Source: an uncultured Fibrobacter sp.
GTDB taxonomy: Bacteria; Fibrobacterota; Fibrobacteria; Fibrobacterales; Fibrobacteraceae
Direction of reading: 5' to 3'
Assembly: GCA_946402415.1 (NCBI GenBank)
Contig: CAMIWK010000004.1
Coordinates: 1 to 50,692 of the forward strand
DNA length: 50,692 nucleotides
The translations under genes and the position numbers were made by a program. Each line of letters starts with the position of its first letter. Position 1 is the stretch's first letter. The notes beneath the pieces were generated by a model. That model was not told the origin of the DNA and did no database searches. It saw nothing but the letters and a program-made list of their open reading frames with translations. This document shows positions 1 to 50,692 of the stretch, in pieces.

Positions 1-833
1 CTCTTTATTTTCGCGATTTGAATCGTTACCCGACCCTTTCTCAGCAAGAGGAAGAGGCCTTGTTGACGATTATCAGGACTGGCGAAACGGAAGAAATTCG
101 CAAATCGGCCCTCCAGCGGCTGATTCGGGGAAACTTGCGCTTTGTGGTTTCTGTGGCCCGCAAGTACCAGGGTCGTGGACTTGCCCTGCTGGATTTGATT
201 AACGAGGGCAATATCGGACTTTACAAGGCGGCAAAGCGCTTTGACATGAACAAGGATGTCAAGTTCATCTCCTATGCGGTCTGGTGGATCCGCCAGTCTA
301 TCCAGAAAGCCCTTTTCGAGCAGGTGGGCTCTGTCCGTATTCCGCCTAACAAGCTCGCTATGGTGAACCGCTTCAAGCGTGCCTTGATGCTGAACGGTGG
401 TGACTATGCGAAGACCATGGCCATGGATGAGTTTGCTCCTTTCGAGAAGGACATCATCGAGGTTATGGAGAAGATTGTGGATATTTCTCTGGATGCTCCT
501 ATCGGCGATGACGCTGGCAGTAGCTCCGGAGCAGATACCGTCAGTACCCTGATGGATGTTCTAGGAACAGAGGGCAAGCAAGAAGAAGACATGGAGCGGG
601 AAGAACGCCGCAAGATGATTGATGAGACCCTCGCTTCGCTCCCTCGTAGGGAAGAAGAAATTCTGAAAATGTTCTACGGTCTGGATTCCGTAGAGGACAC
701 GACCCTCAAGGATATTGGCGAAGACCTGCGCTTGAGCCGGGAGCGCGTCCGCCAGATTAAGAACAAGACTTTACGGCGCTTGCAAAAAAGCAAGGAACAC
801 AAAGACAAACTCTCCGACTTTCTGGAGCATTGA
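1..833 (+). CDS. RNA polymerase sigma-70 family factor (5' partial)
   Basis: This is a sigma factor that directs RNA polymerase to promoters. Region 1.2 is visible at the left edge (LYFRDLNRYPTLSQQEE), region 2 follows with NLRFVVSVARKYQGRG, DLINEGNIGL and FISYAVWWIRQSI, and region 4 ends the protein with a helix-turn-helix (LKDIGEDLRLSRERVRQIK). The frame is open to the first base of the window, and region 1.2 normally begins a few residues before the visible part. The TTG at 18 is therefore not the true start and the gene begins just outside. The length and the lack of visible region 1.1 suit a group 2 (RpoS/RpoD-like) factor, but the missing N-terminus prevents a firm choice. The stop overlaps the start of the next gene (TGATG), which suggests co-translation. 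Confidence 0.93.
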   Translation, partial: LYFRDLNRYPTLSQQEEEALLTIIRTGETEEIRKSALQRLIRGNLRFVVSVARKYQGRGLALLDLINEGNIGLYKAAKRFDMNKDVKFISYAVWWIRQSIQKALFEQVGSVRIPPNKLAMVNRFKRALMLNGGDYAKTMAMDEFAPFEKDIIEVMEKIVDISLDAPIGDDAGSSSGADTVSTLMDVLGTEGKQEEDMEREERRKMIDETLASLPRREEEILKMFYGLDSVEDTTLKDIGEDLRLSRERVRQIKNKTLRRLQKSKEHKDKLSDFLEH

Positions 834-2545
834 TGGCCTTGGCGTCCGAGACAGCCCGAAAGGCGGCTTACCTATTCTTGATCCTCTGCTGTGTGGCTGT
901 GGTGGGCTTTGGCGGCTATCGTCTGTATTTAAATATGGCACCCGCGAAAATTGCTGTGCCGGAGGTTCCCTTCGGGCTCAAGGCGGGTACCGAGTTTCTG
1001 AAAGGGGATTCTCCCGATATGCGCCAGGAACTGGCGACGTTGCCTCTCCAGACCCAAGGGGAAATTCGCCGTGCTACCGAACTGTTCCGGAATGGCGCCT
1101 ATGCCCAGGCCAACGAGATTTTTAACGCTGTATCGTTGCTGTATCCAGATATGGTCGTTTCCCTGTGGAACGAGGTAAATACTTTGTTCGAAATGGATTC
1201 TTTGACAGACCTGGAGAACAATCGTCTGAATCTCGTGGTGGGAAAACTGCAGGGCAAGTACCCGAATACGGGCCTTTCAAAATACTTGGAGAGCCGCAAG
1301 ACCTACAAGTCGGGTAATAAGACGGTGGCCTTCGAGATGGCGAAGATTGCTGTAGAACAGGCCCCGGCGTTGGTAGAGGCTCACTTGTGGTATGCCCGCC
1401 TGCTTAAAGAGAATAACCGCCTACCTCAGGCAATCGAAGAATCCCGTGCGGCCATTAGCATTTCGGCAGGGAATGAGCCTCGTGGCTACGAAATTCTGGC
1501 AAGGCTTTTCCATGACCAGGGAAATCTGGACAGTTGTTCCTCTCTGCTGGATTACGGCTTGACCCAGTACCCCATGGATGCGGAAATGATGCTCTTGAGG
1601 GGATACCTGCTGGAGTATCAGGGCCGCTATGATGAGGCCGAAAAGGTTTACCAACGCATTCTTGCTTTCAGGCCCGATTTCGAGGGAGCCGCCCTTGCCC
1701 TTTCTACTGTCGGCGAAAAATCGGCTCCCGGGGCGGGCGGCGCAAAGCTTTCGCCTATGGACCGTTCCCAGCTGGCCTGGGAAATCCTGGAACCCCTGGT
1801 GGAAAAGTATCCCGAGAATATGCCCCTGCGTGAGGCCTTGGGACTTGCGTACCTGAAGGGGCGCGATTATGACCGGGCCCGAATCCAGTTCCGCGAAATC
1901 CAGAACAAGGATCCTGAGTACCCGGATATCCAGCAGCGCATACAGGAGTGCAACGTGACCCGCCCGGTGTTGCCGGTGCAGGGGGAGGGCCTTGCCGCCG
2001 ACTTGAACCGCGCTGTCGATAGCCTGCGGGAATCTATGGCTCCGGCATCAACCCATGATTTCTCCACGATGCTGGGGCATTACCTTGTGCGTTACGGGGC
2101 GACTCCTGCGGAATTTTTCAAGAAGTACGATATCAAGAATTTCAGGCCTGTAAAGAAGAATGTGTGGCAGGAATCTTTCTACGAGGCTCCTTATAAGCAC
2201 ACCTATACGGTGGTTTTCGATTCTCTGAATCGTTTCAGGGAAGTCCATGTGGTGGTTTATGACTCGTCGACAACCTCAAACCATCTGGGGCTTGCTCCGG
2301 AGGTGTTCACCCGGTTCCTCAAGCAGAATTCTAGAATTTCTGGCATTGGAAACAGTACCGGTGAAACGGATTGCGGCGAGAATCTGGTTATTGACGCTGC
2401 TGTCTGGGAGACACAGGATAACTTTGAAATTCTTGCCCGTGTTGTCGGGACCCCCAAGGAAATCCGCATGGTCCGCTTCGATAAGTCGGTTCTGCCTCCG
2501 GGACTCAAGCTGTGCGACTATAGCACGTATCTGAACGAGTTCTAA
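833..2545 (+). CDS. TPR-repeat membrane-anchored protein
   Basis: A 570-aa protein with one N-terminal membrane segment (residues about 10-30, AAYLFLILCCVAVVGFGGY), so it is probably anchored in the inner membrane with the rest in the periplasm. The middle holds several tetratricopeptide repeats (for example around YAQANEIFNAVSLLYP, YDEAEKVYQRILAFRPDF and YDRARIQFREIQNKDPEY), a scaffold for protein contacts. The last 200 residues have no recognisable domain. I chose ATG 833 over the TTG at 830 because it overlaps the sigma gene stop as TGATG. It probably belongs to one transcript with the sigma factor and perhaps the following TPR lipoprotein. A role in envelope assembly is inference from the neighbours. 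Confidence 0.85.
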   Translation: MALASETARKAAYLFLILCCVAVVGFGGYRLYLNMAPAKIAVPEVPFGLKAGTEFLKGDSPDMRQELATLPLQTQGEIRRATELFRNGAYAQANEIFNAVSLLYPDMVVSLWNEVNTLFEMDSLTDLENNRLNLVVGKLQGKYPNTGLSKYLESRKTYKSGNKTVAFEMAKIAVEQAPALVEAHLWYARLLKENNRLPQAIEESRAAISISAGNEPRGYEILARLFHDQGNLDSCSSLLDYGLTQYPMDAEMMLLRGYLLEYQGRYDEAEKVYQRILAFRPDFEGAALALSTVGEKSAPGAGGAKLSPMDRSQLAWEILEPLVEKYPENMPLREALGLAYLKGRDYDRARIQFREIQNKDPEYPDIQQRIQECNVTRPVLPVQGEGLAADLNRAVDSLRESMAPASTHDFSTMLGHYLVRYGATPAEFFKKYDIKNFRPVKKNVWQESFYEAPYKHTYTVVFDSLNRFREVHVVVYDSSTTSNHLGLAPEVFTRFLKQNSRISGIGNSTGETDCGENLVIDAAVWETQDNFEILARVVGTPKEIRMVRFDKSVLPPGLKLCDYSTYLNEF

Positions 2546-2560
2546 AGATCGCTATTTTTG

Positions 2561-2569
2561 TATCTTTAG
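2561..2569 (+). promoter_or_regulatory. TAnnTTT promoter-like box
   Basis: TATCTTTAG begins 12 bases before the ATG at 2573. If it acts as a -7/-10 element, transcription would begin at or next to the start codon, giving a leaderless mRNA. No ribosome binding site is visible. The same register recurs at 11781, 15243 and 46085 (minus). Confidence 0.4.
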
Positions 2570-2572
2570 CCT

Positions 2573-4483
2573 ATGCGTTTTTTCCGCTATATGGTGTTTG
2601 CGCTTTCGGCCCTCCTGTTGGAGGGGTGTACCTGTTGCGCCTACCTGAACCATATGTTCAATGCGGAACGCCTATACGATGAGGCGGGCGAGTTGCGGGA
2701 GGCAAGGCTTGACAGTGTCCCCGATGAAACCGCCTCTAGCCCGGGTCCACAGGAACGCGCAAAATATGACAAGGTCATAGAAAAGGGTTCCAGGGTCCTG
2801 GAACGTTTCCCCAAGAACAAGAAACGCACCGCCGAGGCCGTGTTTCTGATTGGCGAGTCGTTCCGTCATAAGGGCGAATGGGGGAAGGCCATTGTCAAGT
2901 ATGATGAATACGAGCGTTATTTTTCGGACTACGATTCTATGCCGGCGGTGGAGTACCAGCGTGCCTACTGTCTTTACCGGAATCGTGAGTACAATATCAG
3001 CCGTTTTGCCTTGGAACCAGTGATTGAGAGCAAGAACCATCCCTATTATTTCCAGGGATTGAACCTGCTTTCTCTGCTGGATGAACAGTCGGAATTCCCA
3101 GATCAGGCTATTGCCGCTTTGGAGGCCGTACTTGCGGATACGTCGGGAACGCCCTTTATGCGGGGCAAGGCCCATTTCCGCTTGGCTGGACTATACTACA
3201 AGAAAGAGGACTGGGCAAAATCTAGGGAGCATTATACAGCCAAGGAAATAGAGCTGCTGAATGTACGGGAACGGCAGACGGCTGGCGAGCAGGCGGCGGA
3301 ATGTCTGGTGAACCAGAAGGAGTACCTGAAGGCGGCCGATGAATACAAGGCTCTTTTCAAGAATCCCGATTTCGAGCAGAAACAGCCGGAATATCTGGTG
3401 CGCTTGGGGGAGGTAACCCTGTTGGCGGAACGCTACCCGGATGCCTTTATCATATTGCGTAAGGTGAACTCGGACTATCCTAAGACCCAATACGCCGCCC
3501 GCAGCTATTACAGTATGGGCGATTACGAACAGCAGAAAACCTTGAATTACGACCAGGCGGTTGTCTATTACGATAGCAGTTACGTTTCCCATAATTATTG
3601 CGAATGGGGTCAAAAGAGTAGGGAGTTGAGCGAAGCGCTGAAACGCTTGATAGCCATGCGGAACAACAACGATTCCTTGAAAAAAGATTCTATCCCTAAT
3701 ATGAACATTTTCTATAGCACGGAATTCCAAATTGCCGAGCTGTTCTTGTTCAAGCTTTCCGAGGTGGATAGTGCCATCGCAAGACTTACGGGGGTAATTG
3801 AAAATGCTGATGATTCGGCTCGGGTTCTTCGTGCTACCTATGCGAGGGCCTTCATTTACGATGAATTCAAGGGCGACCCAGACACGGCTGAGGAGATGTA
3901 CAAGGAAATTATCGAGAAATATCCGGGTACGGAGTACGCTAAGCAGGCCCAGGTGAACCTGGGAATGCGCGTTACCATTAAGACCCGCGATGATGAGGCC
4001 CGGGAGCGATACCTGCAGGCTGAAAGCTTGTGGACTACGGCCTCGGAAGTGCCTCTGGACCAGATGGAACTCGTTGATTCTGCTTATGCTACGGCCTATA
4101 TGGCCTTTGACAGCCTCTATAGGGACTATCCTGAAACACAGGCGGGAATCCAGGCCCTGTACATGAAGTACGTGTATTTCCAGATGGACCCGGAACGGGG
4201 TGACAGCGTTGCTGTTGTTCTCAATGAGCTGCGTTCTAAGTATAGGGATACGCCCTGGGGTAAGGAGGCCGCTAAATTGCTGGATCATAGACTTGCCATT
4301 TCCGATGCGGAAATCGAGAGACTTCGCAGGCGCGTCCAGCAGAGCGTGCATCATATAGATCAGATGTCTGCTCAGTATCAGGAGTCCATCAACAAGAAGC
4401 CCGAAGAGAAGAAAGCAGAAATCAAGAGCAAGGAAGATGAAATCCTTGAGAATACCTATAACAGCATGTATGATTTTGAGTAG
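2573..4483 (+). CDS. TPR-repeat lipoprotein
   Basis: A 636-aa protein with a lipoprotein signal (hydrophobic stretch ending LLLEGC, so Cys19 would be lipidated). It consists mainly of tetratricopeptide-like helical repeats (for example KGEWGKAIVKYDEYERYF, YPDAFIILRKVNSDYP and DTAEEMYKEIIEKYPGTEYAKQAQ). It ends in a charged, lysine/glutamate-rich helical tail that may form a coiled coil. Repeats of this type occur in envelope assembly lipoproteins such as BamD and YbgF, but the protein is much longer than those and I do not assign it to them. It is followed by an overlapping RlpA gene, which suggests a shared envelope role. Confidence 0.85.
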   Translation: MRFFRYMVFALSALLLEGCTCCAYLNHMFNAERLYDEAGELREARLDSVPDETASSPGPQERAKYDKVIEKGSRVLERFPKNKKRTAEAVFLIGESFRHKGEWGKAIVKYDEYERYFSDYDSMPAVEYQRAYCLYRNREYNISRFALEPVIESKNHPYYFQGLNLLSLLDEQSEFPDQAIAALEAVLADTSGTPFMRGKAHFRLAGLYYKKEDWAKSREHYTAKEIELLNVRERQTAGEQAAECLVNQKEYLKAADEYKALFKNPDFEQKQPEYLVRLGEVTLLAERYPDAFIILRKVNSDYPKTQYAARSYYSMGDYEQQKTLNYDQAVVYYDSSYVSHNYCEWGQKSRELSEALKRLIAMRNNNDSLKKDSIPNMNIFYSTEFQIAELFLFKLSEVDSAIARLTGVIENADDSARVLRATYARAFIYDEFKGDPDTAEEMYKEIIEKYPGTEYAKQAQVNLGMRVTIKTRDDEARERYLQAESLWTTASEVPLDQMELVDSAYATAYMAFDSLYRDYPETQAGIQALYMKYVYFQMDPERGDSVAVVLNELRSKYRDTPWGKEAAKLLDHRLAISDAEIERLRRRVQQSVHHIDQMSAQYQESINKKPEEKKAEIKSKEDEILENTYNSMYDFE

Positions 4484-4934
4484 GCGTTTTTTCCGTTCGG
4501 GTTTTGCGCTGTATGCACTTTGCGCACTGTTGTCCTTGTCTATGGTGGGCTGCGCTTCTGCAAATGCGAAAATTGCATCCCGTAAGGGTTTTGTCCGTTT
4601 TCCAGAAAAGCATTACGCCTCCAAGGAGAAAGCCGAAGTAGGAACCAAGCTCACCGGCGAAGCCAGCTACTATGGCCCTGGATTTCACGGTAAGCAGACT
4701 GCTAGCGGCGAGATTTTTAACCAGAATGACTATACCTGTGCCCACAAATCCCTGCCCTTCGGCACAAAACTGAAGGTCGTTCGGGATGATACGGGGGCAT
4801 CTGTAGTGGTGCGGGTCAATGACCGCGGGCCCTACGTAGACGGGCGAATTCTGGATTTGAGTGTGGCTGCCGGCAAGGACATTGGCCTTGATAAGGTGGG
4901 GCACGCAAAAGTCACCGCCACGGTTGTAGAATAA
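4470..4934 (+). CDS. RlpA-like lipoprotein (double-psi beta-barrel)
   Basis: A 154-aa lipoprotein with a signal peptide ending MVGC, followed by the RlpA double-psi beta-barrel domain. Recognisable motifs are GEASYYGPGFHGKQTASGE, AHKSLPFGTKLKV, VRVNDRGPY and GRILDLS. The family includes septal-ring lytic transglycosylases that cut peptidoglycan strands lacking stem peptides. The aspartate of NDRGPY is in the position of the family's catalytic residue. There is no SPOR domain, so it is a short member. I chose ATG 4470, which overlaps the preceding gene by 14 bases; an upstream in-frame ATG at 4437 would only add residues before a clear signal peptide. Enzyme activity is inferred from family. 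Confidence 0.88.
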   Translation: MILSRRFFRSGFALYALCALLSLSMVGCASANAKIASRKGFVRFPEKHYASKEKAEVGTKLTGEASYYGPGFHGKQTASGEIFNQNDYTCAHKSLPFGTKLKVVRDDTGASVVVRVNDRGPYVDGRILDLSVAAGKDIGLDKVGHAKVTATVVE

Positions 4935-5027
4935 AATGTCACTTTTTGACATTGCTTAAAATCTATATTTACCTGCACAGAACGGTACTTTCTTGTTTGT
5001 GTGTCGTTCTTTGAAAAAGAGGTAAAT

Positions 5028-5222
5028 ATGAAGATTGAACTTCCTGAAAAAACTCCTTGGGATTCCGGCTATTCCATATTCCGCCGCCGTATTGATGAGC
5101 AGCTCCAGCTTGGCGGTATGGATAGTAGCTTTATCGATGATGATGTACTTTTGCCCTATTACCGAGCCGGCGAAAGTGAGATCTATGTGCTGGGTGCTCT
5201 CGGCTGTCCTGTCGGGATGTAA
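5028..5222 (+). CDS. Hypothetical small protein (64 aa)
   Basis: A 64-aa reading frame starting at ATG 5028, with a reasonable ribosome binding site (AAAGAGG) just before it and a TATATTTAC box at 4964. Its stop abuts the stop of the convergent gene at 5223. The protein is acidic, has no signal peptide or membrane segment, and ends GALGCPVGM. I do not recognise it. It may be a real small gene or the remnant N-terminus of a longer one. Confidence 0.5.
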   Translation: MKIELPEKTPWDSGYSIFRRRIDEQLQLGGMDSSFIDDDVLLPYYRAGESEIYVLGALGCPVGM

Positions 5223-6026
5223 CTACTTTCTTCCGATGTGGAAGAGTAGTTGCACGGAGTTCACCATGTGGTTATGATGGTAGTAATCCTCGTAGTCCTC
5301 TTCGCCGGCCATGTCATCGCCGGAGCCGATGGCGAGTACCTGGTACCGGATTCCGTAGCCTAGGAACATCCTTTCACCGACCTTTACGTCTTTACCTAGC
5401 TCCAGATTAAAAGCAAAGGCAAAGTAATCCTTGTCATTGTTTTTTTTCCAACTGCTGTGATAATCGGGAATTGTCAGGTCGATGACTCCCATTAGAATTT
5501 TTGCACCGATGAATGTACCGGCCATAAATGAATCGGGCCGGCGGAAGGGGTATACTGTAATACCTGCGCCGCCGACAAAGTAGCCTGCTTCCATCTCATC
5601 ATCGAAATAGCCGCATTCGTGGCATTCGTATTTGCCGTCAAAGCTGCCAAATTCAACGGTTCCGTGGATGCCGAGGAATTCTCGGATGAGAATGCCCATA
5701 GTGAGTTCTGCCGTTGCGCCTACGCCCGAGCCGTCGTATTTGGTCTTGTCGTCGTAGTAGCGGTGGTTGTAGTAGAGGTACGAATAGTCGAGACCAAATG
5801 CTCCGTTCAGGTAGAAACCGCTCCGTCTTCTGGCAGGTTTTTGCTTTACGAGTTGCTCAGCCTGGGAACTAGTTGTCTGGATCTCAATGACCTGAACTTG
5901 TGTTGGTGGGGGAGTTGTTGTTTCTGCTTCTGTCGGTGGTGGCGCCATAATGACAAAGACGGTGTCCTGCGCCTGGGCGACACCAAGAAACAAACCGACT
6001 AAAAGAACGAAAAGCAGCCCCCTCAT
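5223..6026 (-). CDS. Outer-membrane beta-barrel-like protein
   Basis: A 267-aa secreted protein. Residues 1-19 are a signal peptide ending AQA before QDTVFV. A threonine/proline-rich spacer (TEAETTTPPPTQVQV) follows. After it come about 190 residues of alternating hydrophobic and polar residues with many Gly and aromatics (FYLNGAFGLDYSYLYYN, GYFVGGAGITVYPFR, ERMFLGYGIRYQVLAIG), typical of a small outer-membrane beta-barrel. A Shine-Dalgarno-like GGGAG lies before the ATG. It has a pair of CxxC-like cysteines (ECHEC) in the barrel region. Function is unknown. Confidence 0.75.
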   Translation of the reverse strand: MRGLLFVLLVGLFLGVAQAQDTVFVIMAPPPTEAETTTPPPTQVQVIEIQTTSSQAEQLVKQKPARRRSGFYLNGAFGLDYSYLYYNHRYYDDKTKYDGSGVGATAELTMGILIREFLGIHGTVEFGSFDGKYECHECGYFDDEMEAGYFVGGAGITVYPFRRPDSFMAGTFIGAKILMGVIDLTIPDYHSSWKKNNDKDYFAFAFNLELGKDVKVGERMFLGYGIRYQVLAIGSGDDMAGEEDYEDYYHHNHMVNSVQLLFHIGRK

Positions 6027-6050
6027 ACAACACTCCCTGTTTTTGTTACT

Positions 6051-6992
6051 CTACTTTGCCCTGTAGCTTACGAACCTGATGTTGTCGCAGTAGTCTTTAT
6101 GAATTCCTGCAAATTCTAGCCATGGGTAGTTGCCTGCTTCATTCTTCAAGACATCGGCCTGTTCCGAACCGATTTCCAAGAAGATGGGGGCACCTTTAGA
6201 GAGCTTGCCCTCGGTCTGTTGGATCAATTTGCGCACTAACGTAAGGCCGTCGGGTCCGCCGTAAAGGGCTAGTTCTGGGTCGAACTTGTCTACCTCGGGC
6301 TGGAGTTTTCCCTTTTCGCCATCGGGAATGTAGGGGAGGTTTGCAATCAGGCAGTCAATCTTTGTAGAGGCTTCGCCGAACACGTCGCCGGTAGCCTTCT
6401 TTATTGTCTCGGCAGTAACGGCTTCTAGCAGGTCGCCCTTGGCGAAGCTAAGGGAATCGCTCAGGTTGTTCGTTGCAGCGTTTTCCTGGGCAAGAGCCAG
6501 GGCTTCTTCAGAAATGTCGGTGGCAAGCACCTTGGCGCCTGAAATTTCTTTGGCGCAAGAGATGGCGATAGCGCCTGTCCCAGTGCCGATTTCCACGATG
6601 AAGGGATTCTCGATTCCCTTCAGGGCGTCTTTCGCCATGTCCACCAGAGATTCCGTCTCTGGGCGGGGAATCAGGGCACGAGGGTCGCATTTGATGGTGA
6701 ACCCGCGGAAGCTTGTGTCGCCTATGATATGCTGCAGAGGTTCCCGGTTGGCACGGCGGGCCACCAGCGGACGCAAAATGTCCAGCTCTGCGGGGGTCAG
6801 GGGCTTTTCGAAATTTAGGTACAGGTCCATGCGGTTCTTCATCTTGAGACCATGGCTGATGATGTACTGGGCATCTAGCAGCGGGTCGGGTACGCCCTTC
6901 TTTTCAAAGAAGACCTTGGTGCGGTTCAAGATTTCGAGCACTGTCATCTGCGGCATTTTATTGTCATGCCCGGCTTGACCGGGCATCTCCAT
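6051..6992 (-). CDS. prmC: Release factor glutamine methyltransferase PrmC
   Basis: This methylates the glutamine of the GGQ motif in class I release factors, using S-adenosylmethionine. The N-terminal helical domain is followed by a Rossmann methyltransferase fold with VEIGTGTGAIAI (SAM-binding motif I) and the substrate motif NLPYIP, a common variant of NPPY. It sits directly after prfA, its substrate, with a TAATG overlap. The first 12 residues (MEMPGQAGHDNK) are encoded by a dispersed hairpin repeat and are absent from typical PrmC proteins. The functional start may be the internal ATG at 6956 or 6947 (MTVLEIL), although those lack a clear ribosome binding site. Confidence 0.93.
   Translation of the reverse strand: MEMPGQAGHDNKMPQMTVLEILNRTKVFFEKKGVPDPLLDAQYIISHGLKMKNRMDLYLNFEKPLTPAELDILRPLVARRANREPLQHIIGDTSFRGFTIKCDPRALIPRPETESLVDMAKDALKGIENPFIVEIGTGTGAIAISCAKEISGAKVLATDISEEALALAQENAATNNLSDSLSFAKGDLLEAVTAETIKKATGDVFGEASTKIDCLIANLPYIPDGEKGKLQPEVDKFDPELALYGGPDGLTLVRKLIQQTEGKLSKGAPIFLEIGSEQADVLKNEAGNYPWLEFAGIHKDYCDNIRFVSYRAK
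6962..6990. repeat. Dispersed hairpin repeat (TGTCATGCCCG family)
   Basis: An inverted repeat with arms ATGCCCGG/CCGGGCAT, flanked by TGTC and CTCC. Related hairpins lie at 15178-15225 and 42011-42039. This copy overlaps the 5' end of prmC and encodes its odd N-terminus. Confidence 0.7.
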
Positions 6993-8059
6993 TACGCGTT
7001 AAACTTCCCCAGTTTCTCCTGGGCGTTGGCCATCTGGAGTCCGTTGATGATTTCATCCAGGTCGCCGGTGATGACCTTGTCCAGATTATAGAGCGTAAGG
7101 CCTATGCGGTGGTCTGTCACGCGGTTCTGCGGGAAGTTGTAGGTGCGGATTTTCGCACTACGGTCGCCCGTACCTACCAGAGCCTTGCGGCTTGCTGCTT
7201 CTTCCTGTTCCTTCTTGGCAATGACGGCATCCAGAATTTTGGAACGAAGCATCTCCATGGCGTGGAGCCTGTTCTGCAATTGGCTACGTTCTGTCTGGCA
7301 GCTCACCACCACGCCGGTGGGAATGTGGGTGAGTCGAACGGCGGAGTCAGTCTTGTTGATGTACTGGCCGCCCGCACCAGAGGAGCGGTAGGTGTCCATA
7401 TGGATGTCGGCTTCGCGTATTTCAACGTCCACTTCTTCGGCTTCGGGGAGAATCGCTACCGTGGCCGCCGAGGTGTGCACGCGGCCCTGGGCTTCGGTTT
7501 CGGGCACGCGCTGTACGCGGTGCACGCCGCTCTCGAACTTCAGGGTTCCATAGACGCTGTCACCTTCGATGAACACGCGAATTTCTTTGTAGCCGCCCAC
7601 GGTACCTTCGCTGGCATCTTGAATAGTCATCTTCCAGCCCATACGGCTGCAGTAACCTTGGTACATGCGGAACAGGTCACCTGCGAAAAGGGCTGACTCG
7701 TCGCCACCGGTACCGCCACGAATTTCCAGAGTGGCGTTGCGGAAATCCCAGGGATCCTTGGGCACCATCAAAATCTGCAGTTCGTCGGTAACGCCAGGCA
7801 GCTTCTTTTCGATGTCCGAAAGCTCGGATTTTGCCATGGCTACCATCTCGGGGTCGGAATCACCTAGTGCAACCTTCCATTCTTCCTGGTCGTTTAGCAT
7901 CTGCAGGTATTCCTTGGCCTTGGCAACGGCTTTCTCGATACCCTTGTATTGCTTATGAATCTTGTTGTAACGGGCCTGGTCAGCGAGAACTTCGGGGTTA
8001 CCCAGTTCCGATTCCAGCTCCTCGTACTTTTCAATCAGTTTTTTTGCCTTGTCTTTCAT
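6992..8059 (-). CDS. prfA: Peptide chain release factor 1
   Basis: RF1 reads UAA and UAG stop codons and triggers release of the finished peptide. The 355-aa length is normal. The stop-recognition tripeptide is P-x-T (RVPETEAQGRVHTSAATVA), as in RF1 and not the SPF of RF2. The GGQ catalytic motif lies in SSGAGGQYINKTDSAVR. It is the first gene of a prfA-prmC pair. The upstream region faces the divergent lipoprotein gene at 8126 and has AT-rich promoter-like boxes in both directions. Confidence 0.97.
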   Translation of the reverse strand: MKDKAKKLIEKYEELESELGNPEVLADQARYNKIHKQYKGIEKAVAKAKEYLQMLNDQEEWKVALGDSDPEMVAMAKSELSDIEKKLPGVTDELQILMVPKDPWDFRNATLEIRGGTGGDESALFAGDLFRMYQGYCSRMGWKMTIQDASEGTVGGYKEIRVFIEGDSVYGTLKFESGVHRVQRVPETEAQGRVHTSAATVAILPEAEEVDVEIREADIHMDTYRSSGAGGQYINKTDSAVRLTHIPTGVVVSCQTERSQLQNRLHAMEMLRSKILDAVIAKKEQEEAASRKALVGTGDRSAKIRTYNFPQNRVTDHRIGLTLYNLDKVITGDLDEIINGLQMANAQEKLGKFNA

Positions 8060-8077
8060 CGGGTGGTAAATTTAGTA

Positions 8078-8085
8078 TATTTGGT
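8078..8085 (+). promoter_or_regulatory. TAnnTTTG promoter-like box
   Basis: TATATTTG in the 57-base divergent region between prfA (minus) and the lipoprotein gene at 8126. It matches exactly the TAnnTTTG form of the Bacteroidota -7 element. Confidence 0.4.
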
Positions 8086-8125
8086 CCAATTCAAAAATGT
8101 AGAATTAAAAAAAAGGATGGCCAAA

Positions 8126-9439
8126 ATGACAAAGTCTGGAAAAATGGCTTGGAGTGTCGCTTTGTTGTGCGCAAGCCTGCTCGGATGTGGCGACAGTACC
8201 TCCGATACGACCATATCTTCGACTCCCCTTAACGAGGATTATTGCGAGGTCATATCGAAGGAACCACTGGTGGTCAAGGCTGTTGAAAGGGGAATTTTCC
8301 GCACGACAACTTTCAAATATGAAAACGAGAAAGTCGTGGAAAAAGCGGAGTTTAAGAGTGCCGAGAAAATGGAATCAGCTTGCTTGGTTTATCGGGAAAA
8401 CTCTAATTATAGCAGTGTGGTATGCAACGACAAATCTATTGTTGCCGTTAGAAAAGATATAAAGACATCAGACGGGTACGATGATTTCGTTTTGGCGTTT
8501 TCGACAATGTGCGATGACCTTACCGAGCCTGAAGATGATGACATATCTTCATCCTCTAGGGAGAAGGATAATCCGTTTATTTTTGACAGGTCATCTTCGA
8601 GTCAGAAGGTGAGTTCCTCAAGCCGCCAGAGCGATCTTTTCGGTTCTTCGAGTTCCTCGAAAACGCAGTATGCCGAAAGTTCATCTAGCTCCACAGTCTC
8701 TGATGACGGAAAAATAAGCTGGTACGGTGGAGCCTGGTATAAAAAAGAAAAGGTGGTCGCTGCCAACGTTGATGAACTGGACTGCACAGACAATACGAAT
8801 TTGAGTAAGTTGAATGACTTCGATGTGGCCTACGAATTCAATAAACCCGGGGACTTGGGTCGCGATTATCTTGGTGACGTCAATGCGTATATAGAAGGCA
8901 ACATGACTCCTGTAAGCGCTGAATGTGGGAGTCTTGTCCTTGACGGAACAAATGGGTTGCTGGTTCCGTTGAACGATGTTTTCAAGACCCGCGGATTCGT
9001 GATAGAAATTCGCTTTATGCCCACGCAAGAAGCCGATTTGGGAAATATCTTCGTGGCGGAGCCTCCTGGAAGTGGACTCGATGCATGGCAAGTCCGAATG
9101 GATGGAACAACGGTAAATTTCCATGTCCGCGATAGCGATCATGATTATTCCGCCTGGGAAGTTCATGAAGTAGGTGATGTTGCGCTGAATGAATGGCATG
9201 TGGTCCGCATCAAGGTGTTCCCGACAAAATCCGCAAACGGAGATGTGTTCTATTCCTTGAATGCCTCTTTAGACGGATCGCTCCGTCTTGCAAGCGAATT
9301 TAAAAGGGATCTTTCCGGTCTCATGTATGGCCTTGGCATAGGTTATGATGCCGTGCACCAGGCTGCATACGCCAGAAAGTTCTTCACCGGAAAGATAGAC
9401 TACATCCGTTACGGAAGAATTCTAGAAGACGATCTGTAA
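8126..9439 (+). CDS. Lipoprotein with serine-rich linker and LamG-like domain
   Basis: The N-terminal signal ends SLLGC, so it is a lipoprotein. A region with several runs of four to five serines (residues about 135-195) is a flexible linker of the kind common in Fibrobacter secreted proteins. The last 200 residues resemble a laminin-G/concanavalin-like beta-sandwich (GSLVLDGTNGLLVPL, FVIEIRFMPTQ, NEWHVVRIKVFP, GKIDYIRYGR), which usually binds carbohydrate or acts as an adhesion module. I chose ATG 8126 because AAAAGG lies at a proper distance; ATG 8117 is possible. trmO starts three bases after its stop. Confidence 0.82.
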   Translation: MTKSGKMAWSVALLCASLLGCGDSTSDTTISSTPLNEDYCEVISKEPLVVKAVERGIFRTTTFKYENEKVVEKAEFKSAEKMESACLVYRENSNYSSVVCNDKSIVAVRKDIKTSDGYDDFVLAFSTMCDDLTEPEDDDISSSSREKDNPFIFDRSSSSQKVSSSSRQSDLFGSSSSSKTQYAESSSSSTVSDDGKISWYGGAWYKKEKVVAANVDELDCTDNTNLSKLNDFDVAYEFNKPGDLGRDYLGDVNAYIEGNMTPVSAECGSLVLDGTNGLLVPLNDVFKTRGFVIEIRFMPTQEADLGNIFVAEPPGSGLDAWQVRMDGTTVNFHVRDSDHDYSAWEVHEVGDVALNEWHVVRIKVFPTKSANGDVFYSLNASLDGSLRLASEFKRDLSGLMYGLGIGYDAVHQAAYARKFFTGKIDYIRYGRILEDDL

Positions 9440-9442
9440 CAA

Positions 9443-10234
9443 GTGACCCCAATCGGTACATTCTACGGCGATGCCGTCTATAAGTACGACGCTCCCCGGC
9501 AGGGACGTCTTTTCGCGGGGCATCCGGGTCGTATCGAACTGAATGCGGGGCAGAACTTTGAAACAGCTCTTCGAGATTTGGAAGGCTTCGAGCGCATCTG
9601 GGTCATATTCCAGTTTCACGAGAACGAGGGCTGGCGCCCCACCACCCGTCCGCCGGTTCCCCCAAAAGGAAAAGACCGCGTAGGCACTTTTGCAAGCCGG
9701 AGCCCTTACCGCCCAAACCCCATTGGCCTCAGCTGCGTACGGCTCCTGAAAGTCGAGGGCCTAACGCTCTTTGTGGATGAGGCAGATCTGCTGAATGGCA
9801 CGCCCGTACTGGACATCAAACCGTATATTCCCATGGCCGATGCATTTCCTGATGCTAAGGCGGGCTGGGTGGAAGAGCAGGCAGGCGAGCCCTGGACTAT
9901 CGAAGCTACCGAAGAATTTGCGGCCCAGAATCTATGGATTGCCGAACACAGTGACTTTGACTTGGAAAGCTTTGCCCGTGTACAGCTTTCCCGCGGGAAC
10001 TTCACAAAAGACCTGTTCGACAGTTCCCGCCGTCGCCTGACTCTTGATGAAAATGCAAAAACTGGTGTGCTGGCTTACCGAACCTTTCGTATCCACTTTA
10101 GTTACGATGAACCGACGCGCAGGATTTCCTTGCAGCGTATAGCCAGCGGCTATACCCCCGAAGAACTAAAACCCAGTGCCGAGGACAAGTACGGTGACAA
10201 GCCGCTTCACCGGGAATTCCTCGCTAGTCGGTAA
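9443..10234 (+). CDS. trmO: tRNA (N6-threonylcarbamoyladenosine37-N6)-methyltransferase TrmO
   Basis: TrmO (formerly TsaA/YaeB) adds a methyl group from SAM to the t6A37 base of certain tRNAs, including tRNA-Thr. The sequence shows the beta-barrel family motifs PIGTF near the start, DLEGFERIWVIFQFHEN and the diagnostic RVGTFASRSPYRPNPIGLS, followed by the C-terminal extension usual for full-length members. It starts at GTG 9443, three bases after the preceding stop, so it is probably translated by coupling. Its place beside a lipoprotein gene has no obvious functional meaning. Confidence 0.93.
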   Translation: MTPIGTFYGDAVYKYDAPRQGRLFAGHPGRIELNAGQNFETALRDLEGFERIWVIFQFHENEGWRPTTRPPVPPKGKDRVGTFASRSPYRPNPIGLSCVRLLKVEGLTLFVDEADLLNGTPVLDIKPYIPMADAFPDAKAGWVEEQAGEPWTIEATEEFAAQNLWIAEHSDFDLESFARVQLSRGNFTKDLFDSSRRRLTLDENAKTGVLAYRTFRIHFSYDEPTRRISLQRIASGYTPEELKPSAEDKYGDKPLHREFLASR

Positions 10235-10383
10235 ACAAAAGTTTACTTATGTAAAAATATCGTTCTCAAAATGTTCTCTGCGGGTCTATTCTATTTAATT
10301 TGTAAAAATATGTTTTTGTCAATGTTAAACCGCCATTTTTTTACTATTTTGGGGGCAACTAAAAACAAGAAAAAGGAGTTTTT

Positions 10384-11709
10384 ATGAATTTGAAGTCCGT
10401 TTTCGCCCTGCTTGCCGCCGGAACGTTCCTGGTGGCTTGCGGTGCCGATGAAGTTGTCAACTCTAACGACGAAGCCAAGGAAAAGGCCACCGTCACCATT
10501 AAGGTGGTGGATAATCACGATGGTTCGCCTATCGCCGAAGCCAAGGTGTATTCCGTGGTTGACGATGATGAGGAAATGACCGATGAATTCGGCCTTGCTA
10601 CATGGAAAAAGCAGGTTCTGGGTAACCATGTATTCCAGGTTTCCAAGAAGGGTTATGCCACCATTCAGACCCGCGTGACTGTCGAGGAAAAGGGTATGGG
10701 CGATGTGGCCCGCGTACCTGACGTGGTTGCCCAGGTCGATATGTACAAAACAGGTGTAAACGCCAAGGGTACTGTCCTTTATGTGGATGATGAAGGCAAT
10801 AAGAAAGCCGCCGCTGGTGTGGTTGTCTACGCTTCTCTGCCGGCGGTTTTTGTGCCGTCTGAAATCGCGGACACCACTGACAAGAATGGTGAATATGTGT
10901 TCGCTAACCTCCCCGAAGGCGTTGCCATCGATATCGCGGTTGGTCAGAAGGAATTCGATAAGAAGAAATATTCTGTCGCCGCACCAACCCAAATTAGCGT
11001 TGCCGGACAGTACAGGGCTGGTGATGTAGTTAAAGCCCCGATTCTCACCATGACTCCCGCTGCTGGCGAGGTGGTGTTGGTCAACAGCAACCTGAGCAAG
11101 ATTGATACCAATACGAATATCACCCTGACCTTCTCTTCTGAGTTGGTAGCCGACTCCGTGAAGGACAACTGGCGCGTTAGCAGGGGCGGTACCAATGTTC
11201 TGACAACGGCAACCCTGAGCTCCGACAAGAAGACCATCACCATCGCGCCTGTTTCCAAGACCTGGACCAAGGGCTCTACCTACACGGTTTATGGCACGGC
11301 TTATTCTCAGGACGGTGGTGTGTTCTATGCAAGTAACACTGGAACCAATCGTCTGACATTTGAACCGGGCTCCGGATCTACGGCCAAGGCTCCCGAAAAC
11401 CTGAGTGGCCTGAAGGCTGTTGCTAGCGAAGATTTTGCTGGTAGGTTTGTTGTGAGCTGGACTGCTCCTAAGGGGAGCGATGTTGTCGCTTACAATTTCT
11501 ACTACAAGACAAACAAGATGAACGACTATGAGTTCTATACTCAATTCGATCTCTTCGACATTGATGAGAATTCGATTATGCTGCGCGAAAATAGCTTTAG
11601 CGGTACCGGTGTGACGAAGGTCTCCTTTATCGTTCTTCCTGAGAACGCATCTGGTCTCGAAGCTGACGTTTCCAAGGCCAAGGCTGTGGAATACAAGTTC
11701 GAAGACTAA
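10384..11709 (+). CDS. Lipoprotein with carboxypeptidase-regulatory-like, Ig-like and Fn3-like modules
   Basis: A 441-aa lipoprotein (signal ending FLVAC, Cys19). Two carboxypeptidase-regulatory-like beta-sandwich modules follow (VVDNHDGSPIAEAKVYSV with GNHVFQVSKKGY, then KAAAGVVVYASLP with GEYVFANLPEGV). Next is an SbsA/Big_5-type Ig module (DTNTNITLTFSSELVAD, SSDKKTITIAPVSKTW) and a C-terminal fibronectin-III-like module (ENLSGLKAV, FVVSWTAPKGSDVVAYNFYY). Such proteins sit on the outer membrane surface and often mediate adhesion. A strong ribosome binding site (AAAAAGGAG) supports the start, and a hairpin-plus-T terminator lies after the stop, so it is probably transcribed alone. Confidence 0.85.
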   Translation: MNLKSVFALLAAGTFLVACGADEVVNSNDEAKEKATVTIKVVDNHDGSPIAEAKVYSVVDDDEEMTDEFGLATWKKQVLGNHVFQVSKKGYATIQTRVTVEEKGMGDVARVPDVVAQVDMYKTGVNAKGTVLYVDDEGNKKAAAGVVVYASLPAVFVPSEIADTTDKNGEYVFANLPEGVAIDIAVGQKEFDKKKYSVAAPTQISVAGQYRAGDVVKAPILTMTPAAGEVVLVNSNLSKIDTNTNITLTFSSELVADSVKDNWRVSRGGTNVLTTATLSSDKKTITIAPVSKTWTKGSTYTVYGTAYSQDGGVFYASNTGTNRLTFEPGSGSTAKAPENLSGLKAVASEDFAGRFVVSWTAPKGSDVVAYNFYYKTNKMNDYEFYTQFDLFDIDENSIMLRENSFSGTGVTKVSFIVLPENASGLEADVSKAKAVEYKFED

Positions 11710-11740
11710 TTGCGGTTGAAACCAAATCGGTTTTGAAGCG

Positions 11741-11767
11741 GGTCCGGGTTTTTGCCCGGGCCTTTTT
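11741..11767 (+). terminator. Rho-independent terminator
   Basis: An eight-base stem (GGTCCGGG with CCCGGGCC, one G-U pair) with a short T-rich loop is followed by six T. It ends the transcript of the lipoprotein gene stopping at 11709. Confidence 0.85.
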
Positions 11768-11780
11768 TCTTTAGAAAAGG

Positions 11781-11787
11781 TATATTT
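11781..11787 (+). promoter_or_regulatory. TAnnTTT promoter-like box
   Basis: TATATTT begins 12 bases before ATG 11793, directly after a terminator. It has the same register as the boxes at 2561, 15243 and 46085, and no ribosome binding site is visible, so a leaderless transcript is likely. Confidence 0.45.
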
Positions 11788-11792
11788 AGCGT

Positions 11793-12641
11793 ATGGATAT
11801 CAGGGTGGTTTTCCGGCTTGCTTTTTTTCTGATGACCTGTGTGGGCTTGCTTGCCTGCGCCGGTTCTGGGAATGGCGAGGGTAGTTCCGAAAGTGATTCC
11901 GGCATGGGGGATGCCCCTTGTACGGAATGCGGGGCCCGCGGAGAGATAAAGCTGAAACTATCCGGTGAAAGGTTTTACCGGGAATGGAACGAGGTCGCCT
12001 ACGGCCGTCTGGATTCTACTGCCGTGGTGGGGGTGCTTCCGACTCTAAAGGTTACGGCGGGGCGCCCGGAAACCTGCCGTATGTGCCACAGTTACAGTGC
12101 GGATGCCCTGGATTTTGACCTGGCCCATATAGAGGATTCCCTCTTTGTAAAGGCTTTCCCGAAGATGCGTCGCGAGCTGTTGCTGCCCGGTATGCGCCTG
12201 CCGGAAGCGGATTCACTGTATATGGACAGCCTTTCGGCGGTATTGCTCCAGTCGGAATTTGCCGACGGAAAAAAACTGGAGGACTTTACGCCTTGGCAGG
12301 AACGGGATAGCGTAGAGCAGAAACTGGTCCGCGAACCGCCCAAGTCCCTGCGAAACCTGCTGAACGAACTGGCTAGCCGGTACGAACTGCGTTACGTTTC
12401 TATGCCGGTACGGCTAGACGTGTATATGGATCCGGACCTGGGGAGTAGCGGAGGCTATACCTGGAAGATTCTATGGAGCCTGTGGGATGCCCGTTACGGA
12501 GAACTCGTGTTCCTTGTGTATTCCGAGTTTACCGCCGAGACTACAAGTCGTGTGGCCCCCGAAAAGGAATGGTCTGCTCCCTTTGCCCCGCGCCTCTGGA
12601 AGATGTTCAGTACCGACTTGAGTAAGATTGAAAACCACTAA
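11793..12641 (+). CDS. Hypothetical lipoprotein with CxxC and CxxCH motifs
   Basis: A 282-aa lipoprotein (signal ending LLAC). After a Ser/Gly-rich spacer come CTEC and, about 55 residues later, CRMCH, which has the CxxCH form of a c-type heme site. Only one CxxCH is present and no axial ligand context is clear, so the pair could equally bind metal or form disulfides. The rest has no recognised domain. It is the first of a run of same-strand genes (psd, the iron-sulfur protein and another lipoprotein) and has a possible leaderless start. Confidence 0.75.
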   Translation: MDIRVVFRLAFFLMTCVGLLACAGSGNGEGSSESDSGMGDAPCTECGARGEIKLKLSGERFYREWNEVAYGRLDSTAVVGVLPTLKVTAGRPETCRMCHSYSADALDFDLAHIEDSLFVKAFPKMRRELLLPGMRLPEADSLYMDSLSAVLLQSEFADGKKLEDFTPWQERDSVEQKLVREPPKSLRNLLNELASRYELRYVSMPVRLDVYMDPDLGSSGGYTWKILWSLWDARYGELVFLVYSEFTAETTSRVAPEKEWSAPFAPRLWKMFSTDLSKIENH

Positions 12642-12651
12642 CCCCTAGACT

Positions 12652-13503
12652 ATGAACACACCCTTCTACATATTCATGAAGCTCTTGCCGAAGAACGCCG
12701 CAAGTCGTGCCTTCGGCGTCTTGACGCGGCTCCGCTTGCCTGTGATATCGAAAGTGGCCCGCAATGCCTTTGCCGCCTATTACAAGCTGAACATGGAGGA
12801 GTCGGAATTCCCGATAGACCATTACGCGAACATCGGTGAACTTTTTATCCGTCGGCTAAAGCCGGGCATGCGCCCTATTGCAGATTCTGAAATTGTTTCT
12901 CCGGTGGATGGAGTGCTTTCCCAGACGGACGTTTTTGATGATCGTCAGGAGTTGATCCAAGCCAAGGGCAAGAACTACACTCTGAAAGATCTGCTTCGCG
13001 ATGAAGAGATGGCTAAGCGGTTCGAAGGTGGTGCCTTTGCAACGATTTATCTGGCGCCTTTCAACTACCATCGCATTCACAGTCCGGTATCGGGTCAGGT
13101 GGTCGGGGCCAGCTACTGCCCGGGAACCCTCTGGCCGGTAAATGCAGGCAGTGTCGAACGTGTGGAGGGGCTGTTCTGCATTAACGAACGCCTTACCAGC
13201 CATATCCGCCTGAGCGATGGTTCCGAGATGCTTGTCGTTAAGGTAGGGGCCACTAACGTAGGACGCATCGGCGTCGCCTATACCGACAAGCTTCTGGTGA
13301 ACGCGGGCAAACTCCCTCGGGACTGCAAGCGTTACGACTGGAAACCTGCACAGGAAATTCTAGTGGAGAAGGGCGGTGAACTGGGCCGCTTTGAGATGGG
13401 CAGTACCGTGATACTCGTGGTAGACAAGAAGATTCGCGAACGCCATCCGGACCTGTTCAAGTCCAGCGTGGGCAAGGCCGTCAAGGTGGGCGAGGCCTTG
13501 TAG
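12652..13503 (+). CDS. psd: Phosphatidylserine decarboxylase proenzyme
   Basis: This makes phosphatidylethanolamine from phosphatidylserine at the inner membrane. The 283-aa protein shows the family landmarks FIRRLKPGMRPI, SPVDGVLSQ, the long block APFNYHRIHSPVSGQV, and the self-cleavage site MGST near the C-terminus. Cleavage before Ser251 would create the pyruvoyl cofactor and the small alpha chain. The usual residue before GST is Leu; Met here is conservative. Ten bases separate it from the upstream lipoprotein gene, so it is probably in the same transcript. Confidence 0.95.
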   Translation: MNTPFYIFMKLLPKNAASRAFGVLTRLRLPVISKVARNAFAAYYKLNMEESEFPIDHYANIGELFIRRLKPGMRPIADSEIVSPVDGVLSQTDVFDDRQELIQAKGKNYTLKDLLRDEEMAKRFEGGAFATIYLAPFNYHRIHSPVSGQVVGASYCPGTLWPVNAGSVERVEGLFCINERLTSHIRLSDGSEMLVVKVGATNVGRIGVAYTDKLLVNAGKLPRDCKRYDWKPAQEILVEKGGELGRFEMGSTVILVVDKKIRERHPDLFKSSVGKAVKVGEAL

Positions 13504-13528
13504 GGCCCGAACCGTAGGTGATGCATTT

Positions 13529-14362
13529 ATGGTTTCTTCGAAGCGATTCCTGCAAGACGAGCCTGTCCTTGGACGTGCTCTACGCTTGTTTGTGGATCGT
13601 TTTTCGAACTTGGATGATCCAGTTTTGCAGGTGACGGGCAAGCTTACCGACGACAACAGCAAGATTGCCTGGACGCTTTTAGGAACCGCCCTGTATCAGG
13701 ACCTACGCATAGATGAGATTGGCGCACTGCTGAGCGGACTTGCCAAAAAGTACCCAGGAGAAAAGCTCTGGACTTTGCCGGTACCCAAGGGTGGCGACAT
13801 TGAGAATGTTGCAGAGGCGGCTCTCGGAAGTCGGGGCTGGTCTCTGTTCAAGAACGTGGCCGGGATTTTTTGGAGTGTAGGGTTCTTTGTACGCCGGCAT
13901 GGGGATTTGAAAGCCTGGATTGCAAATTCCACTCCCGAAGAAATGTGGCGAGACCTGGGTGAGATTTACTTTATGGGTAAGCGTGGTGCACGGCCAAAGG
14001 CCTGTGCTGCCATCTACCGGTTGTGCGGAAAGGCTCCTGCGGGGCTTGGGTATGCCGCGGGCCGTGGGCTTAAGCGTTTTCGCTGGCCGGACCTGCCCCT
14101 GACTATGGGGGCGCGGCGGTTCCTTTCCATTATGGGACCTGCCCGGGAGGGGGGCTTTGCGGACCTTTTGCCTGAGCAGAAGCAGAAGATGATGAACGAG
14201 TTCTGCGTGGCCCTGTACCCAGAGAATCCTTATGCCGTCGCCCATTCGTTGCAGTTCTATCTGGAAGATGGAGATGTTTCTTATATGTGTCGGGAATGCC
14301 AGGCTGGCTGCGCCAACTGCCCGATTTATGAATTTTGTGACTACGGGGTGCGGGAATCATGA
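13529..14362 (+). CDS. Putative HhH-GPD/endonuclease III-like iron-sulfur protein
   Basis: A 277-aa cytosolic protein that I cannot place in a named family. Its extreme C-terminus has cysteines at 254, 261, 264 and 270, which is exactly the C-x6-C-x2-C-x5-C spacing of the [4Fe-4S] loop of endonuclease III and MutY. The surrounding residues (CPIYEFCDY) also resemble endonuclease III. Earlier, GKRGARPKACAAIYRLCG could correspond to the helix-hairpin-helix, but the catalytic aspartate region (VDTH in endonuclease III) appears as LTMGARRFL, without Asp. It may be a divergent or non-glycosylase relative that still binds DNA. The ATG of the next gene overlaps its stop. Confidence 0.7.
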   Translation: MVSSKRFLQDEPVLGRALRLFVDRFSNLDDPVLQVTGKLTDDNSKIAWTLLGTALYQDLRIDEIGALLSGLAKKYPGEKLWTLPVPKGGDIENVAEAALGSRGWSLFKNVAGIFWSVGFFVRRHGDLKAWIANSTPEEMWRDLGEIYFMGKRGARPKACAAIYRLCGKAPAGLGYAAGRGLKRFRWPDLPLTMGARRFLSIMGPAREGGFADLLPEQKQKMMNEFCVALYPENPYAVAHSLQFYLEDGDVSYMCRECQAGCANCPIYEFCDYGVRES

Positions 14363-15171
14363 TTCGGTTACTCCTTGCGGTTGTTTTGTTTGTAATGTGG
14401 GGATGTTCCGAGGAACATGTCAAGGTGGATTATTCGAAGATCCGTTTCGAGGGCCGTCGCCCCATGAGGGTCTCCGTGGATTCTGCGACAACAAAGGGGA
14501 ACGGTTTTGTACGGGAGGTTGACTTGCGTTACGCCACCCAGTGGGGCGATACGCTGAATGTGTCCATTCTGGAATTCAAGGGCGATGTCTATGCGCTGGA
14601 TTACTATACCAACAGTGGACGTTTCCAGGGGGTCCACTCTATCCTTCGCGGGAAATACCTGGAGCAGAGCATACGTGCAGACTACCGTATCTTTGTTTTT
14701 CGGCACGACAGTTTCAGGCGTTATGAAAGGCGTACTCTGGAAAACTTTGTGCGGTCCATACCGGGGGTGAGAATCGGGTTCCCTCAAGAGTTCTTGAGCC
14801 TGCCCTTTGAGCACCGTGAAACGGGGCGCACTACGGTGCAAACCCGCAATTTCTTGGGAGTCAAGTCTTTTTTCCCTGTGCTGGAGCAGAGCTATTCCGA
14901 TGATAATCTGGTCTGGAACGTGGCCCGCAGTTGGGATCTGGTGGAAGAATCCCGCTATCTGGACTGGGTGACCCAGTTGAAACGGGTTGCCCCACGGAAT
15001 ATCGAGACCGATGACGACGTCTATTACTTCTCTGCTGGCGAAGGGGTTAGGGGAATGGCGACCCAGCTTGCCGGTGGGCGTGTGGTGGTGGTATGGGGCT
15101 ACATGGACTGGCCGGATTTGAACCAGAAGTTCCTGGTGGCCAGCGACCGGGTCTTTGAAGCACGTTATTAG
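14359..15171 (+). CDS. Hypothetical lipoprotein
   Basis: A 270-aa protein with a lipoprotein signal ending VMWGC (Cys16). Its start overlaps the previous stop as ATGA, so the two are probably translated together. The mature part is a mix of beta-rich segments with many aromatic and charged residues (DTLNVSILEFKGDVYALDYY, YYFSAGEGVRGMATQLAGGRVVVVWGY). No known domain is recognised. Its likely location is the periplasmic face of a membrane. Confidence 0.75.
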   Translation: MIRLLLAVVLFVMWGCSEEHVKVDYSKIRFEGRRPMRVSVDSATTKGNGFVREVDLRYATQWGDTLNVSILEFKGDVYALDYYTNSGRFQGVHSILRGKYLEQSIRADYRIFVFRHDSFRRYERRTLENFVRSIPGVRIGFPQEFLSLPFEHRETGRTTVQTRNFLGVKSFFPVLEQSYSDDNLVWNVARSWDLVEESRYLDWVTQLKRVAPRNIETDDDVYYFSAGEGVRGMATQLAGGRVVVVWGYMDWPDLNQKFLVASDRVFEARY

Positions 15172-15177
15172 CGGGTT

Positions 15178-15225
15178 TGTCATGCCCGCCCCGAATCGGG
15201 GTTCGGGGTAAACTCCGGCGGGCAT
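15178..15225. repeat. Dispersed hairpin repeat (TGTCATGCCCG family)
   Basis: A longer relative of the element at 6962: outer arms ATGCCCGCC/GGCGGGCAT enclose a second hairpin CCCCGAATCGGGG. It fills most of the gap between two genes. Confidence 0.7.
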
Positions 15226-15242
15226 CGGCGATTGGTTTTTAT

Positions 15243-15249
15243 TATATTA
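15243..15249 (+). promoter_or_regulatory. TATATTA promoter-like box
   Basis: TATATTA begins 12 bases before ATG 15255, in the same register as three other genes here. There is no ribosome binding site between box and start. Confidence 0.4.
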
Positions 15250-15254
15250 AGAAC

Positions 15255-15590
15255 ATGGCTATCGAAAAACTTGCAGAAACTCTTTTAGAAAAGCTCCGCT
15301 TCATTACCCAGGCGGAAACGGTTATTGGTCAGCCCATTCAGGCGGGCGAATCTACGGTGGTTCCCGTAAGTCGCGTCTCTGTGGGCTTCGGCTTTGGCGG
15401 TCACGCCGGCAAGGGAGATACTTCCGCTTCTGGCGGTGGTGCCTCCGTAGAACCGGTGGCGTTCCTGGTCATCAAGGGCGACGACGTGCGCATTATGCCG
15501 ATTTCCAAGGACAGTTCACTTGTTAGTAAAGTTATGGACATTGTTCCCGACGTGGTGAACAAGTTCAGCAAGAAAACTGACGCAGAATAG
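15255..15590 (+). CDS. GerW/YtfJ family protein
   Basis: A 111-aa protein of the GerW (YtfJ) family. The typical run is VIGQPIQAGESTVVPVSRVS, the glycine-rich GFGFGGHAGKGD, then VEPVAFLVIKGDDVRIMPI. The Bacillus member is needed for spore germination, but the family is widespread in non-spore-formers, where its job is not known. The start is ATG 15255; a longer upstream frame runs back through a repeat element and is unlikely. Confidence 0.85.
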   Translation: MAIEKLAETLLEKLRFITQAETVIGQPIQAGESTVVPVSRVSVGFGFGGHAGKGDTSASGGGASVEPVAFLVIKGDDVRIMPISKDSSLVSKVMDIVPDVVNKFSKKTDAE

Positions 15591-15594
15591 CGCC

Positions 15595-15619
15595 TTGTCA
15601 TTGCGCAAGCGCATGACAA
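15595..15619. repeat. Hairpin repeat (TTGTCATTGCG)
   Basis: Arms TTGTCA/TGACAA and TGCGC/GCGCA surround a two-base loop, with one bulged T. It lies just after the GerW-like gene in a cluster of repeats. Confidence 0.55.
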
Positions 15620-15671
15620 AAACGGCTCAGCTGTGTCTGTCTGCAAGCAACCAGCCGTAGCATTCGCCTCA

Positions 15672-15707
15672 TGTGTCATTGCGAGGCCGTAAGGCCGTGG
15701 CAATCAC
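15672..15707. repeat. Interspersed repeat of the GTCATTGCGAG type
   Basis: TGTCATTGCGAGGCC, then GTAA, then GGCCGTGGCAATCACA form an imperfect hairpin. Elements of this shape are dispersed in many bacterial genomes. Confidence 0.55.
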
Positions 15708-15727
15708 AAACCATCTTATAAACGAAA

Positions 15728-15760
15728 AAGCCTCGGTTTTCACCGAGGCTTAAATTTTTT
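15728..15760. terminator. Bidirectional rho-independent terminator
   Basis: Nine-base arms AAGCCTCGG/CCGAGGCTT are flanked by A residues on the left and T residues on the right. It can stop transcription from the GerW-like gene (plus) and from serC (minus). Confidence 0.85.
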
Positions 15761-15761
15761 A

Positions 15762-15811
15762 GATCCTTCGACGGAGTTTACCCTGAGCCTGTCGAAGGGC
15801 CTAGGATGACT
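15762..15811. repeat. Interspersed repeat with TTCGAC/GTCGAA arms
   Basis: GATCCTTCGACGGAG, a CCTGAGCCTGTCGAAGG core and CTAGGATGAC form an imperfect inverted repeat just downstream of serC. This sequence style is common as a dispersed element in many genomes. Confidence 0.5.
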
Positions 15812-15816
15812 CTTGA

Positions 15817-16923
15817 TTACCCGAGCACCTTCTTCTCGAAGTCGCCGAGGCAGTCCACGAGGGCTTGCACACCTTCTACCGGCATAGCGTTGTAGATGGA
15901 TGCGCGGAAACCACCCACGGAGCGGTGACCCTTGAGCTGCTGCAGGCCGCGGGCCTTGGCGAATTCCAGGAATTCCTTGGCCAGGTTGTCTGCCTTGTCG
16001 GCGGCCACAACGTCCTTGTTGAACACGAAGGGCACGTTCATGATGGAACGGTCTTCCTTGGCAGCGGTACCCACGAACACCTTGGAGTTGTCGAGAGCAC
16101 TGTAAAGGAGAGCGGCCTTGCTGCGGTTCACCTTTTCAATAGCGTCCACACCACCGAATTCCTTGAGCCACTTGAGGGTGCGGTTCATCACGTACACGGC
16201 GAATACCGGAGGAGTGTTGAACATGTTCTTGTTGTCGATGTGGGTCTGGAAGTTCAGCATGGTGGGGATGGTGCGGTTCACCTTGCCCAGCAGGTCTCTG
16301 CGGATGATGGTCACAGTCACGCCAGCGCAGCTGATGTTCTTCTGGGCGCCGCCGTACACAACGCCGAAGTCAGAGACGTTGATCTTGCGGGCGAGGAAGT
16401 CGGAGCTCACGTCAGCCATGAGGAAGCCGGACTTCGGCTTCGGGAAGTTGTGCCATTCGGTACCGTAGATGGTGTTGTTGGCAGTTACGTGGAGGTAGCT
16501 GGCGTTGTCGGAGAGCTTCAGGTTCTTGTCGATGCGGCTGTAAGTTTCGGACTTGGTGTCGCAGGCCACGTTCACGTTACCGAATAGCTTGGCCTCTTTG
16601 CAGGCCTTGTTGGCCCACACGCCGGTCAGCGCGTAGTCGGCGGTTGCGTTCTGGTCCAAGAAGTTCATGGGGAGCATGCAGAACAGCAGGGAGCATCCGC
16701 CGCCCAGGAACACGATGTCGTAGTTTTCAGGAATGCCCATGAGGTCGCGGAGGAACTGTTCGGTTTCTTCGAACATGCTCTCGATGGGCTTTGAACGGTG
16801 ACTCATAGAAAGGATACTGATACCGCTGTTCGCGTAATCGATGCAGGCAGCCGAGGCTTCCTTGAGGGCTTGTTCGGGCAGGACAGACGGGCCTGCGCTG
16901 AAGTTATAGACTTTGTTAGCCAT
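15817..16923 (-). CDS. serC: Phosphoserine aminotransferase
   Basis: This converts 3-phosphohydroxypyruvate and glutamate to phosphoserine and 2-oxoglutarate (serine synthesis), and also serves pyridoxal phosphate synthesis. The N-terminus YNFSAGPSVLPEQAL and SMSHRSKPIESM are diagnostic. The PLP lysine is in VYGGAQKNISCAG, where most family members have GAQKNIGPAG. The C-terminal GHRSVGGFRASIYNAM binds the substrate phosphate. I chose ATG 16923, preceded by AAAAGGA; the frame runs 15 codons further up without support. It has its own promoter-like box and a bidirectional terminator near its end. Confidence 0.96.
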   Translation of the reverse strand: MANKVYNFSAGPSVLPEQALKEASAACIDYANSGISILSMSHRSKPIESMFEETEQFLRDLMGIPENYDIVFLGGGCSLLFCMLPMNFLDQNATADYALTGVWANKACKEAKLFGNVNVACDTKSETYSRIDKNLKLSDNASYLHVTANNTIYGTEWHNFPKPKSGFLMADVSSDFLARKINVSDFGVVYGGAQKNISCAGVTVTIIRRDLLGKVNRTIPTMLNFQTHIDNKNMFNTPPVFAVYVMNRTLKWLKEFGGVDAIEKVNRSKAALLYSALDNSKVFVGTAAKEDRSIMNVPFVFNKDVVAADKADNLAKEFLEFAKARGLQQLKGHRSVGGFRASIYNAMPVEGVQALVDCLGDFEKKVLG

Positions 16924-16965
16924 GATTCGTTCCTTTTCTGAGGTTGTACCTAGTTTTTGCGTAGC

Positions 16966-16973
16966 CAAATCTA
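16966..16973 (-). promoter_or_regulatory. TAnnTTTG promoter-like box for serC
   Basis: TAGATTTG on the minus strand, preceded by a T-run, about 43 bases before the serC start. The same string with a T-run occurs upstream of tgt (39031-39038). Confidence 0.45.
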
Positions 16974-17377
16974 GAAAAAAGGCTTGTGGGTGGCTTCGTT
17001 TTTTAATAACTAGGGAGGGTGAAACCCTCCCTAAGACCTACCTTGCACTTAATAATCCGGTTAGTTTGGGTCGTAATAATTCAGGCTAAGCGGATTATTT
17101 TCGTGGGCACCTTCGGTGCTATGAAAAAACTGCTTGGGGGGGGATGGAAATGGTGCCTTTTTGTATAAACTTGTTTGCATTTTTTTTCATTTGTACAACT
17201 ATTCCAATATGGACTACAAGAAACCGCCCCAAATGTGGTAAAAAGGGCTTTCCGCTTTGTAAACTTTAATTTACTGGGGGGGGGTATACGGTTTTTGCCC
17301 GATGAAGTTATTTTGTTCTTACCAAATTCTCACGACGGGAATTGTTTTTGCTGTAACACAGATAATCGCGAGGTTCT
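16974..17377. other. 404-base intergenic region upstream of the cellulase gene
   Basis: No convincing gene is seen here. A 69-aa frame at 17175-17384 lacks coding character. The region is AT-rich, with a nine-base-pair hairpin at 17012-17032, a small hairpin GCACC/GGTGC near 17107-17120 and two runs of eight to nine G (about 17137 and 17275). It must contain the promoter and leader of the cellulase gene at 17378, but no single site is clear. Confidence 0.5.
17012..17032. repeat. Perfect hairpin AGGGAGGGT/ACCCTCCCT
   Basis: Nine-base arms around a GAA loop, without a T-run, lie between the divergent serC and cellulase genes. It is either a regulatory stem-loop or a dispersed element. Confidence 0.5.
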
Positions 17378-20300
17378 ATGCTAAAACTCCGCCTCCCCAA
17401 ACTGGTAGCCCTGGGTGCGTTCGCCCTGGGCGTCTTCTCCACCGCGTACGCTGACATCAGGCCCTTGCGCACAGGCCCCGTGAGCCAGTATGGTCAGCTG
17501 ATGGCGGGTACAAATGACAGTGGCCAGGGCCGCATTTACGGGAGTTGCGCCGCCTATTCCACCAGTGGCAACGAGGTCCAGGTGAAGGGCATGAGCCTTT
17601 TCTGGAGTCAAGATCCTGCTTATAACCGTTACTGGAAAAACGATGTGATTACGGGAGAAGTAAGCCGGCAGGGCATTCAGATAATCCGTGCCGCCATGGC
17701 GGTGGATTTGCAGAGATGGGGCGATGGCCATTACTTTATGAATGGTAAGACCGAGTACTACCAAGACTTGCTTGACGAGGCGGTCCAGGCGGCTATCGAG
17801 AATGACATCTACGTGATTATCGACTACCATTCTCACATCGCTGCGGAAAATGTCAATCGTGCTAAGGAATTTTTCAAGATTCAGGCAAAGAAGTGGGGCG
17901 CTTATGACAACGTGATTTTCGAGATATTCAATGAACCCCTTTGCAAACCCGGCTATGGTGCTTGGGCCGACATTTCCGGTAACATGTGCAATGAGTATGG
18001 TGGCATGATTACTTGGCCCGAAATCAAGGCCTATGCGGAAGAAGTGATTCCTATTATCCGCCGCTATTCCGACAACCTGATTGTGGTGGGTACGCCGGAG
18101 TGGGACAAAAATCCCGGTGATGTCGTTGGCAAGGCGATTGATGACCCCAATGTCGCCTACACCCTTCATTTCTATGCGGGATATACGGATAAGGGGGCTA
18201 CGAGCGGCTATAACACGTCAAGTGCCGATAATGCCATTTCAAATGGGTTGTCCGTCTTTGTGACCGAATGGGGTACGATTGGGTATGACGGGCGCGGGAC
18301 AATTGGTGACCCGGTGAACCACAGCGATGCGCAAAACGTGTCCTGGCAGACCTGGATGAATGCAAATCAACTTTCTTCGGCCAACTGGAACCTGGGTTAT
18401 AACGATACCCCGAATGGCGAGACCGCCGCCGAGTATTTTACGGTGAACTTTGATGTGGACGACCCTGCCACGGCAACTTGGACCTATTCTGCCAGCGGCC
18501 AGTGGGTAAATGCTAATGTGTTTGCCGGACTGACGGCCATTAATTATACCCAGTGCGCAAGTTATGTGGACTTGCCGGATATTATTACCGGAGAAGACGG
18601 TCCCGATGGCGAATTTGGCGATGTCTATGAAGATGAGGTTATCAATCATGACTACGTGATAGTTGATTTTGATATGAACAACCTAGGTGGCGGTAATTAC
18701 TTCTATGTGTATTCAAGCCTAGATGATCCCAAAGGCGATTGGACATGGACTATGGGTAACGCTGGAGAAAGTTCTTTCTTTGTGGACGGCTCCAATGCTG
18801 GAGGCCTGGTTGAGGTTAATGCCAATGGCGGCTCTGGTTGGGCTGGTTTTGGTATCTACTTGAAAGAAATAAAGGGCTGCGAAGTCTTGTCGTTCAGGTA
18901 CAAGGGCCTGGCGAATGATTTCTCGTTCAATGCTGGCGATTCTGCGCTCATACAGGAAAGTCTTATTGGCACAGAATCGTGGATGACACAGTCAATTTCC
19001 TTGGACGGTATTGACCCCGTTGTCCTTGAATCTCCACTGGAGCTCAAATGGCAAGTTTCAGGTTCTCCTAGTGGCGAAGATCTCTACATAGATGACGTGG
19101 TGTGCGGGAATCCGTATACTCCTGTTGATACTAGCGGCAGCACTCCTGTACAGTATCGGACCTTCCTGGTGGACGATTTTGGTGGGCATGGGGCCAAGGA
19201 GTATGAATTTGTTTTTGCAAACGATGACTGGACCATAGGTATTGATTCTATTTCCCAACCCTGGGGTATGGATATAGTGAAGACGACATATGAATCCGGA
19301 AAGGGCAATGTTGGCATTATGTACGATGTGGTTGCCGGCAATAATGGCGATGCCGGTTATGGAGTCAAAATCACGGGCCTGGAACAGTGCGCGATTTTGC
19401 AATACGACTTCAAGGGACTTTCCCACGTGGTGATTGCGGGCCCGTTTAGTGAGTTTGTCTCCGGGAGCGACACATGGACAAGGCTGCAGTTCGACCTAAG
19501 GAGTGCCGGAATCACGGCTTCGGACGATGAAATAATCTGGCTTATCACTGGAGAACCCAATGGAGGCGAAATCCGTCTCGACGATGTCCGCTGCATAAGT
19601 CCCGACGATATTGTCGTGCCGGTGGCCTATCTCATTGACAACTTTGATGACGGGAAGGGTACAAGTGGCGGTGCCTTTGCCTACACGTACGATGGCGGTG
19701 GAACCGCCGTAGCGACGATTGCCGGGAATGCGTATGAAATAGAGGATTCTGTGGTCTACTATCAGGTTGTCCTGCCTGCCGCTGCATACGAGGGCGAAAA
19801 TGGCATGGGTATCTTGAATGTCACCGCAAACGACGGCAATTCATATGCGGGAGCGGGCCTGGGAGTGAATTTGCCCGGCGGGCTAAGCGGCTGCGCGACG
19901 CTTTCTTACCAATACAAGGGTCCGGCACATACGGTCAGGCTGATGATGCCCGCCGTTACCAATGGTGATAACCATTTCTACGAAGTTCCTTCGAGCGAAG
20001 GCGAATGGGCTACGGCATTGATTGATGCCCCCTACCTTGAACAGGAATGGAGCACCGGCGATTACTTGGTTGCGCTTGATTTGTCCCAGGTGAACCAGAT
20101 CCACTGGGAACTGAAGAATGTGAATGGTGTCGATTTGCTTATCGACAATGTCCAGTGCGTAGCGGACGAAAACCCGATAGATACTATCGCTCCGATACAA
20201 GGAGAGTCGTACCTGGTTGACGACTTTTCGGGCGGCGGTCGTGCCGGAGATTATCTGAATGGCGGCTATGACTACGTCTATGTGAACGGAACTTGGACCA

Positions 20301-23300
20301 TCGGAAACCCGTTGGTACATCCGGCTTGGTCGCAAGACACGTCATACAAGGAACTTCAAAAGACTGTCAACGACCCGGAACAGGGTACGGTTGGCGCCGT
20401 CCTGGATATTGTTTCAAATGGCGAGGGCAGCGCGGGCATTGGCTCTCATGTTCACGACCTGTTGAACTGTGCCACCGTGCAATACAAGTATAAAGGCATG
20501 GCCCACGTATTGCAAGTTTACAATTTGGTCCCGGACACCAACGACCCAGCCGTGTCCGTCACTGTCAACTTTGTTCAGAATGAAAATAGCCTGGGCTTCG
20601 CGGGTAAGTGGATGACGGCTACATACGATATGAACCAGGCTGTCGCCCAAGGGCTTGATTTAAGCCAGCCTGTCAACCTCCAGTGGGAAGTCCAAGGAGC
20701 TGCTGATGGTGAAAACTTCTATGTAGCTGACGTGAGGTGCGTGGGGGAGGATTCTGTCGTCACTCCGGTAGACTACGAGGAGTATCTGGTTGCCGACTTC
20801 GAAAACGGCGGCGAGAAAAAGTCGACAGGAGACTATATATACGCATGGGGTAAAGTGGGGATTGGGAATACCTCCTGTGGAGCGGGCTGCTATGATTATG
20901 TCTTGACTGATGCCGCTAACTCTGGAACATATGGTGCCGCCTTGGTGGGTATCACGACTGATACGACAGAGGACTATGGTGAGGCGACCATAGATGTTAT
21001 GGTTCCCAATCTGGAAGGCTGCTACACCTTGAGGTACAGCTACAAGGGTGCTGCCCATAGCCTTTTGGTCCGCATGAATGAAGATGACGATGACTTGTGG
21101 AATGTGAACGACTATCCTTCAAAGTCGGATTGGAAGACCGTCTATGTCTCCATAGGTGGCCATTATCCGCTTGACGAGATTACCGACATTCGCTTTATAG
21201 TGTATGACCAGTCCAATTATGACTACCTCTATATTGACAATGTGGAATGCGTGTTGCAGGATCCTCCTGTTGAGTTGCCTGAACCGAAAGACCCCACTAC
21301 TAACACGGAACTGGTGGATGACTTTGAAGATGGCGACTACACGCCCCTTTGGACAGAAACTTGGGGTGATTGGACGTATGAATCGGTTGCTTCAACTTTG
21401 GATACGATTAAGCTTGTGCGCGGAAACCAGTCTTCCTATGCTATCCAGCACAACTTCTACCTGAATGGAATGGATTGGGACGAAGACGAGAAAGACTCCG
21501 TGGATATAGGCTATGATCCCAACGCTTCTGTTACCATGGGCTTTGACAATATGAATCTGACCCATTGCACCGAGGTGCGCTACGATTACAAGGGTGCGGC
21601 CCATAGCTTCCGCATAAAGTTCAGCTGGGAAATCAACGATTTGCTCAACCTGGGTTGGAACTACCACTCCTTCCCGGTGACCAACCGCAGCGATTCCTGG
21701 CAGACCGTGTCCATTCCTATGGGTAGCCTGCGTCAGCCGTATTGCGATGAGGGCTGGGGAAAATGCGTTTCTCTGGATACCATCATGAGACGTGCCAGCG
21801 GATTCGACTGGCGTGTCGAGGGCCCGACAGGCATGCACGATTCCCTTGCCATCGACAACATCCGTTGCATTGGTCTTGCCGAGACCCAGTACTACACGGT
21901 GACCTTCAAGAGCGGCGAGGATACGCTCCTCACAAAGACCATGGCCGAGAATTCCAATATACGCGATCCGGAACTCAATCCTATCAGGAACGTCACAGCA
22001 CAGTACGAGTACTGGTTTACGGGTGATTGGAGTCCTGAATTGCCGTGGTGGGGCGAGCCTGTGACTGAAGACATTACCTATGAGGCCGTGTTTGATTCTA
22101 GCCTCCGCTACTATGAAATTACCTTCCTGTTGGATGATGGCTCCGATTATTGGTCCTCCTGGGAGGAATATGGTACGTCCATTGCGGATTTTGCTCCGGA
22201 AGCTCCCTTCAAGGATCCGACGGATGAATACACCTATAGCTTCGCTGGTTGGAACCCCGACACGACGGGCGTGACGGTGACGGGTCCCGCCACTTTCAGC
22301 GCGGTGTTCATCGGGAACAAGAAGCAGTACTGCATTACCTTTGTGGATGACGACATTGATGAGACAGAGTTGAAAGCTGAAACGTGCTATGACTACGGAA
22401 CACTCGTTACGGATATCGATGTCCCGACTGTTCTGGACAGGTCTCCGAGCGAAAGGTTCGCTGGCTGGACTCCGGGTCTTGCCTCCGTCACGCAAAATGT
22501 TGTATATAAGGCCGTCTATACGAACTTGAGCATTATCACCTGGAAGGATTACGACGGCTCGGTGCTGCATCAGGATTACCTTGCCGATGGTGCCACACTC
22601 GACGTGTATTTAGGCCCCGAAAGGCCCGCAACGGCGGAATGGACCTACACCTTTATCGGTTGGGACCTCGCGATTGTTACACAGGTGTCTGGGGATGCCA
22701 TTTATACGGCAGTCTATGATTCGACGAAGAATCAGTACTATGTGGTCTTTGAAGACGACGAGTATAATGAATTGCCTGAATCGGGTAATTACAATTACGG
22801 TACCAATGTGTCCAGCATTGCACCGACAACCCCCACCAAGGCGCCTACCGAAGAGTTCACATATGCTTTCACAGGCTGGAATCCTGCCTTTACGGACCAG
22901 ACTGTCGTGACGCGTGATCTTTATTATAGAGCCGCCTTTGCATCTATCCCAAGGTCCTATACGGTCACCTTCACGGCTGGCGCAGGAGCGACCGTTCCTG
23001 CGGCAAAGACGGTCTTGTACGGGTCTAATATCGATTCTCTTGCATCTGGATTTGCCACTATGCCCGCGACGGCTGCAAAGACCTTCGAGTTCGTGAAGTG
23101 GACCTATGCCGATGGGAGCGATATCGGGGAGTTTGATGTGTTGTCACAGGATACGACCTTGGTGGCCGTGTTCAACGAATATGACCGCAACTACATGATC
23201 ACCTTCCTGGATTACAATGGAGATCCGGTCAAGGCTGGTACGCTCTATCAATACGGTGCGGACGTTGTGCCTCCGGAGGAAGATCCCACTAGGGACCCTG

Positions 23301-24223
23301 CGGGGATATACACCTACGAATTCAGTGGCTGGAGCCCACTGGTTACGCAAGTAACCCAGGAGCAGGTCTATACGGCGACCTACGACTCTACCGCTCACTA
23401 TGGCGCTATTGCCATTAGCGAGGTTAACGGGAAGAAGACGGCTACTATCGAGGGCACCTTCGACGATCCGGCTGGAGTGAATATCCCGAATGCCATAGAA
23501 ATCGATACCATAGTCTTCAACCGAACCTTCTCGGCTAGCGGATATTCTACCATCATGCTGCCCTTCAGCATCAACCGAAATGCCGTTGAAGGAGCGTCGA
23601 GGGTTCTGGCATTCAGCGGCATCGGTCTCGATTCATCTGGAAAGAAGCAGGTCGAGATGACAGAAGTCAATGGCGAACTCAGTGCCTATACTCCCTATAT
23701 GGTGGAACTGGAAAGCGAAGGAAACCTCGTGTTCCGTGGCGACACTATGGTAATCCAGCCGACGGAAGGGGCGAATACCGCTGTCCGGAGTGCTGACGGT
23801 TGGGAATTCCGCGGGACTCTCAGCAAGATTGTCTGGGATGAAAATCATCCCGACCTGGGTAGGGTCTATGGATTCTCCGGAAAGGAAACGGACAAAATAC
23901 GGATAGGCCAGTTCGTCAAGGCGGCCGCAGGAGCCTGGATTACGCCGTTCCGCGCCTATATGATATATGACCCGAATGGTAACTCTGCAGGTAAATCTAC
24001 CGGCTATGCCTATGTCGGTGCCGAACCGCTCCCCGATTACATGGACGTGGTGGTCGTGAACCGCAGCGCCACTGGCGAGGAGAGCAAGACGGTTATCGGC
24101 GGCCTCAATACTCGCACCGGCGAGTTCAAGATGCTGCAGAACTACGACCTGAAGGGCCGCAAGCTTAACGGTAAGCCCACCGCTCGCGGTGTTTACTACG
24201 GCAAGAAGAAAGTTGTTAAATAG
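17378..24223 (+). CDS. Giant secreted GH5 cellulase with six beta-sandwich modules, seven InlB repeats and T9SS-like C-terminus
   Basis: A 2281-aa exported endoglucanase-type enzyme. The signal peptide ends AYA (about residue 25). Residues 50-390 are a glycoside hydrolase family 5 domain; Glu186 (FEIFNEP, acid/base) and Glu297 (FVTEWGT, nucleophile) are in the expected motifs. Between about 425 and 1500 lie six modules of 150-190 residues. Each begins like LVDDF, carries C-x-x-L-x-Y-x-YKG-x-AH in the middle and ends IDNVxC, resembling CBM11-like carbohydrate-binding domains with a cysteine pair. Residues 1502-2010 hold seven InlB B-repeat/Flg_new units of about 70 residues (ITF... FAGW... YxAVY). 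A beta-rich region follows, and the end YDLKGRKLNGKPTARGVYYG looks like a type IX secretion sorting domain. Cell-surface cellulose attachment and hydrolysis is the likely role. Confidence 0.9.
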   Translation: MLKLRLPKLVALGAFALGVFSTAYADIRPLRTGPVSQYGQLMAGTNDSGQGRIYGSCAAYSTSGNEVQVKGMSLFWSQDPAYNRYWKNDVITGEVSRQGIQIIRAAMAVDLQRWGDGHYFMNGKTEYYQDLLDEAVQAAIENDIYVIIDYHSHIAAENVNRAKEFFKIQAKKWGAYDNVIFEIFNEPLCKPGYGAWADISGNMCNEYGGMITWPEIKAYAEEVIPIIRRYSDNLIVVGTPEWDKNPGDVVGKAIDDPNVAYTLHFYAGYTDKGATSGYNTSSADNAISNGLSVFVTEWGTIGYDGRGTIGDPVNHSDAQNVSWQTWMNANQLSSANWNLGYNDTPNGETAAEYFTVNFDVDDPATATWTYSASGQWVNANVFAGLTAINYTQCASYVDLPDIITGEDGPDGEFGDVYEDEVINHDYVIVDFDMNNLGGGNYFYVYSSLDDPKGDWTWTMGNAGESSFFVDGSNAGGLVEVNANGGSGWAGFGIYLKEIKGCEVLSFRYKGLANDFSFNAGDSALIQESLIGTESWMTQSISLDGIDPVVLESPLELKWQVSGSPSGEDLYIDDVVCGNPYTPVDTSGSTPVQYRTFLVDDFGGHGAKEYEFVFANDDWTIGIDSISQPWGMDIVKTTYESGKGNVGIMYDVVAGNNGDAGYGVKITGLEQCAILQYDFKGLSHVVIAGPFSEFVSGSDTWTRLQFDLRSAGITASDDEIIWLITGEPNGGEIRLDDVRCISPDDIVVPVAYLIDNFDDGKGTSGGAFAYTYDGGGTAVATIAGNAYEIEDSVVYYQVVLPAAAYEGENGMGILNVTANDGNSYAGAGLGVNLPGGLSGCATLSYQYKGPAHTVRLMMPAVTNGDNHFYEVPSSEGEWATALIDAPYLEQEWSTGDYLVALDLSQVNQIHWELKNVNGVDLLIDNVQCVADENPIDTIAPIQGESYLVDDFSGGGRAGDYLNGGYDYVYVNGTWTIGNPLVHPAWSQDTSYKELQKTVNDPEQGTVGAVLDIVSNGEGSAGIGSHVHDLLNCATVQYKYKGMAHVLQVYNLVPDTNDPAVSVTVNFVQNENSLGFAGKWMTATYDMNQAVAQGLDLSQPVNLQWEVQGAADGENFYVADVRCVGEDSVVTPVDYEEYLVADFENGGEKKSTGDYIYAWGKVGIGNTSCGAGCYDYVLTDAANSGTYGAALVGITTDTTEDYGEATIDVMVPNLEGCYTLRYSYKGAAHSLLVRMNEDDDDLWNVNDYPSKSDWKTVYVSIGGHYPLDEITDIRFIVYDQSNYDYLYIDNVECVLQDPPVELPEPKDPTTNTELVDDFEDGDYTPLWTETWGDWTYESVASTLDTIKLVRGNQSSYAIQHNFYLNGMDWDEDEKDSVDIGYDPNASVTMGFDNMNLTHCTEVRYDYKGAAHSFRIKFSWEINDLLNLGWNYHSFPVTNRSDSWQTVSIPMGSLRQPYCDEGWGKCVSLDTIMRRASGFDWRVEGPTGMHDSLAIDNIRCIGLAETQYYTVTFKSGEDTLLTKTMAENSNIRDPELNPIRNVTAQYEYWFTGDWSPELPWWGEPVTEDITYEAVFDSSLRYYEITFLLDDGSDYWSSWEEYGTSIADFAPEAPFKDPTDEYTYSFAGWNPDTTGVTVTGPATFSAVFIGNKKQYCITFVDDDIDETELKAETCYDYGTLVTDIDVPTVLDRSPSERFAGWTPGLASVTQNVVYKAVYTNLSIITWKDYDGSVLHQDYLADGATLDVYLGPERPATAEWTYTFIGWDLAIVTQVSGDAIYTAVYDSTKNQYYVVFEDDEYNELPESGNYNYGTNVSSIAPTTPTKAPTEEFTYAFTGWNPAFTDQTVVTRDLYYRAAFASIPRSYTVTFTAGAGATVPAAKTVLYGSNIDSLASGFATMPATAAKTFEFVKWTYADGSDIGEFDVLSQDTTLVAVFNEYDRNYMITFLDYNGDPVKAGTLYQYGADVVPPEEDPTRDPAGIYTYEFSGWSPLVTQVTQEQVYTATYDSTAHYGAIAISEVNGKKTATIEGTFDDPAGVNIPNAIEIDTIVFNRTFSASGYSTIMLPFSINRNAVEGASRVLAFSGIGLDSSGKKQVEMTEVNGELSAYTPYMVELESEGNLVFRGDTMVIQPTEGANTAVRSADGWEFRGTLSKIVWDENHPDLGRVYGFSGKETDKIRIGQFVKAAAGAWITPFRAYMIYDPNGNSAGKSTGYAYVGAEPLPDYMDVVVVNRSATGEESKTVIGGLNTRTGEFKMLQNYDLKGRKLNGKPTARGVYYGKKKVVK

Positions 24224-24234
24224 GAGAAAAACTT

Positions 24235-24369
24235 ATGAATATTGAAAAGAAACAAAAGAAAGACTATGCCGCCCCCGAGATGATTGAGGTGGAACTTGTT
24301 CATACGATGAACTTGCTAAACGATAGCGATCCGGAGTCATGCGGCGAGGAATGCGGCCCATACAACTAG
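24235..24369 (+). CDS. Small 44-aa peptide with C-terminal cysteine motif
   Basis: A short gene directly after the cellulase. GGAG lies eight bases before ATG 24235, and the frame runs 44 codons to TAG, followed by a strong terminator. The peptide has a lysine-rich start, then YAAPEMIEVEL, then LLNDSDPESCGEECGPYN at the end. The N-terminal YxAPExxxVE pattern recalls small unannotated peptides of Bacteroidota and Fibrobacterota. There is no signal peptide. The leader-like half plus short Cys/Gly tail is compatible with a modified-peptide precursor, but no modification enzyme is nearby. It would be co-transcribed with the cellulase. Confidence 0.6.
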   Translation: MNIEKKQKKDYAAPEMIEVELVHTMNLLNDSDPESCGEECGPYN

Positions 24370-24393
24370 ATTATACGCCCCCTCCTTTAATCA

Positions 24394-24425
24394 AAAAAGT
24401 TCCAGAAATTTTTCTGGAACTTTTT
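24394..24425. terminator. Bidirectional rho-independent terminator
   Basis: Arms AAAAAGTTCCAGAA/TTCTGGAACTTTTT lie between the convergent small-peptide gene and the lipoprotein gene at 24429. A-run and T-run flanks let it act on both strands. Confidence 0.85.
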
Positions 24426-24428
24426 GTA

Positions 24429-25196
24429 TTAGAAGCTGAAGCTCTTGCCCGCCTGGATCATAATTCCCATCTGGGCGGATAGAGAGAGCCCCCCATGGAA
24501 CCCGCTAGGATGGTAATAATTGATGCCGTCGGTTAGCGCCCCCTCTTGGGGCAGGTCCTTGGACACGACCATAGTGATATCGTTCCGGATGACGCCGTGT
24601 CTTGCGTTTCGGCCCAGATTGATGCCGATCCAATAGCCTAGCACCGGATAGATCTCACTTTTCCCGTTGGCGTTGTCGGCAATCCCTGCCAGCTCCATTT
24701 TTTCACGTTCCCGTTCGTATTGACCGTCGGCCTGGAAGAACTGTACGCCTATGCCAAGCCCTGTCTGTACAAGGCCGCCGAACACGAAATCCGAACCCAG
24801 CATCACCTGTTCTTGTAGGGTCCAGTAGGTATATTTTTTGTCGTTCAGCCAGCGGTTGTATTTCCATTCACAAGGGGCTTCGGAACAGCCGAATTTCAGG
24901 TCGCCCGTGGCCCCGGCAAAGGAGGCATGGACAAACAGGGGGTTCAAGAACCGGTACATTACGGAAAGGTCTCCGCCCAGGGAAAACACTTCCCGAACGT
25001 TGAGTCCCTCGCCGTAGGGCCCCGCAAAGGCGTCGGCAGAAATGACCCATTTCTTGTCTTGCTCGCCGGACCATCTGGGCTCGTGATATACTGGCAGTGG
25101 GGCGGTTCCCATAGACATAAAGAGGGGCTTGTTGCAGCCTGCAAGCAGGCAAAGGAAGGCTAGTGAAAAAAATTTTGCGTATAAATTTGCTTTCAT
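24429..25196 (-). CDS. Lipoprotein with beta-barrel-like mature part
   Basis: A 255-aa protein with a clear lipoprotein signal (CLLAGC, Cys21). The mature region alternates hydrophobic residues with Gly and aromatics (FVFGGLVQTGLGIGVQFF, YPVLGYWIGINLG, GGLSLSAQMGIMIQAG), like an outer-membrane barrel, and ends in phenylalanine. It has one close cysteine pair (CSEAPC). GGAG lies before the ATG. No known family is recognised. Confidence 0.75.
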   Translation of the reverse strand: MKANLYAKFFSLAFLCLLAGCNKPLFMSMGTAPLPVYHEPRWSGEQDKKWVISADAFAGPYGEGLNVREVFSLGGDLSVMYRFLNPLFVHASFAGATGDLKFGCSEAPCEWKYNRWLNDKKYTYWTLQEQVMLGSDFVFGGLVQTGLGIGVQFFQADGQYEREREKMELAGIADNANGKSEIYPVLGYWIGINLGRNARHGVIRNDITMVVSKDLPQEGALTDGINYYHPSGFHGGLSLSAQMGIMIQAGKSFSF

Positions 25197-25288
25197 GTTT
25201 CTCCATCTAAAGGCAACGCTCCCTTTGCAGGGAACATTGCTTTTTTAGGCTCGAAAGATATGTTTTTATCTTATTCCTATCAACCGAT

Positions 25289-27802
25289 TTACTCTAGGGA
25301 AATGGACCGGACAATGCACTTTTCATTGGCCTGCATCGCCTGCAATCCCAGTCTTGAAGCGGAAAGGGAATGCTTCGGGGTAATATCGGTATTGATTAGA
25401 TCAGACAGAGGTAATTTTTTGCTAACAAAGCCGTTTTGCAAAATACCGTTACCTATATTCACATTTTTCTTGGACTTGGCGTCAAAGAAAATGGATGTGT
25501 TTTGGCAAGTTCCCGGCCAATAGGTCACGTTCAGGTTCTTGTAGGCGTTCATAGAGTAGTAGCCCCTCAGATCCAGATGGGCGCCGTCCAGGTTGGACTT
25601 GAAATCGAAGGAAATTCCGGAGCCCAGGCCGTCGGAATAGTCCTTGATTTTGACCGTATCGGACCAGGGGACAACCTTGTAGTTCGTATTCGGGTAAATC
25701 TTGGCCGAGGGTATGGCCTGGGGGACTTCTTCGAAGCTGTTGGCGTTGGTGATGAGCCTTGGCTTTCGGATGGTCACGTTGCCACCGCTGGAATTCAGCA
25801 CCAGGCGGAACCATCGGAAGTTTTTCAGGGCGCCAGCGGTGGCGGGCATCTGCCAGCGGACGGTGTGGAAAAGCCCATCTTGCGGGACGTTTTGCTCGCT
25901 GAACTGCACCTGGTGACCGCCCTGCTTGTTCTGGGTCAGCAGGAGTTCTGCCTTCATCCAGTTGCTCTTCGGGTCCTGCACTTTCACCTCTACCTCAAAT
26001 ATGCTGGAAGGGGGAACGTCTAGGCCGTTGTCCGCCGTCATTACCTTTTGCCAGCCAGCGGGGAGCGAGAAAGTCACTTTAGTTTTCTTTTCTGTCCCAG
26101 AGGAATTGAAGTCATACCGGATGTAGCTGAAGTTCTTGCTCTGGAGTATCCCGCCGTTCTTGATGATCGCTGGCATCTTACTTTGGTCCATACAGGATGT
26201 GTTGGGCGAGAAAAGGCCCCCAAGTTTTGGATTGCGGAACTGCTTTTGCATCGGGTTGTAATCGACCTTGGCCAGTTCACATAAGACTCGCCAGATATCG
26301 GTTTGCATTCCGGAAAGGACGTTCTTGTCGATGTTCCCGTTTCCCTTGATGGGGGACTCGATGTGCCTGCCGCTAATGGATTCTGAATAACGCGGGTGTG
26401 TGGGATCTACGGCGTAGGCGGCCTTGGCGGTACTCCTGGCCCCGGTACTTTCAAAAGATAGACCGCTGGAACTCTGGCTGTGAGCGCAATCCTTGCGGAT
26501 GGCCAGTTCTCCGTCGCATTTTAGGTCCATGGCGCTGACAGTGGGGATGAAGGTGCTGTTTGCCTGGTAGAGGGTGTCTTCGTTCCAGTAGGACTTCAAG
26601 GGGATTTCTGCAACGGTAAGGCCCTTGACTTTTACTTTTTGAGTCCAGTTCTTAGGCATAGCATCCACCATTCCCTCGCGCAGAGCGGAATACAGAGTTT
26701 TGGCAAAGGGGTAGGTGCTTCCCTGGACAAAGTCAAGGGTCGTTACGCCCTTGTTGGTGGTTTCTTCTACGTCCGTATTGAATTCGTACTTGCGATTATG
26801 ACCGTAGGTTCCCGATTCCGTCGAGGAATAGGCCATTGAGCTTGTGGCTCGACCCATGACTTTGGAAAACGCCTCGGTACGGCGTTCCAGGTCGTAGTAC
26901 TTGTTCTTATGGGCGGGATCCTTGCCCTTGAGCTGCCCCTGTGCCACGAGGATGACGGGAAATCCCTTGTATTCGGCGGCTTTGCGGTAATCACCGAATA
27001 GGAACCTGTCCGCTCCCGTCTTGGGCGTGTAAGTGGTATTGCCCGCTTGTGTGTCGTAAATCAGCAGGTCCCTTGCGCCGGGCGAAGAAATCAGGTCGTA
27101 AAAGGCCTCGGCAGAGGCGACTTCGGCTTTGTTCGCCCAGAAATCGATGGATGCTACCAACCCGCGGGGCATTACCGCACCCTGGTGGGGAGAGTCCAGG
27201 GAAGCGAAGAACCTGATGGGAGTATCATCATTGTTCCTTTTGCGGTCGTAAAGGTAGGCCCCATAACGTCCGATAATTCCGCCTTGACTGATGCCCAGAA
27301 TCACGAAGCCGTCTTGCAGCTTGTTGGGGAACGGAATCACGTTGTTGTCGTTTAGGAATTCAAGCAGGGTGGCCAGCACGTCACTGTTCTTCTGGAGAGA
27401 CCTTGTAACGGTATGGGTGAACTGCACGAGTATAGGCGTGTATCCCAGTGACTTGAGCATATCGGGAATGCCAAATTCCTCCGTCTCCTCTTGCAGTTGC
27501 GAAAGGGTGCGGACTTCATCAGTGCTCAGATGAATGCCGTCGATGATGAAGAATGGTTTTTCCAGGTAGAACCCGAAACGGGAGGTCTCAAGGAAGGGTG
27601 GGTCGATGACGCGCAGCCTCAATCTGGGACTCTGGATGACCTCCTTCTTGCCATTTTTGTCATAGCAGTTGCGATTTGAAAAGATGTGGTCCTTGATTAG
27701 GCAGGGCGTAAACGCTTCGCTGAACTGTAGGTCAATGGGTTCTGCAAGGTTCAAGCCTGCAAGGGATAACATTAGAATCAATATCTTTTTTATGTGGTTC
27801 AT
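25289..27802 (-). CDS. Secreted alpha/beta-hydrolase (GxSxG) with C-terminal beta-sandwich region
   Basis: An 837-aa exported protein. Residues 1-20 are a signal peptide. The region to about residue 330 looks like an alpha/beta hydrolase of the PGAP1/lipase type: PFFIIDGI, then GISQGGIIGRYG with Ser172 as probable nucleophile, then FASLDSPHQGAV. The central part is of unknown fold. The C-terminal 300 residues are beta-rich with carbohydrate-binding-like features (AELLLTQNKQ, GLFHTVRWQMP, FRWFRLVLNSSGGNVTIRKP). An esterase acting on plant cell wall is one reading; the substrate is unknown. It overlaps its upstream partner as TAATG and follows a GGAGG ribosome binding site. Confidence 0.78.
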   Translation of the reverse strand: MNHIKKILILMLSLAGLNLAEPIDLQFSEAFTPCLIKDHIFSNRNCYDKNGKKEVIQSPRLRLRVIDPPFLETSRFGFYLEKPFFIIDGIHLSTDEVRTLSQLQEETEEFGIPDMLKSLGYTPILVQFTHTVTRSLQKNSDVLATLLEFLNDNNVIPFPNKLQDGFVILGISQGGIIGRYGAYLYDRKRNNDDTPIRFFASLDSPHQGAVMPRGLVASIDFWANKAEVASAEAFYDLISSPGARDLLIYDTQAGNTTYTPKTGADRFLFGDYRKAAEYKGFPVILVAQGQLKGKDPAHKNKYYDLERRTEAFSKVMGRATSSMAYSSTESGTYGHNRKYEFNTDVEETTNKGVTTLDFVQGSTYPFAKTLYSALREGMVDAMPKNWTQKVKVKGLTVAEIPLKSYWNEDTLYQANSTFIPTVSAMDLKCDGELAIRKDCAHSQSSSGLSFESTGARSTAKAAYAVDPTHPRYSESISGRHIESPIKGNGNIDKNVLSGMQTDIWRVLCELAKVDYNPMQKQFRNPKLGGLFSPNTSCMDQSKMPAIIKNGGILQSKNFSYIRYDFNSSGTEKKTKVTFSLPAGWQKVMTADNGLDVPPSSIFEVEVKVQDPKSNWMKAELLLTQNKQGGHQVQFSEQNVPQDGLFHTVRWQMPATAGALKNFRWFRLVLNSSGGNVTIRKPRLITNANSFEEVPQAIPSAKIYPNTNYKVVPWSDTVKIKDYSDGLGSGISFDFKSNLDGAHLDLRGYYSMNAYKNLNVTYWPGTCQNTSIFFDAKSKKNVNIGNGILQNGFVSKKLPLSDLINTDITPKHSLSASRLGLQAMQANEKCIVRSISLE

Positions 27803-29061
27803 TACTTTACCTCCACGAATAGGGCCTGTTCGACGGTTTTATTCTCGGAATGGATCTTAATCAGGATTTTCTGGATTCCGGCCGATTCGAATTCTAGAGT
27901 CCCTTCGGATTTTGGCCCCAGTTCCAGGCATTTCGCTCCCGTGCAAAGTTCAAGGTCGGGGAGTTTTCCGCTGGGGGTGATGGAAAAGTAGGGGTCATAG
28001 GCGATGCGCACCTTGGATGACATAACAAAGGATGTGGGGAGCCCGACAAGTTGCAGTGGGTAATCCTCAATTTCTTGAGAGGAACAGGCGCTGTCTCCGC
28101 AGTAAGCGACGCCGTAGGTGATGTTGGCCACCAGCAGGGGGAGGACGGTGTAGTCACTGGTAGCGGCCAGGGTTCCTGCCTCTTCGAAAAGCCTTTTCGA
28201 ATTGGGGATGACGCCTTCGGCGAGTTTTCCCTTTTCTACAAGGAAAAGACTGTTATACCAGCCGCGCCAGGATTCTCTGGGGGTTAGGTTGCTCGCTTCC
28301 TTGAAGTTCAGGATTCGTACCTGGCTATCTTCGGGAATGACAAACTGTGCAGAGGTCCTTTTGCTTATGGAACTTTTCTCGCTTGCCGAGTAGCGCGACT
28401 TGACGGGCCTATCGTAGATGTCCTCGAAAAGTCCTGTACGCGTCGCAGATGCGGGATTCGTTTCCACGAAGGGATAGGGAACCTGTTCCTCTTCGGAAGC
28501 AGGCTCAACTATGTTTTTCTCCTGGGTACATGTTAGTGTCACGTCATCGATAAAGAGGGTAGTGTACTGGTTTTCGGGGACGTTGAACAGTCCGATGCCC
28601 ACCTTGTCCACCTCTACGGATGCCCCTTCCATCAGGGTGGTGACGGGAATATCCAGAATGTGGGTTTTGCCCGCTTCGATGTTGTGGAATGAAATTTTCC
28701 CGTTTCCACCGGGACCGGCAAGCCAGACTCCGAATTTTCCCGCCTGGGTGGACCGGACCTTGAGCTTCAGGGCGCCACCCTGTACTATGGCGGGTAGGGC
28801 TTCAAAGTTCAGGGCTCCGGTCCAGTCGCTGCTGGAGTTGCGCATACCGGAAAGCCGGATATAGGGCGATTTCATGTTCTCGAAATCGCCCCAGTTGGTA
28901 GACCATTCCGGAGCTTCAGGGAAAGTCCTTGTGGACTCTTCCATAAAGCCCTTAGAGCTTCCGTTCTCGTATAGGATAAGATTCTTGCAAGTTCCTGCAA
29001 ATGCAGTAGAGGAGAGCAAGGCTCCTCCAAGGGCCAGGGGGCCCAAAATCCTACTTTTCAT
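27802..29061 (-). CDS. Secreted protein of unknown function, partner of the hydrolase gene
   Basis: A 419-aa exported protein (signal peptide ending AFA before GTCKNL). Residues about 30-170 look like a jelly-roll beta-sandwich (ALKLKVRSTQAGKFGVWLAG, HILDIPVTTL, TTLFIDDVTLTC), similar in style to carbohydrate-binding modules. The rest has a Glu/Pro-rich linker and further beta structure. I chose ATG 29061 because a clean signal peptide begins there with GGAG upstream; a longer frame starts at 29085. Its stop overlaps the start of the hydrolase gene, so the two proteins are probably made together. Confidence 0.75.
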   Translation of the reverse strand: MKSRILGPLALGGALLSSTAFAGTCKNLILYENGSSKGFMEESTRTFPEAPEWSTNWGDFENMKSPYIRLSGMRNSSSDWTGALNFEALPAIVQGGALKLKVRSTQAGKFGVWLAGPGGNGKISFHNIEAGKTHILDIPVTTLMEGASVEVDKVGIGLFNVPENQYTTLFIDDVTLTCTQEKNIVEPASEEEQVPYPFVETNPASATRTGLFEDIYDRPVKSRYSASEKSSISKRTSAQFVIPEDSQVRILNFKEASNLTPRESWRGWYNSLFLVEKGKLAEGVIPNSKRLFEEAGTLAATSDYTVLPLLVANITYGVAYCGDSACSSQEIEDYPLQLVGLPTSFVMSSKVRIAYDPYFSITPSGKLPDLELCTGAKCLELGPKSEGTLEFESAGIQKILIKIHSENKTVEQALFVEVK

Positions 29062-29247
29062 AGGAGTTCTCCAAAAGAGTATCATCTGGAAAAAAGCGGA
29101 AAAGGGCCCGCTACAAAGACTATCGAACAGAAACTGTTCTTAAATCCAGGGCGAAAGATAAATTAATTCGCTTACCTGTAAAGGGATGATTCAAGAAAAA
29201 ATTTTTTACGAAAATCGGGTGTGATTTTTTCGGGAAAAGAAAGTCAC

Positions 29248-30282
29248 CTAGTCGAAATTTAGGCTGCGCCTGTAGGGAATGAAACCGGCATTCCGTATAA
29301 ACTCTTCGGCCTCTGCAATGGTGGTAAGTCCATGATTTTTCAGGACATTCTCTTCGATGACAATGCTGTTGATATCATCGGCTCCGGCGTGGAGGCCAAG
29401 TTCTCCAAGAGAAAGGCCCATACCCAGAAGCGACACTTCGATGTGGGGGATGTTGTCGAGGAACAGGCGCGAAAGTGCCAGGAGCTTCAGGTACTCATCT
29501 CCGCGAACGTGCCTAATGGGGAACTTGTCTGTTTGCGGTTGGAAGGTCCACACCACAAAACTCTTGAAACCTTGCGCGATGTCTTGGGTTTCGCGCACGT
29601 AGTTCAAGTGTTCTATGATTTCTTCAGGCGTTTCCACGCTGCCAAACACGATGTTGGCACTGCCGGGAAGACCCTTCTTATGGCAGGCGGCCAGCGTGTC
29701 GCACCATTGCTGTGCGGGGAGCTTCTTGGGGCTCAGCATTTGACGCATACGGTCGCTGAGGATTTCGGCGCCGGCTCCCGGTACGGATGAGAGTCCCGCC
29801 TCTTTCAAGGTATCCAGCAGGTCGCCAAGTTCCATATTGTTAAATTCGGCGATGCGCACAAGCTCCACTGGCGAGAATCCACGCACCTTTACGCCCAACT
29901 CTCGGGTGAGCATTTTCAAGACATCGGTGTAGTAGCTAAGCGGAATGTCCCTGTTCACGCCACCTTGTAAAAAAATATGGTCAGCACCTTTCGCCTTTGC
30001 TTCCAGAGTTTTTTGCCGGATTTCATCTAGGCTGAGTGTATAGGCCTCGGGGCTCTTGGCGGGCCTGCAAAAACTACAGAAACTGCAGGTGACTTCGCAA
30101 ACGTTGGTATAGTTCACGATACGAAAAGCGGTATAGCCCACCTTGTTGCCGGGATTGATTCTGTGGCGGACGATATTGGCGGCCTCCGCCACCTGGGTCC
30201 ACGGGGCATTCTTCAGAATGTCAAGGGCCTCTGCAGGGGAGAGACGGTTACCATCGATGGCTTTTTGCAGCAGGGGGGTCAT
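29248..30282 (-). CDS. mqnC: Cyclic dehypoxanthine futalosine synthase (radical SAM)
   Basis: This radical SAM enzyme cyclises dehypoxanthine futalosine in the futalosine route to menaquinone, the quinone used in anaerobic fumarate respiration. The 344-aa protein has RIVNYTNVCEVTCSFCSFC, with the CxxxCxxC cluster ligands, then FLQGGVNRDIP, GFSPVELV and a C-terminal GADDINSIVIEENV typical of the MqnC/MqnE group. NYTNVC favours MqnC over MqnE. No other mqn gene is adjacent, so the pathway must be scattered. A TATCTTTCC box lies 14 bases before the ATG. Confidence 0.88.
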   Translation of the reverse strand: MTPLLQKAIDGNRLSPAEALDILKNAPWTQVAEAANIVRHRINPGNKVGYTAFRIVNYTNVCEVTCSFCSFCRPAKSPEAYTLSLDEIRQKTLEAKAKGADHIFLQGGVNRDIPLSYYTDVLKMLTRELGVKVRGFSPVELVRIAEFNNMELGDLLDTLKEAGLSSVPGAGAEILSDRMRQMLSPKKLPAQQWCDTLAACHKKGLPGSANIVFGSVETPEEIIEHLNYVRETQDIAQGFKSFVVWTFQPQTDKFPIRHVRGDEYLKLLALSRLFLDNIPHIEVSLLGMGLSLGELGLHAGADDINSIVIEENVLKNHGLTTIAEAEEFIRNAGFIPYRRSLNFD

Positions 30283-30335
30283 CAGTGGGAAAGATAGAAA
30301 TGTGAGGTGTGGGGTGAGGTGTAAGGGGTGCTCGA

Positions 30336-30464
30336 ATGGAAAGTATTGTTGGCTTTATTAACGCATATAACGCGATGATAAAGAAGACTTCAATTGATAA
30401 TGAGGTGGACTTGATGGCTTTACTTGGCCCTTATTATAACGAAACACAGGAGAAAATAACATAA
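30336..30464 (+). CDS. Hypothetical 42-aa ORF
   Basis: A short frame in the 327-base gap between mqnC and the aldolase gene. AAGGGG lies seven bases before ATG 30336, and the 42-codon frame ends TAA. The product (MESIVGFINAYNAMIKK, then DLMALLGPYYNETQEKIT) looks like a small helical protein with ordinary composition. No homology is recognised. It could be a real small gene or chance; the good ribosome binding site is the main argument for it. Confidence 0.4.
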   Translation: MESIVGFINAYNAMIKKTSIDNEVDLMALLGPYYNETQEKIT

Positions 30465-30609
30465 AAACTGGACATTTTATCATTAACTACGCAAAAATAG
30501 CGTCAAAAATAAAGAAATTTGATCAAAAATTGTTCAGCCTGTTGATTTCGCCTTTTCGTTATTCTAAATTCCCCTGCGAACAAAAATAACCTCTAACCCC
30601 TAATTTATC

Positions 30610-31551
30610 ATGTACTACGAAACCATCAAAGTTCTTGACTGCACCATCCGCGACGGTGGCCTTGTCAACAAGCACGACTTCTCCCTGGAATTTGTGCGTC
30701 GTCTCTACACCCTCCTCTCTGCCGCCGGCATTGACTACATGGAGATGGGCTACAAGAATTCCCCTGACCTGTTCGACCCCAAGGAATACGGCCCATGGAA
30801 GTTCTGCGATGATGACCTGCTGTGGAAAGTGAAGGATGGTATCGAGTCTAAGATGAAGATGGCTGTGATGGCCGACGTGGGTCGCGTGAACATGGATGCC
30901 GTGAAGCCCGCCAGCGAGAGCCCCTACCAGATGTTCCGCGTGGCAAGCTACGTGAAGAACATCGACAAGGGTATCAGTATGGTGAACACCTTCCACGAAA
31001 TGGGTTATGAGACCACCCTGAACATCATGGCGGTGAGTCGCGATCGCGGTCCTGAACTGGACGAGGCCCTCCATCAGGTGCAGGAAGAATGCAAGGCCGA
31101 CGTGCTCTACCTGGTGGACAGTTTTGGCGCCTTCTATCAGGAAGACATCGATAAGGAATTAGCCCGCTACAAGGGAATCGTGAAGAACAAGAAGTTCGGT
31201 TTCCACGGTCACAACAACCAGCAGCTGGCCTTCAGCAATACCATCCAGGCCATCATCAACCATGTGGATTACCTTGACGGTTCTGTCTCTGGCATGGGCC
31301 GCGGCGCGGGCAACTGCACTACCGAACTTTTGCTCAGCTTCCTCAAGAATCCCAAGTACGACTTGCGTCCGGTGCTGGATGCCATTCAGGAATTGTTCTT
31401 GCCGCTTCGCGACAAGTACGAGTGGGGCTACATTATCCCGCAGATGATTACGGGTATGCTGAACCGCCATCCGCAAGATGCCATCGCTGTCCGCAAGACT
31501 CCGGAAAAGGACATGTACCGCAAGTTCTACGATCATATGATGAACGACTAG
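30610..31551 (+). CDS. DRE-TIM aldolase-like protein (HMGL family)
   Basis: A 313-aa TIM-barrel protein of the HMG-CoA lyase/4-hydroxy-2-oxovalerate aldolase superfamily. The metal-binding DRE-type motif is LDCTIRDGG near the start, and the second metal site is GFHGHNN. GSVSGMGRGAGNCTTELLL is the conserved glycine-rich block. The C-terminal CoA-dependent domains of isopropylmalate synthase are absent. Such stand-alone members are often linked to carbohydrate or polyketide chemistry. The substrate is not predictable, and the neighbours (mqnC, a methyltransferase) do not help. Confidence 0.82.
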   Translation: MYYETIKVLDCTIRDGGLVNKHDFSLEFVRRLYTLLSAAGIDYMEMGYKNSPDLFDPKEYGPWKFCDDDLLWKVKDGIESKMKMAVMADVGRVNMDAVKPASESPYQMFRVASYVKNIDKGISMVNTFHEMGYETTLNIMAVSRDRGPELDEALHQVQEECKADVLYLVDSFGAFYQEDIDKELARYKGIVKNKKFGFHGHNNQQLAFSNTIQAIINHVDYLDGSVSGMGRGAGNCTTELLLSFLKNPKYDLRPVLDAIQELFLPLRDKYEWGYIIPQMITGMLNRHPQDAIAVRKTPEKDMYRKFYDHMMND

Positions 31552-31565
31552 GAGCCGAGTGTCGC

Positions 31566-31587
31566 AGGAACAAGCATGCTTGTTCCT
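31566..31587. repeat. Perfect 22-base palindrome
   Basis: Arms AGGAACAAGCA/TGCTTGTTCCT lie 15 bases after the aldolase-like gene. No T-run follows, so it is a poor terminator; it is part of a repeat-rich gap of 219 bases. Confidence 0.7.
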
Positions 31588-31701
31588 ATGACCGAGGCGA
31601 CGCGTCGTGGACTTGAGCCTGAAGGGCGAAAGTCCCATGATTAACGACCGGGCGTGCTAGAGTTAAATAAACTAGTATGGTAGGCCCGCCCTCTCGCCAC
31701 C

Positions 31702-31723
31702 GCCCCAGCTTAACGCCTGGGGC
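31702..31723. repeat. Hairpin GCCCCAG/CTGGGGC
   Basis: Seven-base arms around CTTAACGC, with TGATTAACGACC on the left (about 31638) and an imperfect copy, CGATTAACGACC, on the right (about 31735). The region looks like an interspersed repeat element. Confidence 0.5.
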
Positions 31724-31770
31724 TACGTGGCTCACGATTAACGACCTGGAAAAAATTATATTAAGGTCTG

Positions 31771-32754
31771 TTGGCAAGTTTAATTGACATTTTCCGCAGG
31801 GCGGCGAGCTTGAGGGAGCCTCTAGAAGAGGTGACCGATGCTTACCGCCTTTTTAACGGTGTGGGAGACGGCATCCCTGGAGTGACGCTGGATAGATTCG
31901 GCGAGCGTCACCAGCTGCAGTTCTTTTCTGCAGATGCATTGAAGGATTATGAACAAATTAAGACTGCTGTTTTGGATTTATTTCAGCCGGAATTTCTAGT
32001 CGCAAAGTTTCGGATTGATCCTTCGGGACGTTCTCTGGAGCACCCCCGTATGGATGTGCTGGCTGGTACGCCGGAGCAGGCCGTAGGTATAGTTCGCGAG
32101 GGCAAGGCCCGTTTTCGCGTGGACCTTCTGGATACGGTGAATCCGGGGCTGTTTCTGGATATGCGTGACGTGCGCCTGGAAGTGGAAGAACGCTTTGCGC
32201 AGATGTCCCAAAACGGCTCCGCTCAGGGAGGCCTGCGTTTCCTCAATCTATTTAGTTATACCTGTTCTTTTTCGGTACACGCCCGCCTGGGCGGAGCTGA
32301 AATCGCCACCAATGCGGACATCAGTGGAAAGATTCTGGATAAGGGGCGGGAGAATTATGCCTTGAACGGTTTGGACTTGCGTCCGGGAGAGTTTTTCAGA
32401 GGTTCTGCCCTGGAATACGTGCAGTGGGCCTTAAAGAAGGGGCTGAAATTCGACGGCATCGTACTGGACCCGCCTAGCTTTGCCCGGTTCAAGGGCGGTA
32501 ACTTCAATGTTCGCGAGCACCTGATGCCGCTGGTCTCGCAGTGCGCAGGTCTTTTGAATGCGGGCGGATTCTTGATGGTGAGTTCCAATTACAGTGAATT
32601 CGCTTTGGAAAAGTTTTCGGCAGATGTCCTTGCATCCGTCCGTCAGGAGCGCCCTGGTGCCAACGCCGCCTGGAGCCGCTCCCAGGGTGTTGACTTTGTC
32701 GGCTCCGGCCGTACCAAGGAAAGTTCCTTGGTGGCAACCCTTGTAGAGGTTTAG
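31771..32754 (+). CDS. RlmI-like class I SAM-dependent RNA methyltransferase
   Basis: A 327-aa protein of the RlmI/RlmK-type 23S rRNA cytosine methyltransferases. FLNLFSYTCSFSVHARLGGA is SAM motif I and LDPPSFARF is the catalytic DPPxF motif. The N-terminal PUA domain of Escherichia coli RlmI is missing, but the linker strand (YRLFNGVGDGIPGVTLDRFG) is present. The only in-frame start is TTG 31771 (stop at 31762), 14 bases after a TATATTA box, so the mRNA may have almost no leader. Its stop overlaps the convergent regulator gene. Confidence 0.82.
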   Translation: MASLIDIFRRAASLREPLEEVTDAYRLFNGVGDGIPGVTLDRFGERHQLQFFSADALKDYEQIKTAVLDLFQPEFLVAKFRIDPSGRSLEHPRMDVLAGTPEQAVGIVREGKARFRVDLLDTVNPGLFLDMRDVRLEVEERFAQMSQNGSAQGGLRFLNLFSYTCSFSVHARLGGAEIATNADISGKILDKGRENYALNGLDLRPGEFFRGSALEYVQWALKKGLKFDGIVLDPPSFARFKGGNFNVREHLMPLVSQCAGLLNAGGFLMVSSNYSEFALEKFSADVLASVRQERPGANAAWSRSQGVDFVGSGRTKESSLVATLVEV

Positions 32755-34196
32755 TCTTCTACGGGAATCTGCAGTTCTTTGAGTTTGCGCCAGAGGGTGG
32801 CGCGGCTGATGCCCAGCTTCTTGCACACTTCGGTTTTGTTGTTCTTGCAAACACTGAGGGCATGGAGGATATGCCGGCGTTCCATTTCTTCTAGGGAAAG
32901 GATGTCTCCGGAATCTTCAGTATCAGCGGCCTTTCTTTCGCGGAGGTTGTCTGCTTTGGCTGGCGAAGAGGAAGACTGCAACGGGATGGCGATTGCCTCC
33001 GGTTCCGTTTTCTGGTGTGAAATGGCCAAGGTTTTTTCACGAGCTTCTTCTTGCACGTTTTCGGGAAGGTCTTCCAGCCGGATGACGCCACCTTCGGAGA
33101 GCACGATGGCGTGCTCCACGATGTTTTCCAGTTCCCGGATGTTTCCGGGATAGGCGTACTTGGAAAGGGCGTACTGTGCCGCCGGTTCCAGCTCTGTAAT
33201 TTCTTTGCCGGTGATTTCCTTGTTCTTTAGTACAAAGTAATGTACCAGGGTCGGGATGACTGGGCGGCGCTCCCTGAGGGGAGGCAGGTGCAGGTGAAAG
33301 GTGTTCAGCCTGTAGTACAGGTCTTCGCGGAATCGCCCGTCCTCCATGGCCAGTTGCAAGTCCCGGTTGGTAGCGGCTATGATGCGCACGTCCAGGTAAC
33401 GGGCCTCATTTTCGCCCACCCTACGGATTTCGTGGCTCTGCAAAAAACGAAGGAGCTTGACCTGTGTGGCGGGGGAAAGTTCTCCCACTTCATCCAAGAA
33501 AAGGGTCCCGCCGTTGGCGGATTCGAAAAGGCCCTTCTTGTCGGCGGTAGAACCGGTGTAGGAACCCTTCTTGCTTCCGAAAAGTTCGCTTTCGATAAGG
33601 TTTTCGGGAATGGCGCCGCAGTTTACCGCCACGAAGGGGAAATTGGCCCGCTTGCTGTAACGGTGGATGACGTTGGCCAGGAATTCCTTGCCGGAACCGG
33701 ATTCTCCCGTAATCAGGACGGTACTTGTGGTAGGGGCAATCTTATAGACCGTCTTGAGAATCTTCCTCATCTCGGGGGTGTCTCCCAGGAGACTGTCCAA
33801 GACCTGGGATTCCATAAGCTGGTGGGTAGACTGGTTCTGCTGTTGCGCCTGGATTTTCTTGGCTATATCTTCCAGCTGCTCGACGGAGGCGGGCTTCATC
33901 AAGAAGCTGTTTGCTCCTCGGGCGATGGCGCTGGTGGCGCCCGGCCAGTTCTTGCTGTCGCAGAGTACGAAAATCTCAATGCCCGGGTTCTTCTCTTTCA
34001 AGAAACTGACCATATCCATATTGGAGTGAGTCAGCAGGGGAACCTCTATAAACGCAAGGTCTACAGAGTCCTTCTTGATGAGGGGCATTAAGGATTCCCT
34101 GTCGCTGCAGAGGATAAGTTCCGTGTCTTTTAAGGACCAGGAATTCCGGATGTCGCTGATAAAGGAATCGTCTAAATCGGCGATCAGGATATTCAT
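32751..34196 (-). CDS. NtrC-type sigma-54 activator with degenerate receiver
   Basis: A 481-aa transcription activator. Residues 1-115 have the shape of a response-regulator receiver, but the phosphorylated aspartate is replaced by Glu51 (DLAFIEVPLL), and the conserved Thr/Ser is also changed. The AAA+ domain (about 140-380) has Walker A GESGSGKE, Walker B GGTLFLDEVGEL, and the sigma-54 loop as GSYTGS where most activators have GAFTGA. The C-terminus is a Fis-type helix-turn-helix (NKTEVCKKLGISRATLWRKL). It is the last gene of a kinase-regulator-activator unit, three bases after the single-domain regulator. Confidence 0.92.
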   Translation of the reverse strand: MNILIADLDDSFISDIRNSWSLKDTELILCSDRESLMPLIKKDSVDLAFIEVPLLTHSNMDMVSFLKEKNPGIEIFVLCDSKNWPGATSAIARGANSFLMKPASVEQLEDIAKKIQAQQQNQSTHQLMESQVLDSLLGDTPEMRKILKTVYKIAPTTSTVLITGESGSGKEFLANVIHRYSKRANFPFVAVNCGAIPENLIESELFGSKKGSYTGSTADKKGLFESANGGTLFLDEVGELSPATQVKLLRFLQSHEIRRVGENEARYLDVRIIAATNRDLQLAMEDGRFREDLYYRLNTFHLHLPPLRERRPVIPTLVHYFVLKNKEITGKEITELEPAAQYALSKYAYPGNIRELENIVEHAIVLSEGGVIRLEDLPENVQEEAREKTLAISHQKTEPEAIAIPLQSSSSPAKADNLRERKAADTEDSGDILSLEEMERRHILHALSVCKNNKTEVCKKLGISRATLWRKLKELQIPVED

Positions 34197-34199
34197 AGA

Positions 34200-34574
34200 T
34201 TAGCTGTGGCTCTTGATGATTTCGTCCACCTTGTCGCGGAGGGCCTGCAGGTCTATGGGCTTGTTGAATGTGGCTGCCACGTCAAAATGCTGGGCGGTTA
34301 CCAGGTAGTCGTCGGCGGCGGTACGTCCGCCACCGCTCACGGCGATAGTTCTGTCGCTCATACCCATACGACGGAGGTCCAGAATGACTTCGTAGCCGTC
34401 TACATCGGGCATAATGATGTCGGTAATGATGACATCGAATTTCTTGTTCTGGTAAAGGGCCTTGCCTTCTTTTCCATTGGCGGCTGTCTCCACCTCGTAG
34501 CCCTTGATTTCAAGTGCGGACTTCAACATCAGATTGAACTGGGTGTCATCATCGATGATCAGAACTGTGGCCAT
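34200..34574 (-). CDS. Single-domain response regulator (CheY-like)
   Basis: A 124-aa receiver domain without an output domain. The acidic pocket VLIIDDD, phospho-acceptor in DVIITDIIMPDVDGYE, switch serine AVSGGG and conserved lysine TFNKPI are all present, so it should accept phosphate. The ATG at 34574 has AAGGGGAAG before it; an upstream ATG in frame has no such site. It overlaps the end of the kinase gene by 26 bases, so it is translationally linked to it and is the probable phosphate partner of the kinase. Confidence 0.92.
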   Translation of the reverse strand: MATVLIIDDDTQFNLMLKSALEIKGYEVETAANGKEGKALYQNKKFDVIITDIIMPDVDGYEVILDLRRMGMSDRTIAVSGGGRTAADDYLVTAQHFDVAATFNKPIDLQALRDKVDEIIKSHS

Positions 34575-36936
34575 TATCTTCCCCTTGATTTTCGTTATAC
34601 AAAGACCAATATAGATTAAAAATAGTTCCTTCGCCAAGCCTTGTCTGCACAGTTAAATAGGCATTTCCCTCTTTTAGGAGTCGAAGTGCCGAAGAAAGGC
34701 CTAGACCCAGGCCTTCGCCAGGGGCCTTTGTGGTAAAGAAGGGCGAGAAAATGCGCTCCAGCGTGTTGGAATCCATCCCCGTGCCGGTATCTGCGATGGT
34801 AAACTTGGCGTATGTTCCCGAGGGAATCGGCGGGGCATAGGGAGTAATGAGCTGCTGAGTCAGCGTTTCTTTTTCAAGCCCGAAGGTGAGCGTTCCACCC
34901 ATCTCCTTCATGGCGAACAGGGCGTTGTTAGATAGGTTGCTGATAATGCGGTCCAGGGCTGCGGGAATTCCCGAAATGCGGATGGACTTGTCCGTTTTTT
35001 CCGAAACGATGGAAATGTTCGGAGGAAGTGTCAGCGAAAGTTTCTTCTTGACATCGTCGATAATCATGTAGGGGGCGAAAACGATGACGTCATCGGAGCT
35101 TCTGGCCTGCCCGCGGATGGTGTTCAGCAGTTCTTCCAGAGAAACTTTTCCGCGCTGGGCCGCCTTGGTGGCTTCGGCCACGAAATTGCCGGCCGTGGAA
35201 AGTTTTTTCTTGACTCCGTCGTCCACGTTTTCGGACTGTACCGCCGAGAGCATCTCCGAGGCGAGCTGGCAGAACCCGATTTGGGAACCCAGAATGTTGT
35301 TGTAGTCGTGAGCGAAGGCTCCGCAAAGGGTTCCCAGCTCTTCCAGGCGGGAATGGATGTTCTTTTGTTCCTGGAGAATGTTCCGCTCCCTTTCCAGCCG
35401 CTTCTGCTCGGTCATGTCAATCTTGATGCCGATGACCTTGTAGGGAGAATGTTTCGAGATGATGGGGATGAACATGTTCTCGAATATGGAAATCATTTTT
35501 CCAGAATTGATCTGGACATTGGCCTCGTCTTCGGAGATTTCCTTGCCACCCGGCAGCTCGTAACTGGTGTGGCTGTTGGGATTGCCCTTTTCCCTGGCTT
35601 CCCGTTCGTAGCTGGATATATTTTCGGAGTCGTCGGTGGTGTGGAACAGATTGCCGCGTTTCCCTAAATCCTTCTGGTTCTGTGCCATATAGACACCGTG
35701 TTCGTTCTTTGCCCAGAACTGGAAGGGGAGTGCGTTGATAAGGGTGTTGAGGAAGCTCTCGTTTTCGTTGGATTTCTTTTGGGAACTGTCCAGACGGTCC
35801 TGGTAACGTAACAGGTCCTGCTTGTATTCGGCAAATTGTGCGTTTAGAGATTCGATGCGCTGCTTGTAGAAAAGGGAATTGCTCTGGTCGCTGAGCAAAA
35901 GAACATTGGTAAAGGTGGTCAGGGATTTCTGGATGCGGTAGATGCTCACGTTAAAGGAGTGCTGCTCGTTTAAAACGGTCACCTTGACGTTGCTTGAGGT
36001 TCCCTCCTTGTCATAATTCAGACTGGGTAGTAGCTCCTGGATATTCATCTGCTGCATATTTATTTCGGTCATGTGGAAAAGTGTTTCTGCAGCGGGGTTT
36101 GCCGTGAGGATTCGGCCGTCATCTTCGTAGGTAAAAAAGCAGTCGCCCAGGTCACGTCTCAGCTTGTCCAAAAACCACGAGGAACTCTTGTTCTTGAAAG
36201 AAATGGAGGTATAGTATTGCCCGCAGATAATGGTCAGGAATATATAGGAATACTGGTACCACAGCATAAAGTGGTGTGGGATGCTAGCGTTTTTGAAATC
36301 CAGGACAATGGGGAAGATAAAGTCGAAGAGCAGCGGAATGACGACAAAGAAGCACAGGGCACCCATCATGTGGATGCTGATTTGACTTTGGGCCTGGTCG
36401 CTGGTCTGCAAGGCGTTTTGTAGCAGAACAAATATGCTACGGAGCAATTCAGGGAAGACAAAGATGAAGAAGATTAGGCTGTACAGTACAAAATATGGAT
36501 GGGTGTCAAAAGGATGGTATCCGAATAGAGAAATGCCGGTGACTGTCGAGGGGGAAATACAGAGGATTGTGGAAATTACGGCTGTTATGGCGATTCCCAC
36601 AAGGTTGAATATAATCCAGATGGGGTGGGACTTTGAATGAAGGTTTACCTGGGCTACCCTGTAGATGGTGTTTCCCGCCTGTATCCAAATCATGGCCTGG
36701 AGGCCAAAAACGATTTGTCCGCCAATTCCGGGGTGGCTCCCGCTGAAAAAGAGGGTCCCGATAAAGCAGAGGATGTTCCAGAGAACGACGGTAACGACCA
36801 GTTGGCGTACAGCAAACGGAAGCTGTGAAACTCTGATCTTTTGGCCCAGCATCGTGGAGAATAAGGAGGCAAGGACAATTGCGACCAGAGAAAGTACCAG
36901 GGTGACTGGGGAATGGATAAAGAGAGTCTCGTTCAT
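34549..36936 (-). CDS. Membrane sensor histidine kinase with PAS domains
   Basis: A 795-aa kinase. Residues 10-250 hold about seven hydrophobic segments, a membrane sensing domain of unknown ligand. PAS-like regions follow at about 260-345 and 395-520, separated by a coiled coil (YKQRIESLNAQFAEYKQDLL). The H-box is GAFAHDYNNILGSQ with His543, a form common in kinases that also act as phosphatases. The ATPase domain has NLSNNALFAM (N box), DTGTGM (G1), FFTT (F box) and GLGLG (G2). There is no attached receiver, and the next gene supplies it. A TATATTTAT box precedes the ATG closely. Confidence 0.92.
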   Translation of the reverse strand: MNETLFIHSPVTLVLSLVAIVLASLFSTMLGQKIRVSQLPFAVRQLVVTVVLWNILCFIGTLFFSGSHPGIGGQIVFGLQAMIWIQAGNTIYRVAQVNLHSKSHPIWIIFNLVGIAITAVISTILCISPSTVTGISLFGYHPFDTHPYFVLYSLIFFIFVFPELLRSIFVLLQNALQTSDQAQSQISIHMMGALCFFVVIPLLFDFIFPIVLDFKNASIPHHFMLWYQYSYIFLTIICGQYYTSISFKNKSSSWFLDKLRRDLGDCFFTYEDDGRILTANPAAETLFHMTEINMQQMNIQELLPSLNYDKEGTSSNVKVTVLNEQHSFNVSIYRIQKSLTTFTNVLLLSDQSNSLFYKQRIESLNAQFAEYKQDLLRYQDRLDSSQKKSNENESFLNTLINALPFQFWAKNEHGVYMAQNQKDLGKRGNLFHTTDDSENISSYEREAREKGNPNSHTSYELPGGKEISEDEANVQINSGKMISIFENMFIPIISKHSPYKVIGIKIDMTEQKRLERERNILQEQKNIHSRLEELGTLCGAFAHDYNNILGSQIGFCQLASEMLSAVQSENVDDGVKKKLSTAGNFVAEATKAAQRGKVSLEELLNTIRGQARSSDDVIVFAPYMIIDDVKKKLSLTLPPNISIVSEKTDKSIRISGIPAALDRIISNLSNNALFAMKEMGGTLTFGLEKETLTQQLITPYAPPIPSGTYAKFTIADTGTGMDSNTLERIFSPFFTTKAPGEGLGLGLSSALRLLKEGNAYLTVQTRLGEGTIFNLYWSLYNENQGEDNGHSSDHR

Positions 36937-36969
36937 GGTTACTATAAATATAAAACCATTTTTGTTTTC

Positions 36970-37869
36970 TTATCTAAAACGGCGGCAGAAAGAGCATTTT
37001 TGGCATAGAGGGTGGCGCAGTTCGTGCTTTTCGAAGCCTTCACGCATATTCAGGGCTAGGGGACTTTTCAGAATTTCATCCAGGTCCTGTTCTTGTATGC
37101 GCCCCAGGGTGATTTTGCCCTGGTAATCCAGACAGCAGGCCACTACACGTCCGTCGTGAAGAATACCCACGTGAGACTCTAAGGCATGGCAGGTTCCTTT
37201 GGCGTCTGTCACCCTGGAGGCGCCTTCTCCAGGCCATTCAAAACGGGAATCCTGGTGCAGGTATAGCCTGCCCTTGACAGGGAAGCTCTTGTGTCGGCTG
37301 CAGAAATGCTCCAGGTCGGGGGTGGCGTTGATGCCCAGGCTGAATGTTTGTGCGACTTGGGCCAGTAGGATCCGGTTCCATTCTTTTTGACGTTCTGCAT
37401 CGGGAATGTCGCCGGCGTTCCAGAGCCGAAGATTGATATACAGGTCCGGCCTTGCGGCAAGGGCCATTTGGCAAAAGTCCAAAACGTCTTGCAGGTAGGA
37501 ACTTGCCCGCCCATTCTCCAGCTCGCCGTAGGCGTGGGTGGAAAAGTTGACTTGGCGGAGAGCCTCACTTTGCAGCAGGTGGCTGCCGACCCGGGCAATG
37601 GTGGTGCCGTTGGTGGTCAGGTTCAGCTTTAACGGGGTTGCTTCTAGGGCCTTCAGGTAATGGATGAATCCAGGGTGGAGCGTGGGTTCACCGAGAATGT
37701 GGAAATAGACGGTTTCGGCGAGGAGCGCGGCCTGCTGGATACAACGTTCAAAGAGGGCGGAGTCCATGAAGGTACGTGCCTTTGTGACCGTCGGCAGCTT
37801 TCCGCAGGGGCAGAAACTGCAATTCAGGTTGCAGCTGTCGGTAATCTCGATGTAGATGGAATTAAGCAA
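36970..37869 (-). CDS. Radical SAM protein with SPASM-like C-terminus
   Basis: The cluster motif CNLNCSFC sits close to the N-terminus (YIEITDSCNLNCSFCPCG), followed by FHILGEPTLHPGF and LTTNGT, as in MoaA/anSME-type proteins. The C-terminal part has GTCHAL, VACCLDYQGKITLGRI and LCQKCSFC, typical of SPASM auxiliary cluster binding. The substrate is unknown; peptide or protein modification is common for this group. I favour TTG 37869, 19 bases after tgt, since the family starts just before the motif; a longer frame from ATG 37950 would overlap tgt. Confidence 0.8.
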   Translation of the reverse strand: MLNSIYIEITDSCNLNCSFCPCGKLPTVTKARTFMDSALFERCIQQAALLAETVYFHILGEPTLHPGFIHYLKALEATPLKLNLTTNGTTIARVGSHLLQSEALRQVNFSTHAYGELENGRASSYLQDVLDFCQMALAARPDLYINLRLWNAGDIPDAERQKEWNRILLAQVAQTFSLGINATPDLEHFCSRHKSFPVKGRLYLHQDSRFEWPGEGASRVTDAKGTCHALESHVGILHDGRVVACCLDYQGKITLGRIQEQDLDEILKSPLALNMREGFEKHELRHPLCQKCSFCRRFR

Positions 37870-37888
37870 GACCGAATCCGGCTGGTGT

Positions 37889-39069
<1,181 letters not shown>

Positions 39070-39075
39070 CTCTTC

Positions 39076-39159
39076 TGCGGTCGGACAGACTTGAACTGTC
39101 ATGAGATTGCTCCCACTAGCACCTCAAGCTAGCGTGTCTACCAATTCCACCACGACCGC
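39076..39159 (-). tRNA. tRNA-Leu (anticodon GAG)
   Basis: On the minus strand the acceptor arms GCGGTCG/CGACCGC pair fully. The D region GGTGGAATTGGTAGACACGC, the anticodon arm CTAGC-TTGAGGT-GCTAG (anticodon GAG), a long variable arm and the T arm ending GTTCAAGTC give a class II tRNA-Leu of 84 bases. The CCA end is not encoded. The sequence is close in form to the Escherichia coli tRNA-Leu(GAG), leuU. Confidence 0.95.
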
Positions 39160-39246
39160 GTGGTCCTTAGCGGAACGGGTCAAATTTAGATTAAAGTGAC
39201 CCGCTTGTAAAGGGGGAAATTAGGGCTTTTTTATGAAAAAACGGGG

Positions 39247-40608
39247 CTAAACTGCCTCTACCAGCTTGTCAAAGGCCTTTCCTCGCTCCTTGTAGTTCTT
39301 GAACAGCCCGAAGCTTGCGCAGGCGGGGCTCATGATGACGATGCCGCCCTTGCCGATGGAAAGGCTGTCCTGGAAGGCTTCTTCTAGGGTGGGGAAGATC
39401 TTGGCGGCAATCTTTGCGGTATCGAGGCCGGCCTGCGCGAGGGATTCCAGCATGCGTTCCGCGGTGGCTCCGATGAGGGCAATGCGCTTCAGGTTTGGCC
39501 GTTCCGTCACGAGGATCTTGGAAAGTTCGGTAAAGTCGGCGTTCTTTTCGGAGCCGCCGAGGATCAGCGCAAAGGGACGGTTCATGCTGGCCGTGGCGGC
39601 GATGGTTGCGTCAGGGCGGGTGGCGTAGCTGTCGTTGAAAAACTCGATGCCGCCCTTTTCGCCCTTGAATTCCATACGGAAGGGTAGGGTGTCGTAGGTC
39701 TTGAGGGCGGTAAAGGCGTCAGCCACCCGTATGCCCAGCGCCTTGCAGGCAAGCGTCGCCGCTGCCATGTTTTCCAGCTGGTAGATTCCCCGGACCTTGC
39801 AGTCCGAAAGGAACAGCTTTTCGCCGTCGATGGTAAGGGTGGCACCGTCGATGACGGCGTCGCCTTCACCGTTGCTTGGGCCGTCGGCGAGGGCCACGGC
39901 GTACTTTGTCTTGGCTGGGCTTTCGGAGGCAATCTTGACGGTGGGGGCTGCGTCTTTCAGGAATACGCAGGCCCCGTCACGCTTTTGCCAGCGGACCAGG
40001 TTGGCCTTGGCGTCGCGGTATTCCTCTACGGACTTATGCCAGTCCAGGTGCTCGGTAGAAACCCTGAGCACCACGGCCACGTCGGGGGAAACGGAAAGGG
40101 TCATGAGCTGAAAGCTGGAAAGTTCCAGGATGCTTATGCGGTCAGAGGTTTCCGTTTCCAGAAGATCCAGGGCGGGCACGCCGAAGTTCCCGCCGATTTC
40201 GTTGGCGGTTCCTACGGCGTTCAGAATGTGGCTTATCATGCTGACGGTGGAACCCTTGCCCAAGGTCCCGGTGACGCCAACCGTCTTCTTGGATTTAGTT
40301 TGTTCTAAAAACAGTTGGATCTGGCTAGTCATGAGCCCGCCGTTCATCTGGAACTGGAACAGTTCCTTGCTCATGGGGTACACCCCTGCAGAACGCACTA
40401 CGGTCACGCAGTCCTTGAGACCATCCAGGTAGCCTTCGCCATCGAAGGTCTTGACGTTTACGCCGGCGGGTACGGCAGGTAGGCTTATCGGGTTCTTGTC
40501 CATGACAACGATGTCCTTGATACCCGTGCGGACCAGGTAGTTGAAGGTGCTCTGGCCTTCGACGCCAAAACCGAGAATGCCTACAGGAGCGACTAGAGAA
40601 TTCTGCAT
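39247..40608 (-). CDS. murD: UDP-N-acetylmuramoyl-L-alanine--D-glutamate ligase
   Basis: This cytosolic ATP-dependent ligase adds D-glutamate to UDP-MurNAc-L-alanine in peptidoglycan synthesis. Motifs are GILGFGVEGQST at the N-terminus, the P-loop GVTGTLGKGSTVS (most Mur ligases have Asn, Lys or Asp at the Leu position), ELSSFQL, LRVSTEHLDWH, and FNDSYATRPDATIAA. The C-terminus has VIMSPACASFGLFKNYKERG. I chose ATG 40608, preceded by AGG; the longer frame to 40668 runs through the secG terminator. It carries its own TAATTTTG box and so may be separately transcribed. Confidence 0.93.
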   Translation of the reverse strand: MQNSLVAPVGILGFGVEGQSTFNYLVRTGIKDIVVMDKNPISLPAVPAGVNVKTFDGEGYLDGLKDCVTVVRSAGVYPMSKELFQFQMNGGLMTSQIQLFLEQTKSKKTVGVTGTLGKGSTVSMISHILNAVGTANEIGGNFGVPALDLLETETSDRISILELSSFQLMTLSVSPDVAVVLRVSTEHLDWHKSVEEYRDAKANLVRWQKRDGACVFLKDAAPTVKIASESPAKTKYAVALADGPSNGEGDAVIDGATLTIDGEKLFLSDCKVRGIYQLENMAAATLACKALGIRVADAFTALKTYDTLPFRMEFKGEKGGIEFFNDSYATRPDATIAATASMNRPFALILGGSEKNADFTELSKILVTERPNLKRIALIGATAERMLESLAQAGLDTAKIAAKIFPTLEEAFQDSLSIGKGGIVIMSPACASFGLFKNYKERGKAFDKLVEAV

Positions 40609-40623
40609 GATAAAACCTCGGAA

Positions 40624-40631
40624 CAAAATTA
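40624..40631 (-). promoter_or_regulatory. TAnnTTTG promoter-like box for murD
   Basis: TAATTTTG on the minus strand lies between the secG terminator and the murD ATG, giving a leader of about ten bases. Confidence 0.4.
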
Positions 40632-40644
40632 AAAATGAAGAATG

Positions 40645-40680
40645 AAAAAAGTCCGCACTTGTTTCCAAGAGCGGACTTCC
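40645..40680 (-). terminator. Rho-independent terminator after secG
   Basis: On the minus strand a long stem (AAGTCCGC-CTTG with CAAG-GCGGACTT, one mismatch, GAAA loop) is followed by TTTTTT. It separates secG from murD. Confidence 0.85.
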
Positions 40681-40698
40681 ATAAGTGGTTGGATATCT

Positions 40699-41118
40699 TT
40701 ACTCGGCAGCAGGCACTTCAGTGGCAGGTGCTTCAGCCGGGGCGGCAGGAGCGACGTCTGCAGCAGGAGCCTCGGCGGCAGGAGCCGCAAAGTCACCGGG
40801 GAGGGCCGGAATAGTCGGGGCCTGCTGGGCTGCGTTTTCGCGGGTTGCCTTCTGCATCGAAGATTCTTCCACAGCCTGGTCCTGCTTGGCCGTAATGAGG
40901 CCAAGAGCGAACACCACGATAAAGAACAGCACTGCGACACCGCGGGTCAGCTTCTGGATGAAGGTGGCCGCACCTGCGGTAGAGAATGCAGACTGGGAAG
41001 TCATTCCGCCGAGGCCAGCAAGGCCGCCCATCTTGTCGTTCTGCACGAGCACGAGCAACATGAGGAACAGGCAGAGGAACACGTGGAGGACAATTCCAAT
41101 CCAAAAGAGTGTTGTCAT
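40699..41118 (-). CDS. secG: Preprotein translocase subunit SecG
   Basis: SecG is a small inner-membrane subunit of the SecYEG export channel. There are two membrane segments (TLFWIGIVLHVFLCLFLMLL and AVLFFIVVFALGLIT) joined by the characteristic glycine-rich loop with NDKMGGLAGLGG and FIQKLTRG. The 139-aa protein has an unusually long Ala/Pro/Glu-rich tail of about 50 residues, which is not part of the conserved fold. tpiA lies 38 bases upstream, a common pairing, and a strong terminator follows. Confidence 0.95.
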   Translation of the reverse strand: MTTLFWIGIVLHVFLCLFLMLLVLVQNDKMGGLAGLGGMTSQSAFSTAGAATFIQKLTRGVAVLFFIVVFALGLITAKQDQAVEESSMQKATRENAAQQAPTIPALPGDFAAPAAEAPAADVAPAAPAEAPATEVPAAE

Positions 41119-41156
41119 AGTCTTTTACCTTAGGTTAAATGTTTGTGGCATGCCGA

Positions 41157-41918
41157 TTAGCGGGCTTCGGCAGCGTCGATGATACCCTTGAAGGTGTCGG
41201 CCTTGAGGGCAGCACCACCGATGAGACCACCGTCGATGTCCTTTTGGGCCAGGAGGCCGGCAGCGTTACCCGGCTTCATGGAACCACCGTACTGGATGCG
41301 CATGCCTTCGGCAACGGCTTCACCGTAGATTTCCTTCACCAGGTCGCGGACGAAAGCCTGGGTGTCCTGGGCCTGTTCGTCGGTAGCGACCACGCCGGTA
41401 CCGATTGCCCAAACGGGTTCGTAGGCCAGCACGCACTTGGCAGCGTCTTCGGCGGAAACGTCCTTGAAGGCGCCCTTGACCTGAGTGCTGAGAACGGCTT
41501 CGAGCTTGCCGCCGTTGCGTTCATCGAGAGTTTCGCCGATGCAGATGATGGGCTTGATGCCGGCAGCCAGGGTCTTCTTGACCTTCAGGTTCACGGTTTC
41601 ATCAGTTTCGTGGAAGTACTGGCGCTGTTCGGAGTGGCCGATAATGATGTAGTCGGCGCCGATTTCCTTGACCATGTCTACGGAAACCTTACCGGTGAAT
41701 GCGCCCTGGTCCTGCCAGTGGATGTCCTGGATGGCGAGCTTCACGTTGGATCCCTTGATCACGTCGGCGACCTTGGCGGCGGCCAGGTAGGTGGGGCCGA
41801 TGACCACTTCGGTCTTCTTCACGTCCTTGACGGCTTCCACGATGGCCTTGGCGAGTTCCACGGATTCGCTCACGGTCTTGTTCATTTTCCAGTTACCAGC
41901 GATGATATACTGACGCAT
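41157..41918 (-). CDS. tpiA: Triosephosphate isomerase
   Basis: This interconverts dihydroxyacetone phosphate and glyceraldehyde 3-phosphate in glycolysis. The 253-aa length is normal. AGNWKMNKT carries the N-terminal lysine, IIGHSEQRQYF the catalytic histidine, VLAYEPVWAIGTG the catalytic glutamate, and IQYGGSMKPGNA the phosphate-binding block. A good ribosome binding site (AAGGAG) lies before the ATG. A TACATTTAC box preceded by a T-run lies upstream. Confidence 0.98.
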   Translation of the reverse strand: MRQYIIAGNWKMNKTVSESVELAKAIVEAVKDVKKTEVVIGPTYLAAAKVADVIKGSNVKLAIQDIHWQDQGAFTGKVSVDMVKEIGADYIIIGHSEQRQYFHETDETVNLKVKKTLAAGIKPIICIGETLDERNGGKLEAVLSTQVKGAFKDVSAEDAAKCVLAYEPVWAIGTGVVATDEQAQDTQAFVRDLVKEIYGEAVAEGMRIQYGGSMKPGNAAGLLAQKDIDGGLIGGAALKADTFKGIIDAAEAR

Positions 41919-42010
41919 AGATACTCCTTGGAGGGTTTAAATTTAACGGGCGTAAATGTAGAAAAAAACAACCGCAATCGGTAGTCCGAGATGCTTTTTG
42001 GCACAAAAAA

Positions 42011-42065
42011 GAGATGCCCGCTCGGTGGCGGGCATGACACATCCGGCTCGGTGGCCGGCATCTCT
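42011..42065. repeat. Two tandem hairpins of the TGTCATGCCCG family
   Basis: GAGATGCCCGC/GCGGGCATGACA is followed by a related hairpin CATCCGGC/GCCGGCATC; both loops contain CTCGGTGG or its like. They lie between the tpiA promoter region and the end of the BamE-like gene, where they may also help to end its transcript. Confidence 0.65.
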
Positions 42066-42072
42066 GCACAAA

Positions 42073-42513
42073 TTAGTAGTTGCTGGACTTGCTGGAAGTG
42101 GGGGCCGGGGAGCCGCCATAGCGGTCGCCTTCAATCTTCACGAGGATCCATTCACTTTCGTAGCCTTTCAAGCGGGCTTCATCGGGGTGCTTCCAGATAA
42201 GGCGGGTAATGAGCTCACCTTCGCGGGTATAGTATTCCCACACGCTGGAGGTGTCATCGGTTTTTTCGTGGTCAGGAGGGCCCCACAGCAGGTTCACCAT
42301 GTCGTTGGTCATACCCTCTTCGATGTAGCCCTGCTTGAACACATCCTTAAGGCGCTTATCGATGCCCATGCTCTCCTTGATGGCAAAGTATTCGCGTTCG
42401 TATTCCTTGCGGCCTTCGCCACGCTCGATAAGAACCGGCGAAGAATAACGGCTGGCACAGCTCCAGAACAACATGGCAGACAGGCCCAACAGGCACAAAT
42501 AAGAAAATTTCAT
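42073..42513 (-). CDS. BamE/SmpA-like lipoprotein
   Basis: A 146-aa protein with a lipoprotein signal ending LFWSC. The mature part contains YIEEGMTNDMVNLLWGPPD, then VWEYYT, the typical pattern of the SmpA/OmlA (BamE) fold, where a helix-helix pair precedes a small beta-sheet. BamE assists outer-membrane protein assembly; members outside the BAM complex are also frequent. The C-terminus is a short Ser-rich tail. The assignment is to fold and not to the exact gene. Confidence 0.75.
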   Translation of the reverse strand: MKFSYLCLLGLSAMLFWSCASRYSSPVLIERGEGRKEYEREYFAIKESMGIDKRLKDVFKQGYIEEGMTNDMVNLLWGPPDHEKTDDTSSVWEYYTREGELITRLIWKHPDEARLKGYESEWILVKIEGDRYGGSPAPTSSKSSNY

Positions 42514-42597
42514 AGAATCTCCTATAAAGATTTATTTGCCGATAAAAATAAGAATTTGTGATTGAAAAGGGACAAAAATTTTTAATTTTTTACGTAA

Positions 42598-43581
42598 ATG
42601 ACAGCGATTCGCATGACATTAGCGCGATTTCTGATCGCGTTCTCGTTGGTGACCACGTCGGCTCTTGCCGGTGACTTCAACCAGAGCGCCCAGAACGGCT
42701 TCCGCTACGGCCCAAACCTGTCCTGGCGACTTATGGGGAATACCCCCTTTGTGTGGGGACAATGGCTACCCCAGGCCGAAGGCTCCTTGCGCTATACCTG
42801 GCTTGAACCTCTAGACAGCCTTAACTATGGCGATGCTTTGGGAATAGCGCCCACTTACCTGAAGATGGAAGCCTCGTTGGAGGTGTCTCCTTTTTATGGC
42901 GGCTATACGGCTGGTCTTGGGTTACGTCCCATTAAGACGAACCCCCAGCTGGAACTGACCTTCATGTACGAAAGCTACCTCTACTTCAATTCCAATTTGG
43001 AAATGGTGACTTCTGACGTGTCGGGGTCGGGCCGTATTGCCGAGACCTGGAATGCCGACTACATCTCCGACAATGTGCGGCAAAACGATTCTGCGGCCTG
43101 GGACTACTCCCAGCTGTTCGACTTTGGCGCTTCGGTGGAATACTTTTTCAAGGCAGGTTCCCTGCTGGGAGTTGGCATCCATTACGTGCTGTCGGACATC
43201 ACTACGGACTTTGAGGCCAAGAGCTACGACTACAAGCGAAACATGCCCATATTCAACAGGGATTTCTTGATGGAACTGCAGTTCTACGGTCGCTTGGCCT
43301 TCAACGAATACTTTGCGGGTGTTTTCGAGACGAACTACCTACGCACAGGTTATCTGCGCAAGGGCGGCTCCGTAGAAAAGGAATCCCTGGGTTACGGGAT
43401 AATCAAGGCTGGTCCGCAACTGTCTTGGAACAATGGGCTGAACAGCGTCACGTTGGAATTTGGCGGCTGGAAGCGTTATAAGTCCAAGTCCTACGATGGC
43501 TCAGTTTCTCAGCAGTTCCTGGTTCAGCTTGAGTATGAGGGGTATTTTTCGTTTCCCCTCTCCCGGAACTTTACGGAATAG
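42598..43581 (+). CDS. Outer-membrane beta-barrel-like protein
   Basis: A 327-aa exported protein with a signal peptide ending ALA before GDFNQS. The mature part is rich in Tyr, Trp and Gly in alternating strands (YLKMEASLEVSPFYGGYTAG, SLLGVGIHYVLSD, FFKAG, VTLEFGGWKRYKSKSYDG) as in outer-membrane porin-type barrels. The last 81 bases overlap the 3' end of the convergent gene. No ribosome binding site is visible before ATG 42598. Function is unknown. Confidence 0.75.
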   Translation: MTAIRMTLARFLIAFSLVTTSALAGDFNQSAQNGFRYGPNLSWRLMGNTPFVWGQWLPQAEGSLRYTWLEPLDSLNYGDALGIAPTYLKMEASLEVSPFYGGYTAGLGLRPIKTNPQLELTFMYESYLYFNSNLEMVTSDVSGSGRIAETWNADYISDNVRQNDSAAWDYSQLFDFGASVEYFFKAGSLLGVGIHYVLSDITTDFEAKSYDYKRNMPIFNRDFLMELQFYGRLAFNEYFAGVFETNYLRTGYLRKGGSVEKESLGYGIIKAGPQLSWNNGLNSVTLEFGGWKRYKSKSYDGSVSQQFLVQLEYEGYFSFPLSRNFTE

Positions 43582-44259
43582 ACCGTTAAATCCGTTCTTG
43601 TAGCGGGTCTTCATAGGGTCCTCTTCCAGAGCCTTGGTGGGGTAGGCGGAACGCACCCAGAGGTCGCCCTGGTAACGTTCGCCGGTGAGATGGACAAGGG
43701 TAGGTAGCTTTACACCTGAAAAATCCTTCCAGCGACCAATTCGGAAAAGTCTTGTTTCCTTGAAAGCTCCGCGCATCGCTACGGAGTCTGGCTCATCTAG
43801 CCGGTTAAGCGACATAGACCACCACATATTGGAGAACGCCGTGGAAAGGATTGTGGCGGGTTGTTCGGTGGTGTCCTTGCAGAGGAAACTCCCGTTGGCG
43901 AGTAGTTCCAGGTCATCTAGTTTGAGCGGCGTATTCCCTATGGATTCCCGCAGGTGGTGCAGACCCAGCTGACGCTTGACCTTGGGGTTCTTGAATTCCA
44001 TATAGCGGTATTCGCCGGCGGTGACAAAATGGAAGGGCTTTTCATTCGGGAATGTCACGAAAAATGTGTCTAGGGCCTGCGGGTGGTGGCGCCACTGGAT
44101 GTCCAGGCTGGTGCGAGACATGGTCTCGTTTACGAAACGCCCCTCGATGTTTACCACCAGGTCCTTTTCCAGCAGAAAATGAGGACATAGGTCCTGGGCG
44201 AAGGTCCCGGAGCACGCAAGGGCTATCGTGAAGATGACTTTTGTAAACGACAGACGCAT
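43501..44259 (-). CDS. Exported protein of unknown function
   Basis: A 252-aa protein with a signal peptide (FTIALACSGTFA, then QDLCPHF). It contains beta-rich segments such as DTFFVTFPNEKPFHFVTAGEYRYMEF. No known family is seen. The ATG overlaps the stop of the M23 peptidase gene as TAATG, so the two are co-translated. Its last 81 bases overlap the end of the convergent barrel gene. A much longer frame extends upstream inside the peptidase gene and is not real. Confidence 0.72.
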   Translation of the reverse strand: MRLSFTKVIFTIALACSGTFAQDLCPHFLLEKDLVVNIEGRFVNETMSRTSLDIQWRHHPQALDTFFVTFPNEKPFHFVTAGEYRYMEFKNPKVKRQLGLHHLRESIGNTPLKLDDLELLANGSFLCKDTTEQPATILSTAFSNMWWSMSLNRLDEPDSVAMRGAFKETRLFRIGRWKDFSGVKLPTLVHLTGERYQGDLWVRSAYPTKALEEDPMKTRYKNGFNGLFRKVPGEGKRKIPLILKLNQELLRN

Positions 44260-46073
44260 TATTTTTCCTTCTTCGGAACCATCAGGTCGTATTCCGCCTT
44301 GTTGTGGGCTTCGTCTTCTAGCTGGATATGCAGCTTGTCGCCCTTTTTGAGGCGGCTCCCTTCCAGCACGATTTCCCGGGGTTCGGAATCGTATTCGGTG
44401 GCAATCCAGTTGCCGTTCACGGTGGTTACGATGGAGTTTCCGTTTTCGAAGCCGTCGTAGCGGAACAGGGTAGGAATGCGGAGCACGTCTTGTTCCTTGC
44501 CCATGATGAAGGACTTGCCCCAGTAGGGGGTGCCCAGGGTGGGGGCGTTCTTGTTCAGGATGTTGGCCAGGTCCCTGAGTTCGTTTACCTGGGCGCAACG
44601 CTTGCTTGTACCCTCTTGCTTGCTGAAGATGAACCACCTGCGGCTAGTCTCGCCCAACCAGTAGAGGGGGGCGGAATCCTTGTGGGGGTCCAGGCAGACT
44701 TCCCACGTTCCAGTAAAATGAAGGCCCTTGGGGTGGAACTCGTAAAAGTCTAGGCTGTCGGTATGGGTTTTGGTGATGGCCAGAACCTGAGTTTCGTTTC
44801 CGAATGAACTGCGGAGCTTGGTGAGCTTCTGGGAGATGGCCATGCTGTCCAGGGAGATTTCCCACTGGACGGTCTTTTCGTCCTTGTGGACGGGGTGCAT
44901 GGCGATGAGGCCGCCGTTATGCTTGACGAACCTCGCCTTGGAATGCTTGTCGATGACGCTTCCGAGGGTGATTCCCTTGTGGGGGAATACCTTGCAGAGG
45001 TCCTCTTCGAGCGTCTTTTGCGAGTCATCCAGGACGCTGAAGACTTGTCCCTTGTCGCAGAGAGTAAGGTCCAGCATGCTCCGGCTCAAGAAGCTGTAGA
45101 CGGACGCCTCCTGTACCTGCTTCTGCAGGATGGGGGCGTTCCCTGCGCAGGAATCTTGGAAGCTGAATTCCCGTGAGACCTTGCGACCCACGAAGTCTTC
45201 TACCTCGACGCGGTACTTGGAGCCGGCCTTGAGGGCGGCGTCTATAAAGTGCCAGTCTCCGGCGGTGTCCGCCTCTTCGGCCCAGAGCAGTTCCGTGCGG
45301 ATCTTGAGCATATTGCCGTAGCTCAGAGTGTCCTGTACCTTGTTGTATACCTTCTTCTTGCCGTCCCACAGGGTGAGCCTGCGGATGGACATGGGGTTTT
45401 CTTTGGGGTGGCGGCTGTAGTCGGCAATCTTTACTGCGAGGTAGGCCTTCTCCTTTTTCCAGCCCGGGTATTCCACGCAGCCCTTGTCCAGGGCTTCGGG
45501 ACTTGTGACGGAAATATCGTCCTTTTGCCAGACGGCCATCCCGAAAATCTGGGGATCCAGGGAGTCGCCGCAGTAGACGCCTATACCGCAGGGCGAAATC
45601 ACGTTGTTTTTGCCCTGACGGATTTCAAGATGCAGGTGGGGGTTCCCGATTCCGGTACTCCCGGAGAAGGTCAGCGTGTCGCCCTTCTTGTAGGGGAGGC
45701 CCGGTTTCAAGATGACGTCGTTGCTCTTTTTGCTGTACTGTTCCGCGAAAACGAGACTGTCCAACTTGCCGAAGCTGCTCTGGTGGGCAAAAACCCAGGT
45801 CTTCCCGCTTTCGCCCTTGTAGAACATGACCTTGCCATAGAAGAAGGGGGAAACCCGCACTTCTTCTACCTTGCCATCTTCGGGAGCGTAGATGACCCAG
45901 CCCTCTTCCATGAGGGTGGAGTAGTCTACGCCGGCGTGGTAGCGGGTGCCGCGGTTCTCACCGAAGGAAGAAGTGAGGTAGGCATCTTTCTGGAAAGGCG
46001 AATAGATGGGCTCAGCGGCAAGGCAGATGCCCGCAAGGCTAAGGAGCGAAACAATGACGTTGGATATGCGCAT
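44259..46073 (-). CDS. M23 family metallopeptidase (peptidoglycan endopeptidase-like)
   Basis: A 604-aa exported protein with a signal peptide (SLLSLAGICLA). The N-terminal LytM-type M23 domain has zinc ligands His46 and Asp50 (RYHAGVDY) and His148 in HLHLE, plus FAHQSS with a further histidine at 97, so it is probably catalytically competent against peptide cross-links. The remaining 430 residues are of unknown beta-rich type, perhaps for substrate or wall binding. ATG 46073 was chosen because the signal peptide starts there, 12 bases after a TATCTTT box; the frame extends to 46118 without support. Confidence 0.85.
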   Translation of the reverse strand: MRISNVIVSLLSLAGICLAAEPIYSPFQKDAYLTSSFGENRGTRYHAGVDYSTLMEEGWVIYAPEDGKVEEVRVSPFFYGKVMFYKGESGKTWVFAHQSSFGKLDSLVFAEQYSKKSNDVILKPGLPYKKGDTLTFSGSTGIGNPHLHLEIRQGKNNVISPCGIGVYCGDSLDPQIFGMAVWQKDDISVTSPEALDKGCVEYPGWKKEKAYLAVKIADYSRHPKENPMSIRRLTLWDGKKKVYNKVQDTLSYGNMLKIRTELLWAEEADTAGDWHFIDAALKAGSKYRVEVEDFVGRKVSREFSFQDSCAGNAPILQKQVQEASVYSFLSRSMLDLTLCDKGQVFSVLDDSQKTLEEDLCKVFPHKGITLGSVIDKHSKARFVKHNGGLIAMHPVHKDEKTVQWEISLDSMAISQKLTKLRSSFGNETQVLAITKTHTDSLDFYEFHPKGLHFTGTWEVCLDPHKDSAPLYWLGETSRRWFIFSKQEGTSKRCAQVNELRDLANILNKNAPTLGTPYWGKSFIMGKEQDVLRIPTLFRYDGFENGNSIVTTVNGNWIATEYDSEPREIVLEGSRLKKGDKLHIQLEDEAHNKAEYDLMVPKKEK

Positions 46074-46078
46074 GGTGG

Positions 46079-46085
46079 AAAGATA
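46079..46085 (-). promoter_or_regulatory. TAnnTTT promoter-like box
   Basis: TATCTTT begins 12 bases before the ATG at 46073 on the minus strand; there is no ribosome binding site, so a leaderless transcript is possible. Confidence 0.4.
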
Positions 46086-46285
46086 AATAATTTGCATATC
46101 TATTATAAAGTAATCCACGTCAATTTTTCCATATTATCTATATTCTTCCGGCGTTAGATATGGTACACAATGGTATTCGTATTTTAATGCTCTTTTGCCA
46201 TAAATGCACCTCCTTTTGTTTAGAATTGACAAAAGCTGACAGGTCCTTTTTTATATATTTCTTTTTGGGTGTTTTTTGAGTTTTT

Positions 46286-47356
46286 ATGATAGGATTGTCT
46301 CTTTTTGCTAGTGCTGGCATTGCGGAAATGAATCTCCGTAAAATTGCCAAAATTGTTGTTGCGAATGAATTACTTCCCATTAGGTGCAAAATACACGAGT
46401 TTTGGCACCCTAATGCTGAAATGGTTTGTGGAAGCATTACCGAAGATGATGTCAAACAAAGCATTGTCAAAAAATCCATTGAAAAGGGTGTAGATTTTAT
46501 TCTGGCTACGCCACCTTGTCAAGGGGTCTCCTTGATTGGTAAAAATAAGCGCAATGCTCAGTTTTTGCAGGACCCGAGAAATTTTCTGATTTTTCATGCT
46601 CTTGAGGTTGTGGATAAGATAAAACCCAAAGTTGTTGTTATCGAAAATGTTGATCGTTTTGCGAAAATGTCCTTTCCCTATAGGGGAGGAATGTACTCTA
46701 TTGAAGAAATTCTGAAAATGAAGTACAAGGGCGTATACAATATTGACGCCCACATTTATAACGCTGCAGATTACGGTGTTCCGCAAGCAAGAAAAAGACT
46801 TATTATAGTCTTGTGGAAGGATGAATTCACCTTTAGTCATCCTAAGCCTATTGCAAGACATATAACCGTAGAAGAGGCCATTGGAGACCTTCCGTCGTTG
46901 GAATCTGGGGAATCTTCTCCGATCAAGAACCACTATGCAAGAGTCCACACTCCAGAGCATATTCGGCTTATGAGGCATACGCCTACAGGACAATCGGCTT
47001 TCCAAAATAAAGTCTATTATCCCAAAAAGCCAGATGGAACGAAAATTATTGGATACCCGTACACATACAAGCGCATTGACTGGAATAAACCGGCGCCAAC
47101 AATAACTATGCGCAGCGATACGGTGTCCTCAACTCATACGGTTCATCCCGGTCGACCGTTGGGGCGAGGCCTGTATAGCGATGCTCGTGTAATGACCTTA
47201 AGAGAATTGTTCATCCTTAGTTCCATAAACCCAGATATTGACTTGCCTGAATTTGCATCGGAAAGTCAAATTAGGCAGGTTATTGGAGAAGCTGTACCTC
47301 CGCTACTTATGGAAAGCGTTTGTAAGAAAATCAAAATCAAAGGGAAAAACAAATGA
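46286..47356 (+). CDS. DNA (cytosine-5) methyltransferase, first of two
   Basis: This transfers a methyl group from SAM to carbon 5 of cytosine within a specific DNA site. The 356-aa protein has motif I SLFASAGIAE, motif IV TPPCQG (nucleophile Cys78), motif VI VIENVDRF, motif VIII QARKRL, motif IX RVMTLRELF and motif X GEAVPPLL. The target-recognition region lies between motifs VIII and IX. It is a diverged paralogue of the next gene and overlaps it by four bases (ATGA). Base composition is distinctly AT-richer than the flanks, which suggests horizontal gain. It protects host DNA from the linked endonuclease. Confidence 0.95.
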   Translation: MIGLSLFASAGIAEMNLRKIAKIVVANELLPIRCKIHEFWHPNAEMVCGSITEDDVKQSIVKKSIEKGVDFILATPPCQGVSLIGKNKRNAQFLQDPRNFLIFHALEVVDKIKPKVVVIENVDRFAKMSFPYRGGMYSIEEILKMKYKGVYNIDAHIYNAADYGVPQARKRLIIVLWKDEFTFSHPKPIARHITVEEAIGDLPSLESGESSPIKNHYARVHTPEHIRLMRHTPTGQSAFQNKVYYPKKPDGTKIIGYPYTYKRIDWNKPAPTITMRSDTVSSTHTVHPGRPLGRGLYSDARVMTLRELFILSSINPDIDLPEFASESQIRQVIGEAVPPLLMESVCKKIKIKGKNK

Positions 47357-48402
47357 ACGGCGTATCCCTTTTTTGTAGTGCAGGAATTGCAGAAACATAT
47401 TTCAAAAGGAACGGTATAGATATTGTCGTTGCCTCGGAACTTTTGCAGAAAAGATGCGATATTCACTCCTGGCTGTACAAGAAGTGTCATACTATTTGTG
47501 GTGATATTACACAACAAGAAGTGTTTGACCAGGTAAAGAAAGAAACGGCCGAAAAAAAATGCAAGTTTTTATTAGCGACCCCTCCATGCCAAGGAATGAG
47601 CACCTTGGGAAAAAAGGAGTACGAGACGGATAAACGAAATTATCTGGTTTTTTACGTTCTGGACCTTATTGATTGCTCTGATTTCGATTACATCTTAATA
47701 GAAAATGTTCCGAAGTTTCTTCAGTTGTATTTTCCATATAAAAAAGGCTTGTTCAAATTAATCGACATTGTAAAAGACAAGTATGCAAAGAAATACAACA
47801 TTGATTCTTTTGTGTTGAATGCAAAGGATTATGGTGTTCCGCAAAGCAGGCCCCGAGGCTTTATTCGCATTTGGAAAAAGGGCTTGAATTGGAAATCCCC
47901 AGAAAAGAAAAAAGAAATCACCGTAAGAGAAGCCATCGGTAATCTGCCGTCTCTTGAAGCTGGCCAAGATAGTGGAATCAAGTGGCATTACGCAAAAAAA
48001 CATAATGAACGTGATATTGATGCCATGAAACATACGCCGGAAGGCAAATCGGCCCTGCAAAACCCGGTACATTTCCCCAAAAAGGCTAATGGTGAACGAA
48101 TGAAGGGGTTCCATAACACATTCAAAAGAATCAAGTGGGATGAACCTTGTCCGGCAAGGGCTATGCAAAGTGGGAATATGGGCGGGCACAACAACTGTCA
48201 CCCAGGTCGACCGTTGCCGGATGGTACGTATAGCGATGCCAGAGTACTGACTCTAAGAGAATTATTCATTGTTTCTTCTTTGCCTGCAGATTGGAATTTG
48301 CCCACGGAAGGATATACGGACAATTTTTATAGACAGATTGTTGGTGAAGCAATTCCGCCAAGATTTAGCGAAGCGATAATTAAAGGTATAGGGAAAAAGT
48401 AG
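47353..48402 (+). CDS. DNA (cytosine-5) methyltransferase, second of two
   Basis: A 349-aa paralogue of the preceding gene: motif I SLFCSAGIAE, motif IV TPPCQG (Cys79), motif VI IENVPKF, motif VIII QSRPRG, motif IX RVLTLRELF, motif X GEAIPPRF. The target-recognition parts differ from the first enzyme (APTIT is here CPARA), so the two probably read different strands or sequences. Two cytosine-5 enzymes next to one endonuclease fits an asymmetric site, with each enzyme modifying one strand, as described for the HgaI system. Translation is coupled to the first gene. Confidence 0.95.
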   Translation: MNGVSLFCSAGIAETYFKRNGIDIVVASELLQKRCDIHSWLYKKCHTICGDITQQEVFDQVKKETAEKKCKFLLATPPCQGMSTLGKKEYETDKRNYLVFYVLDLIDCSDFDYILIENVPKFLQLYFPYKKGLFKLIDIVKDKYAKKYNIDSFVLNAKDYGVPQSRPRGFIRIWKKGLNWKSPEKKKEITVREAIGNLPSLEAGQDSGIKWHYAKKHNERDIDAMKHTPEGKSALQNPVHFPKKANGERMKGFHNTFKRIKWDEPCPARAMQSGNMGGHNNCHPGRPLPDGTYSDARVLTLRELFIVSSLPADWNLPTEGYTDNFYRQIVGEAIPPRFSEAIIKGIGKK

Positions 48403-48445
48403 TTTTCTCATTTTTTTGTATATTACTCTTTAATAGAATATTATA

Positions 48446-48453
48446 GGGGGGGG
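48446..48453 (+). repeat. Run of eight G upstream of the endonuclease start
   Basis: A homopolymer of eight G in otherwise AT-rich DNA, three bases before the possible GTG start at 48456. It could act as a crude ribosome binding site, and its length could vary by slippage. Confidence 0.6.
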
Positions 48454-48455
48454 CC

Positions 48456-48605
48456 GTGATTGAATTGCAAAGGTCGATGGACCATAGGTGGATTATTGAC
48501 AAAAATGTCAATTCAAAGGACATTTTGCAAGATTTTGCTGAAATAGCAAAAGATTGTTCTAGGGGGGTTCAGCTTTACGGACATTGTTCGCAAGGCTTCC
48601 GCTAG
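48456..48605 (+). pseudogene. N-terminal fragment of the restriction endonuclease, cut off by a frameshift
   Basis: From GTG 48456 (or ATG 48477 after AAAGG) this frame reads DKNVNSKDILQDFAEIAKDC, then SRG, and soon hits TAG at 48603. The downstream frame reads back without a stop to 48547, and reads GFSFTDIVRKASARG just after the G6 run at 48562-48567. With five G instead of six the two would join as SRGFSFTDI, giving one endonuclease of about 505 aa. So the gene is broken, phase-varied, or misread at this homopolymer. Confidence 0.75.
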
Positions 48606-48687
48606 AGGGTCCTACCAGGGAAGAAAATCTGGTGAGGATGGAGCAAGAATCACGGTAGGTGTCCGTATTCTGCAAGCCTGTTATTAC

Positions 48688-49974
48688 ATGTTTGGCTATA
48701 CGTTCAATGTTGACAATGATGCAAACAGAAAAGTTTTTATGCCTTCGCCAATGACATTAGACTTGTTGTCAACAGATGATGAAATAGAAAAGGCCAAAAA
48801 TGTTCTTGTAAATTTGTTTTGCCTGCAATTTCCACATCCGTTTAGCTGGACTCCAAACTGTTTTGAACTGTACTATGGCAGGTTGATAGTAAAGCTGTTG
48901 TTGGATGAGCGAATAAATAAGAAGTTATACATTGATGAATGTATATGGTTTTTGCCATTCATAGAAAAGGTAACCCCAGCTAGTTATAAGCAATTGGTAG
49001 ATAGCATCTTAGAGTATAGGACATTGTCTTACGAAGAAAAAAAGAAGTTGTTCAGAAGTGTAGACAACTATCAGAATCTCTTCGCTAATGTATGTCATGA
49101 AGTCAATTATTATTTTCTTCGATTGTTCTCCAATTTTGGCGTATTTGACTTGAAAGAAGATAGGGCGCACAATGGCGGGCAACTATTTTCTTTCTTACAT
49201 TGCCGTCCATCGACATATCGAAATGATGCTTACCAATCGCGCAAAAACCATTCGGGTTATGTGACGTTGTCATCAGCTGTTGAAGAAAGTGCAAAAAGGC
49301 TAATCGACCGCTTTTCTGTTTTCGATAAGCCGACAAAAATGGATAATGATGAAATTTTATCAAAAAGAGATTGGCTCACTAGATTATACGAAATAGAACC
49401 TCTAGAGTACCTTAATGCCATAGAAACCAAGACCAGTAATAGAAGTGAAGTTATAAAGGTTGTAAACGAAATGATTCGAGCCTCTAAATATGGCAGCCGT
49501 GATGGCAAGGAGTTCGAAAACGCGTTGAAGCCTTTTATGGAGCTTTTCAGGGAAACGAGCAATGTCGAAATCATTTCTGGTAGTGGAAACACTGACTTGC
49601 TCTGTAGTATGGAAGACGCACATAGTAAAAGACACTATAAGATGAATGTGGATGCAAAGACAAGAAAGTCCGCATTAGAAGAAATCAATAGCAGAAGAAT
49701 TACGAAGCATTTGATAAAGCATGCGGCAAAATTCTGTGTTATCATAGCGCCTAAGTTTGCCCGAGGAGTAAATGATGACATTGGCGGTTATCAAATTGTG
49801 ACAATAAAGTCAGATGATCTTGGGGCTTATTGTACAAAAGAATGTATGAATTCTCGAGATGGTTATGCTGATTTTGAAGCAATTCAAGATATCATAACTC
49901 AAAATATGGGGAAAGATATTTCAGAGCAAGTCCGAAAGCTGACTGAAGAAAGATACGGCTTGACTGTTGTATAA
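48688..49974 (+). CDS. Type IIS-like restriction endonuclease (main frame, N-terminus out of frame)
   Basis: The 428 aa from ATG 48688 are the main body of a restriction endonuclease; coding sense continues upstream to the G6 run. The C-terminal third resembles the nuclease part of FokI/AlwI-type enzymes: GNTDLL with Asp303, then YKMNVDAKTRK with Asp322 and Lys324 (PD-(D/E)XK pattern), then RITKHL and KFCVIIAPKFARG. The N-terminal two thirds would carry DNA recognition. Cleavage at a distance from an asymmetric site is inferred from this and the two methyltransferases. The internal start lacks a ribosome binding site, so without a frameshift correction little active enzyme is expected. Confidence 0.82.
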   Translation: MFGYTFNVDNDANRKVFMPSPMTLDLLSTDDEIEKAKNVLVNLFCLQFPHPFSWTPNCFELYYGRLIVKLLLDERINKKLYIDECIWFLPFIEKVTPASYKQLVDSILEYRTLSYEEKKKLFRSVDNYQNLFANVCHEVNYYFLRLFSNFGVFDLKEDRAHNGGQLFSFLHCRPSTYRNDAYQSRKNHSGYVTLSSAVEESAKRLIDRFSVFDKPTKMDNDEILSKRDWLTRLYEIEPLEYLNAIETKTSNRSEVIKVVNEMIRASKYGSRDGKEFENALKPFMELFRETSNVEIISGSGNTDLLCSMEDAHSKRHYKMNVDAKTRKSALEEINSRRITKHLIKHAAKFCVIIAPKFARGVNDDIGGYQIVTIKSDDLGAYCTKECMNSRDGYADFEAIQDIITQNMGKDISEQVRKLTEERYGLTVV

Positions 49975-49985
49975 AAATGTAGGCT

Positions 49986-50692
49986 CTACTTTACATTCAC
50001 CCTTTGCAATTTGTTCCCCTGCCGCACGATATAGGCACCGGGATTTTTGAACGTTGCGCGAAGTTCAGCTTCGAGAACGTCGCGCTCGGCACTGGTGCCG
50101 TGCAGATGCTCGGTCTGCAAGCTCCCCAGGTAACGGCCCTGCATATCGAACACCAGGGCTGGGCCTGACGTTTTTGCGGTGAATTCGAAATGGGAAATGA
50201 TAGACTCCGTTTCGTGTTTGGAATGATTCGAGCTGCTGGATTGGGAGTTCGAATCAGATGATGCAATCGCACTGCTCGATTCAGCGACGGAATTAGAGGA
50301 TGTCGTGACTGAACTAGAGGATGTTATAACAGAACTAGAAGACGCCACGGAACTGCTGGAGGGCATGCCGTATTCAAATGCTCCTAAATCGGGCGCCTCG
50401 CCTGCATATGGGAAGCCTAAATCTTCGCCCTTGTCGATGGCGCGGCTCCCCGCCTTGAGTTTCAGAAAATCTACGTTAGGCAGGCTGCCGTCGGCATTGC
50501 GTGGGCCAAGCATTCCCGGAATTGTCGAGAGGTCTTCACCGGTCACAGTCATACTGGGGTCATCGAGGCTCACGAAGTCATCTTCCGTCAAGTCTAAATC
50601 AAGGTTCCAAGTATTGTGTTCACCCGCCGGGCAATCTACATAATGGTCGATGTTCTGGCTCGAAATCTTCTCCCAGCATTCCCCGATTTGCG
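49986..50692 (-). CDS. Pectate-lyase family 9-like secreted protein, C-terminal part (partial)
   Basis: The frame is open to the window edge, so the N-terminus is outside. The visible N-terminal part (NTWNLDLDLTEDDFVSLDD, GPRNADGSLPNVDFLKLKAG, SRAIDKGEDLGFPY, APDLGAFEYG) closely follows the last turns of right-handed beta-helix pectate lyases of family 9. A serine-rich linker of about 70 residues follows. The end, LVFDMQGRYLGSL through GAYIVRQGNKLQRVNVK, looks like a type IX secretion sorting domain. It probably degrades pectin or related polymers outside the cell. Confidence 0.85.
   Translation of the reverse strand, partial: QIGECWEKISSQNIDHYVDCPAGEHNTWNLDLDLTEDDFVSLDDPSMTVTGEDLSTIPGMLGPRNADGSLPNVDFLKLKAGSRAIDKGEDLGFPYAGEAPDLGAFEYGMPSSSSVASSSSVITSSSSVTTSSNSVAESSSAIASSDSNSQSSSSNHSKHETESIISHFEFTAKTSGPALVFDMQGRYLGSLQTEHLHGTSAERDVLEAELRATFKNPGAYIVRQGNKLQRVNVK

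What the first reader, a model, noticed from the sequence alone, without database searches (positions are those of the whole stretch)
48541..48690. Endonuclease gene split at a G6 run; five G would restore one frame
The frame starting at 48456 encodes protein-like sequence up to the G6 run and then ends at 48603. The downstream frame is coding-like from the G6 run onward. Removing one G joins them (SRGFSFTDI). This could be phase variation of restriction, a decayed endonuclease with surviving methyltransferases, programmed frameshifting, or a sequencing error.
Basis: seen in the sequence. Interest (0 to 1): 0.65.

Follow-up and report, generated by a model that had tools for sequence, protein, structure and literature searches.

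The report
Frameshifted restriction enzyme beside intact methyltransferases
In this Fibrobacter-group genome a DNA-cutting restriction enzyme gene carries one extra base in a short run of G, which most likely switches it off while its two protective methyltransferases stay intact; this is a common kind of event, and a deliberate on/off switch is possible but not shown.

Summary
The frame from GTG 48456 stops at 48603-48605. A second open frame (48547-49971) carries the rest of the protein. They change over at the G6 run 48562-48567. They are one gene: an intact homologue with the same M1-M2-R order (L003, Muribaculaceae MAG, 501 aa) matches both halves at 57% identity, and four more intact homologues share the N-terminus.

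The gene is the endonuclease of a two-methyltransferase, single-endonuclease Type II system on an accessory low-GC island. The nuclease domain is predicted to be FokI/BspD6I-like (Type IIS). The methyltransferases resemble those of LlaJI (GACGC).

The assembly is otherwise clean: 253 orthologues (99 kaa) gave no G/C-run frameshift, and 55 G6/C6 runs are crossed by open frames, so sequencing error is unlikely but not excluded. Homologue L003 has no slip site there, so programmed frameshifting is very unlikely. G6 is ordinary here (86 in 800 kb) and shorter than tracts usually linked to fast switching. I favour a recent, ordinary inactivating insertion (R-off, M-on). A rare G8 lies beside the start codon and longer tracts occur elsewhere, so phase variation stays open. 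Reads are needed.

The parts
46286..47356 (+). M1: intact C5-cytosine DNA methyltransferase, 356 aa
   Evidence: Pfam DNA_methylase 1.6e-43; PADLOC MTase_II PDLC03384 1.5e-106; 38% identical to the first 5mC methyltransferase of the pNP40 LlaJI cassette
47353..48402 (+). M2: intact C5-cytosine DNA methyltransferase, 349 aa, overlaps M1 by 4 b
   Evidence: Pfam DNA_methylase 6e-45; PDLC03384 9.3e-115; 46% identical to M1
48446..48453 (+). G8 tract 2 b before the GTG start of R, in the Shine-Dalgarno position; one of 13 G/C tracts of 8 or more in the 1.91-Mb assembly
48456..48605 (+). R, N-terminal piece in frame 1: residues 1-37, then out of frame to TAG 48603-48605
   Evidence: 57% identity to residues 1-37 of L003, E 5e-13; Trp12 invariant in six homologues
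48562..48567 (+). G6 run where the reading frame changes
48568..49974 (+). R, C-terminal piece in the other frame (open 48547-49971, stop 49972-49974): central region and predicted PD-(D/E)XK nuclease domain (Asp380, Asp399, Lys401 of the joined numbering)
   Evidence: PADLOC REase_II PDLC03533 3.2e-40; 57% to L003; Asp380 and Lys401 invariant; model of the homologue's nuclease domain matches BspD6I and FokI, Z 13
48688..48690 (+). First ATG of the downstream frame; it encodes conserved Met78 of the joined protein and is not a homologous start

Best explanation
This is an OFF allele of the endonuclease of a two-methyltransferase Type II (probably Type IIS, HgaI/LlaJI-like) restriction-modification operon. 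One extra base in a short G run at codon 37 shifts the frame, and translation stops after 49 residues, before the predicted nuclease domain (shown from sequence). The first in-frame ATG downstream is 85 bases past that stop and would give a protein lacking about 77 conserved residues, so little or no active enzyme is expected (inferred). Both methyltransferases are intact, so the host DNA would stay methylated without restriction (inferred). The rest of the gene is undamaged, so the change is recent. The likely cause is an ordinary replication-slippage insertion that selection has not yet removed, not a dedicated switch.
For: One gene in all homologues: L003 intact with the same M1-M2-R order, four more intact homologues sharing the N-terminus. 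Downstream frame fully open, catalytic Asp380/Lys401 kept, codon-position bias kept. Assembly otherwise clean: 253 orthologues, 99,035 aa, no G/C-run frameshift, with the window gene recovered as positive control; 55 of 86 six-base G/C runs are spanned by a single long ORF. G6 is an ordinary run length here, below the >8 bp that PMC3936762 regards as likely to allow reactivation in H. pylori. The operon is an accessory island (38-44% GC versus about 57%; synteny with close relatives stops at about 46090).
Against: No reads or second strain carrying this operon could be seen, so an assembly error or a mixed population cannot be ruled out. The single-lesion state fits a phase-variable OFF allele equally well. 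The orthologue survey samples conserved genes from about 800 kb only.
Confidence: 0.55

Rival explanations
1. Sequencing, assembly or strain-mixture artefact: the organism's real gene is intact and the system is active.
For: The window comes from a 62%-complete, 188-contig MAG. The rest of the gene is flawless and one base makes the difference.
Against: No other G/C-run frameshift in 253 orthologues / 99 kaa (95% upper bound about 0.015 per gene of this size, my arithmetic from zero events); 55 six-base G/C runs are crossed by intact ORFs.
Confidence: 0.22
2. Phase variation: slippage in the G6 (coding), the G8 beside the start codon, or both, switches the endonuclease on and off while the methyltransferases stay on.
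For: The lesion is at a homopolymer. G8 at 48446-48453 is rare (13 tracts of 8 or more in 1.91 Mb). The same genome has a C14 tract in frame just after the ATG of a lipoprotein-like gene, and a congener has G8 and G10 tracts inside membrane-protein-like reading frames, so long tracts do occur in coding positions in this group. Phase-variable Type IIS endonucleases exist (HpyAII, PMC7494987).
Against: Six G is short, and such runs are common and stable in this genome. L003 has no run at this site. No length polymorphism could be observed.
Confidence: 0.15
3. Programmed +1 ribosomal frameshifting, or transcriptional slippage, at AGG GGG GTT makes a full-length enzyme at low level.
For: A G run is in principle slippery; local RNA folding is somewhat stronger than shuffled (z -2.3).
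Against: L003 has AAG AAA AAT GGA TTT in frame at the site and the other homologues read through in one frame. The predicted stem includes the G run itself rather than following it. There is no stop or evident slow codon in the A site.
Confidence: 0.03
4. The downstream ORF from ATG 48688 is a separate, shorter functional protein.
For: It is an open reading frame of 428 codons.
Against: None of the six aligned homologues starts there; the ATG is the conserved internal Met78, and the N-terminal residues including invariant Trp12 lie in the upstream frame.
Confidence: 0.02

Closest known systems
HgaI / MhoVI restriction-modification (GACGC/GCGTC; PMC12376442)
   Same: Two 5mC methyltransferases of about 350-360 aa and one endonuclease of about 500 aa; Type IIS class.
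   Different: Here the endonuclease frame is broken. No XRE gene was seen between 46118 and 49986.
LlaJI of plasmid pNP40 (GACGC; PMC1459862)
   Same: Two tandem 5mC methyltransferases, 37-39% identical to those here.
   Different: LlaJI uses an AAA ATPase plus a separate McrBC-like endonuclease subunit; its endonuclease subunit has no detectable similarity to the homologue of the one here.
HpyAII, phase-variable Type IIS endonuclease of H. pylori (PMC7494987)
   Same: Type IIS-like endonuclease with two methyltransferases, slippage-prone runs in the endonuclease gene.
   Different: HpyAII is an HNH nuclease with exocyclic methyltransferases and A runs; switching is not shown here.
FokI / BspD6I nuclease domains (1fok, 6qnz)
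   Same: Predicted fold of the homologue's C-terminal domain, Z 13.0-13.6 over 153-169 residues.
   Different: 8-12% sequence identity; whole-model confidence is low outside residues about 330-500.

Membership tests
Two-methyltransferase Type II restriction-modification system | Two adjacent intact DNA methyltransferase genes | tested here: met
   Pfam, NCBIfam and PADLOC hits, adjacent overlapping ORFs
Two-methyltransferase Type II restriction-modification system | Adjacent endonuclease gene of a known REase family | tested here: met
   PDLC03533 E 3.2e-40; same gene order in L003; but the frame is broken
Type IIS endonuclease (FokI-like) | PD-(D/E)XK cleavage domain of FokI/BspD6I type | tested here: met
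   Model of homologue L003: Z 13.0-13.6 to FokI and BspD6I, residues 323-501; predicted fold only, low confidence N-terminally
Type IIS endonuclease (FokI-like) | Cleavage outside an asymmetric recognition site | not testable with these tools
   Needs purified enzyme
HgaI/LlaJI specificity group (GACGC) | Methyltransferases homologous to those of a GACGC system | tested here: met
   37-39% identity over the full length to both methyltransferases of the LlaJI cassette
HgaI/LlaJI specificity group (GACGC) | Methylation of GACGC/GCGTC | not testable with these tools
   No methylation data
LlaJI system | McrBC-like endonuclease pair | tested here: not met
   Single REase gene; no similarity of homologue L003 to the pNP40 endonuclease subunit
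Phase-variable (contingency) gene | Long hypermutable repeat in or near the gene | tested here: inconclusive
   G6 in coding (ordinary here) and G8 at the start codon (rare here)
Phase-variable (contingency) gene | Repeat-length polymorphism in the population | not testable with these tools
   No reads; no other genome with this operon among those searched
Programmed frameshift gene | Conserved slippery site among homologues | tested here: not met
   L003 has AAGAAAAATGGATTT in frame at the site; other homologues are single open frames

The most novel reading that the evidence does not exclude
A Type IIS restriction endonuclease in a Fibrobacter-group bacterium that is phase variable through G tracts at its start codon (G8) and early coding region (G6), with methylation constant and only restriction switched. 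It would be one of several G/C-tract switches in this non-pathogenic lineage.
Probability: 0.12. Interest if true: 0.45.

Novelty: new member of a known kind. Interest (0 to 1): 0.22.

Why it matters
Broken endonucleases beside surviving methyltransferases show how restriction systems decay into solitary methylation. If the break were a reversible switch it would give gut or rumen Fibrobacter a way to open and close its barrier to phage and foreign DNA without self-damage, and would extend G-tract phase variation to a phylum where my paper search found no report of it.

Tried and rejected
Independent short protein from ATG 48688: rejected, no homologue starts there. Programmed frameshift: no slip site in L003; the RNA fold does not follow the run. 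Plasmid and phage records: no endonuclease match. Viral contigs: none. Pfam and NCBIfam do not name the endonuclease; sequence search of solved structures found nothing credible. A read-through translation with a four-letter word hit a second site in the gene each time, so the two frames were joined as protein only for alignment. Promoter and terminator scan: at or below shuffled expectation. Crude survey for other frame switches at G6 or longer runs in 800 kb: 13 candidates including this gene and the C14 tract; by eye the others look like shadow frames or ordinary gene starts, not tested by homology. Direct Foldseek search gave no match below E 0.001. Literature search for Fibrobacter phase variation gave nothing relevant among the titles and abstracts returned.

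Full report
What is there. The window lies in a Fibrobacter-group metagenome-assembled genome (G000, contig C4; 1.91 Mb, 188 contigs, 62% complete). At 46286-48402 two overlapping ORFs encode C5-cytosine DNA methyltransferases (Pfam E 1.6e-43 and 6e-45; PADLOC PDLC03384). 53 bases later a GTG-started frame (48456-48605, 49 aa) is followed by a second frame open from 48547 to 49971.

One gene, two frames. The downstream frame matches PADLOC REase_II PDLC03533 (E 3.2e-40). An intact homologue in a Muribaculaceae MAG (L003:5893-7398, 501 aa) follows the same two methyltransferase genes. Its residues 1-37 match the upstream frame up to the G run (57%, E 5e-13) and its remainder matches the downstream frame from 48568 (57%). 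Four further homologues (L004, L005, L006, L010) carry the same N-terminal region in one open frame, L005 being cut by its contig end. Trp12, in the upstream frame, is invariant, and the ATG at 48688 is the internal Met78. L003 reads AAG AAA AAT GGA TTT at the site, with no G run.

What the enzyme is. The predicted structure of L003 is confident only for about residues 330-500; that part matches the cleavage domains of BspD6I and FokI (Z 13.0-13.6, rmsd 3.1-3.6, 153-169 residues). Asp380 and Lys401 of the joined protein, in the motif GNTD...NVDAK, are invariant. The methyltransferases are 37-39% identical to those of LlaJI on pNP40, which recognises GACGC/GCGTC (PMC1459862), as do HgaI and MhoVI, which like this operon have two methyltransferases and one endonuclease (PMC12376442). 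LlaJI itself has a McrBC-like pair instead. A Type IIS enzyme of the GACGC group is thus a reasonable inference; the recognition site was not tested. The operon is an accessory island: its GC is 37-45% against about 57% upstream, none of the 168 genomes of the phylum searched carries a close relative, and synteny with the nearest congeners (88-90% DNA identity) stops at about 46090.

Is the frameshift real? In about 800 kb of this assembly, 253 orthologues of a congener (99,035 aa) were intact; the only frameshift candidate besides the positive control (this gene) had no homopolymer. Of 86 G/C runs of exactly six, 55 are crossed by one long ORF. Consensus errors at G runs are therefore rare here, which favours a real insertion but does not prove it.

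Mechanism. The C part has no stop in 468 codons, keeps its catalytic residues and its codon-position bias, so the lesion is recent. The product is expected to stop after 49 residues with no nearby restart. With both methyltransferases intact the cell would be M+ R- (inferred). A G6 run is common in this genome and shorter than the >8 bp homopolymers for which reactivation is called likely in H. pylori (PMC3936762), so an ordinary slippage insertion is the simplest cause.

What keeps phase variation open. A G8 tract lies two bases before the GTG start, in the Shine-Dalgarno position; tracts of eight or more number 13 in the assembly, three of them in this window. Another is a C14 run in frame just after the ATG of a 658-aa lipoprotein-like gene. 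A congener has G8 and G10 runs inside membrane-protein-like frames. These are candidate contingency loci but no length variation could be measured. Phase-variable Type IIS endonucleases are known (HpyAII, PMC7494987).

Verdict. Confirmed observation; the most likely explanation is an ordinary, recent loss-of-function allele of a restriction endonuclease (0.55), with artefact (0.22) and phase variation (0.15) as the main rivals.

Noticed in passing
   Followed up: partly
L016:15092-17068 (G000:C6), tract 15103-15116: C14 tract in frame a few codons after the ATG of a 658-aa Ser-rich lipoprotein-like gene: a strong candidate phase-variable surface gene.
   Followed up: partly
window 17276-17284; L113 (G000:C2, about 52482, reverse strand); L140 (G000:C137, about 3135): Three intergenic-looking G9 tracts share a similar context, TTTAC(A)(A)T-G9-TA, possibly a shared regulatory or mobile element.
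   Followed up: no
window 17136-17143 and 17276-17284: Two G tracts (8 and 9) 132 bases apart upstream of a secreted-protein-like ORF.
   Followed up: no
L136 (G000:C114), 1501 and 2042: Two G9 tracts 541 bases apart, one apparently within a coding region and one just before an ATG.
   Followed up: no
L073:10344 and L074:291 (G003:C1): G8 and G10 runs inside membrane-protein-like (acyltransferase-like by eye) frames of a congener: candidate phase-variable surface-modification genes.
   Followed up: no
window 46090-49986: The restriction-modification operon is a low-GC island; synteny with congeners ends at about 46090.
   Followed up: partly
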